A stretch of DNA of 64,000 nt, from positions 3,410,001 through 3,474,000 of the forward strand of contig NZ_CP011273.1 in the NCBI RefSeq assembly GCF_001610895.1. Direction: 5' to 3'. Position 1 is the stretch's first letter; every line of letters begins with the position of its first letter. Under the pieces are notes generated by a model that saw only the letters and a program-made list of their open reading frames with translations, was not told where the DNA came from and did no database searches. Both the position numbers and the translations under genes were made by a program. Shown here piece by piece: positions 1 through 64,000 of this stretch. This stretch comes from Planctomyces sp. SH-PL62 (GTDB lineage Bacteria; Planctomycetota; Planctomycetia; Isosphaerales; Isosphaeraceae).

Positions 1-1
1 G

Positions 2-1147
2 GCGGCGAAGGACGGGGCCGAGGCGTGGAACCTCTTCGTCGGCGGCAACTACCCGATGATCATCACCGACTGGATGATGCCGGAACTGGACGGGGCGGCG
101 CTAATCCGACGAGTCCGATCGGCCGATCGGCCCAGCTATGTGTACACGATGCTCGTCACTGCGAAATCCGAGAAGGAAGACCTGGTCGAAGGCATGGAAG
201 CCGGAGCCGACGACTTCCTGACCAAGCCGTTCGATCGGGACGAGCTCCGGGTCCGGTTGCGTGCCGGAGAAAGGATCATCCGCCTGGAGGAAGACGTGCG
301 TGAAGCCAAGGTGGCGTTGATAGAGACGGAAAAACTCGCGAGCCTAGGCCGCCTCGCGGCGGGGGTGGCCCACGAGATGAACAACCCGCTCGCCTTCGTC
401 GTCAACAACCTGGCGGTCCTCCGCCGCGACGTCCTGGACGCCATGCGTGTGCTGGATAAATACCGGGAATGGCAAAGCTCCCTGGCGCGGGCGGAGCCGG
501 AACTCGCCGCCGAGGCGGCCCGCCTGGAGGAGGAGATCGATCTGCCTTACCTCCAGGGGAATCTCCCCCAACTCTTCGAGAGTTCAGCCGAGGGCCTGAG
601 ACGCGTCCGCGCGATCGTTCAGAATCTGCGCGACTTCGCCCGCCTGGATGAGGCGGAATTCAAGCAAGTCGACGTGAACGCCGCCCTCCGATCCACCCTG
701 GAAGCCCTCCGTCACGAGATCTACAAGAAAGCGGTCCGCGTGGAAACCGCCTTTCAAGAGTTGCAGCCGATGTTGTGCCACGCCGGCAAGATCAATCAGA
801 CATTCTTGAATATTCTGCTCAACGCCATTCAGGCCTCCGAGCGCGAGGGGCTGGTCGAGGTCCGTACCCGGCCCGACGGGGGGGCTGCCGTGCTGGTGGA
901 GATCGAAGACCACGGCACTGGGATCCGCCCCGAGGACCTGCCGCACATCTTCGAGCCCTTCTTCACCACGAAGCCGGTGGGCGCCGGCACTGGCCTGGGG
1001 CTCTCAGTCAGCTACGGAATCGTCAAGGACCAGGGCGGTACGATCGAAGTCGAGAGCGACGTAGGCCGTGGCAGCCTCTTCCGCGTCCGGCTCCCTCTCC
1101 ATCCTCCGCAGGCAGACGCCGGCTCGGGGTCGATGACCGTGCAATGA
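2..1147 (+). CDS. Response regulator/histidine kinase hybrid (5' end outside window)
   Basis: The frame is open from the first bases, so the N-terminus lies upstream of the window. The visible part starts inside a receiver domain, with the phospho-acceptor Asp in ITDWMMPELDG and the later Lys in LTKPFDRDE. A short linker leads to a HisKA dimerisation helix with the H-box HEMNNPL. A HATPase_c domain follows, with the N-box (NQTFLNILLNAI), a G1-type motif (DHGTGI), the F-box (FEPFFTTK) and a G2-type motif (GTGLGLS). No membrane segment is visible, so it is probably cytosolic. It would autophosphorylate on His under control of its own receiver. The signal and output partner are not visible. Confidence 0.9.
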   Translation, partial: AAKDGAEAWNLFVGGNYPMIITDWMMPELDGAALIRRVRSADRPSYVYTMLVTAKSEKEDLVEGMEAGADDFLTKPFDRDELRVRLRAGERIIRLEEDVREAKVALIETEKLASLGRLAAGVAHEMNNPLAFVVNNLAVLRRDVLDAMRVLDKYREWQSSLARAEPELAAEAARLEEEIDLPYLQGNLPQLFESSAEGLRRVRAIVQNLRDFARLDEAEFKQVDVNAALRSTLEALRHEIYKKAVRVETAFQELQPMLCHAGKINQTFLNILLNAIQASEREGLVEVRTRPDGGAAVLVEIEDHGTGIRPEDLPHIFEPFFTTKPVGAGTGLGLSVSYGIVKDQGGTIEVESDVGRGSLFRVRLPLHPPQADAGSGSMTVQ

Positions 1148-1455
1148 GCCAGTCCGGCGAGCCGATCCTAGGATGACGATAAGATGGCAGGGTGGTGAGC
1201 TCACGAAGACCCACAGGCAATAGACAGAATACTTTGTGCAAAGATGAATCCGCACACGGTGCACGCGATCGATTGGGGCACCCGGTCCACTGATGACACT
1301 TGAGGATGTTCGCCCGGAACCCGGTTCCGACGGCAGCAGATTTGCGGGGTGTCCAAAGTTTGCTTCGCCTCGTCTTGCAAGGAATTAGGTCGCGGCCGAG
1401 GGCCATCAGGACGAGGATTGAGTTGTTGGATACAGAAGTTGCAGCGGGGAGTCCA
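1148..1455. other. Intergenic, no gene seen
   Basis: About 300 bases between the kinase stop and the preferred start of the next gene. The downstream reading frame is open from 1300, but that part lacks a ribosome-binding site and looks non-coding. I see no RNA gene or clear promoter. Confidence 0.4.
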
Positions 1456-2172
1456 ATGCCATTCGAGGAACCGCCGGAGGACGGGATCAACGAGCCGAAA
1501 TTCACGATCAACGCGTTCATGCGCTATCTGTCGGCGAACGCATCCGGCCGCGAAGCGATCACGTTGCAGCAGAAGTACCCCAGCGCTTACCAGGCGGTCT
1601 ACTACGACGCTGCGTCGGACGTCCTCAGGCGTTACATCGACTCGGGCATGGGCGATGATGCGATCTTGGACGAGGGGATCGCCGCGATCAGGGCCGCATC
1701 GACGGAGGATAAAGGCCCGCACAACATCCGCGCGAACGTCGAGGTGGTCGAGGCTTTCCGCGACCGACGTCCCAAGCTCAGTTTCGGCGGGCTCTCCCCT
1801 TCAACCTCTCCGGGACCACAGATGAGCCTGGTCATCGCCGGAGTCGAACTGGTCATCCAACCGGAGATCCTGTTGGAGGGCGTAATCGACGGCGAGATGC
1901 GCGGGGGCGCCGTGAAGTTCTACTTCTCGAAAGGCCACCCGCTGACCAGCCCTGCCGCGTCCTATGGCGCGTTACTGCTCCAACGATACTGCGAGGCAAA
2001 CCTGCCGGACCGGGCGACCGTCCAGAACAGGCAGTGCATCATTTGCGACGTACGCGTCGGGGAAGTCCATCACTCGCCGGAAGCGACCGTACGCCGGGAG
2101 CGGGAGATCGAGGCGGCCTGCGCGGAGATCGCGGTCAGGTGGCCAGCGACATCCCCGCCAGGGAGGCCATAG
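1456..2172 (+). CDS. Hypothetical protein, possibly a restriction-nuclease-like fold
   Basis: A 238-aa protein that I do not recognise. The frame is open from 1300, but the ATG at 1456 follows a GGGGAG ribosome-binding site and is preferred. The first half is helical (NAFMRYLSANASGREAITL). The second half has a beta-rich stretch (MSLVIAGVELVIQPEILLEG) followed by an acidic residue and a lysine strand (VIDGEMRGGAVKFYFSKG), a layout reminiscent of PD-(D/E)XK nucleases. Two cysteines lie near the end (QCIICDVRVGEVHHS). The fold idea is inference only. The stop lies about 20 bases before a transposase scrap, so the C-terminus may be altered by an insertion. Confidence 0.55.
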   Translation: MPFEEPPEDGINEPKFTINAFMRYLSANASGREAITLQQKYPSAYQAVYYDAASDVLRRYIDSGMGDDAILDEGIAAIRAASTEDKGPHNIRANVEVVEAFRDRRPKLSFGGLSPSTSPGPQMSLVIAGVELVIQPEILLEGVIDGEMRGGAVKFYFSKGHPLTSPAASYGALLLQRYCEANLPDRATVQNRQCIICDVRVGEVHHSPEATVRREREIEAACAEIAVRWPATSPPGRP

Positions 2173-2434
2173 CTCAAACTCCGCTCAGAAGCACGTCTTC
2201 AACCCGATTGAGCGGATGTTCTCCATGCTCAAGGCCTGGCTGCGGTCGGCGAAGGCGCGGACGGTCGACGGCCTGATCGGGGCGGTGGGCGACGCCCTGC
2301 CGACGTCCTGGGCTGGTTCCGCCATCGCGGATCTCACGCCCAGCGGTCAAGCGATACACCCGACGAGAAACCGCTCTAGAGCCAACGGGGCACGGATGGA
2401 GGGGCTCGATGCGCCATGCAGGTCGAGCACTTGA
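2173..2434 (+). pseudogene. C-terminal fragment of an IS630-type transposase
   Basis: From about 2192 one frame reads HVFNPIERMFSMLKAWLR followed by SAKARTVDGLIGAVGDALP. This matches the end of IS630-family DDE transposases, where the catalytic Glu sits in an NPIE motif followed by a LK..LR helix. Nothing upstream in this frame encodes the first two catalytic Asp residues. After about 2300 the similarity fades. It is a remnant of a third IS630-type element, distinct in sequence from the two others in the window. Confidence 0.6.
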
Positions 2435-2870
2435 GAGGAGCGGCCCGTCGAATCCCCGCACCTACGGAAATTAGGATTGAATCGCCCGATCTCGGCAGTC
2501 CGGACCCAAGGAATGAAGTGTTGAGAGACGAGTCACGGGGCGCTCCGGGCGTCATACATCCGATCGCGTGAGGCGGTCGAATCCTCCGTAGGCGTCGCGC
2601 CTGGACGTGCGGTGACGCCCGAGGTACGGGCCGGCCGCCCGGCCGTCGCCGCCGACGTTGGGCGGTCGGAAGTTCTGGCGATTCGAACAGTGCTTCGACA
2701 CGCGTAGAGGTTCGGCCAGGTCAAGCCGCCGCGGAATCTCTGCACTTCCCCCGACTTTATTCGTTGATCGGCCTGTTCGTTGAGGATCCTCAGTCTCGGC
2801 CGCCGAACCGACCAGGGGCCACGGGAAAAAACGGGGGCAGCCCGGCCGCGGCTGGGCACCCGCACTCAGT
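2435..2870. other. Intergenic, no gene seen
   Basis: About 430 bases with several short open frames on both strands, none with convincing composition or start. It probably belongs to the decayed island that continues to 5.76 kb. Confidence 0.35.
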
Positions 2871-2965
2871 TCACCGCCCCCGCGTCCGGACGCGGATGTC
2901 GCCGTCGGCGAGGATGGCGGCCACGAGGAGGCAGCCGTTGAAGTAGGCCGGGTTCCGCTTGTTCC
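2871..2965 (-). pseudogene. Short coding remnant (C-terminus only)
   Basis: The minus-strand frame ending at 2871 reads NKRNPAYFNGCLLVAAILAD then GDIRVRTRGR before the stop. Almost every third codon position is G or C, as expected for real coding sequence here. Upstream of about 2965 the frame loses protein-like character. I take it as the end of a broken island gene. The family is not recognised. Confidence 0.35.
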
Positions 2966-3019
2966 TCGCGTTCGAGTTCAAGCGCGGCCGCCTCCCGTCT
3001 GGGGCCTCGTCGGCGGGCG

Positions 3020-3367
3020 GAGGACGAATTCCATCCCGGCGCCTCGGCCGGCGTCCGCAGCGCGGCGGCCTCGACGACGGAGAGGGCCTCGGGGCCGTCG
3101 ACGCCGAACCGCTCGGCGGCGTCGCCCGCGGCGGTCGTCGGGACGTGCGGCGTCGTCGCCCCGGGCGCCGTCGACCCGGTGTCGGTCCAGCTCGTCCTGC
3201 ACCGCGCGGGCGCACGCGGCGAAGGCGGCGCGGGCCCTCCGCTCGAACGCCCCGGCCTCGGCGTGCGGGTCGGGCTCGGGCAGCTCGACCTCCAGCCCGC
3301 AGGTCGCGCCGAGCGACCCGTCGTCCGGCAGGCCGACCTTCTTGCTGTATCCGACCGCGATCTTCAT
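3020..3367 (-). pseudogene. Frameshifted island protein starting MKIAVGYSKKVGLPD
   Basis: The N-terminal half (ATG at 3367) reads MKIAVGYSKKVGLPDDGSLG and then an alternating acidic segment. It resembles a small conserved protein of unknown function carried on planctomycete islands. Around 3180 the protein-like sequence moves to another frame, where AERFGVDGPEALSVVEAA is readable. That is typical of the C-terminal ERFGV..P..LS..EAS motif of the same family. A frameshift therefore splits the gene. It lies just downstream of the clamp-like pseudogene on the same strand. Confidence 0.5.
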
Positions 3368-3436
3368 GGGCGTCGAGGTCCTCCGGGTGATGGATCGAGG
3401 TCAGTGGCCGGGTCGGACCTCCAGGTCGGAGCTGTC

Positions 3437-4447
3437 CCGGGGCGACTTCCTGGAGCCGCAGCCCCGGGATCGAGCGTAGGGGCGAGGCGACGAGCCTGGA
3501 CCGCCTCCGGTCGCGACGCAGGGCCGCGACCAGGCGGCCCGTCCGCATCCTGGCGTCGGCCAGGGCTTGGTGGAGAGTCTCGGCACTCTTCGAGTGCGGA
3601 CGCGACGCCGCCGGCCGTCCCCTCCAGAACAGGCCCCGGCAAGGCCTTCGGGGTGAGGCCGCCGACGAGGGGCGAGGTCTTCTTCGTCGCGATCGTCTCG
3701 ACCAGCGGGCCGGCGCGGGCGGGCTTGACGACCACGGCGTCCTCGGACGGGCCGACCGCCGACTCCTTCGACAGGGGTTGCCAGGCGAACGACCGGAGGC
3801 CGTCGCGGCAGAGAGGCCGGGCCTCCGGGCCTAAGAGGCGGACCTCGCCAGAGCCGAGGCGGACCGCCCTCGCCAGGTGCTCGCGGTCCGTGTGCAGCCG
3901 GACCGGCTCGCCCGTGTAGCGTGAGCGGGCCAGCACCAGCTCGGTCGGCGGGACGTGCGGGCCTGCACGGCGACGCGGCCGTTGCAGTCGAGGGTCGCGG
4001 GGGCGTGGGGCTCGTCGCCGCTGGGGAGGCTGTCGATCGCCCCGGCCAGGAACGCGGCGTCCGCCGGGTCGATTGCCAGCCGCGTCGAGGCCGAGCCCGC
4101 GTCGGGCACGGCGTGCTCGACGCGGGGGAAGCGGGCGTCGGCCTCGATGGACGGATGCAGCGTCCAGGCCCCGGCCCGCAGCGTGACGTGGGTTTCGGTC
4201 CGGCCGATCGCGACGGGGGCGTCGCGCGGCAGGCCCTTGCACGCGAACAGCGGGACGGTCCGCACGAGGAGGTCGTCTTCCCAGGGCGGGCCGAAGCCGC
4301 CCTGGACGAGCATCTGCCGGCCGTCGGTGGCGAGCACCTCGGACGTCGAGCCTCTCAGAAGGATGCAGTCGAGGGCGTGGCGGGCCGACCGCTCACCGGC
4401 CGTCGCGGCGGCCTCGGCCAGGGCCTCTGGTACTACAGTTGTAACCG
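3437..4447 (-). pseudogene. Truncated, frameshifted clamp-like island protein
   Basis: Reading down the minus strand from 4447 gives SAVTTVVPEALAEAAATAGE, then LDCILLRGSTSEVLATDGRQ and MLVQGGFGFPWED-like text, which recalls the core of DNA polymerase sliding-clamp-like proteins found on planctomycete islands. Near 3960 the frame changes to TELVLARSRYTGEPVRLHTD. Near 3550 it changes again to a basic helix (GRLVAALRRDRRRSRLVAS). At least two frameshifts are present. The N-terminal half is missing exactly at the left end of the IS at 4448. The clamp assignment is from memory of the family and is tentative. Confidence 0.5.
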
Positions 4448-4472
4448 CTGACTACAGCCTGGCCAAAGAAAC
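4448..4472 (+). repeat. Left terminal inverted repeat of the decayed IS
   Basis: Begins CTGACTACAGCC and matches the reverse complement of 5513-5537 with about three mismatches. Confidence 0.7.
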
Positions 4473-4501
4473 CATCGGGCGGTTGACATCGTAGTACAGG
4501 T

Positions 4502-5507
4502 ATGAGGCCGACAGGAACTGCTCCGGAACTGGAACGTCGCCGCACCCGGGCCGTCGAGTTGATGAAGCAGGGCGAGTCCCCCACCGTCATCGCTCGTATC
4601 CTGGGGGTTCGCCGCCGCTCGCTGTACCGATGGAAGAAGATGGCCCGGGCCACCCCCGAGGGGCTCGCTGCCAGGCCGCATCCCGGACCCAGGCCCCGGC
4701 TCACCGCCGAGCAACTCCGGGAGTTGGGGACGCTCCTTCGGCAGGACGGCTGGCCCAATGCCCTGTGGACGGCCCAACGGGTCGCCGAGATGATCCGCCG
4801 CCACTTCGACGTCGAGCACGTCCGCAAGATCCTCCGACGCCGGCTCGGCTGGAGCAGCCAGGTACCGCAGGCGAAGGCCAAACAACGCAACGTCGAGAAG
4901 ATCGACCGCTGAAGGCGTAAGGAACTGCCCGGGATCATCGAACGGGCTCAGGGACGGAAGGCCCACCTGGTTTTCCTCGACGAGTCGGGCTTCCAGATGA
5001 CCCCGGTGGTCCGCCGCACTTATGCCCCCAAGGACGAGACGCCGACGTCGAGGCGTTCCACCGCAAAGGCAAGGTGTCGGCGATCAGCGCCGTGACCGTC
5101 AGAGCGGCCCGCAAGCGGTGCGGGCTGAGATATCGACTCCTGCCGGATAACGCCAACGCCCACGGCGAGGACACGTTGTCGTTCCTGGCCGGATTGCGGC
5201 GTCGGCTGAAAGGCCCGATGACGATCCTCTGGGACCGGAGCAACAACCACCAACGCTGCGGCCTGGTGAAGAAGTACCTGGCGAAGCATCCCGAGATCGT
5301 CACCGAGGAGTTCCCCGGCTACGCCCCAGAGCCAACCCGGACGAGGGGGTATGGGGCTGGACGAAGTACCATCCGCTGCCCAACTTCGCCCCGGAGGGCT
5401 TGGGGGAGTTGCGGTCTCGATTGGAGGGTGAACTGTCGTCACTGAGTAAGCGAGGAGACCTCCTGGCCTCCTTCATCCGGCATGCCGAGATCCCGCTCCG
5501 CTTATAG
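4502..5507 (+). pseudogene. IS630-family transposase, inactivated
   Basis: The ATG at 4502 opens an N-terminal helix-turn-helix region (GESPTVIARILGVRRRSLYR) and a winged-helix linker. An in-frame TGA at 4910-4912 interrupts the gene. The same frame then continues with the first catalytic Asp (VFLDESGF). Near 5050 a frameshift leads to the second Asp (TILWDRSNNHQR). Near 5330 another frameshift leads to the third acidic residue (NPDEGVWGWTKYH), and the frame ends at TAG 5505-5507. One nonsense mutation and two frameshifts make it non-functional. The order of motifs is diagnostic for IS630/Tc1-type DDE enzymes. Confidence 0.8.
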
Positions 5508-5512
5508 AGTAT

Positions 5513-5537
5513 GTTTCTTTGTCCAGGCTGGACTCAG
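5513..5537 (-). repeat. Right terminal inverted repeat of the decayed IS
   Basis: Partner of the repeat at 4448-4472. It is followed directly by TA at 5538-5539. Confidence 0.7.
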
Positions 5538-5754
5538 TAGGGGCCGCGCCGTCGCGCTTCACGAAGTCGACGACGTCCACGCCGGGGGGCAGCTGGATCG
5601 GCCCCTGGTTGAGCCGCATCACCAGGTAGCCCACCTGGTCGGCCTTGGCCCTGGCCTCGGCCTCGGTCACCTTCCCGATGGTGAAGTAGCGGCGCCTGCC
5701 CTGGTAGAGGAACTGGCCGCACCAGCCGTTGCCCTTCTTCTCGATGGTCGCCAT
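5538..5754 (-). pseudogene. Tyrosine recombinase/integrase, N-terminal fragment
   Basis: From the ATG at 5754 the minus strand reads MATIEKKGNGWCGQFLYQGR, then YFTIGKVTEAEARAKADQVG and GVDVVDFVKRDGAAP. This is the arm-type DNA-binding start of a phage-like tyrosine integrase. The gene stops making sense at the right end of the IS at 5537. The core-binding and catalytic domains (R..HxxR..Y) are absent, so it cannot recombine. It lies about 100 bases from the 3' end of tRNA-Leu, the classical position for an island integrase. Confidence 0.7.
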
Positions 5755-5851
5755 GGGTGTCGCCCCACGCCGTCGCAACGCATCCGCCGGGTTTATCGAA
5801 GAATCACCGAAGACCGCCCCTTGACGCACCCGGATATCGTTGTAAGTCCAA

Positions 5852-5936
5852 TGCCGGCGGTGGGAGTCGAACCCACACGGGCGTTCCCGCCCAGAGGATT
5901 TTAAGTCCCCAGCGTCTGCCGTTCCGCCACGCCGGC
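5852..5936 (-). tRNA. tRNA-Leu (anticodon TAA)
   Basis: An 85-nt class II tRNA. The acceptor GCCGGCG pairs with CGCCGGC, followed by discriminator A. The anticodon loop is CTTAAAA, the variable arm is long, and the T-loop is GGTTCGACTCC. CCA is not encoded. It lies 28 bases downstream of tRNA-Ser and probably shares its transcript. Its 3' end faces the integrase remnant, which makes it the likely attachment site. Confidence 0.95.
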
Positions 5937-5964
5937 GGGCGCGGGGGCGAAGATCGTTCGGGAG

Positions 5965-6051
5965 CGGAGGGGGTGGGATTCGAACCCACGGAAGGTGTGA
6001 CCCTTCTACGGTTTTCAAGACCGTCCCAATCGACCACTCTGGCACCCCTCC
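5965..6051 (-). tRNA. tRNA-Ser (anticodon TGA)
   Basis: An 87-nt class II tRNA. The acceptor GGAGGGG pairs with CCCCTCC, with discriminator G. The anticodon loop is CTTGAAA, with a long variable arm and T-loop GGTTCGAATCC. It lies 25 bases downstream of the bifunctional nuclease gene on the same strand. Confidence 0.95.
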
Positions 6052-6076
6052 GAACGCCTCGCGCGCCTTGGTTCAA

Positions 6077-6472
6077 TTACTGGCTGGCCTCGTCGATGAT
6101 GTCTTCGGCCACGTAGATGGGGACGTCGACGGCGACGGCCAGGGCGATGGCGTCGCTCGGCCGGGAATCGACCTCGATCGTCTCCCCCTCCTGGCGGATC
6201 CTCAGCTTGGCGAAGTACGTGTGGTTGCGGAGCTCGCTGATGTAGATGTCCTGCAGTTCGCCCCCCAGCGACTCGATCGTGCTGGCCAGCAGGTCGTGCG
6301 TCAGCGGTCGCACGGTCGGCTGGTTCTTGACGCGGCGGTCGATGCTCGTGGCCTCGAAGATGCCGATCACGATCGGGAACATACGCTCGCCGTCGACTTC
6401 CTTGAGGAAGATGATATGTTGATCGCTGTTCTCATTGATGATGATCCGCATGAGATCCATCTGGACCGGCAC
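6077..6472 (-). CDS. Bifunctional nuclease (BFN/DUF151) family protein
   Basis: About 131 aa covering one BFN domain: MRIIINENSDQHIIFLKEVD at the start, the core FPIVIGIFEATSIDRRV, and the late motif SRPSDAIALAVAVDVPIYVA. Plant members of this family have DNase/RNase activity. Bacterial roles are poorly defined. I prefer the GTG at 6472 because AGGAAGG lies about 10 bases upstream. A GTG at 6481 and an ATG at 6451-6460 are alternatives. tRNA-Ser and tRNA-Leu follow on the same strand. A strong hairpin separates it from valS upstream. Confidence 0.85.
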   Translation of the reverse strand: MPVQMDLMRIIINENSDQHIIFLKEVDGERMFPIVIGIFEATSIDRRVKNQPTVRPLTHDLLASTIESLGGELQDIYISELRNHTYFAKLRIRQEGETIEVDSRPSDAIALAVAVDVPIYVAEDIIDEASQ

Positions 6473-6565
6473 GGCACCCACCCCTTCCTCTCGCCTCGCC
6501 CGCCGCGACGTTCCGGCCTCGGCCCCCCGCGACGACGTCCGCGACGGGCTGATCTGATGGTATCG

Positions 6566-6598
6566 GGCCCGCGGCGCGTCGTCAACGCGCCGCGGGCC
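6566..6598 (-). terminator. Perfect 13-bp hairpin between valS and the BFN gene
   Basis: A perfect 13-bp GC-only stem (6566-6578 with 6586-6598) and a 7-nt loop. It starts eight bases after the valS stop. There is no following T run, so it may stop transcription with help, or protect the 3' end, rather than act as a classical intrinsic terminator. Confidence 0.55.
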
Positions 6599-6605
6599 GG
6601 TCGTT

Positions 6606-9416
6606 TCAGGACGATTCCAGGAGGGCCGCGACGGACGCCCGCTGCGCCTCCAGCTCGGCCAGCTTGGCCCGCGAGGCGGCCACGACGTCGGCCGGGGCCC
6701 GGGAGGTGAAGCCGTCGTTGGAGAGCTTGCCGCGCAGCGGGTTGATCTGCTTGTCGAGGTCGGCGAGGCCCTTCCGGAGCTTGGCCCGCTCGGCCTCCTT
6801 GTCGATCAGCCCTTCCAGCGGCAGGACGACTTCGGCGTCGGCCAGGACGACCACGGCGGAATCGGCCGGGCGAGGCTCGCCGTCGGCGCCGACGGCGACC
6901 GTCCCGGCCCCGGTGAGGGCCTTGATGAACTCTTCACCGAGGCGAAGGCGGTCGGCCGTGATCCCTTCGGCGATGATCCGGGGGGCGATCTTGGCGTCCT
7001 TGGGGACGTTGCGCTCGGCCCTCAGGTTGCGAATCGCCTGGATCTTCTCCTTCCACTGGTCGACCGTGGCGCGGGCCTCGGCGTCTTCCAGGCCCTTCGG
7101 GGCCGGCCAGGCGGCGATGCAGGCGTTCGGCTCGGCGGGGGAGGGGAGGGGGACGCCTCGACTCGGGGCCAGCTCGCCGAGCGGGGCCCAGATCTGCTCG
7201 GTCAGGAACGGCATGAACGGGTGCAGGAGCCGGCAGAGGGAGTCCAGGACCGCCGCGGCGGTGCGCTGGGCGACCGGGCGGGTTTCGGGGTCGCGGAGCC
7301 GGCCCTTGACGAACTCGACGTACCAGTCGCAGAACTCGCCCCAGGAGAACTCGCGGAGCCGCTTGGCGGCCTCGGCGAACCGGAAGGAGTCGAGGTCGGC
7401 GGTCGTCGCGGCGACGGTGGCGTCGAGCTCGGCGAGAATCCAGCGGTCCTCGACCGGCAACGCGGCCACGTCGACCGGTGCGGGCTCGTAGCCTTCCAGG
7501 TTCATCATGACCAGGCGGGCGACGTTCCAGATTTTGTTGCCGAAGTTCCGCCCCTGCTCGAACCGGTCCGAGGTGTTGATCTCGCGGCCGTCGGGGAGTT
7601 TGAGCTTCTCGACGGGCATCCGCAAGTCCTGGGTCTCGGTCGCGCCGGCGGCCAGGGTGTAGCGGAGGGCGTCGGCCCCGTAGGCCTCAATGATGTCGAC
7701 CGGGTCGACGCCGTTGCCGGCCGACTTGGACATCCGCTTGCCGTGGCCGTCCTGGATCACCGGGTGGATGTAGACGTCGCGGAACGGGACCTGGCGCATG
7801 TTGAACTGGCCGAAGATCACCATCCGGGCGACCCAGAGCGTGATGATGTCGCGCGCCGTGGAGAGGACGCTCGTCGGGTAGAACTTGCCCAGCTCGGGGG
7901 TCTGCTCGGGCCATCCCAGGGTGGAGTGGGGCCAGAGGGCCGAGCTGAACCAGGTGTCCAGCACGTCGGGGTCCTGCGTCAACTCGTGGCCCGCGCCCAG
8001 GGCGTCGGCGTTCAGGTCGTGCTCGGCGCAGATGAGCCAGCCGCCGGATTCGGCCTCGGCCCACGCCACGTCGGGACGGCCGCCGAAGGCGAGTTCCAGG
8101 TCGTCGGCGGAGCAGGTGGAGCAGTGCCAGATGGGGATGCGGTGTCCCCACCAGAGCTGTCGGCTGATGCACCAGTCGCGCTTCTCGGCGAGCCAGTCGA
8201 TGTAGCTCTTGGCGTAGCGTTCGGGCGTGATCCTGACCTGGGCCGAGGTCACGGCGTCGATGGCCTGCTGGGCGAACCCGGGCGAGCCGTCGGGGTCGTC
8301 GGCCATGCGGACGAACCACTGGTCGGACAGGTAGGGCTCGATGGGCGTCTTGCTGCGGTCGGAGAAGTTGAGCCGGACGTTGTAGGGCTCGTCCTTCACC
8401 AGCAGGCCGGCGGCCTCCAGGTCGGCGACGACCCGCTTGCGCACCACGACGCGATCGAGGCCGGCGTACTTCGGCCCGGCGTTCTCGTTGTAGGTGCCGT
8501 CCGGGTTCAGCAGGTTGATCATCGGCAGGCCGTGGCGACGGCCCGTCTGGTAGTCGTTCGGGTCGTGCGCGGGGGTGACCTTCACGCAGCCGGTGCCGAA
8601 CTTGGGGTCGACGAGGATCGCATCGCCGACGATCGGGATCCGACGGCCGGTCAGCGGCAGTTCCAGCTCCTGGCCGATCAGGTGCTTGTAGCGCGGGTCC
8701 TCGGGATGGACGGCGACGGCCGTGTCGCCGAGCATCGTCTCGGGCCGGGTCGTGGCGACGTGGAGCGCCTCGCCCGAGGCCGAGCCGGCGACCGGGTACT
8801 TGATGGTCCAGAGCTTGCCGGGTTTGTCCTCGTAGTAGATCTCGTCGTCGGCGACGGCCGTGCGGAGCTGCACGTCCCAGTTGACGAGCCGCTTGCCCCG
8901 GAAGATCTTCCCCGCCTTGAACAGGTTGAAGAAGGTGCGCCGGACGGCCCGCGAGCAGACCTCGTCGAGCGTGAACCGGGTGCGTTCCCAGTCGCACGAG
9001 CAGCCCATCAGGCGGAGCTGGCCGAGGATCCGCTGCTCGTACTCGTCCTTCCAGGCCCAGATCATCTCGACGAGGGCCTCGCGGCCGACGTCGTGGCGGG
9101 TGAGCTTGCGCTCTTCCAGCAGCCTTCGCTCGACGACCGCCTGGGTGGCGATGCCGGCGTGGTCGGTGCCGGGCATCCAGAGGCAGTCATACCCTTGCAT
9201 CCGCCGCCAGCGGACCAGGACGTCCTGCAACGTGTTGTTGAGCGCGTGGCCGAGGTGGAGCGCCCCGGTGACGTTCGGCGGCGGGATGACGATGCAGTAC
9301 GGCGGCCTGTCGCTCGCCGGGTCGGCGTGGAAGTACCCCCGCTCCAGCCAGACCTTGTACCAGCGGTCCTGGGCGTCCTTGGGATCGTACTGCTTGGGGA
9401 TGTCGTTGATGTTCAT
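6606..9416 (-). CDS. valS: Valyl-tRNA synthetase
   Basis: 936 aa, the usual size. It charges tRNA-Val with valine in the cytosol. It shows the class I signature HLGH at residues 54-57 (within PPNVTGALHLGHALN) and the KMSKS loop (GKRMSKSAGNGVDP). The large editing domain starts after about residue 200 (TTRPETMLGDTAVAVHPED). An anticodon-binding helical domain follows, and a C-terminal coiled-coil arm ends the protein (EAERAKLRKGLADLDKQINP). It lies 11 bases downstream of the Uma2-type gene, which itself follows citramalate synthase, so the three are probably co-transcribed. The link between valine charging and branched-chain precursor synthesis is suggestive only. Confidence 0.97.
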   Translation of the reverse strand: MNINDIPKQYDPKDAQDRWYKVWLERGYFHADPASDRPPYCIVIPPPNVTGALHLGHALNNTLQDVLVRWRRMQGYDCLWMPGTDHAGIATQAVVERRLLEERKLTRHDVGREALVEMIWAWKDEYEQRILGQLRLMGCSCDWERTRFTLDEVCSRAVRRTFFNLFKAGKIFRGKRLVNWDVQLRTAVADDEIYYEDKPGKLWTIKYPVAGSASGEALHVATTRPETMLGDTAVAVHPEDPRYKHLIGQELELPLTGRRIPIVGDAILVDPKFGTGCVKVTPAHDPNDYQTGRRHGLPMINLLNPDGTYNENAGPKYAGLDRVVVRKRVVADLEAAGLLVKDEPYNVRLNFSDRSKTPIEPYLSDQWFVRMADDPDGSPGFAQQAIDAVTSAQVRITPERYAKSYIDWLAEKRDWCISRQLWWGHRIPIWHCSTCSADDLELAFGGRPDVAWAEAESGGWLICAEHDLNADALGAGHELTQDPDVLDTWFSSALWPHSTLGWPEQTPELGKFYPTSVLSTARDIITLWVARMVIFGQFNMRQVPFRDVYIHPVIQDGHGKRMSKSAGNGVDPVDIIEAYGADALRYTLAAGATETQDLRMPVEKLKLPDGREINTSDRFEQGRNFGNKIWNVARLVMMNLEGYEPAPVDVAALPVEDRWILAELDATVAATTADLDSFRFAEAAKRLREFSWGEFCDWYVEFVKGRLRDPETRPVAQRTAAAVLDSLCRLLHPFMPFLTEQIWAPLGELAPSRGVPLPSPAEPNACIAAWPAPKGLEDAEARATVDQWKEKIQAIRNLRAERNVPKDAKIAPRIIAEGITADRLRLGEEFIKALTGAGTVAVGADGEPRPADSAVVVLADAEVVLPLEGLIDKEAERAKLRKGLADLDKQINPLRGKLSNDGFTSRAPADVVAASRAKLAELEAQRASVAALLESS

Positions 9417-9427
9417 GCGGTCGAAAA

Positions 9428-10066
9428 TCAGGGTTTGGGAGTTGGTTCGATCGGGGGGAGCATGTCTTTGGCGGCGATCCGGCCGACCTCGCGACCGGCC
9501 AGCACCACGGGGGCCGGCTCGCTCTCGGCGAAGCTCGCATGTCGGGCGTAGCCGGCGTCGCGGCCGGAGCCCTTCGGTTCGGAGAAGACGTCGAGCTTGC
9601 GGCCGTCTACGTCGAGGACCCAGTAGATCGGCACGTCGGCCGAGGCGTACAGACTCGTCTTGTCGCGATAGTCGGCCGTCCGCGAGCTGGCGCAGATTTC
9701 CACGATCAGGGCGGCCTCGGAGGTCGCCGGCGGCTCGGGGCGGAAGTCGTCCTCGGAGCCGGGGACGACGGCCACGTCGGGCTCGGGGATGCTCGACCGG
9801 CCGTGCCGCATCGATTTCTCCTCTCGGGCGTGGAAGCCCGGGGGGAGCATCGCGCGGAGGAGCTTGGTCGTCCGGGCGACGGCGTAGTTATGAGGTTCGT
9901 GCTTGGTGATGCGATAGATCCGGCCTCGCAGCAGCTCGACGTCGACGTCGTCGGGGATGATCCCGGCCGCGATCATCCGCCAGACCTGGTCGGCCGTGAA
10001 CCGGTACGGGCGGCGGCCCGCGTCGACGGCCTCCGTCGGGACTTGCGGCTGCGTTTCCGTCGCCAT
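9428..10066 (-). CDS. Uma2 family endonuclease-like protein (DUF820)
   Basis: 212 aa from the ATG at 10066. It shows the DUF820/Uma2 pattern: an N-terminal adaptor (FTADQVWRMIAAGIIPDDVD, then ELLRGRIYRI), the acidic core PEPDVAVVPG, then ALIVEICASSRTADYRDKTS and YASADVPIYWVLDVDGRKLD. The spacing of Asp, Glu and Lys fits the PD-(D/E)XK nuclease fold. These genes are extremely numerous in cyanobacteria and planctomycetes and their role is unknown. It sits between citramalate synthase (14 bases) and valS (11 bases), apparently as a passenger in that operon. Confidence 0.85.
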   Translation of the reverse strand: MATETQPQVPTEAVDAGRRPYRFTADQVWRMIAAGIIPDDVDVELLRGRIYRITKHEPHNYAVARTTKLLRAMLPPGFHAREEKSMRHGRSSIPEPDVAVVPGSEDDFRPEPPATSEAALIVEICASSRTADYRDKTSLYASADVPIYWVLDVDGRKLDVFSEPKGSGRDAGYARHASFAESEPAPVVLAGREVGRIAAKDMLPPIEPTPKP

Positions 10067-10080
10067 CGTCGCGTCCTCCG

Positions 10081-11682
10081 TCAGCGGGCCGTCGCCGCTT
10101 CGGGCCGGGCGGGCCGGGCCGGGCGGGCGTCCTTGGAGAGCTTGTATTCGAAGGCGTCGAGGAGGGCCAGCCAGCTCGCCTCGATGACGTTCTCGGAGAC
10201 GCCGATGGTCCCCCAGACGGCGTCCTGGTCGGAGCTTTCGATGACCACGCGGACCCTCGCGGCGGTCCCGGCGACGGCGTTGATCACGCGCACCTTGTAG
10301 TCGACCAGGTGCATCGACCGCAGGCCGGGGAAGTGGTGCTCCAGGGCCTTGCGAAGCGCGTTGTCGAGGGCGTCGACCGGGCCGTCCCCCTCGCCGACGG
10401 TGTGCTCGAGGACCTCGCCGACCTGGAGCTTGACGGTCGCCTCGGTGAGCGACGCGCCGTCGCCGACGCCGGCCACGCTGACGCGGAAGCCCCGGCTCTG
10501 GAAGGCCTCGCGATGCCGATCGGCGAGCTTCTCGACCAGCAGCACGAACGACGCCTCGGCCGCCTCGAACTGGTAGCCTTCGTTCTCCAGGTCCTGCACC
10601 CGGTCGAGCACCCGGGCCAGCAGCTCCTGGTCCTGGTCCAGGTCGTGCTCGGCCAGCTTCTCGGCGATGTTCGACTTGCCGGACAGCTCGCTGACGAGGA
10701 TCCGGCGCTCGTTGCCGACGGTCGCCGGGTCGATGTGCTCGTAGCTCGACGCCAGCTTGCGGACGCCGTGGACGTGCATCCCCCCCTTGTGGGCGAACGC
10801 GCTCGACCCCACGAACGCCTGGCCCGGCCGGAAGTTCATGTTGGCCGTCTCGTAGACGTACCGAGAGACCTCGGTCAGCCTCGCCAGCTTGCCCTCCGAC
10901 AGGGCGGAGTATTCCGGGTACTTCAGCGACAGGTTGGCGATCACGCTGCAAAGGTCGGCGTTGCCGCAACGCTCGCCCAGGCCGTTGATCGTCCCCTGAA
11001 CCTGGGTCGCCCCCCGGCGCACCGCCGCCAGGGCGTTGGCCACGGCCAGATCGCCGTCGTTGTGGGTGTGGATGCCCAGCGGCGTCCGGACCTCCCGGGC
11101 CACCGCCGCCACCGCCTCGGCGACTTCCTCGGGGAGCGAGCCGCCGTTGGTGTCGCACAGGGTGATCCAGGCCGCGCCGGAGTCGGCCGCCTTGCGGATC
11201 GTCTCCAGGGCGTAGTCCGGGTTCCGGCGATAGCCGTCGAAGAAGTGCTCGGCGTCGTAGACGACCTCGGGGACGTTCGCGACCAGGAACGCGACGGAGT
11301 CGCCGATCATCCGGAGGTTCTCCTCCAGCGAGACTCCCAGGACCGCTCGGGCGTGCAGGTCCCACGTCTTGCCGACGACCGTGACGACCGGCGTCCCGGC
11401 CGCGACCAGGGCCTTCATCCCCGTGTCGTCCTCGGCCGCGATGTCGCGCCGGCGGGTCATCCCGAACGCCGCGATCCGGGCGTGCTCCAGCGGCAGGTCG
11501 CGCACGGCGCGGAAGTAGGCGGCGTCCTTGGGGTTGGAGAGGGGATAGCCCCCCTCGACGAAGTCGACCCCCAGCTCGTCCAGCTTGGTCGTGATCAGCA
11601 ACTTGTCCTGGAGCGAGAAATTGACCCCCTCGCCCTGGCTGCCGTCGCGCAAGGTCGTGTCGTAGATCGCAATTCGCGTCAT
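10081..11682 (-). CDS. cimA: Citramalate synthase
   Basis: 533 aa from the ATG at 11682. It is a DRE-TIM metallolyase: MTRIAIYDTTLRDGSQGEGV at the N-terminus, metal ligands in HTHNDGDLAVANALAA, and the loop GTINGLGERCGNADL. The C-terminal LeuA allosteric dimer domain starts near residue 400. It condenses pyruvate with acetyl-CoA to (R)-citramalate, opening the threonine-independent route to isoleucine. The length and the lack of the 2-isopropylmalate synthase signature favour CimA over LeuA. It is first of a tight group with the Uma2-type gene and valS. Confidence 0.93.
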   Translation of the reverse strand: MTRIAIYDTTLRDGSQGEGVNFSLQDKLLITTKLDELGVDFVEGGYPLSNPKDAAYFRAVRDLPLEHARIAAFGMTRRRDIAAEDDTGMKALVAAGTPVVTVVGKTWDLHARAVLGVSLEENLRMIGDSVAFLVANVPEVVYDAEHFFDGYRRNPDYALETIRKAADSGAAWITLCDTNGGSLPEEVAEAVAAVAREVRTPLGIHTHNDGDLAVANALAAVRRGATQVQGTINGLGERCGNADLCSVIANLSLKYPEYSALSEGKLARLTEVSRYVYETANMNFRPGQAFVGSSAFAHKGGMHVHGVRKLASSYEHIDPATVGNERRILVSELSGKSNIAEKLAEHDLDQDQELLARVLDRVQDLENEGYQFEAAEASFVLLVEKLADRHREAFQSRGFRVSVAGVGDGASLTEATVKLQVGEVLEHTVGEGDGPVDALDNALRKALEHHFPGLRSMHLVDYKVRVINAVAGTAARVRVVIESSDQDAVWGTIGVSENVIEASWLALLDAFEYKLSKDARPARPARPEAATAR

Positions 11683-11894
11683 CGCCGTCCCATCGCTTCG
11701 TTCCGACCTGCGGCGGGAGCCGCCTCCGGGATTCCCATAGCCCAAGCACGGCATTCTAGCACAACCGCCGCCGGGCTGGACATACGGACGCCACGGCCGC
11801 CGGGCGGGTTCGTGAGGCCGCGCGTCCCGGCCGTGGGAGCCTTTCGGGGGCAGGGGGATCGGGCCGACGTCGGACCTGGACGCCTGCCGCTGAA

Positions 11895-14660
11895 TTAAAT
11901 CTTGCCCGCGAGATTGGCCGCGACCGTGACGATCTCGGCGGGTTCGACGGGCTTCGCCACGTGGATCTGGTATCCGGAGAGGAGGACCCGCCTCCTGTCC
12001 TCGGGGCGGGCGTACGCCGTCAGCGCGACGGCCGGCGTGCGGCCGCGGCCGGAGTCCGCCTCCAGCTTGCGGAGCCGCTTCATGAGCTCGAAGCCGTCGA
12101 CTCCGGGCATCCCGATGTCGCTCACGATCACGTCGTACTCGCCGGCCTCGTAGGCCTCGAGCGCCTCTTCCGCCGAGCCGACGGTGGTCACGCTCGCCCG
12201 ACAGTCCTCGAAGACGCGTTGCATCATGTCGCGGGCGTCCCCCTCGTCGTCCACGACGAGCAGCCGGACCCCGGAGAGGTCGAGCATGTCCCCGTGATCC
12301 TGGTCGTGACCGTCCGGGCGGGTGGGATGCACGGACCCCTGGCGGGACGCCCGGGAGACGGCCCGCAAGGGGAGCGACACCACGAACACCGCGCCCCGGC
12401 CGGCCCCGTCGCTCCTCGCGTACACCGTCCCGCCGTGAAGCTCGACGACGTGCCGCACGATCGAGAGGCCCAGGCCGAGGCCGCCGTGCTTGCGATTGGA
12501 CGTGGCGTCCTCCTGCCGGAACCGATCGAAGAGGTGCGGCAGGAACTCGGGCTCGATCCCCTGGCCCGTGTCCGAGACGCTCACCTCGACGTGCGAGTCG
12601 ACGCGCTCCAGGAGGACCTGGATCCGGCCGTCGCGCGGGGTGAACTTCACGGCGTTGGACAGGAGGTTCCAGAAGACCTGCTGGAGGCGGACCGAGTCTC
12701 CGGAGACCGCGACGTCGGTGAGGGAGTCGAACAGGCGTTCGAGCCGGACCCCCTTCGCCTGCGCCGCGGGGGAAATGGTGTCCACGGCGGCGGCCAGGAC
12801 GCTCCCGAGGTCGAGGGACTGGACGTCGAGCCGCAGCTTGCCGGAGACGATGCGGGAGACGTCCAGGAGGTCCTCGATCATGTTGGCCTGGGCCCGGGCG
12901 TTCCGCTCGATGACCTCGCCGGCCTTGCCGACGGTCTCGGGATCCTGGGTGCGTCGGAGGATCTGGGTCCAGCCGATGATCGCGTTCAGGGGCGTCCGCA
13001 GTTCGTGGGACAACGTCGCCACGAACTCGTCTTTCAGGCGGCTGATGCGCTCGGCCGCCGTACGGGCGGCCCGCTCGCTCGCGATCGTCGCCTCCTTCTC
13101 CGCGTCGCCCCTCCTGAGCTCTCGGTTCTCCTTGGAGTGGTCGCTCGCCCGGGTCAGCAGCACCTCGACCAGGTCCCTCCTGAGGTCGGCCGCCGCGACG
13201 GCCTCGTTGGGGGTCCACGGCCGGCCGCGGCCCCGGACCACCTCTTTCCAGAGGGCGAACGATCCGCGGGGGCTGAGTCGGGCCTCGCCTTCGCCCTTCG
13301 TGACGCTCTTCGTGGGATCGCCCGCCCAGTCCACCTCCCGAACCTGCTCGGGACGGAACCACATGACCCAGTCGTCCTTCCCCAACCGCAGGGCCAGGAG
13401 GCCGGCGGCGACCGCGCCTTGGGCGTCGAGCCCCACGGCCCTCCCGAGGCGGTCCGTGGAGAAGACTCCCCCCTCGGCCATCGACCCGAGGCGGTCGCGG
13501 ATGTGGAGGACGTCCTCCGCGGCCGGCGTCAGGCCCACCCGGCTCACCGACCCCCCGATGACCACGGCCGCGCCGCCCGCCTCGATGAAGTCGAGCAGCG
13601 TCGGGGCGATTTCCGTCAGGGCGAGCCCCACGTCCTGCGCCCGCGAGGCCCGATCGGCGAGCGACCGCCTGACCGCGCGCATCCGCTCGTCGTAGCTCTT
13701 CTCCTCCTCCTGCTCGCGGGAGACGAACTGCATCGACATGACCTGGCCCAGGATCTCGCAGGCCGTGCGCACGTCGTAGGGGACGTAGCGGGGCGAATAG
13801 TGGTGGCAGGCGACGAGACCCCAGAGCCGCCCCTCCTTCAGGAGCGAGATCGACATCGAGGCGCCGACTCCCATGTTCCTCAGGTACTCGATGTGGATCG
13901 GCGAGACGCTCCTCAGGACGGCGTGCCCGAGGTCGAGAGGTTCCGGGGAGTCGGGGCCGGAAGGGGGCAGGATCGGCACCGGGGAGTAGTCCCGGTCGGC
14001 GATGAATCGCAACCAGTTCTTGACGTAGAGCTCACGCGCCTGGCTCGGGATGTCCGACGCCGGATAATGAAGCCCCACGAAGGGCTCCAGGTCCGTCCGC
14101 TTCTCCTCGGCGACCACGACGCCGTTCCATTCGTCGTCGAAGCGGTAGACCATCACGCGGTCGAACCCGGAGAGCGCGCGGACTCGTCGGGCGCAGGCCT
14201 GGTACATGTCCGCGAGCGACGACGCCTTCGAGAGGGCCTTGATGGAGCTCTGCGTCGACCGATAGAGATCCATCACCGCCCGGCCTTCCGTGCGGACCGC
14301 CGGCTCGAGCTCGAGGATGAAGCACTCGCCCGCGCGATGGACGATGGCGTCGAAAGCCTCGTCGACCCCCCGCGGGCGGAGCGTGAACAGGTAGCCCGGG
14401 ACGTCGTCCTCGGAAAGTTGGGAGATCGTCTCCTGCAGCTTCGCGAAATCCGACGGCTCGAAGAAGTCCGAAAGCGGCTTCCCAATGGCCTCCGCCGCCC
14501 CCATCCCGAAGAAACGCTCGATGTTCAAGCTTGCGTGGGTGACTGCGAGATCGGTCGAACAGGTCGCGATGAGCCCTCCGTGCGGCTGGATGGCCCCGGG
14601 GACGCGGATCGGTTCTCGGTCACAGTTCGTCAGGTTGGTCTCGGCCTGTCCTTCGGGCAC
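11895..14660 (-). CDS. Bacteriophytochrome hybrid histidine kinase
   Basis: 921 aa. An N-terminal PAS domain carries Cys13 in NCDREPIRVPGAIQPHG, the position that binds biliverdin in bacteriophytochromes. The GAF domain has the DIP motif (PASDIPSQARELY) and the chromophore-pocket HH pair (ACHHYSPRYV). The PHY domain has the tongue motif PRGSFALWKEVV. A HisKA domain (ATLSHELRTPLNAIIGW), a HATPase_c domain (GGLGLGLSIVRHVV) and a C-terminal receiver (VIVSDIGMPGVDGFELMK) follow. It should sense red/far-red light and signal within the cytosol. No heme oxygenase or cognate regulator gene is in the window. Confidence 0.93.
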   Translation of the reverse strand: MPEGQAETNLTNCDREPIRVPGAIQPHGGLIATCSTDLAVTHASLNIERFFGMGAAEAIGKPLSDFFEPSDFAKLQETISQLSEDDVPGYLFTLRPRGVDEAFDAIVHRAGECFILELEPAVRTEGRAVMDLYRSTQSSIKALSKASSLADMYQACARRVRALSGFDRVMVYRFDDEWNGVVVAEEKRTDLEPFVGLHYPASDIPSQARELYVKNWLRFIADRDYSPVPILPPSGPDSPEPLDLGHAVLRSVSPIHIEYLRNMGVGASMSISLLKEGRLWGLVACHHYSPRYVPYDVRTACEILGQVMSMQFVSREQEEEKSYDERMRAVRRSLADRASRAQDVGLALTEIAPTLLDFIEAGGAAVVIGGSVSRVGLTPAAEDVLHIRDRLGSMAEGGVFSTDRLGRAVGLDAQGAVAAGLLALRLGKDDWVMWFRPEQVREVDWAGDPTKSVTKGEGEARLSPRGSFALWKEVVRGRGRPWTPNEAVAAADLRRDLVEVLLTRASDHSKENRELRRGDAEKEATIASERAARTAAERISRLKDEFVATLSHELRTPLNAIIGWTQILRRTQDPETVGKAGEVIERNARAQANMIEDLLDVSRIVSGKLRLDVQSLDLGSVLAAAVDTISPAAQAKGVRLERLFDSLTDVAVSGDSVRLQQVFWNLLSNAVKFTPRDGRIQVLLERVDSHVEVSVSDTGQGIEPEFLPHLFDRFRQEDATSNRKHGGLGLGLSIVRHVVELHGGTVYARSDGAGRGAVFVVSLPLRAVSRASRQGSVHPTRPDGHDQDHGDMLDLSGVRLLVVDDEGDARDMMQRVFEDCRASVTTVGSAEEALEAYEAGEYDVIVSDIGMPGVDGFELMKRLRKLEADSGRGRTPAVALTAYARPEDRRRVLLSGYQIHVAKPVEPAEIVTVAANLAGKI

Positions 14661-14969
14661 GCTTCAATTCTCCCGGAATCCCCTCACGATCGGTGCGGAA
14701 CGACGCTTCCAACAGCAGCGGTGGAGATCGGCTCGACCTCAGCTCGGGGGCCCGCCCCGGCACTCCCATTTGGATATGCATCTCGGAGGCCGGGACCGGC
14801 GGCGGCGGGCCTGAAAGTTGAGACGGAGCCTGAGATGACCATTCTCTCCGACCGGAGCGACGCGCGTCTTCAGGAGTTTGGTCCGTGGACTTCGACTCGC
14901 GCGTCTCGGACGGATCCCGCTCGACTCGATCGCGCCTCCTCCTGTACCGAGCGATCGGCGGCCGCTCCG
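14661..14969. other. Intergenic, no gene seen
   Basis: About 310 bases between two minus-strand genes. I see no ORF of coding character and no RNA gene. Promoter elements for the phytochrome gene should lie near 14661-14750, but none stands out. Confidence 0.35.
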
Positions 14970-15734
14970 TCAGATCACCGCCGTCATGCCGCCGTCGACG
15001 TAAAGGATCTGGCCGTTGACGAAGTCGGAGGCCGGGGAGCTGAGGAAGGCGGCGGCGCCGACGAGTTCCTCGGGGCGTCCCCAGCGTCGGGCGGGGGTTC
15101 GGCCGACGACCCAGGCGTTGAAGTCGGGATTCTCGATCAGCGGGCGGGTCATGTCGGTGGCGAAGTAGCCGGGGCCGATCGCGTTGACCTGGAGGCCCAG
15201 CGGGCCCCAGTCGGCGCACATGGCCTTCGTCAGCATCTTCAGGCCCCCCTTGGCCGCCGCGTAGGCCCCGGTGGTCGTCCGGGCGAGGTCGCTCATCACC
15301 GAGCCGATGTTGACGATCTTCCCGCGGCCCCGCACGATCATCCCCCGGGAGACCTGACGGGAGACGAGCATGGCGCTGGTCAGGTTCGTCCGAAGGACCT
15401 CGTCCCACACGTCCAGGCCGATCTCGTCGAGCCGCGCCCGGCGCTGGATGCCGGCGTTGTTGATCAGGACGTCGATCGGGCGATCGGCCTCCAGGCGGTC
15501 GATCGCGGCGACGACCTCGGCCTCGACGGCCACGTCGAACCGGGCCTCCTCGACGCCGAAGCCCTCGGCCCGCAGCCCGTCGGCCGCCCCCCGCAGCTTC
15601 TCCTCGTCGCGGCCGTTCAGGATCGGCGAGGCCCCCGCCGCCGCCAGCCCCCTCGCGATCGCCAGGCCCAGGCCCCCGTTGGAACCGGTGATCAGGATGC
15701 GACGCCCGGAAAGGTCGAACGGGGAGGCGGTCAT
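14970..15734 (-). CDS. SDR oxidoreductase, gluconate 5-dehydrogenase type
   Basis: 254 aa from the ATG at 15734. It is a classical short-chain dehydrogenase: NAD(P) motif ITGSNGGLGLAIA, NNAG (INNAGIQRR), a catalytic Ser in IGSVMSDLAR, YxxxK (YAAAKGG), and a C-terminal DGG (ILYVDGGMTAVI). The sequence text is closest to gluconate 5-dehydrogenase/5-ketogluconate reductase (IdnO/Gno). It diverges from a GntR-like repressor gene, with an operator-like palindrome between them. A D-2-hydroxyacid dehydrogenase follows the repressor, so a role in ketogluconate interconversion is likely. The exact substrate cannot be read from the sequence. Confidence 0.85.
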   Translation of the reverse strand: MTASPFDLSGRRILITGSNGGLGLAIARGLAAAGASPILNGRDEEKLRGAADGLRAEGFGVEEARFDVAVEAEVVAAIDRLEADRPIDVLINNAGIQRRARLDEIGLDVWDEVLRTNLTSAMLVSRQVSRGMIVRGRGKIVNIGSVMSDLARTTTGAYAAAKGGLKMLTKAMCADWGPLGLQVNAIGPGYFATDMTRPLIENPDFNAWVVGRTPARRWGRPEELVGAAAFLSSPASDFVNGQILYVDGGMTAVI

Positions 15735-15789
15735 CGGCGAATCCCTCGACGGATGGGGAAAGCTGTTGAAAAGGGCCGGTTCGGCCCGC

Positions 15790-15805
15790 ATGATAACGCT
15801 AACAT
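15790..15805. promoter_or_regulatory. GntR-type operator candidate
   Basis: The 16-bp near-palindrome ATGATAACGCTAACAT lies between the divergent SDR and LacI-family genes. It differs little from the known GntR operator pattern ATGTTA-N4-TAACAT of enterobacteria. It overlaps an in-frame ATG at 15804, which argues for the later start of the regulator at 15843. Binding by the neighbouring repressor is inferred. Confidence 0.55.
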
Positions 15806-15842
15806 GCGGCGGAAATCCGAACAAGCGGCGCGAGGGGCGGGC

Positions 15843-16877
15843 ATGGCGAAGCGGGGCGGGGGGACGACGATCCGGGACGTCGCCGGCCGGGCCGGGGTCA
15901 GCCTGATCACGGTCTCGCGCGCCTTGCGACGGCCCGAGGCCGTGTCGGAGTCGCTCCGGGCGCGGATCCGGGAGGCGGCGGACGACCTGGGCTACATCCC
16001 GAACCGGGCGGCGAGCGGGCTGGCCTCGGGGGCTTCGCGGGTCGTTCCGGTGATCCTGTCGTCGCTGGCCGACCCGCTCTCCGTCGGATTCCTGGACGGC
16101 GTCCGGGAGGAGCTGGCCGGGGCCGGCTTCCAGATCCTGCTGGGGACGACCGGGCATCGGGTCGACGTGGAGGATGAGCTGGTGGCGGCCTTCCTGGGGT
16201 GGGTCCCGGCCGGCCTGGTGCTGGCGGGGGTCGACCACTCGGCCGGGGTCCGGCGGAAGCTCCGTCGCGCGGGGACGCCCGTGGTCGAGGCCCTGGATCT
16301 GGCCGACGAGCCCCGGGGCCTGAACGTCGGCGTCTCGCACCGGGCGGTGGGCGAGGCCGCGTCGGGATTCCTGGCCGATCGGGGCCGGTCGCGGATCGCC
16401 TACGCCGGGGCCCTCACCGAGATGGGCCGCGAGGCCGACAGGCGGATCGAAGGTTTCCGCGCGGGGCTCCGCGAGCGGGGGCTGCCGGACCATCTGATCG
16501 TCCGGGGGGACGACCCGCCGTCGCTCGCCGCGGGGGCCCGCCTGCTCGCCCAGGCGCTGCGACGGTTCCCCGAGATCGACGCCGTCTTCCTCGACGACGC
16601 CGACCTCGCCGCCGGGGCGGTTGCGGAGTGCCGGAATCGGGGGGTCGCGGTCCCGGGCTCGCTGGCGTTGATGGGGCTCCACGACCGTGAGATCGCATCG
16701 GCCGCCGTCCCCGCGATCACGTCGATCGCGATCCCCGGGCGCGAGATGGGCCGGGCGGCGGCCCGCATGTTGCTCGACGCACTTGAGGAAGTGGGGCCGC
16801 CCGCCCCGCGCCGGGTGGACATGGGCTTCCGGATCATCGAACGAGAGAGCACGGGGCCGAAGGGAGGGCCGACTTGA
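15843..16877 (+). CDS. LacI-family repressor, GntR-like
   Basis: 344 aa. The ATG at 15843 follows GAGGGGCGGG. An ATG at 15804 lies inside the operator candidate and lacks a ribosome-binding site. The N-terminal LacI helix-turn-helix reads TIRDVAGRAGVSLITVSRAL, with hinge GYIPNRAASGLASG, closely resembling the gluconate repressor GntR. A periplasmic-binding-protein-like sugar-sensing domain follows. It probably represses the divergent SDR gene and its own operon, released by gluconate or a relative. The stop overlaps the start of the dehydrogenase gene by four bases. Confidence 0.9.
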   Translation: MAKRGGGTTIRDVAGRAGVSLITVSRALRRPEAVSESLRARIREAADDLGYIPNRAASGLASGASRVVPVILSSLADPLSVGFLDGVREELAGAGFQILLGTTGHRVDVEDELVAAFLGWVPAGLVLAGVDHSAGVRRKLRRAGTPVVEALDLADEPRGLNVGVSHRAVGEAASGFLADRGRSRIAYAGALTEMGREADRRIEGFRAGLRERGLPDHLIVRGDDPPSLAAGARLLAQALRRFPEIDAVFLDDADLAAGAVAECRNRGVAVPGSLALMGLHDREIASAAVPAITSIAIPGREMGRAAARMLLDALEEVGPPAPRRVDMGFRIIERESTGPKGGPT

Positions 16878-17818
16878 AGCCGGACGTCTTGGTTATGAAG
16901 CCCCCCACGCCTGACGTGGCCGAGGCCCTGGAGCGATCGTTCGCGGTGCACCGGCTCTGGGAGGCGGAGGACCGATCGGCCTTCCTGCGAGAGATCGGCG
17001 CGACGATCCGGGGGATCGCGACGACCGGCGGCGCCGGCGCGTCGGCCGAGCTGATGCGGGCGCTGCCGAACCTGGAGATCGTGGCCGTGAACGGGGTCGG
17101 CCTCGACGCCGTGGACCTGGCTTATGCGAAGGAGGCCGGAGTCGTCGTCGCGAACACCCCCGACGTGCTGACCGAGGACGTGGCCGACATGGCGCTCCTG
17201 CTCCTCCTGGCGGCCGCCCGCGAGGCCGTCGCCGGCGACGCGCACGTCCGTTCCGGGGCCTGGGAGCGGGAGGGGGCCCGGCCGCTCTCGCGTCGGGTCC
17301 ACGGCAAGCGGGCGGGGATTCTGGGACTGGGGAGGATCGGCCGGGCCGTGGCCCGTCGTCTCGAGGCTCTCGACATCCAGATCGTCTACCACAACCGGCG
17401 GCCGATCGAGTCGCCCTACGTCTACTATTCGGACCTGGAGGCGCTCGCCCGCGACGTCGACTTCCTGGTCGTCACGGCCGCCGGCGGCGAGGGGAGCCGG
17501 GGCCTGGTGGACCGCGCCGTGATCGACGCCCTGGGGCCGGACGGGATCTTGGTGAACGTCGCGCGGGGGACGGTCGTGGACCAGGAGGCGTTGATCGAGG
17601 CCCTTCGCGAGAACCGCCTGGCCGCCGCCGGACTGGACGTCTTCGAGGACGAGCCCCGCGTCCCCGAGTCGCTCCGAAACCTGCCCAACGTCGTGCTCCA
17701 GCCCCACCACGGCAGCGGGACCGTCGAGACTCGCGCGGCGATGGGGGAACTTGTGGTCAGGAACCTGGAAGCCCACTTCGCCGGTCGGCTCCTACCGACG
17801 CCGGTGGACCTGGGCTGA
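16874..17818 (+). CDS. D-2-hydroxyacid dehydrogenase (2-ketogluconate reductase-like)
   Basis: 314 aa from a TTG at 16874 with GGAGGG upstream. The start overlaps the repressor stop, implying translational coupling. The NAD(P) fold carries GLGRIG (ILGLGRIGRAVARRL). The catalytic Arg is in VNVARGTVVDQEAL, Glu in DVFEDEPRVPES and His in QPHHGSGTVET. The family reduces glyoxylate, hydroxypyruvate or 2-ketogluconate. The GntR-like regulator and the gluconate-dehydrogenase-like neighbour favour 2-ketogluconate, by inference. Confidence 0.88.
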   Translation: MKPDVLVMKPPTPDVAEALERSFAVHRLWEAEDRSAFLREIGATIRGIATTGGAGASAELMRALPNLEIVAVNGVGLDAVDLAYAKEAGVVVANTPDVLTEDVADMALLLLLAAAREAVAGDAHVRSGAWEREGARPLSRRVHGKRAGILGLGRIGRAVARRLEALDIQIVYHNRRPIESPYVYYSDLEALARDVDFLVVTAAGGEGSRGLVDRAVIDALGPDGILVNVARGTVVDQEALIEALRENRLAAAGLDVFEDEPRVPESLRNLPNVVLQPHHGSGTVETRAAMGELVVRNLEAHFAGRLLPTPVDLG

Positions 17819-17904
17819 CGGCGTGAGGGCGTTTCACCGCTTTGACGCTCCCGCGGCCTCGTCCGCCTCGCGAGGCAGACGAGGCCCGATGGAGGGCGGG
17901 GGCG

Positions 17905-19008
17905 TCACTCGGCCAGCTTCCACCCGGAAGGGTCGGCGGAGAGGGCGGTGCGGCCCTTGTTCTGGTCGAAGACGTCGTTCATTTCTTCGATGGAATCGAA
18001 GAAGCCGACGATGTGGGCGGCGCTGAAGGAGTCGCCCGCCCGGACGGGGCGGCCGTGGACTTCCTCGATCATGACGATGATGCCGCCGGGACGCTGGCTG
18101 CACCAGGCTTCATAAACGACCGACGGATCGAGCGTCAGGCCGCCGAGCCAGGGGCCGTCGCCGCCGGTCTTGGGGTCTCGGAGGCGGTAGGCGCGGATGA
18201 AGCGTTCCGGCGTCCGGTTCAGATCCCGGCGATATCCGAATTTCAGGTCGGGCGGGAAGGGCTCGAAGAACTCGCTGGAGGGGATGCGGACGCCGTTCGG
18301 CCCGCCGAGGTAGCTCAGGTAGATCTCGCTGAAGGTGTCTCCCCGTTCGTGGCGGACGCAGCCGGGGGTGTCGTTGCGGAGGAACATTTCCGGCGAGTCG
18401 TTGACGCTGTCGATGCGGTCCATCAGGAGGAAGTATCGCTTCCCCCTGGGAAAGACGATCAATTGGGTCCAGGTCGACCCCGGAGTCCGGCCGGGAGCGG
18501 CGTACTCGAATTTGTAGGTGGTCTTCACGGCGACGAAGTCCTCGCCCCGGATCACCTCGGGTTGGACCGGCTTCATCCGGTGGCAGAGCTGCGGCCCCTC
18601 GACCATCCGCTTGCGATGGCTGGTGCCGTGGGCCATTCGCGCGTACTTGCGGCGGCCGGGGTCCTCCTCGTTCTCATACCAGGTGTAACGGCCGACGCCC
18701 TGGCCGTCGGGGGCGATGACCTGGTCGGACCACTCGGCGTCGCTGCCGGGTTCCATGAGCCAGTCGACCACCATCAGGCCGTCGCCGACCTCATGGAAGC
18801 CGGTGGTCTTGTCGCGGAACGTCCCCTTCTCGATGCCCGTCATCCATCGTTTGGGATCGCGTTTGGGAATGACGGCCTCGATGAGATCGGTGTCGATCGA
18901 GATGGCGCGGTCGTCCTCGACCACGCGGACCCACGACGGCTCTTCCGCCAGGGCGGAGGACGCCGCGGCGAGGCTCAGGCCAGCGAAAACGGCAAGGGAG
19001 ATTCTCAT
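17905..19008 (-). CDS. Secreted protein of unknown function
   Basis: 367 aa from the ATG at 19008. A signal peptide is clear: MRISLAVFAGLSLAAASSAL followed by AEEP. The mature part is rich in Trp, Arg and acidic residues (WSDQVIAPDGQGVGRYTWYE, DPSVVYEAWCSQRPGGIIVM), with no motif I can assign. The segment KRYFLLMDRIDSVNDSPEMF looks like part of a beta-sandwich. Such proteins are common in planctomycete exported proteomes. It is flanked by the hydroxyacid dehydrogenase (convergent) and an unrelated membrane gene. Confidence 0.75.
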   Translation of the reverse strand: MRISLAVFAGLSLAAASSALAEEPSWVRVVEDDRAISIDTDLIEAVIPKRDPKRWMTGIEKGTFRDKTTGFHEVGDGLMVVDWLMEPGSDAEWSDQVIAPDGQGVGRYTWYENEEDPGRRKYARMAHGTSHRKRMVEGPQLCHRMKPVQPEVIRGEDFVAVKTTYKFEYAAPGRTPGSTWTQLIVFPRGKRYFLLMDRIDSVNDSPEMFLRNDTPGCVRHERGDTFSEIYLSYLGGPNGVRIPSSEFFEPFPPDLKFGYRRDLNRTPERFIRAYRLRDPKTGGDGPWLGGLTLDPSVVYEAWCSQRPGGIIVMIEEVHGRPVRAGDSFSAAHIVGFFDSIEEMNDVFDQNKGRTALSADPSGWKLAE

Positions 19009-19302
19009 GATGTCGCCTCTGTCGCCCTGGATCTTGGATGGGCCGGCCGGGTTCGGCCGCCACGTCGGCCCACTGCCGGCCGGCCGGACGCCCAAGGAGG
19101 GTAATGCCGGGGTTCCAGGGAATCCACCGAAAAGCGAGTTCTTGATTCTCGGCGCGGACCATTTGCTGAGATCGCGCGGATGATGCCCGATGCCGTGTGT
19201 TGACGCCGTCGGCCTTCGACCCGACGATGACGTTCGGGCGAATCGGCCCTTGCGCATCCCGGTTCCCGCTCTCCTCGCCCCGACAACAGGAGGACCGCCG
19301 TC

Positions 19303-19653
19303 ATGGCTCGCGCCGTCGACCTTGATTTCGAGCCCGTTTCGAAGGATGCGTTCGGCAAGTCGCAAGGGAGGATCACTGCGCGTTTCAACGTCGCCCTCTT
19401 CGCGTTCCTGGGACTGATGGGCTTCGCTCGCTTCCTGCTCGTGGCGTCGGTCGCCCGAGAATCGGCGTTCGGGGGGCTCGTGCTGTCCGGCTTTCTCGAC
19501 GCGATCCGGTTCCTTGCGGTCGTGCTGATCTCGTCGGCGTTCCTCAAGGAGTTCTGGGGGCGGCTCGTGACGTCGCTTTTCCCGATTCGCGCGATAAACT
19601 ATGAGGAAGCGGTCGCCGTCCTCCTCATGGCGAGCCTGATTGTCGGGACCTGA
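19303..19653 (+). CDS. Small membrane protein, unknown
   Basis: 116 aa. The start is well supported by AGGAGG upstream of the ATG. After a polar N-terminus there are about three hydrophobic segments (VALFAFLGLMGFARFLLVAS, IRFLAVVLISSAFL, EAVAVLLMASLIVG). No family is recognised. It lies 26 bases ahead of the UDG-like gene and may share its transcript. Confidence 0.6.
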   Translation: MARAVDLDFEPVSKDAFGKSQGRITARFNVALFAFLGLMGFARFLLVASVARESAFGGLVLSGFLDAIRFLAVVLISSAFLKEFWGRLVTSLFPIRAINYEEAVAVLLMASLIVGT

Positions 19654-19679
19654 TCCCCCTCGGTGGAAGGAGCCTCGCC

Positions 19680-20351
19680 GTGGCCCGCGTCAAGACGACC
19701 GATCAGTTGATCGACGAGGCTGAGGCGGAAGCCCGCCGCGAGCCGTTCCCGGTGGACGCGCCGGTCTATGAGAAGGCGGAGCGCGACCCGTCCCGGCCGA
19801 TCCTCTACGCCGGCGCGCTCGACGCGCCGGTGGCGGTGCTCGCGCGCGACCTGGGCCGCGACGAGGTGGCCGCCGGCCAGCCCCTGATCGGGGCGGGGGG
19901 GAAGCTGGTCCGGGCCGGGATCGTCAAGGCCCACGGCGCGGGGGGGCTGGAAGAGGCGCTGCGGTTCGCGCTCCTGACCAACACGGTCCCGTTCAAGCCG
20001 CCGGGGAACAAGGCGTATGCGGAGTCGGTCCGCGCCCGGTTCCGGCCGTTCGTGGCGGAGCTTCTGGCCCGGTTCTGGTCGGGCTCGCAGGTCCTGACCC
20101 TGGGGACCGAGGCCTTCCGCTGGTTCGAGCCTTATGCGGAAGGGGGGGAGTTCCCGGCCTCGGCGGCGACCGATGAACGATTCGAGACGGCCTATGAATG
20201 CCGGCTGCCGATTCCGGGGGACGCGGCCGAGGGATTCAAGGTCGTCCTGGTCCGGCCCCTGCCGCACCCTTCGCCGCTGAATCGCCGGTGGTACGCGAGG
20301 TTCCCGGAGATGCTGGAACGCCGACTCGCCGAGGTCGGAGCGGCCGTTTGA
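19680..20351 (+). CDS. Uracil-DNA glycosylase-family protein
   Basis: 223 aa from a GTG at 19680 preceded by GGAAGGAG. The central text TNTVPFKPPGNKAY, with VRARFRPFVAELL and QVLTLGTEAFRWF, follows the UDG-superfamily pattern seen in planctomycete and proteobacterial uracil-DNA glycosylase-like proteins. The N-terminal half carries LIDEAEAEARREPF. The classical GQDPYH water-activating loop of Ung is not visible, so the activity may differ. It stands alone, without other repair genes nearby. Confidence 0.7.
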   Translation: MARVKTTDQLIDEAEAEARREPFPVDAPVYEKAERDPSRPILYAGALDAPVAVLARDLGRDEVAAGQPLIGAGGKLVRAGIVKAHGAGGLEEALRFALLTNTVPFKPPGNKAYAESVRARFRPFVAELLARFWSGSQVLTLGTEAFRWFEPYAEGGEFPASAATDERFETAYECRLPIPGDAAEGFKVVLVRPLPHPSPLNRRWYARFPEMLERRLAEVGAAV

Positions 20352-20503
20352 ACCGGGGCGAATCGACGGCGGCGTCGAATTTTCAACGTGCTGTTTGCAG
20401 GCATGTCAATTCCGATTTGCTTAGGCTTGCGTAGTGCGATGGCGGTGGGTACGTTACGAGAACGATCATTTTCATTTTTCCCGTCATTCGAGGGGGAGAT
20501 CTC

Positions 20504-20938
20504 GTGCGAAAGACCCAGATGGTGACCGATCGCGAGCTCGAGATCATGAAGATCCTCTGGGCTCGGGGCCAGGCGAGCGTTCGCGACGTTCAGGAAGACC
20601 TGAATCGCGACTCGGGCCCGGTCGCTTACAGCACCGTCCAAACCCTGCTGAACATCATGGAAGACAAGAAGGGGCTGGTGCGCCACGTCGTCGAAGGGCG
20701 GACGTTCATCTATCACCCCAAGAAGTCGTCGGAGCGGACGATTCGCGAACTGACCCGCAAGTTCGTGGATCGCGTGTTCGACGGCGCGCTCGACCGGGTG
20801 ATGGTGGCGTTGTTTGATTCCAAGCCTCCCACGCCGGAGGATCTGGATCGGCTCCGGGCCATGATCGACGACGCCCAGCGGCTGTCGGCGACGGGAACCG
20901 GCGAGCCCGCCGAAGCGGCGTCTCAAGAAGACGTCTGA
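20504..20938 (+). CDS. BlaI/MecI-family transcriptional repressor
   Basis: 144 aa from a GTG at 20504 behind AGGGGGAG. The winged helix reads LTDRE-like text (VTDRELEIMKILWARGQASV, then RDVQEDLNRD and YSTVQTLLNIMEDKKGLV). Full-length BlaI repressors dimerise through the C-terminal helices and are cleaved by a membrane M56 metallopeptidase. Such a peptidase gene follows about 200 bases downstream. In planctomycetes these pairs are numerous and usually not tied to beta-lactamases. No target gene other than the pair itself is obvious here. Confidence 0.92.
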   Translation: MRKTQMVTDRELEIMKILWARGQASVRDVQEDLNRDSGPVAYSTVQTLLNIMEDKKGLVRHVVEGRTFIYHPKKSSERTIRELTRKFVDRVFDGALDRVMVALFDSKPPTPEDLDRLRAMIDDAQRLSATGTGEPAEAASQEDV

Positions 20939-21146
20939 TCCGCCCGCCGCCCTCCGCAGGCCGGCTTTTGTTCGAGGCCGAGTCGACACAGATCGATGCA
21001 GTCCCATCGGGCCAGGAGCCCCGTCGCAGGCGGCGGAGTTTTCCTGGCTCGTTCCGTTTTCGGCGGCCGGCGCGAGGGCGGACATCGCTCTTCGAGCTTG
21101 CAAGGTCGCACGAATCGAGTCCGTCCCGGAGGTCGCCGACACGACG

Positions 21147-22691
21147 ATGTGGCTCGTGCTGGATCATTTCAGCCGCACGTTGATCGATGCGGGGATCGCG
21201 AACGCGATCCTGCTGAGCGTCATCGTGGTCGTCGTCGTCTTCACGCGGCAGCCGGCCCGGCGCGTCGTCCTGGCGCAGACCGGAGTCTACGCGGCCCTCC
21301 TGATGTACCCCCTGGTCGCCTCCAACCCCTCCCTGCGGGTCTACCCGGTCGATTGGCTCCTCCGAACCGGCGTGGTCCCGCCCCCGCTGACGCCCGAGCC
21401 GAATCGGTTCGATTTCGTCGGCCCGGTCGTGCCGGGACCGGCGGGCCGCACTCCCCCTCGGGGCCGCCCCGCCGCCTCCCAGGCTGAGTGGCCTTCGGGC
21501 GAGCGCCTGGTCCGGGTGGCGACCTTGCTCTATCTGGCGGGGGCTTCGGTCGGCCTGGCCTGGTTCGGCCTGGGACTCTGGGGTTTCCAACGCCTGCTCG
21601 GCCGATCGTCCGAAGCCCGCCCGGAGACTCGACGGGTGTTCGACGAGTTGATCGCCGACCTGGAGCGTTCGCCCCCCCAGCCGGAGCTGCGAGTCTCGAC
21701 CTGGCTGCGAAGCCCGGTCCTGGGAGGTGTGACCCGGCCCACCATCGTCATCCCGGCCGAGATCGAGGAGGTGGACGTCGACCGCGACGCCCTTCGCCTG
21801 GTGCTGCTGCACGAACTGGCGCATGCCGACCGGGGCGACGCCTGGTTCAACGCGCTGGCGGCCCTCGCGCAGATCTTTTGGTTCTTCCTCCCTCACCTAT
21901 GGTGGCTCCGCGCCCAACTGCGGATCGACCAGGAGTTCCTGGCCGACCGCAAGGCGGCGGGGCCGCTCGGCGAGACGACCCACTACGCCCGATGGCTGGT
22001 GGGGCTCTCCAGCGGCCGGGCCAGCCGCGCCCTTGCGTCCCGAAAGCTCGACGCCGCCCCGACCCCTTCTCGGTCCTGGATCGGTCGCAGCTTCGACACC
22101 CCGATGCTCCAGCGCATCGCCATGCTCCTGTATTGCCCGTTCGTCGTCGAGGACCGCCCCCCGCGCTGGTTCGCCACGGGCGTGCCGACCGCCTTCATGC
22201 TCGCGGCCGTGGCGCTCTCCACCTTCCGCATCCTGGCGCCGGTCGATTCGACGGTCCTGCTCCACGAGGCCCAGGCGGCCGACCCCGTCGTCCGCAGCTT
22301 CCAGGTCCCCGAGTTCGTCGTCGTCCCCGCTCGGCCCAACGACGGTCGTCCCAACCCCGCCTACGTCCTCCCCCTGCCGCTCCCCACCGCGTTCAACCTG
22401 CAAGCCGAGATCCTCGCGACGCCCAGGGCCCTCGCCCAGATCCGAATCGCGGGATGCCCCCTCCTTCCCGAGTCCGAGGCGCAAGCCCTCCTCGCCGATG
22501 CCGCCCCGGACGACGTCCCGCCGACCAACCACGCCTACACCCTCCGGCACGAATACCGGTCCCTCAAGGCCAGCATCGACGGTCGCGAATTCGACCTCGA
22601 CCCCAGGATCCTCGCCGACGCCCACTGGCTCACAATCACCCCCGCTCTCGATGAGACCGCCACGATCCGCGATCTGCTCATCAACTGGTGA
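21147..22691 (+). CDS. M56 family (BlaR1-like) membrane metallopeptidase
   Basis: 514 aa. An N-terminal membrane segment (IANAILLSVIVVVVVFTR) and another near residue 120 (LLYLAGASVGLAWFGLGLWG) precede the zinc site HELAH (VLLHELAHADRGD), with a downstream Glu in DQEFLADRKAAG. A further membrane segment near residue 345 leads to a C-terminal extracytoplasmic domain of about 140 aa that lacks a penicillin-binding motif. The enzyme should cleave the BlaI-type repressor encoded upstream when its outer domain senses a signal of unknown nature. Confidence 0.88.
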   Translation: MWLVLDHFSRTLIDAGIANAILLSVIVVVVVFTRQPARRVVLAQTGVYAALLMYPLVASNPSLRVYPVDWLLRTGVVPPPLTPEPNRFDFVGPVVPGPAGRTPPRGRPAASQAEWPSGERLVRVATLLYLAGASVGLAWFGLGLWGFQRLLGRSSEARPETRRVFDELIADLERSPPQPELRVSTWLRSPVLGGVTRPTIVIPAEIEEVDVDRDALRLVLLHELAHADRGDAWFNALAALAQIFWFFLPHLWWLRAQLRIDQEFLADRKAAGPLGETTHYARWLVGLSSGRASRALASRKLDAAPTPSRSWIGRSFDTPMLQRIAMLLYCPFVVEDRPPRWFATGVPTAFMLAAVALSTFRILAPVDSTVLLHEAQAADPVVRSFQVPEFVVVPARPNDGRPNPAYVLPLPLPTAFNLQAEILATPRALAQIRIAGCPLLPESEAQALLADAAPDDVPPTNHAYTLRHEYRSLKASIDGREFDLDPRILADAHWLTITPALDETATIRDLLINW

Positions 22692-22888
22692 AACCGGCCG
22701 ACTGCCATTTCGGCGCAATGAGGCTGGCTCCATCATAAGCACGAGAGCGGCTGCCAGAATGGCGCCGGCGGTCGGTGCCGTCTCGCGTTCGCGGGCCTCG
22801 TAGGCGAATCGTTTGAATATCGGTAAAGGTCTTTGGCTGATTGATTTAAGTTGACTGATCGCGTCGGATCAAGGATTTTCAGCCATTT

Positions 22889-22904
22889 TGGCACAAGGGC
22901 TGCT
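22889..22904 (+). promoter_or_regulatory. Sigma-54-type promoter candidate for the Hsp20 operon
   Basis: TGGCACAAGGGCTGCT matches the -24/-12 consensus TGGCAC-N5-TTGC(A/T) at all but one position, with the required 10-base spacing between the GG and GC doublets. It lies 55 bases before the first Hsp20 start. No enhancer-binding site is identified. Confidence 0.5.
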
Positions 22905-22958
22905 CTCTATCCCTATTGGAGACCTGGAAAGCGATCTTGGCCGCAACGAGGGCGAACC

Positions 22959-23447
22959 ATGACCGGGCCGGACTGGCGAGGGGGATGGGATCCGTTCCAC
23001 GAATTCCAGCGCGAGATGGGGCGACTGTTCCAGTCGTTCGACCCGTTCCAGTCACTGCGGCACATCCGGGCGTTTCCCCCGGTCAACCTGTACGTCGCCG
23101 GCGACGAGTTTCTCCTCTCCGCGCAAATCCCGGGGCTGAAGCCGGACGAGGTCGAACTGACCGTGACCTCCGAGACCGTCACGCTTCGTGGGGAGCGGAG
23201 GCGGTCGGAAGGGATCAAGGACGACTCGTACCGCCGCCAGGAGCGATTCATGGGGCGATGGTCCCGAACGATCACCCTTCCCGATCGGGTCGATGAGGCG
23301 AAGGTCTCCGCGCAATTCGCGGACGGCGTCTTGACGGTTCGGCTCCCTCGCGCCGAGGGGGCCAGACCCCGGCACATCACCGTATCGTCCCCGGTCGACG
23401 CCGCCCGGCCGAGAAACGTCGAGGACGAGGGGAGCCACCGATCATGA
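22959..23447 (+). CDS. Small heat-shock protein, Hsp20 family
   Basis: 162 aa from the ATG at 22959. The open frame extends upstream to 22851 but covers the promoter candidate. The alpha-crystallin domain spans about residues 45-140: FPPVNLYVAGDEFLLSAQIP, then GLKPDEVELTVTSETVTLRG, with the terminal GVLTVRLPR motif. It holds unfolding proteins in the cytosol. The stop overlaps the next Hsp20 start by four bases. Confidence 0.92.
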   Translation: MTGPDWRGGWDPFHEFQREMGRLFQSFDPFQSLRHIRAFPPVNLYVAGDEFLLSAQIPGLKPDEVELTVTSETVTLRGERRRSEGIKDDSYRRQERFMGRWSRTITLPDRVDEAKVSAQFADGVLTVRLPRAEGARPRHITVSSPVDAARPRNVEDEGSHRS

Positions 23448-23881
23448 GCGATGCCCAGTCCTCGATTCGGGTGCCTCTGGGGGCGTCCTCGGGGCCGACC
23501 CCGATCCCGACCCCGGGCGATTCCTCGGCGGGGGACCACGCGTCCTACCCGAGACCCACGATCACGCCGCCGATCGATATTCACGACGGCCCCGACGGCC
23601 TGACCCTGGAGGCCGACGTCCCGGGCGCGACCGAGTCGAGCCTCATCATTCAACTCGAGCACAACGTCCTGAGCCTGGACGCCCGGATCGAGACCCCCGC
23701 GCCCGAAGGGGCCCGCCCGGTCCATGAAGAGTATCCGGTGGGCGACTACCACCGCTCGTTCATCCTCAGCGACGACGTCGACCGAGAGCGGATCACCGCC
23801 GAGCTGAAAAACGGCGTCCTCAAGGTCTTCCTCCCCAAGGCCGACCGGGCCCGCGCCCGCCGGATCGAGATCAAGTCGTGA
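23444..23881 (+). CDS. Small heat-shock protein, Hsp20 family (second)
   Basis: 145 aa. The start overlaps the preceding stop (ATGA), which implies coupled translation. A Pro/Ser-rich N-terminal arm precedes an alpha-crystallin domain (IDIHDGPDGLTLEADVPGAT, NGVLKVFLPK). It is sequence-divergent from its neighbours, so the three may form mixed oligomers. Confidence 0.9.
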   Translation: MSDAQSSIRVPLGASSGPTPIPTPGDSSAGDHASYPRPTITPPIDIHDGPDGLTLEADVPGATESSLIIQLEHNVLSLDARIETPAPEGARPVHEEYPVGDYHRSFILSDDVDRERITAELKNGVLKVFLPKADRARARRIEIKS

Positions 23882-23912
23882 ACGCCCCCGGCGCGAGCCA
23901 AGGAGTCAGTCG

Positions 23913-24371
23913 ATGAGCCGGCCGCACGAAGGCGGGACCCCGTTCCAGGCCCTGGAGCGAGAGTTCTTTCGCATGATCAAGGATGCCTTTCAGACCTCCG
24001 GGACGGCCCCCGAGCCGGCCGAGGCCTCGGTCGCCGACGCCGAGCCTTTCGCCCCTCTCGTCGACGTCTTCGAGACGGCCGAGGAGACCCTCATCCTCGT
24101 CGACCTCCCCGGGGTCGACCCGGCGGGCGTCGAGATCACCGCCGAGGGGGACGTCCTGACCATCAAGGGGGACCGCCCGGTCGACGGCCCTCCCCAGCCC
24201 GTGCGCGGCCTCCGCGAACGCCGAACCGGCGCGTTCGCCCGCCAGATTCCGCTGAACCGCGAGGTCGACCTCGACGCCGCCCGCGCCGAGGCCCGCGACG
24301 GCGTCCTGGCGATTCGCCTCCCCAGACCACCCGCCCGAAAGCCCCGGACCATCCCGATCCGTACCGGCTGA
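23913..24371 (+). CDS. Small heat-shock protein, Hsp20 family (third)
   Basis: 152 aa, 31 bases after the second. The N-terminus FQALEREFFRMIKDAFQ is helical. The alpha-crystallin domain includes PLVDVFETAEETLILVDLPG and the end motif DGVLAIRLPRPP. Three tandem Hsp20 genes in one transcript suggest a dedicated stress operon driven from the promoter candidate at 22889. Confidence 0.9.
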   Translation: MSRPHEGGTPFQALEREFFRMIKDAFQTSGTAPEPAEASVADAEPFAPLVDVFETAEETLILVDLPGVDPAGVEITAEGDVLTIKGDRPVDGPPQPVRGLRERRTGAFARQIPLNREVDLDAARAEARDGVLAIRLPRPPARKPRTIPIRTG

Positions 24372-24511
24372 CTGCGGGCAGGGGGGGGCCGTCCGGCCAC
24401 GAACCGGAGCCCGAATCGAAACGGAGTCTCCGCGCGCCCTCGCTCCCAGCGAGAATTGTGGTAAGTTGGACTCGTTGAGGGCCGTTTCCTACTCGAGCGG
24501 AGCGTTGCGTC

Positions 24512-24694
24512 ATGGAGACCGAGAAGGTCATCACCTACTCAGCGATCGCCGTCGCGGCGATCATCGTCCTGATTTTCTCGCTCGACCTGGTGGCCGGGAT
24601 ATTCGGGCAGTACATCGCCATGGACGTCCTCTTCATCCTCGGCGGCGCGTTCCTGCTCTGGCAGGGCGTCGAGACGATGATGGAGCTGCGCTAG
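24512..24694 (+). CDS. Small two-helix membrane protein
   Basis: 60 aa. Two hydrophobic helices (YSAIAVAAIIVLIFSLDLVA and YIAMDVLFILGGAFLLWQGV) and little else. No family is recognised. It may be an accessory of the Hsp20 operon 140 bases upstream or stand alone. Confidence 0.6.
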   Translation: METEKVITYSAIAVAAIIVLIFSLDLVAGIFGQYIAMDVLFILGGAFLLWQGVETMMELR

Positions 24695-24725
24695 CGAGAC
24701 GACGAGGCCCCGTCGCGGCCGACGG

Positions 24726-26324
24726 TCAGGACCCGTCCCGCGACGTCGCGACGTGGGCGACGAGGGCCTCGACGAGTCCGTCCCAGGTGGCGACGGGCGC
24801 CTCCACCGCGACGTCCCAGCCCACCGCGGTCGCGGCCGCCGTGGTGATCGGGCTGATCGTCGCCAGCTTGATCTCGACGCCCACCCGCCGCCGCCCCTCG
24901 GGGGAGAGGAGTGCGTGCAGCCTGGCGACGATGGCCGGGCTGGAGAGGGTGATCCAATCCACCCCCCCTTCCTCGATCCGCGAGCGGAGGGCCGGGGGCA
25001 GCCCCTCGACGTCGGCGTTCCGGTACACGGCGACCTGGCGGACCTCGGCGGACTTGCCCAGCACGTCCTGGAGCACGGTCCGGCCCCGGTCGGCCCGCGC
25101 CATCAGGATGCGCGATCCGGCCGCGACCGCCGCCAGCGACTCGGCCAGCGACTCCGAATGGAACGACGGCGGGATCAGGTCGGCCCGCAGGCGATATCGG
25201 GCCAGGGCCTCGGCCGTGCTCGGCCCGATCGCCGCCAGGCGGACGCCCCCCAGCGCGCGGAGGTCGCCGCCGCGATCCCAGAGCCGGTCGAAGAATCCCC
25301 GCACCCCGTTGGCCGACGTGAAGACGAGCCAGTCGTACTCGCCGATCCGGTCGAGTTCGTCGTCGAGCGGGCCGTGATCCTCGGGGGGGAGGATCTCCAC
25401 CGTCGGCGCGATCAGGACTTCGGCCCCGAGCGCCTCCAGCGCGGCGGAGGAGCGCTCGGCCTCCTCGCGCGGCCTCGTGACGACGATCCGACGGCCGAAC
25501 AGCGGGCGAGACTCGAACCAGGCCAGAGCCTCGCGCTGGGCGACCACCTCGCCGACGACGAGGAGGGCGGGGGGCCGCACGCCGCGATCCTTCGCCGTCT
25601 CGGCGATCGTCCCGAGCGTCCCGGCGACGACCCGTTGCGCCGGCGTCGTCCCCGACTCGACGATCGCCGCCGGCGTCCCGGCCGGTTTGCCCTCCCGCAC
25701 GAGGGCGCCGGTGATGTCCGCCAGGTGGGTCACGCCCATGTAGAAGACCAGGGTCCCCGGGAACTTCGCCAACGCCGACCAGTCCAGGCGCGAGGCGGCG
25801 TTCACGGCCTGGGACGACTTCGGCGCCTGATGCCCGGTCACGAAGGCGACGGCCGATGCGACGCCTCGACTGGTCAGGGGGATGCCGGCGTAGGCCGTCG
25901 CCCCGATGCCCGAGGTCACGCCCGGGACGATCTCGAACGGGATCCCGCGCTCGCGGAGGTAGGCGCCCTCTTCCGACCCCCGGCCGAAGACCAGGGGGTC
26001 CCCCCCCTTGAGCCGGACGACCCGCTTGCCGGCCTCGGCGTGATCGACGAGCGTCGCGTTGATCTGGTCCTGGCTCAGCGTGCAGTGGCCGACCGACTTC
26101 CCGGCGCGGACGCGGAGCGCCCCGGCCGGGGCGAGGTCCAGCAGCCGCTCGTTGGCCAGATGGTCGAAGACGACCACCTCGGCCCGGGCGAGCGCCTCGG
26201 CCCCTCGAAGGGTGAGGAGGCCGGGATCGCCGGGACCGGCGCCGACGAGGGAGACGTGTCCGATCCCGGGACGGGGGCGGGGAGGTGGGGTCATGTCCGG
26301 GGCGTCGCTCGCGGTTGTCGTCAT
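24726..26324 (-). CDS. Uroporphyrinogen-III C-methyltransferase/uroporphyrinogen-III synthase fusion
   Basis: 532 aa from the ATG at 26324. The N-terminal half (about 20-260) is a CobA/SUMT methyltransferase: SLVGAGPGDPGLLTLRGAEA, DHLANERLL, VRLKGGDPLVFGRGSEE, GIPLTSRG. The C-terminal half (about 275-530) is HemD: RIVVTRPREEAERSSAALEA, then WLVFTSANGVRGFF and WITLSSPAIV. The fused protein closes hydroxymethylbilane to uroporphyrinogen III and methylates it to precorrin-2, the branch to siroheme and cobalamin. Its ATG overlaps the stop of the U32 gene, so the two are translationally coupled. Confidence 0.95.
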   Translation of the reverse strand: MTTTASDAPDMTPPPRPRPGIGHVSLVGAGPGDPGLLTLRGAEALARAEVVVFDHLANERLLDLAPAGALRVRAGKSVGHCTLSQDQINATLVDHAEAGKRVVRLKGGDPLVFGRGSEEGAYLRERGIPFEIVPGVTSGIGATAYAGIPLTSRGVASAVAFVTGHQAPKSSQAVNAASRLDWSALAKFPGTLVFYMGVTHLADITGALVREGKPAGTPAAIVESGTTPAQRVVAGTLGTIAETAKDRGVRPPALLVVGEVVAQREALAWFESRPLFGRRIVVTRPREEAERSSAALEALGAEVLIAPTVEILPPEDHGPLDDELDRIGEYDWLVFTSANGVRGFFDRLWDRGGDLRALGGVRLAAIGPSTAEALARYRLRADLIPPSFHSESLAESLAAVAAGSRILMARADRGRTVLQDVLGKSAEVRQVAVYRNADVEGLPPALRSRIEEGGVDWITLSSPAIVARLHALLSPEGRRRVGVEIKLATISPITTAAATAVGWDVAVEAPVATWDGLVEALVAHVATSRDGS

Positions 26325-28888
26325 CAGAGGACGGCCAGCGGGCCGCGAGTGACGCCGTACTGGTTCGAGGCCTTGAGCTCCCGCCAGAGGGTCTTGCCGT
26401 CGCGGAGGCCGGCGGCGGTCTCGCGGTAGAGGGTCACGGTTCGCTCGACGGCCTCCGGGGCGTCGTCGAGAAACTCGATGCGAAGGTTGCGGACTCCCCG
26501 GGCGATCAGCCGGGGGAGGAATTCGGCCGCCGTCTGGGGGACGGCGTTGAACAGCGTGTTCCGACAGCCGACGTCGGCCTTCAGCGGGTGTTCCTTGCCC
26601 ACGCGGTCCCTCAGCTTCACGTCGTGGTCGTCGCACGGACGGCCGCAGTTGGTGTGGTCCGTCCCCGGCGACAGGAACGCGCAGAAGACGCAATGCTCCA
26701 TGTGGAACATCGGGATCTGTTGATGAATAACGACCTCCAGCCAGTCGGCCGGGACGGCGTCGATCAGGTCGAAGAGCTGGCCGGCGTCCAGGTCGTACGA
26801 GGCCGTCGTACGCCGGGCCCCGCGCTCGTGGAACAGGTCCACGGTCAGCGGGTTGGCCGCGTTCATCGAGAAGTCGGCCACGAACGGCGTGGATTCCTCG
26901 GCGCAGAAGGCCAGGCCCCCGGCGTTGCGGACGAGCAGGCCGTCGGCCCCGGCCTTGGCCAGGAACTTGAAGAGGTTTCGCTCCGCCGGCTTCTCGATCC
27001 GGGGGCTCGCGAGATAGATCGCCAGCCCCACGCGGCGGGCCTCGGCCACGGCGTCCTTGTATTGCTTGATATCCTGGTAATCGGCGTAGATCGTGGTGGC
27101 GCCGGCGTTGGCGGCGGCTTCGATCTGGTCGGTCCGGCGGCAGAGGACGGCCAGCCGGGGGGACTCGCCTTCGCGACGTTCGCGAGCCTGGCGCTGGGCT
27201 TCGGCCCGGAGCGGTCCCAGGAGGCTCGGCAGGACGGGCCCGGCGGCGGTCGGCCGGAGGGGCGGGGCGTCGGCCGCGGCGTCGAGCCTGGCGGCCAGGT
27301 CGCGGCGACACTGATTCAAGACGCTCTTGGGGACCATCGGCCCCCCCTCGATCTCGGCGGCGAGGGCGTCGAGCCGGTACGACGTCCCCCCCAATCGGCC
27401 GAGCTGCTCGCGGAAGAGCGCCTCGTCGGCCGGTTTCGTCTGCGCCGGGGCCAGCGGGGCCTCGCCGACGGCCGTCGCGACGTGCCCGGTCGCGGACCTC
27501 GCCTCGACCCGGAGCGGTTCGCCGACCGCCGCGCGGACGCGGACGTCGACGCCCACGAGCCGGGTCGGCGGCCCTTCGAACGAACGCCTCAGCCTGGCCG
27601 TCAGCTCGGGGTCGTCGGTCTTCCAGGCCGGCTGGCCGCGTACGATGCGCGACAGGTCGAGCGCCTCGCGGCCGAACCGAAGCTCGACGCGGGACGGATC
27701 GCGGTCGTCGATCGCGATCACCTCGTAGACCCGGCCTCCCTGCTCGGGGACGCCGGTCTCGTCGTCGCCGTCGAACACCAGGCCGTCGCCCGGCTTGACG
27801 CCGGTGGCGAGCCTCATGCGAACCCCGGCGCGGCCCACGTCCTCGACCGCTCCCAGCGGGACCCCGCGCTTCTTGGCGTAGTCGCCCCGCACCAGGATCT
27901 TGTGGTCGGGGCCGTCCAGGAAGCCGTGGCTGAAGCCTCGGGAGAAGGACATCTCCATCTCCTCGACCTCGCGAGGAGAGAATTCCACCGGCCGCCCGGC
28001 CCAGGCCTCGTCGATCGCCCGGCGGTAGTGGCGGGTGATGTTGGCGACGTACTCGGGAGTTTTGAGCCGGCCTTCGATCTTCAGGCTGGAGACCCCGGCC
28101 CGGATCAGCTCGGGGATCAGGTCGTACGCGGCCAGGTCTTGCGGGCTGAGGAGGTACTGGGTCCGGCCCAGGTCCACGTCGCGGCCGTCGCAGACGATCT
28201 GGTAGGGCATCCGGCAGGCCTGCGCGCACTCGCCCCGGTTGGCCGAGCGGCCCCCGAGCGCCTCGCTGGTCAGGCATTGCCCCGAATACGCCACGCAGAG
28301 CGCCCCGTGGACGAAGACCTCGACCGGGATCGTCGACTCGGCCCGCACTCGGCGGACTTCCTCCAGCGACAGTTCGCGGGCCAGGATCACCCGCGAGCAT
28401 CCCAGCTCGGCGGCCAGGCGGACTCCTTCCTCGCTGGTGATCGACATCTGGGTCGACCCGTGGATCTCCAGCTCCGGCGCCACGGCGCGGATCAGCCGGG
28501 TCAGGCCCAGATCCTGGACGATCAAGGCGTCGGTCCCGGCGTCGCTCAACTGGCGGATCGTCGCCTCGACGTCCTCCAGCTCGGACGGGAAGACCAGGGT
28601 GTTGAGCGTGACGTAGCCCTTGACCCCGTAACGATGGAGGAAGGCCATCGTCTCGGCCAGGTCCAGGCCGTCGAAATTGGCCGCGCGGATCCGCGCATTG
28701 TGCCGCTTGAGGCCGAAGTAGACCGCGTCCGCCCCGTTGGCGACGGCCGCGCGGACGCAGTCACGATCGCCGGCCGGCGCCAGCAGCTCGGGCTTCACCC
28801 CGGTCGGTCGGTCCTCGCCGGCGCCATCGCCCGCGTCCACGCCCGTCTCGATGCCGATCGCCGCTCCACTCACGTCCTGGGTTCCCAA
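26324..28888 (-). CDS. U32 peptidase family protein, RlhA-like
   Basis: 854 aa, from a TTG at 28888 (a GTG at 28873 is an alternative). The U32 TIM-barrel opens with PELLAPAGDRDCVRAAVANG and ADAVYFGLKRHNARI. The signature VFVHGALCVAYSGQCLTSEA, with later Cys in RGECAQACRMPY, supplies the iron-sulfur ligands. A DUF3656-type insert follows, then a second U32-like half (about 590-750) with its own cysteines (HCVFCAFLSPG, NCGRPC). The architecture matches RlhA, which hydroxylates C2501 of 23S rRNA, although protease annotations are common. A well-formed promoter lies 48 bases upstream. Confidence 0.88.
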   Translation of the reverse strand: MGTQDVSGAAIGIETGVDAGDGAGEDRPTGVKPELLAPAGDRDCVRAAVANGADAVYFGLKRHNARIRAANFDGLDLAETMAFLHRYGVKGYVTLNTLVFPSELEDVEATIRQLSDAGTDALIVQDLGLTRLIRAVAPELEIHGSTQMSITSEEGVRLAAELGCSRVILARELSLEEVRRVRAESTIPVEVFVHGALCVAYSGQCLTSEALGGRSANRGECAQACRMPYQIVCDGRDVDLGRTQYLLSPQDLAAYDLIPELIRAGVSSLKIEGRLKTPEYVANITRHYRRAIDEAWAGRPVEFSPREVEEMEMSFSRGFSHGFLDGPDHKILVRGDYAKKRGVPLGAVEDVGRAGVRMRLATGVKPGDGLVFDGDDETGVPEQGGRVYEVIAIDDRDPSRVELRFGREALDLSRIVRGQPAWKTDDPELTARLRRSFEGPPTRLVGVDVRVRAAVGEPLRVEARSATGHVATAVGEAPLAPAQTKPADEALFREQLGRLGGTSYRLDALAAEIEGGPMVPKSVLNQCRRDLAARLDAAADAPPLRPTAAGPVLPSLLGPLRAEAQRQARERREGESPRLAVLCRRTDQIEAAANAGATTIYADYQDIKQYKDAVAEARRVGLAIYLASPRIEKPAERNLFKFLAKAGADGLLVRNAGGLAFCAEESTPFVADFSMNAANPLTVDLFHERGARRTTASYDLDAGQLFDLIDAVPADWLEVVIHQQIPMFHMEHCVFCAFLSPGTDHTNCGRPCDDHDVKLRDRVGKEHPLKADVGCRNTLFNAVPQTAAEFLPRLIARGVRNLRIEFLDDAPEAVERTVTLYRETAAGLRDGKTLWRELKASNQYGVTRGPLAVL

Positions 28889-28935
28889 GGGCCTCGACCG
28901 TTCCGCCCAAGACTCGACGCCTCGCGCTTTCCTCT

Positions 28936-28963
28936 ATTATCGCGGCGGCGGCCGATCTCACAA
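28936..28963 (-). promoter_or_regulatory. Sigma-70 promoter of the U32 gene
   Basis: On the minus strand, TTGTGA (28963-28958), a 16-base spacer and GATAAT (28941-28936) give a good match to TTGACA/TATAAT. The expected transcript start leaves a 5' leader of about 40 bases before the TTG at 28888. Confidence 0.5.
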
Positions 28964-28984
28964 GGGCCGGCGCCGGCCCTTGTG
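28959..28984. promoter_or_regulatory. Perfect 26-base palindrome over the -35 element
   Basis: A flawless inverted repeat centred on GGCGCC, with arms beginning CACAAGGGCCGG. One end overlaps the -35 of the U32 promoter. It could be an operator or a hairpin. It lies in the divergent region shared with the HlyD-type gene. Confidence 0.5.
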
Positions 28985-29010
28985 CTTGCGAGGGGGGAGG
29001 GAGGCTGGGG

Positions 29011-29039
29011 TTGTTTGTGTCGAATTAATGTTCTACAAT
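29011..29039 (+). promoter_or_regulatory. Sigma-70 promoter candidate for the adaptor gene
   Basis: TTGTTT at 29011-29016, a 17-base spacer and TACAAT at 29034-29039. The start codon of the HlyD-type gene lies 270 bases further, so a long leader would result. Nothing else in 29040-29310 looks coding. Confidence 0.4.
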
Positions 29040-29310
29040 TCGGGCGACGTAGCGTGACGGGGGACGGCGGCCGGGAAATTGGACTCTTGGTATCCGCCTC
29101 CCGATCCGATAAAATCGATAGTCTGCCTGCAAGCAATCCGCCTTCCCACGGGATGGCGGCGGCCCCTACGGTCCCGTCCGGCCTCGCGGTGCGAGGAGCC
29201 TGGGCCGTCCGACCTGGCCGACGCGTCGTCCCCCACCCGCCCGACGGAGTCCGCCCCGGTTCCCCACCGAAGGCGCGCGGACCGTTCTCCAGAAGATGAG
29301 GAGTCCTTCA

Positions 29311-30798
29311 ATGCCCGCTCCCAAGAAAATCCGATCGTCGCTGATGATGATCGCGATCGCGATCGCGGCCGGAGCCTCGGTCTGGGCCTACGCCGCGGGC
29401 GCCTGGGGTCTCTCGCCTGGTCGGGGGGGCCGTCGGAATCTCGCGGAGAAGTACCACTTCGCGCCGGTGAGCCGGACCGTGCTGGAGGGCTCGCTCACCA
29501 CCCAGGGGCGACTGGAAAGCTCCAAGCGGACGGTGATCGAGTGCGAGCTGGAGAACATCTCGATCGGGATCATGGGCCGGTCGATGTCGGCCGGGGGGGC
29601 GTCGAGGCTCCTGAGCGTCGTCCCCGACGGCTCGCGGGTGAAGGCCGGCGACGTCCTGGCCACGCTCGATTCGTCGGGGTACGAGGAGCTGCTGCGACAG
29701 CAGCGGATGACCGTCGAGCGGTCGCGAGCCGACCGCCACCAGTCGGAACTGGACCTGGAGGTGGCCAAGATGGCCATCTCCGAGTACCAGGACGGCACCG
29801 TGGCCGAGACGCTCAAGGACCATCAGCGGCTGATCGCCCTGGCCGAATCCGAGCTGACGCGGAGCCGCGGCCGGCTGGACTGGGCGACCCGGATGAACGT
29901 CAAGGGTTACGTCTCCACCAGCGTCCTGAAGACCGAGACGCAGACCTACAGCAAGGCCCAGATCGCCCTGGAACGCGCCCAGGGGGCCCGGGACCTGTTC
30001 GAGCGCTACTCCTCCCCCAAGATGATCCGCCAGCTCGAGGGGGTCATGCTCTCACGCCAGGCGACGCTCACGTACCAGGACATCCGACTCCAGCGGAACC
30101 TCGACCGCCTGGCGAAGCTGGAAAAGCAGGTCGAGCTCTGCACCATCCGCGCCCCCCACGACGGCTACATCATCTACGCCAACGACCCTCGCCGCAACGT
30201 CGTGATCGAGGCCGGGATCGAGGTCCGCCAGAAGCAGGACCTCTTCTACCTCCCCGACCTCGAGCGGATGGAGGTCGTGGCGCTGATCCACGAGTCGATC
30301 GTCGACCGCGTGACCCGGGGGATGAAGGCCCGGATCGCCCTGGAAGGCGCGCCCGACGTGATGATGACCGGACGGGTTCAATCGATCGCGCCGCTGCCGA
30401 TCTTCGACCATCGCTCGGACGTCCGCTATTTCGAGGGGATCGTGAAGATCGAGGAGGCGACCCGCCGCGACCTGATGCCCGGCATGACGGCCCGGGTCGA
30501 CCTGAGCACGCCCCCCAAGAGCAACGTCCTGGCCGTGCCGGTCGAGGCGGTGACGAACGAGGAAGGGGAGGACTACTGCTACGTCTTCCGGGGAGAGGGG
30601 GACGGCCTGGAGAAGCGTCGGATCGCGCTGGGCGAGGCCACCCACGACATGCTGGAGGTCGCCGAGGGGCTGGAGGAAGGGGAGCAGGTGGTCCTCAATC
30701 CCCGGCTCGACGAGATGGCCGACGACGTCGACGACGCGCCCGCCCCGGCCGCGGTTCCGGCCGACGCGCCCACCGGCCCGATCGCCGCGTTGCGCTGA
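29311..30798 (+). CDS. HlyD/RND-type periplasmic adaptor protein
   Basis: 495 aa. The ATG at 29311 follows GAGGAG. A single N-terminal membrane anchor (SLMMIAIAIAAGASVWAYAA) precedes a lipoyl-like half motif (RLESSKRTVIECEL, DGSRVKAGDVLATLDSSGYE). A long coiled-coil hairpin (about 120-260) follows, then the second lipoyl half (LCTIRAPHDGYIIYAND), and beta-barrel and membrane-proximal domains (MPGMTARVDLSTP, VLNPRLDEM). Adaptors of this kind bridge an inner-membrane pump and an outer-membrane channel. No pump or channel gene follows; the next gene is a small membrane protein. Confidence 0.85.
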   Translation: MPAPKKIRSSLMMIAIAIAAGASVWAYAAGAWGLSPGRGGRRNLAEKYHFAPVSRTVLEGSLTTQGRLESSKRTVIECELENISIGIMGRSMSAGGASRLLSVVPDGSRVKAGDVLATLDSSGYEELLRQQRMTVERSRADRHQSELDLEVAKMAISEYQDGTVAETLKDHQRLIALAESELTRSRGRLDWATRMNVKGYVSTSVLKTETQTYSKAQIALERAQGARDLFERYSSPKMIRQLEGVMLSRQATLTYQDIRLQRNLDRLAKLEKQVELCTIRAPHDGYIIYANDPRRNVVIEAGIEVRQKQDLFYLPDLERMEVVALIHESIVDRVTRGMKARIALEGAPDVMMTGRVQSIAPLPIFDHRSDVRYFEGIVKIEEATRRDLMPGMTARVDLSTPPKSNVLAVPVEAVTNEEGEDYCYVFRGEGDGLEKRRIALGEATHDMLEVAEGLEEGEQVVLNPRLDEMADDVDDAPAPAAVPADAPTGPIAALR

Positions 30799-30979
30799 TC
30801 GCGACGGCCGCGCCGGCGGACGCCCCGAAACGGCCCGCCGGCGGGCCTCCGAGGCTCACGTCGGCCGTCGTCGCCGGTCGAAGGAAGGATCGAATCGAGG
30901 CCCGTCGCCCCCGGCTCGCCAGCCGTCGCGAGCCCGACCCTCGATCGCTCCTCACCCGAGAGCCCCACGCGACGACACC

Positions 30980-31504
30980 ATGGCTCCCAAACGCACCCAA
31001 TCCGCCCCCTCGGGCTCGACGCCCCACCCCGTCGTCACGACCTTGCTCCTGCTCGGCGCGCTGGGCTGGGCGATCGGCCTGCTCGTCCACAAGGGGATGA
31101 TGGCCTGGCCCCCCGTCCGGCTCCTCTCCTGCCTGGCGACCATCGCCGGCTGTCTGGCCCTGGTCGGCCCGATCATCCTGTCCCGGTCGGGGAAGGGGGG
31201 GGGCAGCCTGGGCGAGCTCGTCTGGATGACCGGAGGGCTCCTGATCTGGATCTTCAACCTCGTCGGCGTGGCCAGCGGCGACCTCCGCTCGATCGACTGG
31301 GCCACCCCCCTGGGGCCGCGGGCGATGGGCCTGATCATCCTGGCCGTGCTGGTGGCCGGGCTCCGCTCCGGCCTGGCGGGCCGCGACTGGTCGTGGACGA
31401 ACGTCACCGGCTGGGCGCTGGGGCTGTTCTGGGTCGGCCTGGCCTTCGCGACCTGGTTCCTCGCCCCCGGTTCCGGCCTGGCTTCGGGGCTGGCCCTGCG
31501 GTGA
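30980..31504 (+). CDS. Integral membrane protein, unknown
   Basis: 174 aa with about five hydrophobic helices (VTTLLLLGALGWAIGLLVHK, LLSCLATIAGCLALVGPIIL, MTGGLLIWIFNLVGVASG, GLIILAVLVAGLRSG, GWALGLFWVGLAFATWFLAP). No family is recognised. It lies 180 bases downstream of the adaptor gene. The gap contains a short perfect palindrome near 30830. Confidence 0.6.
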   Translation: MAPKRTQSAPSGSTPHPVVTTLLLLGALGWAIGLLVHKGMMAWPPVRLLSCLATIAGCLALVGPIILSRSGKGGGSLGELVWMTGGLLIWIFNLVGVASGDLRSIDWATPLGPRAMGLIILAVLVAGLRSGLAGRDWSWTNVTGWALGLFWVGLAFATWFLAPGSGLASGLALR

Positions 31505-31645
31505 TCCTTGACGCTCGGCGCATCAGCGATTAGCTTCAATGGCACGACGCGCGCCCGAGCCCCGGGCTCATCGCCCCTTAGTTGATTTGCACTTGTCGCA
31601 TCGGCTCATCCCCCGTCCGGGTCGGGCGTCTTGAGGAGTTTCTTC

Positions 31646-32512
31646 GTGGCCATCGAGCAAGAGTCCAACCCCGGCGAAGCCGACCTGAAGATGCTCCGCA
31701 GGTCGGCTATCGAGAACGAGATCCCGACCTATCGGGCCGTCAGCACCCGGGCCATCTTCGCGGTGCTCTGCGGCTTCATGGCCGCCCTCAGCTTCGCCCA
31801 CCCGGCGTTCTACCTGTTCGCCGCCGCGGCGGTGGTCCTGGGCCTGTCGGCCGATCGCGCCATCCAGCGCTACCCGGACGTCCTCACGGGGCAGGGCCTG
31901 GCCCGTGCGGGAGTCGCCCTGGGAATGGTCTTCGGCCTGTCCATCTTCACCATCACGAGCGTCCAGGAGTTCCTGGCCCGCCGCGAGGCCGGCGCGTTCG
32001 CCCGCGAGTACGCCAAGATGGTCAAGGGGGGCTCGCTCGCCGATCTCTACTGGATCGGCCTCCCCCCGCTCAACCGCACCCAGGTCACGCCTGAGGAGCA
32101 CCTCAAGCAGATGCAGGAGCAGAAGCAGGAGGCGGCCATGACCGACATGAAGTACGCCGGCCTCCGCAAGCTCACCCAGGACGTCCATGGCTCGCCCCAG
32201 GGCTCGATCACGTTCAACGCCATCGAGAACCTCGGCCGGGAGGATCTCGTCGTCGTCGCCATCGCCCTGTTCGACGTCCAGGCCGTCGCCCCCCCCCACG
32301 AGCACAAGGAAGGGGAGGCCGACCACGACCACGACGAGCCCACCGGGCCGCGGAGCGGCCACGCCATGGCCGTCATCAAGGGGACCGTCCCCGAGGGGAA
32401 GAGCGCCTACGAGTGGTGGGTCGACGACGTCCAGTATCCCTACATCCCGAAGACCGCCGCCCTGCCCGAGACCGTCAAGGCGGTCGACGACGGCCACGGC
32501 CACGCCCACTGA
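31646..32512 (+). CDS. Membrane protein with His-rich loops, unknown
   Basis: 288 aa from a GTG at 31646, eight bases after GAGGAG. The frame is open from a TTG at 31631. Three hydrophobic helices lie between about residues 35 and 110 (AIFAVLCGFMAALSFAHPAF, GVALGMVFGLSIFTITSV). The rest is a soluble domain. A stretch near residue 225 (PPHEHKEGEADHDHDEP) and the C-terminus (DDGHGHAH) are rich in His and Asp, suggesting metal binding. No assigned function. Confidence 0.65.
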   Translation: MAIEQESNPGEADLKMLRRSAIENEIPTYRAVSTRAIFAVLCGFMAALSFAHPAFYLFAAAAVVLGLSADRAIQRYPDVLTGQGLARAGVALGMVFGLSIFTITSVQEFLARREAGAFAREYAKMVKGGSLADLYWIGLPPLNRTQVTPEEHLKQMQEQKQEAAMTDMKYAGLRKLTQDVHGSPQGSITFNAIENLGREDLVVVAIALFDVQAVAPPHEHKEGEADHDHDEPTGPRSGHAMAVIKGTVPEGKSAYEWWVDDVQYPYIPKTAALPETVKAVDDGHGHAH

Positions 32513-32555
32513 GGCGGGCCGCCTCCGCCCTTCGCATCGACGTCTCCGGCGGGCC

Positions 32556-32963
32556 TCAGCGCCCGCCGGTGTACGTCGCGAAGCAATTCGGCGTCTCCCA
32601 GAGGACGACCTCGACGACCGGCAGCCCGGCCGTCTTCCCCTGCTCGTAGATCAGCCGGGCGATATTCTCCGCAGTCGGGTTCACGTCCATCACGAACACG
32701 CGTTCGCCGCGCTCCTGGAGCGTGGCGAGCAGCGGGTCGTCGCGGCGCAGGATCATGTTGTGGTCCAGCTCGTCGTCGATCCAGCGCTGGAGCTTCCGCT
32801 TGATGTCGCTGAAGTCCACGAGCATGCCCCGGCCGTCGAGGTCGGGCCCTTCCAGGGTCACCACGGCCAGGCCGTTATGCCCGTGCAGGTGGCGGCACTT
32901 GCCGTCATAGTCCAGGAGCCGGTGGCCGTAGCAGAACTCGATCTGGCGCGTGACTCGGTACAT
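32556..32963 (-). CDS. queD: 6-carboxytetrahydropterin synthase
   Basis: 135 aa, full length. Zinc and active-site residues are visible in CYGHRLLDYDGKCRHLHGHN (three His and the catalytic Cys), with DDELDHN and the late WETP Glu (VVLWETPNCFA). It converts dihydroneopterin triphosphate to 6-carboxytetrahydropterin, the second step to queuosine and other 7-deazapurines. It follows the QueC-like gene by 30 bases on the same strand. QueE is not in the window. Confidence 0.92.
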   Translation of the reverse strand: MYRVTRQIEFCYGHRLLDYDGKCRHLHGHNGLAVVTLEGPDLDGRGMLVDFSDIKRKLQRWIDDELDHNMILRRDDPLLATLQERGERVFVMDVNPTAENIARLIYEQGKTAGLPVVEVVLWETPNCFATYTGGR

Positions 32964-32993
32964 GGCTTGAAGTTCCCGAAAAAACGGCGGCGT

Positions 32994-33671
32994 TCACGCT
33001 CGATCAGGTTCGGCGTAGCGGGTCCGGTCGGGGACCTCGGCGTCGCGGAACCCGTCGCGGCGTTCCGCGCACTTGTTGCAGAGGCCGCAGTGCAGGCCGG
33101 CGACCGGCCGGATGCAAGAGAAGGTCAGGTGGAGCGGCAGGCCCGCCCCGCGTCGGATCACGTCGGCCTTGTGGAGCCGGGCGAACGGCCGGATGAGCCT
33201 CGGCGAGCCGGAAAGGGCCCGGCCGACGACCGATTCCAGATCCCGGAAGAATTCGTCGGTGCTGTCCGGGAACGGGTTCGACCCCAGGGAACCCAGGGTC
33301 AAGGTCGCCACGCCGCGGAGCCGGCACCAGAGGGCCGACTTGACCGTCAGGAGCAGGTTCCGCCCCGGCAGATACACCGCCTCATCGGGGGTCTCGGCGC
33401 CGGGGACCTCGGGACCGTCGGTGCTCCAGTGCGGGCCGTAAACGTCCCGGATCGGCTCGTCGAGGACCACCAGGCGGGCCAGGCCGGGCCGCGCGACCGC
33501 CGCCAGGAACGCTCGGGCGGAGGCCAGTTCGACTTCCTCCCAGCGCAGGCCGCAGCGGATGTAGATCGGCTGCACCCGGGGATGCTCGTCGAGCATCGTC
33601 GCGCAGAGCACCGCGCTTTCGATGCCGCCGCTGATCAGGACGGCGGCCGTCCGCGTGTCGTCCTCTCGCAT
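32994..33671 (-). CDS. queC: QueC-like 7-cyano-7-deazaguanine synthase
   Basis: 225 aa from the ATG at 33671. The frame is open further upstream. The PP-loop reads SGGIES where QueC normally has SGGxDS. YLPGRN (EAVYLPGRNLLLTV) and the four-Cys zinc site (FSCIRPVAGLHCGLCNKCAE) are intact. The segment GSLGSNPFPDST replaces the usual VDYSGYPDCR type of motif. It should activate 7-carboxy-7-deazaguanine with ATP and form the nitrile, but the changes allow that it is a divergent paralogue. It pairs with queD downstream. Confidence 0.78.
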   Translation of the reverse strand: MREDDTRTAAVLISGGIESAVLCATMLDEHPRVQPIYIRCGLRWEEVELASARAFLAAVARPGLARLVVLDEPIRDVYGPHWSTDGPEVPGAETPDEAVYLPGRNLLLTVKSALWCRLRGVATLTLGSLGSNPFPDSTDEFFRDLESVVGRALSGSPRLIRPFARLHKADVIRRGAGLPLHLTFSCIRPVAGLHCGLCNKCAERRDGFRDAEVPDRTRYAEPDRA

Positions 33672-33918
33672 GCCGCGCCCGAGGGTCCGAGTAAGGGGTC
33701 GATGAGCCCGCACGTCCATCTTAGGGGACGCGACGTCCCAAGGCCAGGAGGCCGTCGCGGGCCGCGGACGGCTTCGCGGGATTCGGCCGGCGATCGGACC
33801 CGATTCGCTCATTCCGCAGGCGTTCGTGTAGAATGGTGGGATCGGCGTCCGGGGGCGTGGTCGCGGCTTCGGCGATCTTCGGGCCACATGGGGCGAGCAT
33901 CGGGAACGCATCGATCAT

Positions 33919-34644
33919 ATGAGACTCCTGCCAGACCTCCGGGAACGTCGCCGCAGCCCCGAACTGATGGACCAACCGGGCCTCGATCCGGCCGAACACC
34001 GCCGCGCGCTGGACGCCCTCCGCCGCGTGAACTGGTTCAGCGTCGGGACTCGGGCCGTCTGGCCCCGCATCCGGTCGTATCACCGGGAGCATCGGCGCGA
34101 CGACCCCTCGCGGCCGATCCGACTGCTGGACGTCGCGACCGGCGGCGGCGACTTTCCCGTCCGGCTCGCGCGGCTGGCCCGCCGCGAAGGGCTGAACCTG
34201 GAAATCTCCGGCTGCGACATGAGCGAGTTCGCCGTCGAGCACGCCACGCAGTACGCCCGACGCTCGGGAGTCGAAGTGAACTTCTTCGCCCGCGACGTCC
34301 TGACCCAGCCCCTCCCCGAAGGCTTCGACATCCTGACCAGCTCGCTTTTCCTCCACCACCTCGACGAGCCCGAGGCGATCGGCCTGCTCGCCGCGATGCG
34401 AACCGCGGGGGACCTGGTCCTGATCGACGACCTCGAACGCAGCCGCGCCGGCTGGGTCCTGGCCTACGCGGGCATCCGGCTCCTCTCGCGGTCGTCGGTG
34501 GCCCACGTCGACGGCCCGCTGTCCGTGGAAGGCGCCTACACCCGCGACGAGGCGCGCGAGCTGGCCTCGAAAGCCGGTTGGACCCGTACCCAGGTGATCC
34601 CTCGCTGGCCCTGCCGCTTCCTGCTGGTGGGGGAAGACCGATGA
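33919..34644 (+). CDS. Class I SAM-dependent methyltransferase
   Basis: 241 aa. Motif I is LLDVATGGGDFPVRLARLAR. The acidic loop (SGCDMSEFAVEHA) and LTSSLFLHHLDE follow the UbiE-like fold. The C-terminal part (YTRDEARELASKAGW) would shape the substrate site. It overlaps the flavoprotein gene by four bases, and the type III polyketide synthase gene comes next. It probably methylates the polyketide product. Confidence 0.85.
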   Translation: MRLLPDLRERRRSPELMDQPGLDPAEHRRALDALRRVNWFSVGTRAVWPRIRSYHREHRRDDPSRPIRLLDVATGGGDFPVRLARLARREGLNLEISGCDMSEFAVEHATQYARRSGVEVNFFARDVLTQPLPEGFDILTSSLFLHHLDEPEAIGLLAAMRTAGDLVLIDDLERSRAGWVLAYAGIRLLSRSSVAHVDGPLSVEGAYTRDEARELASKAGWTRTQVIPRWPCRFLLVGEDR

Positions 34645-35822
34645 CCTCGGCCGCGACCGCCGAGCCCGAGGGTGGAATCGACGGTGCAGGTCGGAGCGAG
34701 AGCCAGGGCGAGCCCTACGACGTCGTCGTCGTCGGCGCGGGACCGGCAGGCTCGATGACCGCCGGCGAGCTGGCGCGTCGGGGAGTCCGGGTCCTTCTCG
34801 TGGACCGGGCCGAATTCCCCCGGCCGAAGGTCTGCGGCTGCTGCCTCAACCCCCGCGCCCTGGCGACGCTGGAACGCACCGGCCTGGGAGGGCTCGCGTC
34901 CCGGCTGGGGGCCGTGGACCTGACCGCGATGGAGCTGGCGACGGCGGGGCGACGGGCCTCGATCGAGCGGCCCCTCGGGGTCGCTCTCTCCCGAGACGCC
35001 CTCGACGCCGCCCTGATCGAAGCCGCGGCGTCGGTGGGGGTCGAATTTCTGCCGGGGACGACGGCCTCGCTCCGTCCCGGACTCCCCGACACGCCTCGCG
35101 TCGTTCGCTTGCAGCGGGGCGATCGGGCGTGGGACGTGAGGGGCCGCTTCGTCGTCTCGGCGACGGGCCTGACCGACGGCCTCCTGCCCGTCGAGAACCG
35201 GGCGACCCCCGCGACGGGGGCGAAGCTGGGCGCCGGGGCGATCGCGCCCGTCGCGCCGTCGGGCTATGAGCCCGGACGTATCTACATGGCGTGCGGGGAC
35301 GGCGGCTACGTCGGCCTGGTCGTGCTGGAGGACGGCCGCCTCGACCTCGCCGCCGCGCTCGATCCCGACGCCGTGCGCGACGCCGGCGGGATCGGCCGGC
35401 TCGCCGCATCGATCCTCGCGACGGCGTCCCTGCCCCCGGTCCCGGGCGTAGCCGGACTCTCCTGGAAGGGGACCCCGCTCCTGACGAGAAGGCCGGCCCG
35501 GCTGGTCGAGCGGGGCGTGTTCCGGGTGGGAGACTCCGCCGGCTACGTCGAGCCGTTCACGGGCGAGGGCATGGCCTGGGCCGTCGCCGGCGGGGAGGCC
35601 CTCGCCGCGATCCTCGCGGACGCGGTCGCGGGCCTGGAGACCCGGCCCGATCGGCGATGGGACCTCGCCTACCGACGTCGGATCGCGCGTCGGCAGCTCA
35701 CCTGCCGCGCCGTCTCTCGGGTCCTGCGCTCGCCCTGGATGACGCGGGGACTGGTCCGCGCCCTGGGCCTTGGGCCGTCGTTGGCACGGCCTTTTCTAGC
35801 GATCATGCACAAAGCCACCTGA
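34641..35822 (+). CDS. FAD-dependent oxidoreductase, geranylgeranyl-reductase/hydroxylase type
   Basis: 393 aa. The FAD Rossmann motif VVVGAGPAGSMTAGELARRG is at about 28-47. The motif PRPKVCGCCLNPRAL resembles the Cys-Gly region of the geranylgeranyl reductase family. The second FAD motif is FRVGDSAGYVEPFTGEGMAW. The start overlaps the methyltransferase stop (ATGA). Its position between a methyltransferase and a type III PKS parallels the hydroxylase SrsC of Streptomyces alkylresorcinol clusters, so oxidation or reduction of the polyketide is likely. Confidence 0.85.
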   Translation: MTSAATAEPEGGIDGAGRSESQGEPYDVVVVGAGPAGSMTAGELARRGVRVLLVDRAEFPRPKVCGCCLNPRALATLERTGLGGLASRLGAVDLTAMELATAGRRASIERPLGVALSRDALDAALIEAAASVGVEFLPGTTASLRPGLPDTPRVVRLQRGDRAWDVRGRFVVSATGLTDGLLPVENRATPATGAKLGAGAIAPVAPSGYEPGRIYMACGDGGYVGLVVLEDGRLDLAAALDPDAVRDAGGIGRLAASILATASLPPVPGVAGLSWKGTPLLTRRPARLVERGVFRVGDSAGYVEPFTGEGMAWAVAGGEALAAILADAVAGLETRPDRRWDLAYRRRIARRQLTCRAVSRVLRSPWMTRGLVRALGLGPSLARPFLAIMHKAT

Positions 35823-35872
35823 TCCATCCCCTCTCCCCCCTCGCGTCCGTCGACAAACCTGAGGCCGCCATA

Positions 35873-36991
35873 ATGCAAGTCGAAGTGCTCGGAATCGGAA
35901 CGGCGGCGCCCCCGCACAGCATCACCCGCGCGCAGTCGGTCGACGCCGCCCGCGCGATCTGCGCCGAGGACGACGGCCACGCCGGGCTGCTCGCGGGCCT
36001 GTACCGGCAGTCGGGGGTCGAGACCCGCCGGGTCGTCTTCCAGCAGGACGAGTTCCGGCGGATCGTCTACGGCGAGGGGGACTACGACACCCCGTTCGTC
36101 TCCAAGGGGATCGGCGATCGAGGGCCCTCGACGGCCGAGCGGATGGAGCGGTTCGAGGCCGAGGCCCTGCCGCTGGCCGCGGAGTCGAGCGGGATGGCCC
36201 TGGAACGGTCGGGGGTGGACCCGAAGTCGATCACCCACCTGGTCACCGTCTCCTGCACCGGGCTCGCCGCGCCGGGGGTCGACCTGGGGCTCATGAAGCA
36301 ACTGGGTCTCTCCACGGACGTGGAGCGGACTCACGTCGGCTTCATGGGCTGCCACGGCTCGCTCAACGGCCTTCGGGTGGCGAGAGGCCTGATTTCCGCA
36401 GAGCCCGACGCCCACGTCCTGCTCTGCTCGGTCGAGCTGTGCAGCCTCCATCTCGCCTACGGCTGGGACCCCAAGCGGATGGTGGGGAACGCGCTGTTCG
36501 CGGACGGCTCCGCGGCCGTGGTGCTGGGGCCCCCTCGGGGGGCGGCGGGCGTCCCGACCGAACGGGACGTCTGGCGGCTGGCCGGCAACGGCGCCCGGCT
36601 GTTCCCCGACTCCGAGGAAGCGATGTCCTGGTTCGTCCGCGACCACGGCTTCGAGATGGTCCTCTCGCCGCGCGTGCCGGGGCTGATCCAGCGGCACGTC
36701 GGGCCCTGGCTGGAGGCGTGGCTGGGGCGTCGCGGCCTGGCCGTGGCCGACGTGGCGTCGTGGGCCGTGCATCCCGGCGGTCCCCGGGTCCTGGGCTGCG
36801 TGCAGGAGACGCTCGGCCTGGGCCCCGACGCCGTCTCGGTCTCGCGGTCGATCCTCGCGAGCCACGGCAACATGTCGTCGGCGACCGTCCTGTTCATCCT
36901 CGACGAGTTGATCCGCCGCGACGCCCCCCGCCCCTGCGTCGCCCTGGGATTCGGCCCCGGCCTGGCGGCCGAAGGGGCGCTGTTCGTCTGA
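35873..36991 (+). CDS. Type III polyketide synthase
   Basis: 372 aa from the ATG at 35873. The catalytic triad is in place: Cys160 (GFMGCHG), His300 (WAVHPGGP) and Asn333 (SHGNMSS). The terminal GFGPGLAAEGALF matches the family's GFGPG loop. It condenses malonyl-CoA units onto an acyl-CoA starter to give pyrones, resorcinols or phloroglucinols. With the upstream methyltransferase and flavoprotein it forms a compact three-gene cluster. The starter and product cannot be read from the sequence. Confidence 0.93.
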   Translation: MQVEVLGIGTAAPPHSITRAQSVDAARAICAEDDGHAGLLAGLYRQSGVETRRVVFQQDEFRRIVYGEGDYDTPFVSKGIGDRGPSTAERMERFEAEALPLAAESSGMALERSGVDPKSITHLVTVSCTGLAAPGVDLGLMKQLGLSTDVERTHVGFMGCHGSLNGLRVARGLISAEPDAHVLLCSVELCSLHLAYGWDPKRMVGNALFADGSAAVVLGPPRGAAGVPTERDVWRLAGNGARLFPDSEEAMSWFVRDHGFEMVLSPRVPGLIQRHVGPWLEAWLGRRGLAVADVASWAVHPGGPRVLGCVQETLGLGPDAVSVSRSILASHGNMSSATVLFILDELIRRDAPRPCVALGFGPGLAAEGALFV

Positions 36992-37021
36992 GTCGGGCCG
37001 GGACGGCGGCGGGGCGTCGGG

Positions 37022-38713
37022 TCAGAGGGCGGGGTATCCTTGCAGGAACCGGGCCTCGGATTCGGCGTCGCCGACGACGTAGATGTCGCCGTCGGCGGGC
37101 AGGGGCCGCGTCGCGTCGGGGTTGATCTCCAGCGCGCCGTCCCGCGAGACCGCGATGACGTTGCAGCCGGTCTCCTGGCGGATGGCCAGCTCGACCAGGG
37201 AGCGGCCGGCCATCGCGGGAGGCAGGGGGAGCCGGAAGACGTTGAGGCCCTCGGCCAGCATCAGCGTGTCCATCCGCTGGAGCAGGTTGAAGATGACGTT
37301 GGCCCCCGTCGACGCGTACGACAGGACGAAGTCGGCCCCCGCGCGGTGGAGCGTCGAGATGTTCCGTTCCTGGGTGGCGCGGCCGAGGATCTGGATGTCG
37401 GGCCGCAGCCGGCGGCAGTAGATGGTCAGGTAGACGTTCATGTCGTCGTCGCTGGTGGTCACGACGACCGACGACGATTCCTCCAGGCCGGCCCGCTGGA
37501 GCACGGCGTACTCGGCCGCGTCGCCCACGACGTAGGTCGCCGAGTCCCGCACCTCTTGCGGGTTCCGCTCGACGATCCGGGAATCGATCCCTTGCTCCTT
37601 GAGCGCCCGGGCCACCGACCGACCGACCCGACCGCCGCCGATGACGACCACCGGCTTCTCGGTCTGCCGGTAGATGCAGAAGAGCGAGTCGTAGTCGTCG
37701 AGCTGGGCGCGGGAGCCGGCCAGGAGCAGGACCGTGGTGGCCTGGATCTTCGTCTCCGGGCCGGCGTTCTCGAATCGTCCCCGGTTCCAGACGCCGATGA
37801 CGCTGGCGTTGGCGTGCTCGCGGAGCCGGATCTCGCGGAGGGTGCGGCCGACCATCGGGGTCCCGGCGGCCACGGCCTCGGCGATCAGGAGGTCGTCGAA
37901 CTCGCCGACGACGTGGCTCTTGGCGTCGCGGCCCAGGACCCGGCGGGCCAGCAGCCCCCCGAGCATCTCCGCGAGCTGGATCACCCGGTTGCAGCCGGCC
38001 AGCTCCAGGATGTCGACCGAGGGCGTCCGCGACGCGGTGGCCACGATCGGGACCGTCTCGGAGATCTCCCGCACCGTGAACGCGACGTTCGTGTTGGCCG
38101 TGTCGCTGAGCGTGGTCGCCACCAGCGCGGCCTGGTCCACTCGCACCTGACGATACGTCTCCGGGTCGTCGAGCTGGCCGAGCATCACGCGGTAACCCTG
38201 GTCGTGGAGCTGCAGCGCGTCGGGAAGCTCCGGGACGACCACCACGTACGGCACGTTCGACTGCTTCAGCTTGCGGATCAGCGACGTCTCGATCGGCCCC
38301 AGGCCCGTCAGCACCACGTGGCCCCGGGCCGTGGGCGGCAGCGAGCGCGGCGCCCGCGCCGCCGCCTGGGCGTCCATCCAGGGGAGGAAGAAGAACTGGA
38401 TGAACGTGAACGGCAGCAGGATCAGCATGAAGATGGTGCCCGAGAGGAGCACGATCACCGAGAAGAACCGCCCCAGGTCCCCCATGAACGTGATGTCGCC
38501 GAAGCCCAGCGTCGACATCACCACCATCGTCCAGTACAGGCCGGTGATCCAGCTGTAATACCGGCCCTCCAGCGCCATGATGTAATGGAAGAGGATGCTG
38601 AAGGCCAGGACCAGGAGGACGAAGACCCCGGTCAGCCGGAGCAGGACCTGGATGTTCCGCCGCCCCTTCCGGTTCGAGAGCTGCGTCACCACGGCGGTCA
38701 TCGATTTCATCAA
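37022..38713 (-). CDS. Potassium channel with two RCK (TrkA) domains
   Basis: 563 aa. Two membrane helices (VLLRLTGVFVLLVLAFSILF and FFSVIVLLSGTIFMLILLPF) flank a pore helix with the selectivity filter TLGFGD at 68-73. Two cytosolic halves follow, each with a TrkA-N fold (VVLTGLGPIETSLIRKL; VVVIGGGRVGRSVARALKEQ) and a TrkA-C domain. The first nucleotide motif is degenerate and the second intact, so only the second may bind NAD(H). It stands alone, convergent with the PKS cluster. Confidence 0.9.
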   Translation of the reverse strand: MMKSMTAVVTQLSNRKGRRNIQVLLRLTGVFVLLVLAFSILFHYIMALEGRYYSWITGLYWTMVVMSTLGFGDITFMGDLGRFFSVIVLLSGTIFMLILLPFTFIQFFFLPWMDAQAAARAPRSLPPTARGHVVLTGLGPIETSLIRKLKQSNVPYVVVVPELPDALQLHDQGYRVMLGQLDDPETYRQVRVDQAALVATTLSDTANTNVAFTVREISETVPIVATASRTPSVDILELAGCNRVIQLAEMLGGLLARRVLGRDAKSHVVGEFDDLLIAEAVAAGTPMVGRTLREIRLREHANASVIGVWNRGRFENAGPETKIQATTVLLLAGSRAQLDDYDSLFCIYRQTEKPVVVIGGGRVGRSVARALKEQGIDSRIVERNPQEVRDSATYVVGDAAEYAVLQRAGLEESSSVVVTTSDDDMNVYLTIYCRRLRPDIQILGRATQERNISTLHRAGADFVLSYASTGANVIFNLLQRMDTLMLAEGLNVFRLPLPPAMAGRSLVELAIRQETGCNVIAVSRDGALEINPDATRPLPADGDIYVVGDAESEARFLQGYPAL

Positions 38714-38869
38714 GGCGGCACCGGGCGTCGTCGCGCCTGCTCCAGGATGGGACCGGCCCCGCGTCGCGGCCGGACGCGGCGCGCGATCCTGACCGGGGCC
38801 GACGTCCAGGCTATCGCCGGACGAGTCGCGTCGCCAGGCGGCGCGGGATTTCCCGGCCCCCGCGACGGG

Positions 38870-40249
38870 TCAGTCGGCCGTCGCGGGGCTCGTCTCGGCG
38901 GGCCGGGGCTCGTCTCCTCCGGTCAGATCGCGGTCGACGAGGTCCAGGGCCTCCCGCTTGCTGTGGATCCGGCGCTCGAGCTGGGCCTCGCGGACCCGGT
39001 CGAGGATCGCGGCGAAGCTCGCGCCCGGCTTCAGGCCGTGGCGGACGAGGTCGTGGCCGGTCAGCAGCGGCGGCGGGTTGATCGGGCCGGTCGGCTGGTG
39101 TTCCAGGTAGGACTCGCAGTAGTCGACGTGGCCGGCGTGGCCGCGGGTCGCCATCGCGTCGGCCCGGTGCAGGGCCAGCAGCTCGTCGATCCCCGGCTGG
39201 GCGAGCATCCGCTTGAGCTTGGCCTCGCGGAGCTTCTCGGCCTCGCCGAGATACTGGTGGTTGGCCACCAGCCAGACGATCCGCTCGCGCTCGACGTTGG
39301 AGAGCTTCAGCCGCCGGCAGAGGTGGTCGGCCGTCCGGGCTCCGACGGCTTCGTGGTTGTGGTAGCCGACCCGGCCGCAATGGGCGCGACGGGTGGCCGG
39401 CTTGCCCACGTCGTGCAACAGGGCCGCGAACGCCAGCGGGAAGCTGGGCGAGCCCGGGAGCAGCTCCAAGGTCAGCAGCAGGTGGTCCCACAGATCCCCT
39501 TCGGGCTGCATCGGCTTGCCCTGGAAAAGCCCAACGGTCTCGACCAGGGGGGGGAGCACGGCCGCGATCAGGCCGAGCCGCATCAGGGCGTCCATGGCCC
39601 GCGCCCGGCTCCTGGGCGCGAGCATCCGCCGCAACTCCTGGGCGATCCGCTCGGGCGAGACCACCGTCACCTCGCTCGCCATCGCCCGGATCGCCTCGTC
39701 CGTCCGGGGCTCGACCCGGAGGTCGAACCGGCAGGCGAACCGCACGGCGCGGAGGAGCCGGAGCTTGTCCTCCTCGAACCGCGAGGCGGGGTCGCCGATG
39801 GCGCGCAGGACCCTCGCGTCGAGGTCGGCCCGGCCGCCGACGTAGTCGACCACCTCGCCGCCGATCGGGTCCATGAACATGCCGTTGATCGTGAAGTCCC
39901 GGCGCTCGGCGTCCTCGCGGGGAGAGCTGTAGACGACCCCCACGGGCCTCCGGCCGTCGACGTACGCCAGGTCGCTGCGGAACGTGGCGATCTCGACCTC
40001 GTTCCCCTTCTGCCGGGGGTGCCGCACCCGGACCACGCCGAACGACGCCCCCATCGTCAGCGAGCGGTAGGGGAGGCTCAGCATCACCTGGTCGGGGGTG
40101 GCGTCGGTGGCGACGTCGTAGTCCGCCGGGCTGAGGCCCAGCAGGATGTCGCGCACGCAGCCCCCCGCCCAGAGCGCCTGGTAGCCGGCCTGGCGAAGCC
40201 GGACGACGACCTCCTCGGCGAATTCCCTTCGGGCCCTGGCTTCAGCCAT
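38870..40249 (-). CDS. cca: CCA tRNA nucleotidyltransferase (class II polymerase fold, HD domain)
   Basis: 459 aa. The nucleotidyltransferase head has AGGCVRDILLGLSPADYDVA, with the two metal Asp, then RRDFTINGMFMDP and the RRxxR region (EEDKLRLLRAVRFACRF). A C-terminal HD domain has HDVGKPATRR and NHQYLGEA. It adds or repairs the tRNA 3' CCA. The tRNA genes in this window lack encoded CCA, consistent with need for it. The start overlaps the rsmD stop by eight bases. Confidence 0.92.
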   Translation of the reverse strand: MAEARARREFAEEVVVRLRQAGYQALWAGGCVRDILLGLSPADYDVATDATPDQVMLSLPYRSLTMGASFGVVRVRHPRQKGNEVEIATFRSDLAYVDGRRPVGVVYSSPREDAERRDFTINGMFMDPIGGEVVDYVGGRADLDARVLRAIGDPASRFEEDKLRLLRAVRFACRFDLRVEPRTDEAIRAMASEVTVVSPERIAQELRRMLAPRSRARAMDALMRLGLIAAVLPPLVETVGLFQGKPMQPEGDLWDHLLLTLELLPGSPSFPLAFAALLHDVGKPATRRAHCGRVGYHNHEAVGARTADHLCRRLKLSNVERERIVWLVANHQYLGEAEKLREAKLKRMLAQPGIDELLALHRADAMATRGHAGHVDYCESYLEHQPTGPINPPPLLTGHDLVRHGLKPGASFAAILDRVREAQLERRIHSKREALDLVDRDLTGGDEPRPAETSPATAD

Positions 40250-40895
40250 CGCCCACCTCCTCGCCCGGCTCCTCCCCGCCTTCGGCCTCGGGCTCGGAGC
40301 GGGGCTCGTCGCCCGCCGCCTCGTTCGCGTCCGGCTCGTCGCGCAGCCAGACGGCGACCTGGGTGTCGCCGTAGCGGCGTACGTCCCAGGCGTCGAAGTC
40401 CGGGAGGATCTGGTCGTCGAGGATGCGGCCGGCTTCGAGCACGATCAGAGACCCGGCGGGCAGCTGCTCGACGAGCTGGTCGAGCACGGCCCGGATCCGC
40501 TTGACGCCGATCTCGTATTCGCGATAGGGGGGGTCGAGGAAGACGGCCGTCGGCCCGACGAGTTCCGCCGCGTGGGTGCGGACCCAGCGATAGGCGTCGG
40601 CCAGGCGGATCTGCGCGCGGTCCTGGTAGCGGAGCTTGGCGACGTTGGCGTGGATCAGGGCGACGGCCTCGCGGTCCTTCTCGACGAAGATCGCCGATTC
40701 GGCCCCCCGGCTGAGCGCCTCCAGGCCGATCGCGCCGGTCCCCGCGAACAGGTCGACCGCCGTCCGTCCCGGCATCATCGCGCCGACGATGTTGAACAGC
40801 GACTCGCGCACGAGGTCGCTGGTCGGCCTCATGGCCGCCGTGGCGCGGGGCCCTTCGATCTTGTGGCCGCGCCTCTGTCCCGCGATGATCCGCAT
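40242..40895 (-). CDS. rsmD: 16S rRNA (guanine(966)-N2)-methyltransferase
   Basis: 217 aa. The N-terminus MRIIAGQRRGHKIEGPRATA is typical, followed by TSDLVRESLFNIVGAMMPG. SAM motif I is VDLFAGTGAIGLEALSRGAE. The catalytic DPPY is in VFLDPPYREYEIG. The C-terminus carries an acidic tail (EPEAEGGEEPGEEVGDG) beyond the catalytic domain. It methylates G966 in the 30S head and is the first gene of the pair with cca. Confidence 0.92.
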   Translation of the reverse strand: MRIIAGQRRGHKIEGPRATAAMRPTSDLVRESLFNIVGAMMPGRTAVDLFAGTGAIGLEALSRGAESAIFVEKDREAVALIHANVAKLRYQDRAQIRLADAYRWVRTHAAELVGPTAVFLDPPYREYEIGVKRIRAVLDQLVEQLPAGSLIVLEAGRILDDQILPDFDAWDVRRYGDTQVAVWLRDEPDANEAAGDEPRSEPEAEGGEEPGEEVGDG

Positions 40896-41139
40896 GTCCG
40901 CTCGCTTCCCGTGGCCCGACCTCGATCGTCCCCGTCGTCCGCACGCGACGACGCCGGGCCGAGGGCCGAGCCTTCATCATAGGTTCCGCCCGGCCGTCCG
41001 GGCAATCCGGGCGACGGAAGTTGGCGGCGGCCCGCGACCCGCCGGAATTCTCGACAGCCAGGCCGCACCCTCCTTTATGATGGCCACTTCCCGGAGATTC
41101 GCGGGCGCGGTCCCGCCGTTTGTACCAGGGGGAATTTCG

Positions 41140-43026
41140 ATGCGACGTGGCTCGATCGGTCTCGCGTGCCTCCTCGTCCTCGCCTTCGTCGGCCGCGCCG
41201 GCGCCCAGCCCGAACCGTCCGACGACTGGCCGGGCGTGGGCAACGATCCCGGCTGCATGCGGTACTCGACGCTCGACCAGATCGACCGGTCGAACGTCGC
41301 GCGGCTCAAGCCGGCCTGGACGTACCACACGGGCGAGCTGAAGGACGGGGTCGGGAAGACGATCGAGTGCACGCCGATCGTGATCGACGGCGTGATGTAC
41401 GTCACGACGGCCCACTTGAAGGTCGTGGCGCTCGACGCCGCCACCGGCGCGGAACGCTGGAAGTTCGACCCCCTCAAGGACCATCCGACCTCGCACCCGC
41501 TGGCCTCGGGCGGGGTGAATCGGGGCTGCGCGTACTGGTCCGACGGCAAGCCCGGAGGGGCTCGGCGGATCCTCCACGGGACGGCCGACGGCCGGCTTTT
41601 CTCGCTCGACGCCGCGACCGGCGAGCTGGACCCGAGCTTCGGCGACGGCGGCGTGCGCGACCTCCGCAAGGAGCTGGACCCGAAGGTCGCGAGCCTCGCC
41701 TACGGGCCGACCTCCGCGCCCGTCGTCTGGAAGGACGTGGTCGTCCTGGGCTTCTCGTGCGGGGAAGGGCCGGGGATCGCCGCGCCCGGCGACGTCCGGG
41801 CCTTCGACGTCCGCAGCGGCGCCCAGCTCTGGCGGTTCCGCACCGTGCCGGCGCCCGGCGAGTTCGGCGCCGAGACCTGGGAAGGCGAGTCGTGGAAGGA
41901 CCGAGGCGGAGCGAACGCCTGGGGCGGCCTGAGCGTCGACGTGGCTCGCGGCCTGATCTTCGCCGGGCTCGGATCGGCCGCGTTCGACTTCTACGGCGGC
42001 GACCGCCACGGCGACAACCTGTTCGCCAACTGCACGATCGCCCTCGACGCCGCCACCGGACGCCGGGCCTGGCACTTCCAGACCCTGCGCCACGACCTCT
42101 GGGACCACGACCTGCCGACCTACCCCAACCTCGTCACGGTCGAGCGCGACGGCGCGAAGGTCGACGCCGTGGCCCAGGTGACGAAGACCGGCTACGTCTT
42201 CCTGTTCGACCGGGAGACGGGCAAGCCCCTGTTCGACGTGGAGGACCGGCCCGTCCCCGCCTCCGAGGTCGCCGGCGAGCGGGCCTCGGCGACGCAGCCC
42301 GTCCCGGTCAAGCCGCCGCCGTTCGCCGTGCAGACGCTCGACGAGTCGAACGTCACCGACATCGGCGAGGCCAACCGCGCGGTCGTGCTGGAGCGGCTTC
42401 GCAAGCTCAAGACCGGCGTCCCGTTCCTCCCGCCGAGCCGAGAGGGGACGGTCGTCATCCCCGGCTATCACGGCGGGGCGACCTGGTCGGGCGCGTCGTT
42501 CGATCCCGCGACCGGCCGGCTGTTCGTCAACTCGAACAACGTGCCGAACATCCTCACGATGACCGAATCCAAGGCCGAGGACGTGCTCAAGCACGGACCC
42601 TACAGCTTCACCGGCTACCACCAGTTCCTCGACCCCGAGGGCTACCCCGCCATCAAGCCCCCCTGGGGCGTGCTGAACGCCATCGACCTGAACGCGGGCG
42701 ATTTCGCCTGGCGGACGCCGCTCGGCGAGCATCCCGAGCTGACCGCCCGGGGCGTTCCCAGGACCGGCACCGAGACCTTCGGCGGGTCGATCGTGACCGC
42801 CGGCGGCCTGGTGTTCATCGCCGGGACCAAGGACGAGCGGTTCCACGCCTTCGACAAGGACGACGGCAAGCTGCTCTGGGAACATCAGCTCCCCGCCGGC
42901 GGCTACGCGACCCCCTCCACCTATCGCGCCGGGGGGCGGCAGTTCGTCGTGATCGCCGCCGGCGGCGCGGGCAAGCTCCGCACCAGGGCCGGCGACGCCT
43001 TCGTGGCCTTCAGCCTGCCCGAGTGA
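41140..43026 (+). CDS. PQQ-type quinoprotein dehydrogenase (glucose/alcohol family)
   Basis: 628 aa from the ATG at 41140 behind AGGGGGA. A signal peptide ends near residue 23 (LACLLVLAFVGRAGA). The mature N-terminus DDWPGVGNDPGCMRYSTLDQ matches the family's DWP.YG.D...RYSPLDQI opening. Repeated tryptophan-docking blades follow (ALDAATGAERWKF, FDVRSGAQLWRF, FDKDDGKLLWEH). HDLWDHDLPTYPNLV is close to the metal/PQQ region of membrane glucose dehydrogenases. It lacks their N-terminal membrane helices, so it is probably periplasmic. The substrate is unknown. Confidence 0.85.
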   Translation: MRRGSIGLACLLVLAFVGRAGAQPEPSDDWPGVGNDPGCMRYSTLDQIDRSNVARLKPAWTYHTGELKDGVGKTIECTPIVIDGVMYVTTAHLKVVALDAATGAERWKFDPLKDHPTSHPLASGGVNRGCAYWSDGKPGGARRILHGTADGRLFSLDAATGELDPSFGDGGVRDLRKELDPKVASLAYGPTSAPVVWKDVVVLGFSCGEGPGIAAPGDVRAFDVRSGAQLWRFRTVPAPGEFGAETWEGESWKDRGGANAWGGLSVDVARGLIFAGLGSAAFDFYGGDRHGDNLFANCTIALDAATGRRAWHFQTLRHDLWDHDLPTYPNLVTVERDGAKVDAVAQVTKTGYVFLFDRETGKPLFDVEDRPVPASEVAGERASATQPVPVKPPPFAVQTLDESNVTDIGEANRAVVLERLRKLKTGVPFLPPSREGTVVIPGYHGGATWSGASFDPATGRLFVNSNNVPNILTMTESKAEDVLKHGPYSFTGYHQFLDPEGYPAIKPPWGVLNAIDLNAGDFAWRTPLGEHPELTARGVPRTGTETFGGSIVTAGGLVFIAGTKDERFHAFDKDDGKLLWEHQLPAGGYATPSTYRAGGRQFVVIAAGGAGKLRTRAGDAFVAFSLPE

Positions 43027-43075
43027 TCCTCGATCGCAACCGTCGACGAACCCCGGCACCGCGAGGCTCAAGCGA

Positions 43076-43132
43076 GGAAACGCTCGATGAGGACCCGTGG
43101 AAATGACGATTATTCCACGAGGAGGCGTTTCC
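43076..43132. other. Nested inverted repeat between the dehydrogenase and outer-membrane genes
   Basis: Outer arms GGAAACGC (43076-43083) and GCGTTTCC (43125-43132), and inner arms CGTGGAA (43096-43102) and TTCCACG (43113-43119), would fold into a two-part hairpin. It may terminate the upstream transcript or lie in the leader of the next gene. Confidence 0.4.
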
Positions 43133-43195
43133 GCCTGAGAGGACGGGGGGCGGCCCCCGGCGGAGGCCGAGGTTCTATCGCTTCGCGAGGGCCCC

Positions 43196-44263
43196 ATGAG
43201 ACGCACGGACCACCGTTGCGGGATCGCTCGGGGTCGAACGATCCTGACGCTGTTGCTGCTGTCGGGGATCGTCCCACTCGTCCGGGGCCAGGACCCGCCG
43301 ACCGCGCCGGCGTTCGACTTCGCGGAGGCGGCGAATCTCGGCGAGGAGGCGTCGCCGCGCATCCTGCTCCCCCCGGACGAGGTGATCCGCGAGTCGCTCT
43401 TCGGCCCCCTGCGCCCTGAACGATGGCGACCCCTCGGCCTCTCCACCCTTTTCTCCGAGGGCTGGGACGAGCCGTACGCGCCGGCGCCGGGCGACGCCCC
43501 CCGGCAGACGTGGATCAACAACGCCGACGGCGCCTTTTATCGCCTCTACGTGGCCTCCTTCGGCTTCGCTCGGGGCGCGCCCCCCGCGGGAGGCAACGCC
43601 TACAACGGCAGCTTCTTCCTGTTCACGCCCCTGAGCCGACGTTTCGAGCTGGGGTGGTTCGTCCCCTTCGTGATGTCGGCCCCGGACGCCCTCAAACCTT
43701 CCGGGAGGGCCAACTGGACCGATTTCGGCGATCTCACCATCGCGCCCCGCGTCCTCCTGGCGGAAGATCGACGCTACACGGTGACGTCGAACCTGTTCGT
43801 CAGGCTTCCGACGGGGAACGCCCGCAACGGCAACGGCGTCGCGAGCCTCTCGCCCGACGTGGAGTTCTGGGCGAACCCCGTGGAACGCTGGGTGGTCCGC
43901 GGCGGCCTCGGCGTGACCGTCCCCACGAACAGCACGCCCACCTCCTCGCGGTTGCTGGCGGCGAACCCCTGGATGGGCTTCAACGCCTCCCCGGGAGGCT
44001 TCACGTCGTTCGACGCCCGCCTCGCGATCGGGCGATACCTCACGCCGGGAGGCGACCACCTCTTCAATAACTTCGTGCCCTATCTCGCGGCCAACCTCCA
44101 TACCGAATTGAGCGGAGGGAACAACACCTACTTCTCACTCACCCCGGGCTACCGGTTCGGCCTGGGCAAGGATTGGTACGCCCTGGGAGGGCTGGAAGTC
44201 CCGCTCGTCGGCCCCCTGGCGTTCCAGACGCAGACGATCTTCCAGTTCATCAAGAACTTCTAA
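43196..44263 (+). CDS. Outer-membrane beta-barrel-like protein, unknown
   Basis: 355 aa. A signal peptide (ILTLLLLSGIVPLVRG then QDPP) precedes a region of alternating strands (FELGWFVPFVMSAPD, YTVTSNLFVRLPTGNARNG, WVVRGGLGVTVPTNS). The last residue is Phe (IFQFIKNF), the usual signature for outer-membrane barrel insertion. The family resembles transporter-like barrels of the phenol/meta-pathway type, but I cannot name it. The stop overlaps the convergent membrane gene by four bases. Confidence 0.7.
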   Translation: MRRTDHRCGIARGRTILTLLLLSGIVPLVRGQDPPTAPAFDFAEAANLGEEASPRILLPPDEVIRESLFGPLRPERWRPLGLSTLFSEGWDEPYAPAPGDAPRQTWINNADGAFYRLYVASFGFARGAPPAGGNAYNGSFFLFTPLSRRFELGWFVPFVMSAPDALKPSGRANWTDFGDLTIAPRVLLAEDRRYTVTSNLFVRLPTGNARNGNGVASLSPDVEFWANPVERWVVRGGLGVTVPTNSTPTSSRLLAANPWMGFNASPGGFTSFDARLAIGRYLTPGGDHLFNNFVPYLAANLHTELSGGNNTYFSLTPGYRFGLGKDWYALGGLEVPLVGPLAFQTQTIFQFIKNF

Positions 44264-45045
44264 TCGCGAACCGCCCCGGCCTGGAAGCGTTGGAACGTCA
44301 GGCCCACCGCCAGGGCCGTCGCCGTCCCGACGAGCACGAGAGCCAGGGCCGTCCGCACCCGGGGAGAGAGCCGGAGCAGGGCGGGGTGCTCCGGGACGGC
44401 CGCGAGCAGCGGCGCGAGGAACAGGACGGCGGCGACGTCCCGCCGCAACTCCCCGAAGCACGAGCCGACGACCAGCAGCCCGAACAGGACGACCGCGCCG
44501 AAGCCGGGGAGGGCGTGGCGGGCGTCGCCCCGGAACAGGGTCGCGGCGACCGCCCCGCCGGCGACCGCGCCGGCCAGCGGCAGCCCGTTCATCCCGCCCG
44601 AGGCGTACCCCGAGAGCATCACCGCCGCGCCCGCCCCGCCGATCGCCGTCGCCAGCGCCAGCGGGACCCGGACCGCGGAGCCCGACCTCCTCGCGGCCCA
44701 TCCCAGGACCCACCAGACGCCGAACAACGCCGCGCCCAGGCCGACGAGGATCGGATAACGTCGGCCCGGCGGCCACAGGGCCGAACCGGGACCGGCCAGG
44801 TCCGCCAGGTAGATCGACCCGTACAGGAGCGCGGGCGCGACCGCCATCGACGCGGCCAGCCGCAGGCCGACCGCCCCCCATCGCGGGAGCCCGACCGCGC
44901 CGACAACGGCCTCCAGCACCAGGACGCCCGGCAGGACGAGGCCCAGGAATCGGTCCTGATCCTCGCGCAAAGGCCATCGCGGACGCACGCCCAGCACCGC
45001 CAGCCCGACGGCCGCCCCGATCGCGACCGCCGCCGCCTGCACCAC
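44260..45045 (-). CDS. Polytopic membrane protein, probably frameshifted at its N-terminus
   Basis: 261 aa from a GTG at 45045, with about seven or eight hydrophobic helices (VQAAAVAIGAAVGLAVLGV, GLVLPGVLVLEAVVGAVGL, FGAVVLFGLLVVGSCFG). No family is recognised. A better N-terminus, MPEPVLMLEAMAAAFIAAAL then AAAVGGWIG, starts at the ATG at 45149 in a different frame and runs out near 45050. The true gene may therefore be 45149-44260 with one indel, either a real mutation or a sequencing error. Confidence 0.55.
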   Translation of the reverse strand: MVQAAAVAIGAAVGLAVLGVRPRWPLREDQDRFLGLVLPGVLVLEAVVGAVGLPRWGAVGLRLAASMAVAPALLYGSIYLADLAGPGSALWPPGRRYPILVGLGAALFGVWWVLGWAARRSGSAVRVPLALATAIGGAGAAVMLSGYASGGMNGLPLAGAVAGGAVAATLFRGDARHALPGFGAVVLFGLLVVGSCFGELRRDVAAVLFLAPLLAAVPEHPALLRLSPRVRTALALVLVGTATALAVGLTFQRFQAGAVRD

Positions 45046-45330
45046 TCCCGGCCCCGACCCCTCCCGATCCAGCCCCCGACCGCCGCCGCCAGGGCCGCCG
45101 CGATGAAGGCCGCCGCCATCGCTTCGAGCATCAAGACCGGTTCAGGCATGGCGACGGTCTCCGGGTGACCTCGAGGAAAGCTCCGGGAAGCCCAACTTTC
45201 ACGACGTCTCGCGCCCGGCCGCTCTCCCCTTGTTAGGGAAGACCTGCTGGCGCGGTTATGCCTTCATGCCTGAATGAGGTGGCCGCCATCGCGGGCGAAC
45301 CAGGGGAGCGACGGCCGTTGTGCTCGTCTC

Positions 45331-45454
45331 CCCCCTCATCCGGCCCTGCGGGCCACCTTCCCCCGCGAGGGGGGAAGGGCCTGATGGTCCCGACTTGGAT
45401 TCCGAGAGCTTCCGCGCTCGTCACCGCTGCATCCCCCCGCGAGGGGGGAAGGGC
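45331..45454. repeat. REP-like intergenic hairpin repeats
   Basis: One full unit (45331-45380) has two hairpins, GGCCCTGCGGGCC and a longer CCTTCCCCC/GGGGGGAAGG stem, preceded by CCCCTCATCC. A second, partial unit with the same stem is at 45433-45453. Related units occur at 62.84-63.01 kb. This is a dispersed palindromic family, common in intergenic DNA. Confidence 0.7.
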
Positions 45455-45465
45455 AGGGCGGGAGG

Positions 45466-46056
45466 TCAGGACTTCGTCCCCTCGAAGCCGATGAGGAGGA
45501 CGACCTCGTCGCCGGCGGCGGGGATCATCTTGTCCATGCCGAAGTCGGAGCGCTTGATCGAGATCTCGGCGGAATAGCCAGTGCGCTGGACGCCCTTGGG
45601 GAACTCGCCGACCTTGCCGCCGGTGAGGACGAAGGAGACGGGCTTGGTGACGCCGTGGAGGGTCAGGTCGCCGGTCACCTTCAGGCCCTGCGGGTCCTTC
45701 GCGACCGCCGTGCTCTTGAAGGCGATGGAGGGGAACTGCTTGACGTTGAAGAAGTCGGGGCTCTTGAGGTGCCCGTCGCGCTTGTCGTTGCCGGTGTCGA
45801 CGCTGTCGGCCTTGATCGCGATTACGAACCGCGACGACGAGGAGGCGGCCGGGTCGACGGTGAACGACCCGGAGACGTCGTTGAACCGGCCGTAGATCGA
45901 GGCGAAGCCGCCGTGGTCGATCTTGAAGATAACCGTGGTGTGCGCCGGGTCGACGGTGTAGTCGTCGGCCGCCCGCGCGGGGAGGCCCGCCCCGAGGGCC
46001 AGGGTCAGGGTCAGGGCGGTCGCCAGCAGTCGCGCGTTCGTCGCAGTGGCTCGCAT
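45466..46056 (-). CDS. YceI family periplasmic lipid-binding protein
   Basis: 196 aa. A signal peptide ends in LPARA, then ADDYTVDPAHTTVIFKIDH opens the lipocalin-like YceI barrel. Family text continues with FNDVSGSFTVDPA, VKQFPSIAFKST and GDLTLHGVTKPVSFVL. Members bind polyisoprenoid or amide lipids in the periplasm. No partner gene (such as a cytochrome b561) is adjacent. Confidence 0.92.
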   Translation of the reverse strand: MRATATNARLLATALTLTLALGAGLPARAADDYTVDPAHTTVIFKIDHGGFASIYGRFNDVSGSFTVDPAASSSSRFVIAIKADSVDTGNDKRDGHLKSPDFFNVKQFPSIAFKSTAVAKDPQGLKVTGDLTLHGVTKPVSFVLTGGKVGEFPKGVQRTGYSAEISIKRSDFGMDKMIPAAGDEVVLLIGFEGTKS

Positions 46057-46153
46057 CGTTCGGCTCCGGGTTGGCTTCGAGGGTCGGAGGGCGTCGACGC
46101 GACGCCGTCCCGGAGGATTCTACCGGGCCGTGGAAGCCCCCGCGAGGCTCGGG

Positions 46154-46972
46154 TCAGGCGGAAAGGCCGGGCGTCTCGGGCCGGCCGCCGGCCCGGAGCC
46201 AGAGGCGGTGGAGCTCGGGCAGGCCGGCGACGGCGAGGTCGGGCCGGGTGACGGCCGGGATGTCGTCGTGGGGGGCGACCCAGACCGTGAACATGCCGAC
46301 GGCCTTGCCGCCGACGATGTCCGACGCCTGGCTGTCGCCGATCATCGCGACCTCCGAGGCCGCGAGGCCCAGGCGGCTCACGGCCGATTCGAACAGCCGG
46401 GGGTGGGGCTTGCCGACGACGATCGGTCGGGTCCGCGACGCGGTCGCGACCGCCTCGGCCAGCGCGCCGCATCCGGGGTCGAAGCCGTCGGCCACGGGAT
46501 AGCGGGCGTCGAGGTTCACCGCGAAGAAGGCCGCGCCGGCGGCCACGGCGCGGGACGCGGCGCGGAGCCGGTCGAAGTCGAACCGCGGGTCGTTCCCGAC
46601 CACCACGGCGCGGGCCTCGCTCCAGCGGTCCAGGGGGAGGGGCTCGTGCCCGGCCCTCGCCAGCGAGCCCGCCAGGTCGTCGGTGCCGATCGCCAGCAAG
46701 GGGGACGGCCCCACCCGCTCCAGCACCTCGGCGGCCGTCAGGTCGAACGCGGCGACCACCTCGCGGCCCTCGGCCCGGATCCCCAGGCGGGTCAGCTCGC
46801 GGGCAAGGGCTTCCGAGCCGTATCGCGACGAGTTCGACGCGAAGACCACCCCGAGCCCCGCGTGGCGGAGGTCCGCGACCAGCTCCGCCGCCCCGGGGAG
46901 CAGCCGCGGCCCCGCCCAGATCGTGCCGTCGAGATCGAACGCGTATCCTCGGATCGTGCGCAGGCTCGTCAA
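46154..46972 (-). CDS. HAD-IIA hydrolase (NagD/phosphoglycolate phosphatase-like)
   Basis: 272 aa from a TTG at 46972 behind AAAGGAA. The nucleophile motif is FDLDGTIW, motif II is VVFASNSSRY, motif III is the Lys in VVGKPHPRLFES and motif IV is MIGDSQASDIVGGKA. The cap between motifs II and III marks subclass IIA, so it is a phosphatase for small sugar or nucleotide phosphates such as 2-phosphoglycolate. It lies divergent to transaldolase. Confidence 0.88.
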   Translation of the reverse strand: MTSLRTIRGYAFDLDGTIWAGPRLLPGAAELVADLRHAGLGVVFASNSSRYGSEALARELTRLGIRAEGREVVAAFDLTAAEVLERVGPSPLLAIGTDDLAGSLARAGHEPLPLDRWSEARAVVVGNDPRFDFDRLRAASRAVAAGAAFFAVNLDARYPVADGFDPGCGALAEAVATASRTRPIVVGKPHPRLFESAVSRLGLAASEVAMIGDSQASDIVGGKAVGMFTVWVAPHDDIPAVTRPDLAVAGLPELHRLWLRAGGRPETPGLSA

Positions 46973-47093
46973 CGCTCGGTTCCTTTCGTCGTCCCCGGTC
47001 GGTCCCTCGTCCCCGAGCCTCCGAGTCTACCACGGCCGGGACGCGGCCCCCAACCGGCCGACGCCTCGGATGGTCCGACGCCCCTGGCGCCGT

Positions 47094-47099
47094 TATAAT
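47094..47099 (+). promoter_or_regulatory. -10 element before transaldolase
   Basis: An exact TATAAT 75 bases before the transaldolase start. The -35 seventeen bases upstream (TGGTCC) is poor, so the promoter assignment is partial. Confidence 0.4.
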
Positions 47100-47174
47100 A
47101 TCGAGTATCGTCGGGAGCCGCCGAGGAGACGAATCCCCTGATGAACCTAGACGCCAGCGAACGAGGACCGAGGA

Positions 47175-48149
47175 ATGAGCCTGCTTGACCAGTTGCGTGC
47201 GATGACGGTGGTGGTCGCCGACACGGGGGACATCGAGTCCATCGCCCGTTACAAGCCTCGGGACACGACCACGAATCCGTCGCTGCTCTACAAGGCGGCC
47301 AAGATGCCGCAGTACGAGCGGATCGTCCAGGGCGCGGTGGAGTTCGCCCGGTCGGTCGACGGCGACCGCAAGGCCCGTCTCGAAGCCTGCATGGACAAGC
47401 TCGCCGTCGGCTTCGGCAAGGAGATCCTCCAGATCGTCCCCGGCCGCGTCTCCACCGAGGTCGACGCCCGGCTCTCGTTCGACGTCGAGGCCACGGTCGC
47501 CAAGGCCCGCCGCCTGATCGAGATGTACGCCGAGGAAGGGGTCGGTCGCGAGCGGATCCTCATCAAGGTCGCCTCCACCTGGGAAGGCGTCCGCGCCGCC
47601 GAGCGGCTGGAGAAGGAGGGGATCCACTGCAACCTGACCCTCCTGTTCAGCTACGCCCAGGCCGTCGCCTGCGCCGAGGCCGGCGTGACCCTGATCTCGC
47701 CGTTCGTGGGCCGCATCCTCGACTGGCACCTCAAGGACCGCGGCGTCAAGGCGATCCCCGCGACCGAAGATCCGGGCGTCGAGTCGGTCCAGCGGATCTA
47801 CCGCTACTACAAGGCCCACGGCTACAAGACCGAGGTCATGGGCGCCAGCTTCCGCAACATCGGCGAGATCGTCGAACTCGCCGGCTGCGACCTGCTGACC
47901 ATCTCGCCGGATCTGCTCAAGGAACTCCAGGACGCCGACGGCAAGCTCGACCGCAAGCTCTCGCCCGACGCCGCCGACGGCCAGCCCGAGCCCAAGATCT
48001 CGCTCGACGAGAAGACCTTCCGCTGGATGCTCAACGAAGACGCGATGGCCACCGAGAAGCTCGCCGACGGCATCCGCCGCTTCGCCGCCGACATCGTCAG
48101 CCTGGAGAAGCTCGTCTCCAAGCTGATCGACCAGCCCGTCGCCGTCTGA
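47175..48149 (+). CDS. tal: Transaldolase
   Basis: 324 aa, the TalB-type length. The Schiff-base Lys is in [32 protein letters not shown] near the start and [20 protein letters not shown] in the middle are family motifs, as is the phosphate-site region [17 protein letters not shown]. It moves a dihydroxyacetone unit between sugar phosphates in the non-oxidative pentose phosphate pathway. Confidence 0.96.
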
Positions 48150-48165
48150 GCCCTCGCCGACGGCC

Positions 48166-48194
48166 TTCCTTCCCCCCGAAAGGGGGGGAGGGGG
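48166..48194. terminator. Bidirectional hairpin between tal and dps
   Basis: TTCCCCCC, a GAAA tetraloop and GGGGGGGA form a strong stem between the convergent transaldolase and Dps genes. The C-rich/G-rich arms resemble the REP-like family seen elsewhere in the window. Confidence 0.5.
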
Positions 48195-48246
48195 CCCGGG
48201 GCGGTCGACTCGAAGCGACTCGACTCGATTTCGGTGAGCCGGACGC

Positions 48247-48879
48247 TCAGGATTTCGGGGGGCCGTCGACCCGGCCGAGCGGGGTGTCGACGAGGTGCTC
48301 GATGAGGAACCAGACCTGCGTCTCGCCGATGCGGACGACGTCGGAGACGAGCAGGTCGTTGGTGCCGTCGTCCCCCTCGTCGGCGGTCTTGCGGGCGGCG
48401 TCGCGGGCGTCGACCAGGATCATCTCGTGGGCCTCGAGCAGCCGAGAGAGCATCGCCGGGACTTCCTCGCAGCCGTCGGGCGGCCTGGGGATGCGCGTCA
48501 GCTCCGCGACGTGGCGAGGGTCGCCGACGGCGATCCCGCCCAGCGTCTGGATACGCTCGGCCACCTCGTCGATCAGCTTCAACTGCTCCTCGGCGTGCTT
48601 GTCCAGCAGCAGGTGGAGCTGATAGAAGGTGTGGCCCCGCATCAGCCAGTGGTGCTTCTTGTAGAGCGCGAACAGGATCTGGCTGTCCGCGAGCACCTGA
48701 TTCAGGCGCTGGCACGAGTACATCCGGGCGTCGTACGACAGCCCGAGCGGGAACTGACGGACGGTCCCGAATTTCTGAATCTCGCCGCCGCCGATGTGGA
48801 CCCACGGCTGGCTGTGTTCTTCCGGCTTCGACGGGGCCTGCCCCTGGATTTCGCCGCTCTTCTTCGTGGTGACTGCCAT
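48247..48879 (-). CDS. Dps/ferritin-like DNA-protection protein
   Basis: 210 aa, somewhat longer than typical Dps because of an N-terminal extension of about 50 residues. The ferroxidase-type residues are in ALYKKHHWLMRGHTFYQLHL and DKHAEEQLKLIDEVAERIQT. The last helix (ETQVWFLIEHL) fits. It would oxidise and store iron and shield DNA under stress. The start follows AAAGGGAAAGG. Confidence 0.85.
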   Translation of the reverse strand: MAVTTKKSGEIQGQAPSKPEEHSQPWVHIGGGEIQKFGTVRQFPLGLSYDARMYSCQRLNQVLADSQILFALYKKHHWLMRGHTFYQLHLLLDKHAEEQLKLIDEVAERIQTLGGIAVGDPRHVAELTRIPRPPDGCEEVPAMLSRLLEAHEMILVDARDAARKTADEGDDGTNDLLVSDVVRIGETQVWFLIEHLVDTPLGRVDGPPKS

Positions 48880-49179
48880 ACTTCGACCTTTCCCTTTTCA
48901 TCTGGATGATTGAGGGCGGGCTCGACCATCCGGCCCGTCGGTCTTACTGAATTAAGCTTCATGCAGCCCGTGTGCCGAACGGCCCCGCCCTCGGGTCGGG
49001 AAGTCTCTCGGCCTGGAGGCCGCCGCCGAGGGATGGATCGACGACGCGCCCGACCACTTCGCCAGGCTCGTACGCGCCGTCGCCGCGCTGACTGCGCGGC
49101 CCAATCAGTTTACGCTGGAAGCGCCACGAGATCACGTGTTCCGACCCCCGTCTCCGTCCGCCTCCCGGAGTCGACCCCC
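48880..49179. other. Intergenic with a possible coding remnant
   Basis: About 300 bases. One plus-strand frame between about 49000 and 49140 reads LEAAAEGWIDDAPDHFARLV and then RAVAALTARPNQFTLEAP, with coding-like composition but no start or stop of its own. It may be the scar of a lost gene. Nothing else is seen. Confidence 0.3.
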
Positions 49180-50184
49180 TTGCCGTTCCCGAGCCGCCCG
49201 TCCCCGAGGGAGACCCTTGAAGGGCTCACCCCCCCGGCCGCCGACTTCCCCTACTTCGCCTTCGCCGACGCCGTCCGTTTCGAACCCGAGGCGCGGGGCT
49301 CGATCCGGACGGATTCCGGCGCCTTCGTCGACGCCAACGCGTGGTGGCTCGCCGATGCGTCGATGCTCGCCTACGGCGACGCCGACCTGATCGCCGCCAG
49401 GTTCGTCGACTCCCCCTTGCCCGGCCTGGGCTGGACCGTCGCCCCCCTCCTCGACGACGACGGCTCCCGGGCGATGGTGCTGGACGGGCCCGGGGCGCTG
49501 GTGGTCGTCTTCCGAGGGACGCGGATTCCGGTCCCGGACCTCGCCCCCGCCGAGGCGCTCGGCCTGGTCGACTGGATCCTCAAGAACGAAGACCTCAGGA
49601 TCGACGGCCGCTTCCTGCCGGCCGCCCGCAAGGCCGGCGGCCGCGTCCACGCCGGGTTCCTCAATGCGTTCGAGGCCCTCAGCGACCGGATCGACGAGGT
49701 CGCCGCCGCCAGGAGGCCCGGCCAGAAGCTCTGGCTCGCCGGCCACAGCCTCGGAGGCGCGCTCGCCGTGCTGGCGGGCTCGCACCTGCGTGAACAGGCG
49801 GTCGAGGGGATTTACACCTATGGGGCCCCCCGCGTCGGCGACGCCGAGTTTGTCGCCACCCTCCCGCCGTGCATCCACCGCCGATTCGTCCATCGCGATG
49901 ATCTGATTCCCCGCATCCCCCCCAAGGGGACGTTCGGTTATCACGACGCGGGCGAGCTGCACGCGGTCCCCGGCACCCCTCCCCGCAAGCCCTGGCGCGA
50001 ATGGAACGAGGGCGTCAAAACCCTCCTCGCCGCCGTCCGGCTGTCGGTCAAGGAGGGTCGACTCGCCATCGGCGAGGCCCCAGTCCTCATCGCCGGCCTC
50101 GCCGACCACGCGCCCGTCTACTACGCCGTCCGCCTCTGGAACGCCCTCGCCGACGGCCTCGACGAACCGTCGTCCCGATCCTGA
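49180..50184 (+). CDS. Class 3 lipase-family alpha/beta hydrolase
   Basis: 334 aa from a TTG at 49180 preceded by CCCGGAG. The frame is open further upstream without a good start. The nucleophile elbow GHSLGG (LWLAGHSLGGALAVLAGSHL) and YTYGAPRVGDAEFV are typical of fungal-type class 3 lipases. The catalytic Asp is probably in HRDDLIPRIPP and the His near LADHAPVYY. No signal peptide is visible, so it may be cytosolic. Confidence 0.82.
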   Translation: MPFPSRPSPRETLEGLTPPAADFPYFAFADAVRFEPEARGSIRTDSGAFVDANAWWLADASMLAYGDADLIAARFVDSPLPGLGWTVAPLLDDDGSRAMVLDGPGALVVVFRGTRIPVPDLAPAEALGLVDWILKNEDLRIDGRFLPAARKAGGRVHAGFLNAFEALSDRIDEVAAARRPGQKLWLAGHSLGGALAVLAGSHLREQAVEGIYTYGAPRVGDAEFVATLPPCIHRRFVHRDDLIPRIPPKGTFGYHDAGELHAVPGTPPRKPWREWNEGVKTLLAAVRLSVKEGRLAIGEAPVLIAGLADHAPVYYAVRLWNALADGLDEPSSRS

Positions 50185-50453
50185 CGACCCGCCTCGCGGG
50201 GCGGTTCTCGACGTCCTGCCTGCTCCACGCGGCGCGGCATCGACATCACCTCTGTTCTGAATGACATCGAATCTCAATTAAGGCGATCTGGTTCCTTTCT
50301 GGAGCGATTGCGTCCTGCGCGGGGCGACGGCTTCCTCGGCGACGATCGAGCGTCGAGACTTCCGCTGGCGACGGACAAACCCCCGTCGTCGGAGACTTCC
50401 CCTAGTGGAGAGTCACGACTGATCCCGTGCGAGACGGCCGTCGTAGAAGGGGT

Positions 50454-51553
50454 ATGAAACCACCCCTCTTCGTCCGCCCGCTCTCCCCCGAGGAGTCCCG
50501 GACCCTTCGGGCCGGCCTCCGCTCGCCCTCGGCCTTCACCCTGCGGCGCTGCCAGATCCTCCTGGCCGGCGCCGAGGGCCTCAAGCCCTCCGCGATCCGC
50601 GCCCGGCTCGGCTGCGCCACCCAGACCGTCCGCGACGCCATCCGCGCCTTCGCCGCCGAGGGGCTCGCCTGCCTCCGCGAGAAGTCCCACCGCCCCCGAT
50701 CGGCCCGGCCCGCCCTCGACGCCGCGGCCGGCGAGCGGCTCCGCGCCCTGCTGCACCGCAGCCCCCGCGAGTTCGACAAGCCGACCTCGCTCTGGACGCT
50801 CCACCTGGCCGCCGAGGCGGCGTTCGCCGAGGGCCTCACCCCGCGCGTGATGAGCGGCGAGTCGATCCGCCGGGCGCTGAAGCGGCTGGGGGTGGGCTGG
50901 AAGCGGGCCAAGACCTGGATCACCAGCCCCGACCCGGCGTACCTGAGAAAAAAGGGGCGCGCGACCGGCTGATCCGCCTGGCCGAGGCCCATCCGGGCTG
51001 GACCCTCGGCTTCCAGGACGAGGTCTGGTGGAGCCGGCTGGCCCGGCCCGGCCTGCACGCCTGGGCCGGCGGCGAGCCGCTGCGGCTGCACGAGCCGGCC
51101 GCCGACGCCGCCGACGGCGACCCCAAGGCGTTGGCCTGCTACGGGCTGCTGCGCGGCGACTCCGGCGGGATGCTGCTGCGGTTCGTGCAGGGGCGCCCGG
51201 TCAGCCAGGTGACCGAGGACTTCCTCGCCTGGGCGTGCGACCGGCTGGCCGCCGAGGGCAAGCGGGCGTTGCTGCTGGTCTGGGACAACGCCGCCTGGCA
51301 CGTCAGCCGCCGGGTGCGGGCCTGGATCAAGGCCCACAACCGGCTGGCGAAGGCCCGAGGCGGAGTGCGGATCGTGGCGTGCCACCTGCCGGTGAAGGCG
51401 CCGTGGCTCAACGCGATCGAACCGAAGTGGGTCCACGGCAAGAGAGCCGTCGTCGAGCCGGGGAGGAGACTGACGGCGGCCGAGGTCGAGGAGCGGGTCT
51501 GCGGCTACTACGGCTGCGAACACATCGGTCGCCTCACACAGCAACTCCAGTGA
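50454..51553 (+). CDS. IS630-family transposase produced by -1 ribosomal frameshift
   Basis: ORF A runs 50454-50972 (172 aa) with a helix-turn-helix (SAIRARLGCATQTVRDAIRA). ORF B continues in the -1 frame to 51553. At A AAA AAG (50949-50955) a -1 slip joins YLRKK to GARDRLIRLAEAHPGW. The fused protein has the DDE triad: Asp in LGFQDEVWW, Asp in LLLVWDNAAWH and Glu in APWLNAIEPKWVHGKRAV. No internal stop remains after the shift. The ATG follows AAGGGG. Confidence 0.85.
50949..50955 (+). promoter_or_regulatory. A6G slippery heptamer for -1 frameshifting
   Basis: A AAA AAG sits in the zero-frame phase X XXY YYZ (codons AGA AAA AAG), the most efficient bacterial -1 slippery type. It is placed just before the ORF A stop at 50970-50972. 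Confidence 0.75.
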
Positions 51554-51563
51554 TCCTGCACTA

Positions 51564-51963
51564 GGGCCGCTCTCCAGGCCTGCGATAGCCTCGAAAAGCC
51601 CTCGGAGGCCGTGAATCAGGGGAGTTGCAAGGGGGGGCCGCGGCCCGCGTCTCCTCGGCTCGGGATTTGATTTTCGGGCTTCGCCAGTCGCCCGAGGTCC
51701 CATGAACCAGGGGCGTCCGCCACCCACGCTCCACGTAGGAAGCTTTCGCCGGGACCGAAGAGGGGAGCGATCGAAAAAGAGGTTTGGAAACTTCCGATAC
51801 GACCTTCGGCAGCAAATTGACATTAAGTCTCAGTCGCATTATGCATCAGCCAGCCCGCCCCAGCATCCCGTCCGACCCCCGGGCCCGACTCCGGGCCCAG
51901 GAATCGGTGGGGCCCCGCTGATTGCATACCCACCTTGTCTCTTGCTTCCATGAGGTCCCCCCG
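51564..51963. other. Intergenic, no gene seen
   Basis: About 400 bases between the insertion sequence and the prepilin-like gene. Short open frames on both strands lack starts or coding bias. The last 60 bases are the leader of the DUF1559 gene. Confidence 0.35.
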
Positions 51964-52968
51964 ATGCGACCTGCCCGTTCCGGCTTCACCCTGATCGAAC
52001 TGCTGGTGGTCATCGCGATCATCGCCGTGCTGATCGCCCTGCTGCTCCCGGCCGTCCAGTCGGCCCGCGAGGCGGCCCGCCGCATCCAGTGCACGAACAA
52101 TCTGAAGCAAATCGGCCTGGCGATGCACAACTACATGACCAGTTGGCCGGAGACGCTGCCGAACGCGGGGAGTCGTCTCGGGACGAGCTATCCCAACGAC
52201 CACTCGCCGCTGGCGCGCCTGCTTCCCTACACCGAGCAGACGAACCTGATCGACTTCAACCTCCAGATGGGGCATCCCGCCGTGGTCGACCTGCCGGTGG
52301 AGATCCGGACCGTCGCCTCCACGGTGATCTCCATGTTCCTGTGCCCCAGCGACGCCGCCGTCTCGCCGACCGTGGAGCTGACCTACGCCTCGACGCCCGT
52401 GAAGTACGCCGGCTCCAATTACGCGATGAACCAGAGCGACGGCACCAACCTCGGGACCGGGATCGCGGCCCAGGTCCATCCCATGAATCCCGGCAACGGC
52501 CTGTCCTGGGTGGGCTCCGGTACGAAGCTCAGCCAGGTCACCGACGGCTCCTCGAACACCCTGGCGTTCACCGAGTCGACGCGCGGCGACGGCAGCCGGC
52601 TGACCAGCTCGGCTCCGATCGACAACGTCCTCAAGTACCGAGCGATGGGGGGGACGGACTTCTACGCGATGGCGGATACGGGGAGCGGCCACACGTCCTG
52701 GGACGGTCGTCGGCTCTGCTCCTGGCTGCGCGGGTCCATCCCCGAAGGCCCCGTCATGAACGGCTACCTGACCCCCAACAGCAAGAAGGCCGACAGCGTG
52801 TCGTCGTCGTCCAAGCTGACCGCGGCGCGGAGCAATCATCCGGGGGGCGTCAACGCGCTCTTCTGCGACGGCAGCGTCCACTTCCTCCGCGACTCGATCG
52901 ACCTGGCCGTCTACCGCGGACTCTGGACGCGAGCGGGCGGGGAAATCCTGTCCGCCTCGGATTATTGA
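51964..52968 (+). CDS. DUF1559 prepilin-like protein
   Basis: 334 aa from the ATG at 51964. A type IV prepilin cleavage and methylation signal opens it ([20 protein letters not shown]), then [20 protein letters not shown], the hallmark of planctomycete DUF1559. The C-terminal H-X9-DG motif is in [18 protein letters not shown]. These proteins occur in dozens to hundreds of copies per genome and probably form pseudopilus-like or surface structures. The TGA stop overlaps a TTG that may start the esterase gene. Confidence 0.93.
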
Positions 52969-54038
52969 TCCTCCCTTCGCCGCGGCAAGGTCGAGCGAAC
53001 GAACCCCACCCCGACACGACGACATTCCGGGCGTTCGCCGGGGCGGCGGCCGTCCTGTTCGCCCTCGACGCCGCCTGGGGCGGCGCGGGGGCTTCGAGCC
53101 GGACGTCGGCTCAAAACCCGCCCGAGGACGCGAGCCCCGTCTCGACTCCGGTCGTCGAGGGCGGCCCGGTGACGCTGCCCGGCGCTCGGCGGTTCGACAT
53201 CCGCGCGAAGTCGGGCCTTGAGTATCGGATCTTCGTCGCCGCCCCTCCGGGTCCCGCCCCCGCGCCGGGTTTTCCGGTCATCTACTTCACGGACGGCAAC
53301 GAGAATTTTCCCGTCCTGCTGGCCGCGACCCGGAAGCAATCCCGCGAGGCGTTGCAGGCGGTCGTGGTCGGGATCGGCTACCCCGGCGAGGATCCGGTCA
53401 AGCATCGAGAGCGCCGGGCGTTCGATCTGACGCCGCAAACCTCGGAAGAGTGGATGAAGTCCGACGCCCGCGAGATGGGGACCTTCAAGACCGGCGGCGA
53501 GGACGGGTTCCTGGATTTCATCGAGACGGAGTTGAAGCCGGTCGTCGAGCGGCGGCACAGGATCGATCGATCGCGGCAGACGCTGTTCGGCCACTCGTTC
53601 GGCGGGTTGTTCACCCTGCACGTCCTGTTCACCCGCCCCGAAACGTTCCAGACGTATGTGGCGGCGAGCCCGTCGCTCTGGTGGAACGGCGGCTCGATCC
53701 TGATGGAGGAGAAGAGCTTCCTCGAAGGGGGCCCGGCCGGGAAGGCGGCGGCGCGCGTGCTGCTCACCTCGGGCGAGTTGGAGCGGAAGACGGCCCCGAT
53801 CGAATCGAAGGAACGGGCCCGGCTCCTGGAGAATCGCCGCCTGGCCGGGTCCGCGAAGGAGATGGTCGACCGCATGGACGCGGCGGGCGTTCCCGGGCTG
53901 TCGGTCGAGTACCGCGAATTCGTTGAGGAGAATCACGGGTCGGTCGTGCTCCCCGCCGCAAGTCGAGGCGCGCGCTTCGCGCTCGACGACGGGCGTCGGA
54001 CCACTCCCCCGTCGGGCGTCCGCGCCGAAAATCCGTGA
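52965..54038 (+). CDS. Secreted alpha/beta-hydrolase, esterase (Fes/IroE-like)
   Basis: Up to 357 aa. The start is uncertain: the frame has no ATG or GTG before the hydrophobic leader ([20 protein letters not shown]), so I take the TTG at 52965 that overlaps the previous stop. The domain has [20 protein letters not shown], the nucleophile elbow GHSFGG ([18 protein letters not shown]) and a late His in [10 protein letters not shown]. This is the pattern of trilactone or feruloyl-type esterases. Export is likely. Confidence 0.75.
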
Positions 54039-54137
54039 CGCGCGGCCGTGGAGAATTCCGGCCGCTGGAATCGCTCCGAGAGGGAAGACGACATGAGTCG
54101 ATGTCTGCCGTCAGCATGCCTGTTCAGACTCTGATCC

Positions 54138-54371
54138 GTGCGCGCCGACGGCGCGCTCAGCAAGCCGGAACGGGATCGCTACCTGCGGAACACCGGCTTC
54201 GACCGCCTCGTCGCCGAGGGCGTCTATACGTGCGGAGGCTTCGCGAACGCCTTCGGCCGTTCGTCGCGCCTGCTGGCGGAACTCGAACTCCCCCCGGCCG
54301 TCCGCGAGCAGGCCGCGACGCTCCTGGACGGCCACCTCGCGCTCGGCGGCCTCGATCATCGCCGCGATTCA
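54138..54371 (+). pseudogene. Possible truncated gene antisense to the nrdB tail
   Basis: From a GTG at 54138 a plus-strand frame reads ALSKPERDRYLRNTGFDRLV, then AEGVYTCGGFANAFGRSSRL and ELELPPAVREQAATLLDGHL. More than 85 percent of third codon positions are G or C, better than the opposite strand. The frame then runs on into nrdB antisense without its own stop. I take it as a gene that lost its 3' end. The family is not recognised and it may be spurious. Confidence 0.3.
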
Positions 54372-55367
54372 GAATTCCTCGCCGAAGACCACGTCGCCGG
54401 TCACGCCGACCTGATACGCGGAGACGCGGCGCTCGAAGAAGTTCGCCAGCTCCTGGACGTCCTGGAGCTCCATGAACGCCAGCGGGTTCTTCGACCCGTA
54501 GGCCGGCGCGATGCCGAGGGATTCGAGCCGGCGGTCGGCGACGTACTCCAGGTATTTTCGCAGATCCTGGAGGCTCAGGCCGACCACGCCGTGGGAGAGG
54601 ACGTCGCGGGCGAACTCCGTCTCGCAGTCGACGGCCTCGCGGAGCATCGCCACGACCTCGCCCTCCAGCGCCGCGTCGAACAGGTCCGGCTCCTCGCGAC
54701 GCGCCGTCGAGATGACGTTGAACGCGAAGGCGATGTGCGCGCTCTCGTCGCGGAAGACCCAGTTCGTCCCCGTCGCCAGGCCGTGGAGGAGGCCCTTGGA
54801 TCGCAGGAAGTAGACGTAGGCGAAGGCCGCGAAGAAGAACAGACCTTCGATGCACGCGGCGAAGCAGATCAGGTTCAGCAGGAACCGCCGGCGATGCTCG
54901 CGGGTCTCAAGCCGGTCGAGTTGCTCGATGGAGTCGATCCAGCGGAAGCAGAAGTCGGCCTTCCGCTTGATCGACGGGATGTTGTCGATCGCCGCGAACG
55001 CCTGCTCGCGCTCGGCCATGTCGGGGAGGTAGTTGTCGAGCAGGGTCAGATAGAAATGGACGTGCAGCGACTCCTCGTAGAGCTGGCGCGAGAGGTACAT
55101 CCGCGCCTCGGGGGAGTTGACGTGCTGGTAGAGGTTCAGCACCAGGTTGTTGCCGACGATCGAGTCGCCCGTGGCGAAGAACGCCACCAGGCGCTGAATC
55201 AGGTGCTTCTCCGCGGGCGTGACGCGGCGGTCGAGGTCGGCCAGGTCTGTCGAGAAGTCGACCTCCTCGACCGTCCAGGTGTTCTTGATCGCCGCCTTGT
55301 ACATCTCGAAGAAGATCGGGTATCGCATCGGACGCAGGGTCAGGTCCATGCCGGGATCGAGCAGCAT
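54369..55367 (-). CDS. nrdB: Class I ribonucleotide reductase, beta (radical) subunit
   Basis: 332 aa. The di-iron ligands and radical Tyr are visible: Asp in FFATGDSIVGNN, Glu/His in LYEESLHVHFY with Tyr four residues after the His as in E. coli Y122, Glu in CIEGLFFFAAF, and Glu/His in FRDESAHIAF. The C-terminal tail that docks into NrdA ends GVTGDVVFGEEF. With NrdA it reduces ribonucleotides to deoxyribonucleotides and needs O2 to make its radical. It follows nrdA by 31 bases and is presumably under the same cobalamin riboswitch. Confidence 0.95.
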   Translation of the reverse strand: MLLDPGMDLTLRPMRYPIFFEMYKAAIKNTWTVEEVDFSTDLADLDRRVTPAEKHLIQRLVAFFATGDSIVGNNLVLNLYQHVNSPEARMYLSRQLYEESLHVHFYLTLLDNYLPDMAEREQAFAAIDNIPSIKRKADFCFRWIDSIEQLDRLETREHRRRFLLNLICFAACIEGLFFFAAFAYVYFLRSKGLLHGLATGTNWVFRDESAHIAFAFNVISTARREEPDLFDAALEGEVVAMLREAVDCETEFARDVLSHGVVGLSLQDLRKYLEYVADRRLESLGIAPAYGSKNPLAFMELQDVQELANFFERRVSAYQVGVTGDVVFGEEF

Positions 55368-55398
55368 CGGTTCGTCCTTCCGTGGAGAGGGGTTCTGG

Positions 55399-57780
55399 TT
55401 ACTGGCACGACTCGCACGACTCGGGATTCTCGAGCGAGCACGCGACGTCTCGGGGCGTCGGCGGCGCCTGCGGGACGGTCGTCTTGGCGATCCCCGTGGC
55501 GGGGCGGGATCTCAGGTAATAGGTCGTCTTCAGCCCGCGCTTCCAGGCGTACATGTACATGGAAGAGAGCTTGCCGATCGACGGGCTCTCGACGAAGAGG
55601 TTGAGCGACTGGCTCTGGTCGATGAACGGGGCGCGGTCGGCGGCCATGTCGATCAGCGACCGCATCGGGATTTCCCAGACGGTGCGGTAGACGCGGCGGA
55701 GGTCGGCCGGGAGTTCCTCGACGCCCTGCACCGAGCCCTCGGCGAGCTTGATCCGGTTGCGGACCGCCTCCGTCCAGAGGCCGCGCGCCTTCAGGTCGCG
55801 GACGAGGTGGCGGTTGACCTGGAGGAACTCCCCGGAGAGCGTCTCTCGCTTGAAGAGGTTGGAGACCTGGGGCTCGATGCATTCGTAAGCCCCGACGATC
55901 GAGGCGATCGTCGCGGTGGGGGCCACCGCCACCAGGAGCGAGTTGCGCAGGCCGACGCGGCGCACGCGCCCGCGAAGCTCGGCCCACCGGGGGGCGTCCG
56001 AACCTTCGCGGTCCCACAGGTCGACCTGGAGCACGCCTTCGGCCGCCCGGGTCTCGGCGAAGGCCAGGTGCGGCCCCAGGCGCTCGGCCAGGTCGCAGGA
56101 CGCGGTCAGGGCGTGGTAGTAGATCTCTTCCTGGATCCTGGCGGAGAGTTCCCGGGCCTCGGCGGCGTCGAACGGCAGGCCGAGCTGGAAGAAGACGTCC
56201 TGGAGCCCCATCACGCCGAGCCCGACCGGCCGCCATCGCCGGTTCGACGCCTCGGATTCGGGGGTCGGGTAGAAGTTCACGTCGACCACCGCGTCCAGGA
56301 ACGGGACGGCCGTGCGGACGGTTTCGGCCAGGGCTTCGAAGTCGAACCCCCCGTCGCCGACGTGCCGTGCGAGGTTGATCGAGCCGAGGTTGCAGACGGC
56401 CGTCTCGCCGTCCGAGGTCGCCTCGACGATCTCGGTGCAGAGGTTCGACGAGTGGACGACGGCGCCCGGCGTGCGCGTCTGGTTCGACTTCCGGTTGCAG
56501 GCGTCCTTGAAGTTCATCCAGCCGTTGCCCGTCTCGGCCAGCGTCTTCATCATCCGGGCGTAGAGGTCGCGCGCGGCGACCGTCTTGACGGCCAGGCCCC
56601 GCGCCTCGGCTTCGGCGTAGGCCGCCTCGAACGCCTCGCCGTGGAGGTCGGGCAGGTGGGGGACCGTCTTGGGATCGAACAGCGACCAGGCCCCGCCTTC
56701 CTCCACACGCCGCATGAACAGGTCCGGGACCCAGTTGGCCAGGTTCAGGTTGTAGGTCCTCCGGGCCTCGTCGCCGGCGTTGTCCTTGAGCTCCAGGAAC
56801 TCCTCGACGTCGGCGTGCCAGGTCTCCAGGTAGACGCAGCAGGCGCCCTTGCGCCGCCCCCCCTGGTTCACGGCGGCGACGGAGGAGTCGAGCGTCTTGA
56901 GCCAGGGGACCACGCCGTTGCCGTGGCCATTCGTCCCCTGGATGTAGGAGCCTCTCGAGCGGATGCGGTGGAAGGCCAGGCCGATCCCCCCCGCGTACTT
57001 GGAGAGCTTGGCCACGTCCGTATAGCGGCCGTAGATCCCTTCCAGGCTGTCATCGGGCGAGTCGAGCAGGTAGCACGACGACATCTGCGGCCGGGGCGTC
57101 CCGGAGTTGAACAGGGTCGGCGAGCTGGGCATGTAGCGGTGCGACGCCATCAGCTCGAACAGGTCGAGGGCGTCGGCGACGTCGCGGGAGAGCCCGCACG
57201 CGACCCGGAGGAAGAAATAGGCGGGCGTCTCGATCACGTCGCGGGTGCTGGGATGCCGCAGCAGGTAGCGGTCGTAGATCGTGCGGAGCCCGAAGTACTC
57301 GAAGTCGTCGCGGGGCCGGGTCGCGGCGGCGTTGAGCTTGCGGGCGTTCGCGGCGACGTAGTCGGCGGTGGCCTCCGCGACCAGGCCCAGGCGGCGTCCG
57401 GCGGCGATCGCCTGGGAGAACGACTGGATGTCCTGGTTCATCACCTCCTTGGCGATGAAGCAGTCGAGGAGACGGGCCGCGAGCAGGGAGTATTCCGGCT
57501 CCTCGGCGATGAGCGAGGCGGCCGTCTGGATCGAGAGCTGGTCGAGCTCGCGGGTCGTCGCGCCGTCGAAGAGTCCGCCGATCGTCTTCACGGCGATCCG
57601 CATCACGTCGACGGCCGCCAGCCCGCCCGACGAGCGGCGGACGGCCCGCACGATCTTGTTGACGTCGACCGGCTCCAGGCCGCCGTTCCGCTTGCGGACG
57701 CGCATGCCGCCGTCCTCGTCGGCCGCCCCCGCGCGAGGCGCCTCGCCGTTCGCGGGGGCGTTCTTCAACTCCAGACTCAT
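55399..57780 (-). CDS. nrdA: Class I ribonucleotide reductase, alpha (catalytic) subunit
   Basis: 793 aa. An N-terminal ATP-cone (MRVRKRNGGLEPVDVNKIVR) points to dATP feedback. The catalytic barrel has a redox Cys in QMSSCYLLDSPDDS, the Asn-Cys-Glu triad in SSNLCTEIVEA, the partner Cys in ETAVCNLGSINLARH, and PTATIASIVGAYECIEPQVS. The radical-relay Tyr pair is in GLKTTYYLRSRP. The C-terminal swinging cysteines are in ENPESCESCQ. It is preceded by about 340 bases of leader containing a cobalamin riboswitch. Confidence 0.96.
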   Translation of the reverse strand: MSLELKNAPANGEAPRAGAADEDGGMRVRKRNGGLEPVDVNKIVRAVRRSSGGLAAVDVMRIAVKTIGGLFDGATTRELDQLSIQTAASLIAEEPEYSLLAARLLDCFIAKEVMNQDIQSFSQAIAAGRRLGLVAEATADYVAANARKLNAAATRPRDDFEYFGLRTIYDRYLLRHPSTRDVIETPAYFFLRVACGLSRDVADALDLFELMASHRYMPSSPTLFNSGTPRPQMSSCYLLDSPDDSLEGIYGRYTDVAKLSKYAGGIGLAFHRIRSRGSYIQGTNGHGNGVVPWLKTLDSSVAAVNQGGRRKGACCVYLETWHADVEEFLELKDNAGDEARRTYNLNLANWVPDLFMRRVEEGGAWSLFDPKTVPHLPDLHGEAFEAAYAEAEARGLAVKTVAARDLYARMMKTLAETGNGWMNFKDACNRKSNQTRTPGAVVHSSNLCTEIVEATSDGETAVCNLGSINLARHVGDGGFDFEALAETVRTAVPFLDAVVDVNFYPTPESEASNRRWRPVGLGVMGLQDVFFQLGLPFDAAEARELSARIQEEIYYHALTASCDLAERLGPHLAFAETRAAEGVLQVDLWDREGSDAPRWAELRGRVRRVGLRNSLLVAVAPTATIASIVGAYECIEPQVSNLFKRETLSGEFLQVNRHLVRDLKARGLWTEAVRNRIKLAEGSVQGVEELPADLRRVYRTVWEIPMRSLIDMAADRAPFIDQSQSLNLFVESPSIGKLSSMYMYAWKRGLKTTYYLRSRPATGIAKTTVPQAPPTPRDVACSLENPESCESCQ

Positions 57781-58011
57781 GTTCGGCTCCTGTTCCTTGG
57801 AGGGGGGAGGGCCGGGACCGCCCGAGAGCGCCCCCGGCCGGATCGGCCGTCAGGTCGCGGCGACGGGGGCGAAATTCGGCGGATGGGAGAGGAGCCGAAC
57901 GGTCGTCACGGCCGGAACGGCGGCGGCCGGATGGACGGGGCGGACGAAGAGCGCGGGACGCGGGCCGTCGGCCGCGACCGGGCCTGTTCGAGGCGAATCC
58001 AAGGCGCGATC

Positions 58012-58290
58012 CTTCCTGCCGGTCCGGGCAGATTGGGGCGTCCGGACCGGTACGCAGGAGGGCTCCGCACGCGCGGAAGGGCCTGACCTGCCGCGTACCC
58101 GGAGCGGGGCACCCTTGGCATGCTCGACGGGCAGGTCTTCTGGCTTACGGCTACGATCGATCCCCGGGCGGCCTTCCCGCGACGCGAGCGTCGCAGTGGC
58201 TTATGTGGCCGGATCTCTCGCCGAATACAGCAGCGGCCCTGCGCCGGATTCTCACCGGCTTCCCTTTTCATCCGTCCGAACGCGGACGGA
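58012..58290 (-). repeat. Duplicated leader segment, copy 1
   Basis: About 280 bases that recur at 59338-59617 with roughly a dozen differences and one single-base indel. The repeat covers the riboswitch aptamer and about 100 bases downstream. Confidence 0.85.
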
Positions 58291-58315
58291 ACCCGTCGAT
58301 GCTGGGAGCATATCC
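58120..58315 (-). promoter_or_regulatory. Cobalamin riboswitch upstream of nrdAB
   Basis: Read on the minus strand it contains the conserved core AAGGGAAGCCGGTGAGAATC (P3/P4 side), GCCACTG paired across a hairpin with CGGGAAGGC, and the B12 box AAGCCAGAAGACCTGCC (complement of 58131-58147). A GC-rich stem (CGTCCG/CGGACG) precedes it. Downstream, at 58012-58050, lies a strong hairpin (CCGGTCCGG with CCGGACCGG) that could serve the expression platform. B12 binding should lower class I RNR expression. Confidence 0.92.
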
Positions 58316-58356
58316 TATTTTCGACGCCCAGGCCAACCGGCCGCGGGGGATTTCGA

Positions 58357-59322
58357 TCAGACGACCCGGCCGCCCAGCCAGGAGTACCGGGTGGGAGGTT
58401 GTTCGGCGATCCGCCCGCCGATCTCATCCGCGAGCATCTCATAGCGTTCGGGCTGGCGGCAGAGGTAGTCCTGGGCCCTGGCCGCCTTGCCGGAGAACGA
58501 ACGCCTTTCCAGGTTCCAGGCCGTGTTCAGGTGTCGGATGATCGACGCATAATCCCGGGACGTGTAGACGCCGATCCGTTGCGCGGCGGCGGCGAACTGG
58601 TCGAACAGGTTCGGATCGCGTCCGTCGGTCATCTGGCTGCCGGGCATGGAGATCAGCTTCCTGAGCATGTTTCGGTAGGCGAACAGCGTGTTCTCCGGGT
58701 CGCGCTCGAAGAGTTCGCCGACGACCCGGGTGTAGAAGACCTCGTGGCGGGTCTCGTCGGCGGCGATCTTGCGGCAGATCCGGGCGAGGTTCTCCTCGCC
58801 GCGCCCCTGGGAGAGCCTGGCGATGTTCCCGTGGCTGATCCGGGTCGCCCGCTCCTGGAACGCGGCGTAGATCAGCCCGGAGTGGGGGTCGCCCTCGTTC
58901 CCCGGAGAGAAGCCGTTGCTGATGAGATGGTGGATGGTCCGCTCGATCGCCGCCATGTCGACGCGGCCGGAAAGCCGTAGGTAGGCGTTGAGCAGGTCGC
59001 CGTGGCGGTTCTCCTCGGCGGTCCATCTCCGCAGCCATTGGGCCCAGGGGGTCTCGCTGGTCCCCGTCGGGTCCTTCACGATGTGCTCGAGCGAGACGGT
59101 GTAATTCGGCAGGGCCTCCTCGGTCACCATATTTCCGACGAGCACGACCAGGAGCTCGTCGGGCAGGACGAGCGAGGACTCGCGCAACCGCTGCACCTGT
59201 TCGGACCAGTCCTCGGCGGTCAGGTCCGGCAGGAGTTCGGTCGGCTGCCAGGCCTGGTCGATCGGGCTGAGGAGGGAGAGGTTGTCCGCGACGTAATCTT
59301 GCAAACTCTCGATGACATTCAT
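58357..59322 (-). CDS. Acyl-ACP desaturase (soluble di-iron, plant stearoyl-ACP type)
   Basis: 321 aa from the ATG at 59322. The frame is open upstream into the leader repeat, which is not coding. Both iron-binding motifs are present: EENRHG (RWTAEENRHGDLLNAYLRL) and DETRHE (IAADETRHEVFYTRVV). These match the EENRHG/DEKRHE pair of FA_desaturase_2 enzymes. It inserts a double bond into acyl-ACP using O2 and reduced ferredoxin, giving unsaturated membrane lipids. A cobalamin riboswitch stands upstream, and nrdAB with a second copy of the switch stands downstream. Confidence 0.92.
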   Translation of the reverse strand: MNVIESLQDYVADNLSLLSPIDQAWQPTELLPDLTAEDWSEQVQRLRESSLVLPDELLVVLVGNMVTEEALPNYTVSLEHIVKDPTGTSETPWAQWLRRWTAEENRHGDLLNAYLRLSGRVDMAAIERTIHHLISNGFSPGNEGDPHSGLIYAAFQERATRISHGNIARLSQGRGEENLARICRKIAADETRHEVFYTRVVGELFERDPENTLFAYRNMLRKLISMPGSQMTDGRDPNLFDQFAAAAQRIGVYTSRDYASIIRHLNTAWNLERRSFSGKAARAQDYLCRQPERYEMLADEIGGRIAEQPPTRYSWLGGRVV

Positions 59323-59337
59323 CGCTGCGGCCTGAAT

Positions 59338-59617
59338 CTTCCTGCCGGTCCGGGCAGATTGGGGCGTCCGGATCGAATGCGCAGGAGGGCTCCGCACGCG
59401 CGGAGGGGCCTGGCCTGCCGCGTACCCGGAGCCGGGGCACCCTTGGCATGCTCGACGGGCAGGTCTTCTGGCTTACGGCTACGATCGATCCCCGGGCGGC
59501 CTTCCCGCAACGCGAGCGTCGCAGTGGCTTATGTGGCCGGGTCTCTCGCCGAATACAGCAGCGGCCCTGCGCCGGATTCTCACCGGCTTCCCTTTTGATC
59601 CGTCCGCATGCGGACGG
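59338..59617 (-). repeat. Duplicated leader segment, copy 2
   Basis: Partner of 58012-58290. The differences cluster in the hairpin nearest the gene and in the loop of the first stem (CATG here, AACG in copy 1), leaving the aptamer core unchanged. Confidence 0.85.
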
Positions 59618-59640
59618 GGCCCATCGAGATGAGGAGCCTA
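59445..59640 (-). promoter_or_regulatory. Cobalamin riboswitch upstream of the acyl-ACP desaturase gene
   Basis: It has the same elements as the switch before nrdA: GGGAAGCCGGTGAGAATCC, GCCACTG with GGGAAGGC, and the B12 box AAGCCAGAAGACCTGCC (complement of 59459-59475). About 120 bases separate the B12 box from the desaturase start, and there is no gene between. Repression of the desaturase by B12 is the direct prediction. Confidence 0.9.
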
Positions 59641-59706
59641 TCAGAAACGCCGGCGATTCGGCCAGCCTCTCGATCAACTCCCTGCTCGTGAGACGTCGAC
59701 GTAAGC

Positions 59707-59910
59707 CTAATGCGAATCGCGCGCCGCGTTCGGACCTCTCCGATATTCCATGAACCCGGCCGTTTCGATCGCCTTTTCGCGGCCGAGCAGACCCTCGATG
59801 ACGCGGTATAAATCAGGATCGGCGAAATCGTCGATGGGCCCTGGCGAATCCCCAGGCCCCCACCAGGCCTCGCGATGTCGAGGAGCCGTCGAAACCGGGC
59901 CGCGGGCTTG
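59707..59910 (-). pseudogene. C-terminal fragment of an unknown protein
   Basis: After a stop at 59911-59913 the minus strand reads REAWWGPGDSPGPIDDFADP, then DLYRVIEGLLGREKAIETAG and FMEYRRGP before TAG at 59707. The composition looks like protein, but no start codon exists after the upstream stop. I take it as the end of a broken gene. The family is not recognised. Confidence 0.35.
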
Positions 59911-60034
59911 TTATGGCTCGACAACGACGGCTGCAATGCCCTAGAATCCGCGTGGTTCAAGTCTTTTCGCTGGTTCGTGCATGCTTGTGCGGGTTTACAC
60001 CTAATTTCTTCGGATTCTCTCGGAGGAAGCCCGA

Positions 60035-61165
60035 ATGCGACGTTTCGCCTTGCGCCGACGGATCGGCTTCACGCTGATCGAGCTGCTCGTCGTGATCGCC
60101 ATCATCGCGGTACTGATCGCCTTGCTCTTGCCCGCCGTGCAGTCGGCCCGCGAAGCGGCCCGGCGCGCCCAGTGCGTGAACAACCTGAAGCAGATCGGGT
60201 TGGCGGCGCACAATTATCTTTCGCAGCAGAACTGCTTCCCGCCGCTGGTGCAGAACCGCGTCGGAGCGACGTTCGACCTGGGGATGGGCGACCACTGGCC
60301 CCTGGACTGGACGGCCTCGCTGCTGTCGCAGATCGAGCAGGCGCCGCTCTACAACTCGCTGAACTGGTCGTTCGGCGCCGGCAACGGGGGCACGGCCCAG
60401 AACACCACCGTGCTGCGGACGATGGTCGGGTCGATGACCTGCCCGTCCGAGAACATCCGGGTCCCCACGAACCAGTGGGGCTGGAAGAGCTACGTGGCCA
60501 ACGCCGGCGGCCCGGCCCCCGTCGCGGTCTTCGACGGCGCGCTGACGCCGCTGCGCAGCGACCCCGGCGATCGTCCCGGCTTCTCCACGGCCGACGGCCT
60601 CCAGAACAGCAACTGCTCTTCCTTCGGCGTCGAGGGGTTCATGGACGGCACGTCCAACACCGCGATGTTCAGCGAGACCATGGTGGGCACCGGGCCGGTC
60701 GGCCGGGCGGTGACGATCGCCACCACGCGACGGAAGTCCACGTACCTGTTCCCCAGCGGCCTGAACATCCAGCCCAACCTGGGCGTGAACGGTGCCCAGC
60801 AGGCCATGCAGTTCGTCACCACCTGCCGCGCCCTCCCCGGGACCACGGCGGGATACGGCGGGCTCGCCCCGGCCCAGGGCAACTTCTGGATCTCGGGCCA
60901 CATCGGCTCGACGTTCATCTACGACGCTTACAACCACTGGCTGACGCCCAATTCGGCCGGGTGCTACAACCAGGCCGACGGCAACACCGAAGGCTGGGGC
61001 AACCCCAACGACGGCATGCCCCCCAGCAGCAACCACCCCGGCGGCGTGAACGTCGCCTTCGCCGACGGCTCGGTCAAGTACATCAAGGACACCGTCAGCG
61101 TCCCCACCTGGTGGGCCCTCGGCACCCGGGCCGGCGGCGAGATCGTCAGCTCGGACGCCTACTGA
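60035..61165 (+). CDS. DUF1559 prepilin-like protein
   Basis: 376 aa. The ATG at 60035 follows GGAGGAAG. The prepilin signal is [20 protein letters not shown], followed by [20 protein letters not shown]. The C-terminal H-X9-DG motif is in [18 protein letters not shown]. It is followed by a small lipoprotein gene and a TPR membrane protein gene on the same strand, an order repeatedly seen in this family of bacteria. Confidence 0.94.
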
Positions 61166-61315
61166 TCCCGGACGTGCGATCGTCCACGACGGTCGAGGGC
61201 TCCGACGCATCCCGTCGGGGCCCTCTCCGTATTCCTCGACCACACGTCGACCACCGGGCCTCGGTGCCCTTTGATGGCGATTTTTTATCATTTCACCCGT
61301 TTACGGAGCGGTTTG

Positions 61316-61498
61316 ATGCGGAAGAAGCTGGTCCCCGCACTCTTGGCGGCGATGATCGCGGCGGTCCTCCCCGGTTGCGGGGGCGACGACTCGGAGATCC
61401 CCAAGTCCCCGGACGCCCCGAAACAGGCCGATTTCGACGCGATGAAGAACATGATGGACAAGTCGGCCAAGGTCAAGACGCCAAAGAAGGCCGGCTGA
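61316..61498 (+). CDS. Small lipoprotein
   Basis: 60 aa from the ATG at 61316. The lipobox LPGC follows a short hydrophobic leader (MRKKLVPALLAAMIAAVLPG). The mature 40 residues are highly charged and lysine-rich at the end (KSAKVKTPKKAG). It lies 30 bases ahead of the TPR gene. It is probably anchored to a membrane, with a role tied to its DUF1559 and TPR neighbours. Confidence 0.75.
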   Translation: MRKKLVPALLAAMIAAVLPGCGGDDSEIPKSPDAPKQADFDAMKNMMDKSAKVKTPKKAG

Positions 61499-61528
61499 GA
61501 TCGTCGATTCGATCGGAAAGGGCGTGGG

Positions 61529-62725
61529 ATGGACGGGACCCGGAAGCGATGGTTCGCCTGGGCGGCCCTCGCCGCGATCGTCGCGACGGCCGTCGCCCTG
61601 GGCTGGATCGCCACCCGGCCGCCCGACCCGTCCCGGCTCCTCGCGGAGGCGCAGGCGGATTTCCAGGCCGGGCGGCTCGAGGCGGCGGCGACCGCGCTCG
61701 ACCGCCTGGCGGCCGTCCGCCCCCCGACGCCGATGGACCACATGGCGAGGGCCCAGGTCGCCCAGGCGCGGGGCCTCGCCGACGACGCGCTGGCCGAGGC
61801 CGCCGCCATCTTCGAGAACCCGGCCCTCGGCCCCCTCGCCCGGCTCCTGGCGGGACGGGTGGAGGTGGAACGCCATCGCCTCCGGGCCGCCGAGGCCCAC
61901 TTCCTCAAGGCCGCCGAGGCGATGCCGCGCGAGGCCCAGCCTTACGAGGAGTTGGCCTACATCGACAACCTCCAGCATCGCTGGGACGACTTCGACCGGG
62001 TGATGCTGGCGCTGTCGGATCGCGGCGGCCTCAGCTTCCAACGCCTGCTCCACTGGGGCAAGGCCCGGCACGCGACCTGGAACCCCCGCGAAGACTGCCT
62101 GATCCTGGCGAAGTGCGTCGAGGCCGACCCGGACGACCGCGCGTCCCGCCTGGTCCTCGCCGACGGCCTGCGGCGGATGAACCAGATCGAGGAGGCCGAG
62201 GCCGTCCTGGCCCCGCTCCCCGACTCCGACGCCGAGGCCCTGGCCCTCCGCGCCCTGCTCGCCGTCGAGCGCGAGGACGACGACGAGGCCGAGCGACGAC
62301 TCCGGAAAGGCCCGCCCGACGACCCCCACCTGGCGCAGGTCCGGGGCCGACTCGCCCTCAAGCGGGGCGACGCCGACGGCGCGGTCCGCGCCTTCCGCCT
62401 GGCCCTCGAAGCCTCGCCCCACGACCGGGCCGTCCTCCACGGCCTGGGGACCGCGCTCCGCCTGGCCGGCGACCCGGACGCCGCCGCGAAGTGCTTCGAA
62501 GTCGCCGACCGCCACGACGCGATCACCCCCCTGATCCTCCGCGCCGCCACCGCCGCAGGGGCCGCCGACCCCACCCTCCCCGCCCAGCTCGGCGCCGCCT
62601 GCGCCGCCGCCGGCCGAATCCCGGAGGCCATCGCCTGGTCCCGCCTCGCCCTCGCGAACAACCCCCTGGACCGCGAGGCCCAGCAGGCGGTCTACCGCCT
62701 CGAACGCCAGCTCGACCCGCACTGA
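61529..62725 (+). CDS. Membrane-anchored TPR protein
   Basis: 398 aa. A single N-terminal membrane helix (WFAWAALAAIVATAVALGWI) precedes about eight tetratricopeptide-like repeats (LLAEAQADFQAGRLEAAATA; GRLALKRGDADGAVRAFRLA; GLGTALRLAGDPDAAAKCFE). It probably serves as a scaffold outside the cytoplasm and may help assemble or export the DUF1559 protein encoded upstream. Confidence 0.85.
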   Translation: MDGTRKRWFAWAALAAIVATAVALGWIATRPPDPSRLLAEAQADFQAGRLEAAATALDRLAAVRPPTPMDHMARAQVAQARGLADDALAEAAAIFENPALGPLARLLAGRVEVERHRLRAAEAHFLKAAEAMPREAQPYEELAYIDNLQHRWDDFDRVMLALSDRGGLSFQRLLHWGKARHATWNPREDCLILAKCVEADPDDRASRLVLADGLRRMNQIEEAEAVLAPLPDSDAEALALRALLAVEREDDDEAERRLRKGPPDDPHLAQVRGRLALKRGDADGAVRAFRLALEASPHDRAVLHGLGTALRLAGDPDAAAKCFEVADRHDAITPLILRAATAAGAADPTLPAQLGAACAAAGRIPEAIAWSRLALANNPLDREAQQAVYRLERQLDPH

Positions 62726-62843
62726 TGAGCCCCCCGCCGCGCCGTCTGATTTTCGCCGCTTCCCGTCCAAACTCGGCGACTCGGCCCCATGGTCAAGTGG
62801 GGGATGGTCCGCCCTGATCCGAAGAGGCGTTCGGCCCCTAACG

Positions 62844-63007
62844 TCTTTCCCCCCTCGCGGGGCGCAGGGCCGGATGAGGGGGAAGACCAGCACAAGGACC
62901 ATCGGCGTCATCGAAAGGCCGGATCGCGAATCCCGACGGCTTCCCGGCTCGTCCTCCCCCTCATCTGACCGCTTCGCGGTCTGTCTTCCCCCGCGAGGGG
63001 GGAAAAC
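62844..63007. repeat. Two further REP-like hairpin units
   Basis: Units at 62844-62887 (inverted) and 62952-63007 share CCCCTCATC and the TCTTCCCCC...GGGGGGAA stem with the repeats at 45.3 kb. Confidence 0.65.
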
Positions 63008-63058
63008 CGTGGAGGAGGCCGTCGGCGATTCGCAGTCCGGCCCTCGCCGGGACGATGA

Positions 63059-63405
63059 AGAACCGCCGAACGAGCCCAATTCTCAGAAGCCGAAAGTGAG
63101 ATCAAAAATATGGCATGTAAAGACTTACGTCTGATGGCTTCGTTCGCGGGGGGCTGCGAGCGAAGCCAATTTCCGCGAGGCTGCGTGGCCTCGGAATTGT
63201 TGCCGGGGGCCGGGGACGCAGCGGGCCTTTCACGGGACGGCGGCGTCCCCCAGGCTCGGGCGCGACATCGAAAAATCGCCGAACGAAGCCAATTTCAGGC
63301 TGGCGGCGAGATTCGTAAAATGTCTTGTATCAAGAATTTGTGGCCGATGGGTTCGTTCGCTGGGGGCTCCGAGCGAAGCCAATTTCGGCGGGGCTTCGCG
63401 GCTTC
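63059..63405. repeat. Two-copy intergenic repeat with GAAGCCAATTTC motifs
   Basis: Units at about 63059-63195 and 63271-63405 share CGCCGAACGA.(G)CCAATT, an AT-richer centre (ATGGCATGTAAAGAC versus ATGTCTTGTATCAAG), then TTCGTTCGC.GGGGGCT.CGAG and CGAAGCCAATTTC. Identity is patchy, higher at the ends. The intervening 75 bases are unique. No gene is present in 62726-63403. Confidence 0.65.
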
Positions 63406-64000
63406 AGGTCCCTTGCCAGGGGCCGGAGACGAACTGGCCCTCGAACAGGGTGGCGACGACGGGCTCGTCGGTCTCGAAGAGGAGGCGGTGGGGGTCGTCC
63501 TCGTCGCGGTCGGGGAGGCGGACGACGGCGAGGTCGGCGGACTTGCCGGCGCGGATCGAGCCGACGGCGGTCTCGGCGCGGAGGGCCCAGGCGCCGAAGA
63601 GGGTGGCCATGGTCAGGAGCAGCTCGCCGGAGAGCGAGCCGTCGCGGGCGTGGAGGAACCGGGCCTCGTCGAGGACGCCCAGGCTCGGGCTCGACGCCAG
63701 GCTGTCCGTCCCCAGGCAGACGATCGCCCCTTTCGCCAGGAGCGCCCGATAGGGGTGGGCGTCGTGGCCGAACCGGGCGTTGGTCCGGGGGCAGTAGGCG
63801 ATCGCCGCTCGATGCCCGTTCGAGGACGCCTCGGGCCGGAACTGCCAGAACTCCGAGGGCTCGATGTACGTCCCGTGCGCCACCAGCCAGTCGGCGTGGC
63901 GGAGGTCCCCCTTGCGGATGTAGTCGGTCGGCCGGGGGCCGATCGGCTCCCACTCCTCATCCCAGGCCCCCAGGTCTTCCAGGTAGCTCCGCAGGGGGCC
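63404..64000 (-). CDS. Amidohydrolase family protein (5' end outside window)
   Basis: At least 198 aa, open to the edge of the window. The C-terminal half of a metal-dependent deaminase or hydrolase is seen: DWLVAHGTYIEPSEF, where the His should be a metal or active-site ligand, YCPRTNARFGH, the catalytic Asp in CLGTDSLASSPSLGVLDEAR, and the return strand AVGSIRAGKSADLAVV. The text is closest to chlorohydrolase/guanine or S-adenosylhomocysteine deaminase types. The substrate is unknown. Confidence 0.85.
   Translation of the reverse strand, partial: GPLRSYLEDLGAWDEEWEPIGPRPTDYIRKGDLRHADWLVAHGTYIEPSEFWQFRPEASSNGHRAAIAYCPRTNARFGHDAHPYRALLAKGAIVCLGTDSLASSPSLGVLDEARFLHARDGSLSGELLLTMATLFGAWALRAETAVGSIRAGKSADLAVVRLPDRDEDDPHRLLFETDEPVVATLFEGQFVSGPWQGT

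Follow-up and report, generated by a model that had tools for sequence, protein, structure and literature searches.

Two cobalamin riboswitches lie in series on the minus strand of the window, the stretch of 64,000 nucleotides from Planctomyces sp. SH-PL62 that was analysed, and the leader that carries the first of them (B) is best explained as a copy of the leader that carries the second (A), placed directly in front of an acyl-ACP desaturase gene. In this reading, to which we assign a probability of roughly two in three, the leader of an ancestral DUF6580-metE-nrdAB operon would have been copied as a module and fused just 5' of the desaturase start before the desaturases of this genome (G000) and of its relative G005 separated, the core shared by A and B would probably have been homogenised afterwards by gene conversion, and two translational switches in series, B acting on the acyl-ACP desaturase and A on nrdAB, would be repressed by B12. 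The RNA class is an ordinary member of RF00174, and the unusual part is the copied position before the desaturase. Read along the minus strand, the locus consists of riboswitch B (59639-59441), the desaturase gene, riboswitch A (58311-58113), a DUF6580 remnant, nrdA and nrdB, with the following features:

59441 to 59639, minus strand: riboswitch B, cobalamin aptamer 5' of the desaturase gene (RF00174, 101.8 bits, model positions 1-189)
59337 to 59440, minus strand: expression platform B, placed by alignment and folding
59388 to 59337, minus strand: hairpin of platform B, in which the Shine-Dalgarno-like AGGAAGA (59343-59337) is paired; the desaturase ATG follows 14 nt later
58360 to 59322, minus strand, stop codon at 58357-58359: acyl-ACP desaturase, plant-type soluble diiron enzyme (PF03405, E 1.2e-124)
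58113 to 58311, minus strand: riboswitch A, cobalamin aptamer 5' of nrdAB (RF00174, 112.9 bits, full model)
58010 to 58112, minus strand: expression platform A, placed by folding and by alignment with the metE leaders of genomes G002, G014 and G031
58061 to 58011, minus strand: hairpin of platform A, which pairs AGGAAGG (58017-58011)
57850 to 58002, minus strand: DUF6580 gene remnant of 50 codons with a TTG start, between leader A and nrdA, aligning with the N-terminus of the 189-aa DUF6580 protein of G002
55399 to 57780, minus strand: nrdA, large subunit of class I ribonucleotide reductase (TIGR02506, 710 bits against a cut-off of 341; PF02867, PF00317 and ATP-cone)
54369 to 55367, minus strand: nrdB, small subunit of class I ribonucleotide reductase (PF00268, E 9.7e-80)

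Both aptamers were recovered by cmscan as matches over the whole RF00174 model (1-189 of 189), with 112.9 and 101.8 bits as compared to a gathering score of 31.5, and five further copies of the family are present in the same genome. A and B are 1.33 kb apart on the same strand; A occupies the 5' leader of nrdAB, with NrdJ encoded elsewhere in the genome, and B occupies the 5' leader of the desaturase gene, whose product is itself no known B12 isozyme. No U-tailed terminator was found in platform A or B and no sigma-70-like promoter before either riboswitch, and inspection of the leader sequences by eye revealed no clear complementary loop for an L5-L13 kissing interaction. The desaturase carries the whole PF03405 domain and both diiron EExxH/DExxH motifs that define soluble acyl-ACP desaturases, and it matches the castor delta-9 desaturase 1afr at E 1.1e-103, with its EENRH and DETRH aligned with EENRH and DEKRH of the plant enzyme. 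A second acyl-ACP desaturase paralogue of this genome (G000:C1:6164665-6165618), 68% identical, is not accompanied by a riboswitch and groups with one in G003. Elsewhere in the window, at 63133-63245 and 63346-63458, there is a direct repeat of 113 nt whose copies are 76% identical and lie 213 nt apart from start to start.

A sequence-only reading of this locus had described the two leaders as nearly identical over about 280 bases, and this was indeed confirmed by blastn, which aligns leader A (58314-58012) with leader B (59642-59338) at 93.8% identity in 306 columns, with an E of about 1e-129 against a small database. The likeness includes the platform and the ribosome site, as the aptamers are 94.9% identical (10 mismatches in 198 aligned pairs) and the platforms 94.2% identical over 104 pairs, the latter unlike any other pair in the genome. 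Such likeness exceeds mere conservation of the family, since the aptamer of A is 80-83% identical to those of the other five RF00174 copies of the genome, whose leaders do not align to the A platform. On the 5' side of the aptamer, A and B are only about 42% identical, almost like unrelated DNA. In an alignment of six leaders, the aptamers of A and B disagree in 14 columns, of which 12 fall within 58310-58269 (the 5' arm of P1 and the P3 loop), and the remaining approximately 155 nt of the aptamer contain two differences, at 58213 and 58181, the latter being a change of C to U opposite G that preserves the stem as a G-U pair. A second cluster at 58041-58052 is a 12-nt patch of the platform on the 5' side of the ribosome-site hairpin, after which 31 nt including the ribosome site are identical in A and B. 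Hence, the earlier description of the aptamer core as unchanged was nearly right, requiring correction for two positions. The stem CGTCCG/CGGACG is preserved around a changed loop, which reads CGTT in A and CATG in B.

The origin of the module is indicated by the metE/nrd operons of relatives. A leader with the platform tail CTGCCCGGACCGGCAGGAAGGA precedes metE, followed by nrdA and nrdB, in G002 of the same genus and in G014 and G031 of the same family. The metE leader of G002 is 87.7% identical to A over 333 nt, through the platform, and drives the gene order DUF6580-metE-nrdA-nrdB, in which an intact DUF6580 gene of 189 codons starts just behind the ribosome site and metE comes next. In the window, leader A is followed by the 50-codon DUF6580 frame and then by nrdA, with metE gone; the remnant matches PF20221 weakly (E 0.046), whereas the G002 protein matches it with E 7.5e-45. 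The window genome has no full-length MetE, its best PF01717 match reaching 95.8 bits in a frame of 343 codons as compared to 518.7 bits in G002, and it encodes MetH. On account of the G002 operon order, the DUF6580 remnant and the lost metE, A is the old metE/nrd leader and B the copy. The comparison shows the module to be the ancestral leader of the DUF6580-metE-nrdAB operon, with DUF6580 and metE lost behind A in this genome. DUF6580 (PF20221; L097:9339-9908 and window 57850-58002, both on the minus strand) is a small predicted membrane protein encoded by the first gene behind the G002 B12 riboswitch and may be a candidate component of B12 or cobalt transport; no paper naming it was found in the open-licence literature. 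The nrdA gene of G002 (L097:3474-5872, minus strand) is split into two overlapping frames by a frameshift near codon 320, and therefore the class I reductase of that genome may be broken or the sequence in error.

Folding indicates how the platforms could act on translation. In A, B, G002 and G014, the platform can pair CCTCCTGC with GCAGGAAG, and the inner GGTCCG/CGGACC helix so formed hides the ribosome site; in the platform of G031 an alternative register is preferred for pairing of the Shine-Dalgarno sequence. The predicted energy of the ribosome-site hairpin is -27.6 kcal/mol for A, -26.2 for G031, -22.6 for G002, -21.9 for G014 and -18.3 for B, which is thus the weakest of the five, with one pair of the inner helix replaced by a mismatch and outer pairs lost. 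Ensemble folding leaves the ribosome-site bases unpaired at 57% in B as compared to 9-19% in the other four. In the B leader as joined to the desaturase gene, AGGAAGA is situated 14 nt before the ATG. The tuning of the expression platform proposed in the earlier reading is in line with this weaker hairpin at the level of a folding prediction, and because of the weaker hairpin a looser repression is predicted for the desaturase than for nrdAB.

The direction of switching is not derivable from base pairing, GGCAGG being complementary to the 3' strand of the aptamer as well as to the anti-Shine-Dalgarno strand CCTGC, and a naive reading of its pairing would give an ON switch. Repression by B12 is instead suggested by the riboswitch family, by the targets and by the pair of nrdAB with the B12-dependent NrdJ, which is encoded by the window genome. 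Genes for nrdAB in genomes that also encode NrdJ, and metE, are classical targets of B12 riboswitches, in which B12 represses the B12-independent isozyme. Such repression is summarised for metE in one article (PMC9600662) and for B12-independent isozymes generally in another (PMC3766115). When B12 is plentiful, the ribosome site would be held in the downstream hairpin, both enzymes would be low and the cell would depend on NrdJ; when B12 is scarce, the desaturase and nrdAB would be made. Physiologically, the bacterium probably adjusts both enzymes to the supply of B12.

The descent of the two leaders was addressed with a tree of 81 aptamers, taken from the family and from selected genomes of the planctomycete family f3. 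In this tree, A and B come out as sisters (support 100/95), with G002 and G032 outside them in a clade of A, B, G002 and G032 (99/96), and together with the ancestral metE/nrd operon this supports the earlier proposal that a regulatory module was copied to a neighbouring gene. It is very improbable that A and B are instead an ancient pair arranged as riboswitch-metE-riboswitch-nrdA in family f3, each kept by selection and alike only through conservation of the aptamer: G139 and G255 do carry one riboswitch before metE and another before nrdA, and the window has the same layout with the desaturase replacing metE, but the f3 nrdA riboswitches sit in a distant and different part of the tree, and outside the aptamer A and B still show 94% identity in platform and ribosome site, as no other pair in the genome does. 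Ancient paralogy with the f3 nrdA riboswitches is contradicted by the 81-sequence tree. A sizeable minority chance is left for a single recent event that copied leader A to the desaturase gene after the split from G002, with no conversion and a faster evolution of B thereafter. It would account for A and B being sisters relative to G002 and for their identity of 93.8% as compared to 88% between A and G002, and it is compatible with the NrdJ tree, in which G002 lies outside G000, G001, G003, G004 and G005, so that G005 left G000 after G002 did; a duplication that fell between these two splits would therefore be possible with no conversion. Against such late copying stands the excess of A-B identity over that of orthologous leaders, even though G005 already possesses the fused tail. 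The desaturase of the window is sister to that of G005 (89/77), a genome of the same genus in which no class I nrdA was found at E <= 1e-240 and no RF00174 match in the surroundings of the desaturase gene. The desaturase leader of G005 aligns with B over about 43 nt, a stretch that takes in the loop of the hairpin, the ribosome strand and some of the spacer, with a score of 36 that was reached by 0 of 2000 shuffles, as compared to 83-2000 of 2000 shuffles for 17 other desaturase leaders; since G005 keeps this B-type tail, the fusion is older than the split of the G000 and G005 desaturases. Nevertheless, A and B are identical in the shared 31-nt platform tail, where the G005 leader differs at several positions, and all five orthologous leader pairs of G000 and G005 (76.1, 84.3, 85.2, 85.7 and 88.9%; orthology from best matches and the tree, two of the pairs being compared over just 197 and 207 columns) fall below the 93.8% of A and B.

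The identity to A also appears to be distributed as a mosaic, in that G002 is closer than B in the P1 5' arm and P3 (0.83 against 0.73) and in the platform patch (0.50 against 0.42), and B is closer than G002 in the core (0.98 against 0.95) and in the platform (0.97 against 0.88), with a Fisher p of 0.003, or 0.008 without the promoter stretch, for segments that were defined after seeing the data. A rough scaling on locus L006, which is 84.3% identical to G005 and 80.7% to G002, gives an expected A-B identity without conversion of about 90%, as compared to the 94% observed. Because A-B identity exceeds that of the orthologous leader pairs and because of the mosaic segments, an older duplication with later homogenisation of the core by gene conversion is the preferred account, though not proven, at somewhat better than even odds; its weak points are the single short G005 remnant of 43 nt, the post hoc segments and a 5' arm of B that may evolve faster. 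Accounts of a recent duplication or conversion, as first proposed for this locus, therefore stand only in part: an old duplication followed by conversion fits better, and a single late event fits poorly with the G005 tail and with a 5' arm that is nearer to G002. Where leaders of relatives can be compared, neither copy resembles its own orthologue more than it resembles the neighbouring copy, and the copies are closer to each other overall, by tree and by identity, with the exception of the 5' arm segment. It is furthermore conceivable, but unlikely, that riboswitch B is a passenger, transcribed without regulatory use to the desaturase and kept only for its youth. In favour of a passenger, the window holds the only one of 20 family desaturase loci with a riboswitch upstream, G005 has no aptamer at its desaturase gene, and both the hairpin strength and the bit score of B are below those of A. 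However, the binding core of B has hardly changed, with 2 differences over about 155 nt, at one of which the stem persists as G-U, and the desaturase start lies 14 nt after the ribosome site of the leader itself.

The distribution among relatives differs between the two targets. Class I nrdA of the window type (E <= 1e-240) occurs in 12 of the 397 genomes of the class, and in all 12 a riboswitch lies 5' of nrdA or of its operon. For PF03405 desaturases, a B12 riboswitch was found 5' of one out of 20 loci in 45 family genomes, and no B-type leader reached the gathering score before the 19 others, among which the G008 locus begins at a contig end with its upstream side off the contig; because of this single occurrence, the link with the desaturase could be an accident of duplication. 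In G032 (L034:10445-11223), a riboswitch comes immediately after the desaturase gene and is itself followed by the second half of nrdB, nrdA being absent; this is a thin metagenome assembly with a coverage of 1.65 (L156), and its truncation was left out as evidence. In G139, G014 and G031 (L133, L059 and L066), B12 riboswitches occur in divergent pairs separated by a few hundred bases. Other B12 riboswitches adjoin DUF1559 prepilin-like genes in several planctomycetes (L094, L004 and L059) or DUF4465 genes (L005, L007 and L060), two of the latter with PEP-CTERM anchors; DUF4465 is reported to bind B12 (PMC13398666).

As to why a desaturase should respond to B12, a speculative reason is offered by two B12 enzymes of the genome that have to do with lipids or acyl-CoA, namely HpnR, the hopanoid C-3 methylase, and methylmalonyl-CoA mutase. 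It is a doubtful idea that the supply of B12 controls the unsaturation of membrane lipids in this lineage, the oxygen-dependent desaturase being switched on at low B12 as a B12-dependent lipid activity fails, and that activity might, speculatively, be HpnR, methylmalonyl-CoA mutase or an as yet undiscovered B12-dependent pathway to unsaturated fatty acids, as was proposed for OLE1 by Kazanov et al. If true, the placing of two unrelated desaturase folds under B12 riboswitches on separate occasions would indicate that the metabolic link is real.

The type of switch is well known, and it is the desaturase that is unusual as a gene under B12 riboswitch control. No report of a B12 riboswitch with an acyl-ACP desaturase was found in the open-licence literature, a scope that makes this absence weak evidence, and the excerpted text of PMC3766115 does not mention desaturase or nrd in relation to tandem cobalamin riboswitches. 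The membrane desaturases of COG1398 (OLE1 type) are not known to be homologous to the soluble PF03405 type. One such gene, ole1, was likewise placed downstream of a B12 riboswitch in metagenomes by Kazanov et al. 2007, who proposed a B12-dependent counterpart enzyme (PMC2211319); the window enzyme differs from it in being a soluble diiron PF03405 protein of a planctomycete, with a leader traceable to a metE/nrd operon. A second, unrelated type of fatty-acid desaturase thereby joins the targets of B12 riboswitches, and the suggestion of 2007 of a B12-dependent counterpart, or of a B12-linked control of the membrane, becomes directly testable. Classical RF00174 riboswitches before metE or class I nrdAB belong to the same aptamer family as A and B, but the window has two near-identical copies in series, the first on a desaturase and the second with metE lost behind it. 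The f3 arrangement of G139 and G255 (L123, L133, L120 and L144) likewise gives each of two consecutive genes a B12 riboswitch of its own; there, however, the second switch belongs to a distant lineage of RF00174 and is no copy of the first. A direct repeat with a B12 riboswitch is also found in G047 (L094:4028-4594 and 5538-6103; 568 nt at 96% identity, with 1.5 kb between the copies' starts), but it includes the start of a DUF1559 gene, so that gene start and leader were duplicated together, unlike in the window. Here the riboswitch moved as a complete cassette of aptamer, platform and ribosome site to a new gene, and the relatives display the donor operon, its decay and the residue of the copying event, possibly with a later homogenisation between the copies.
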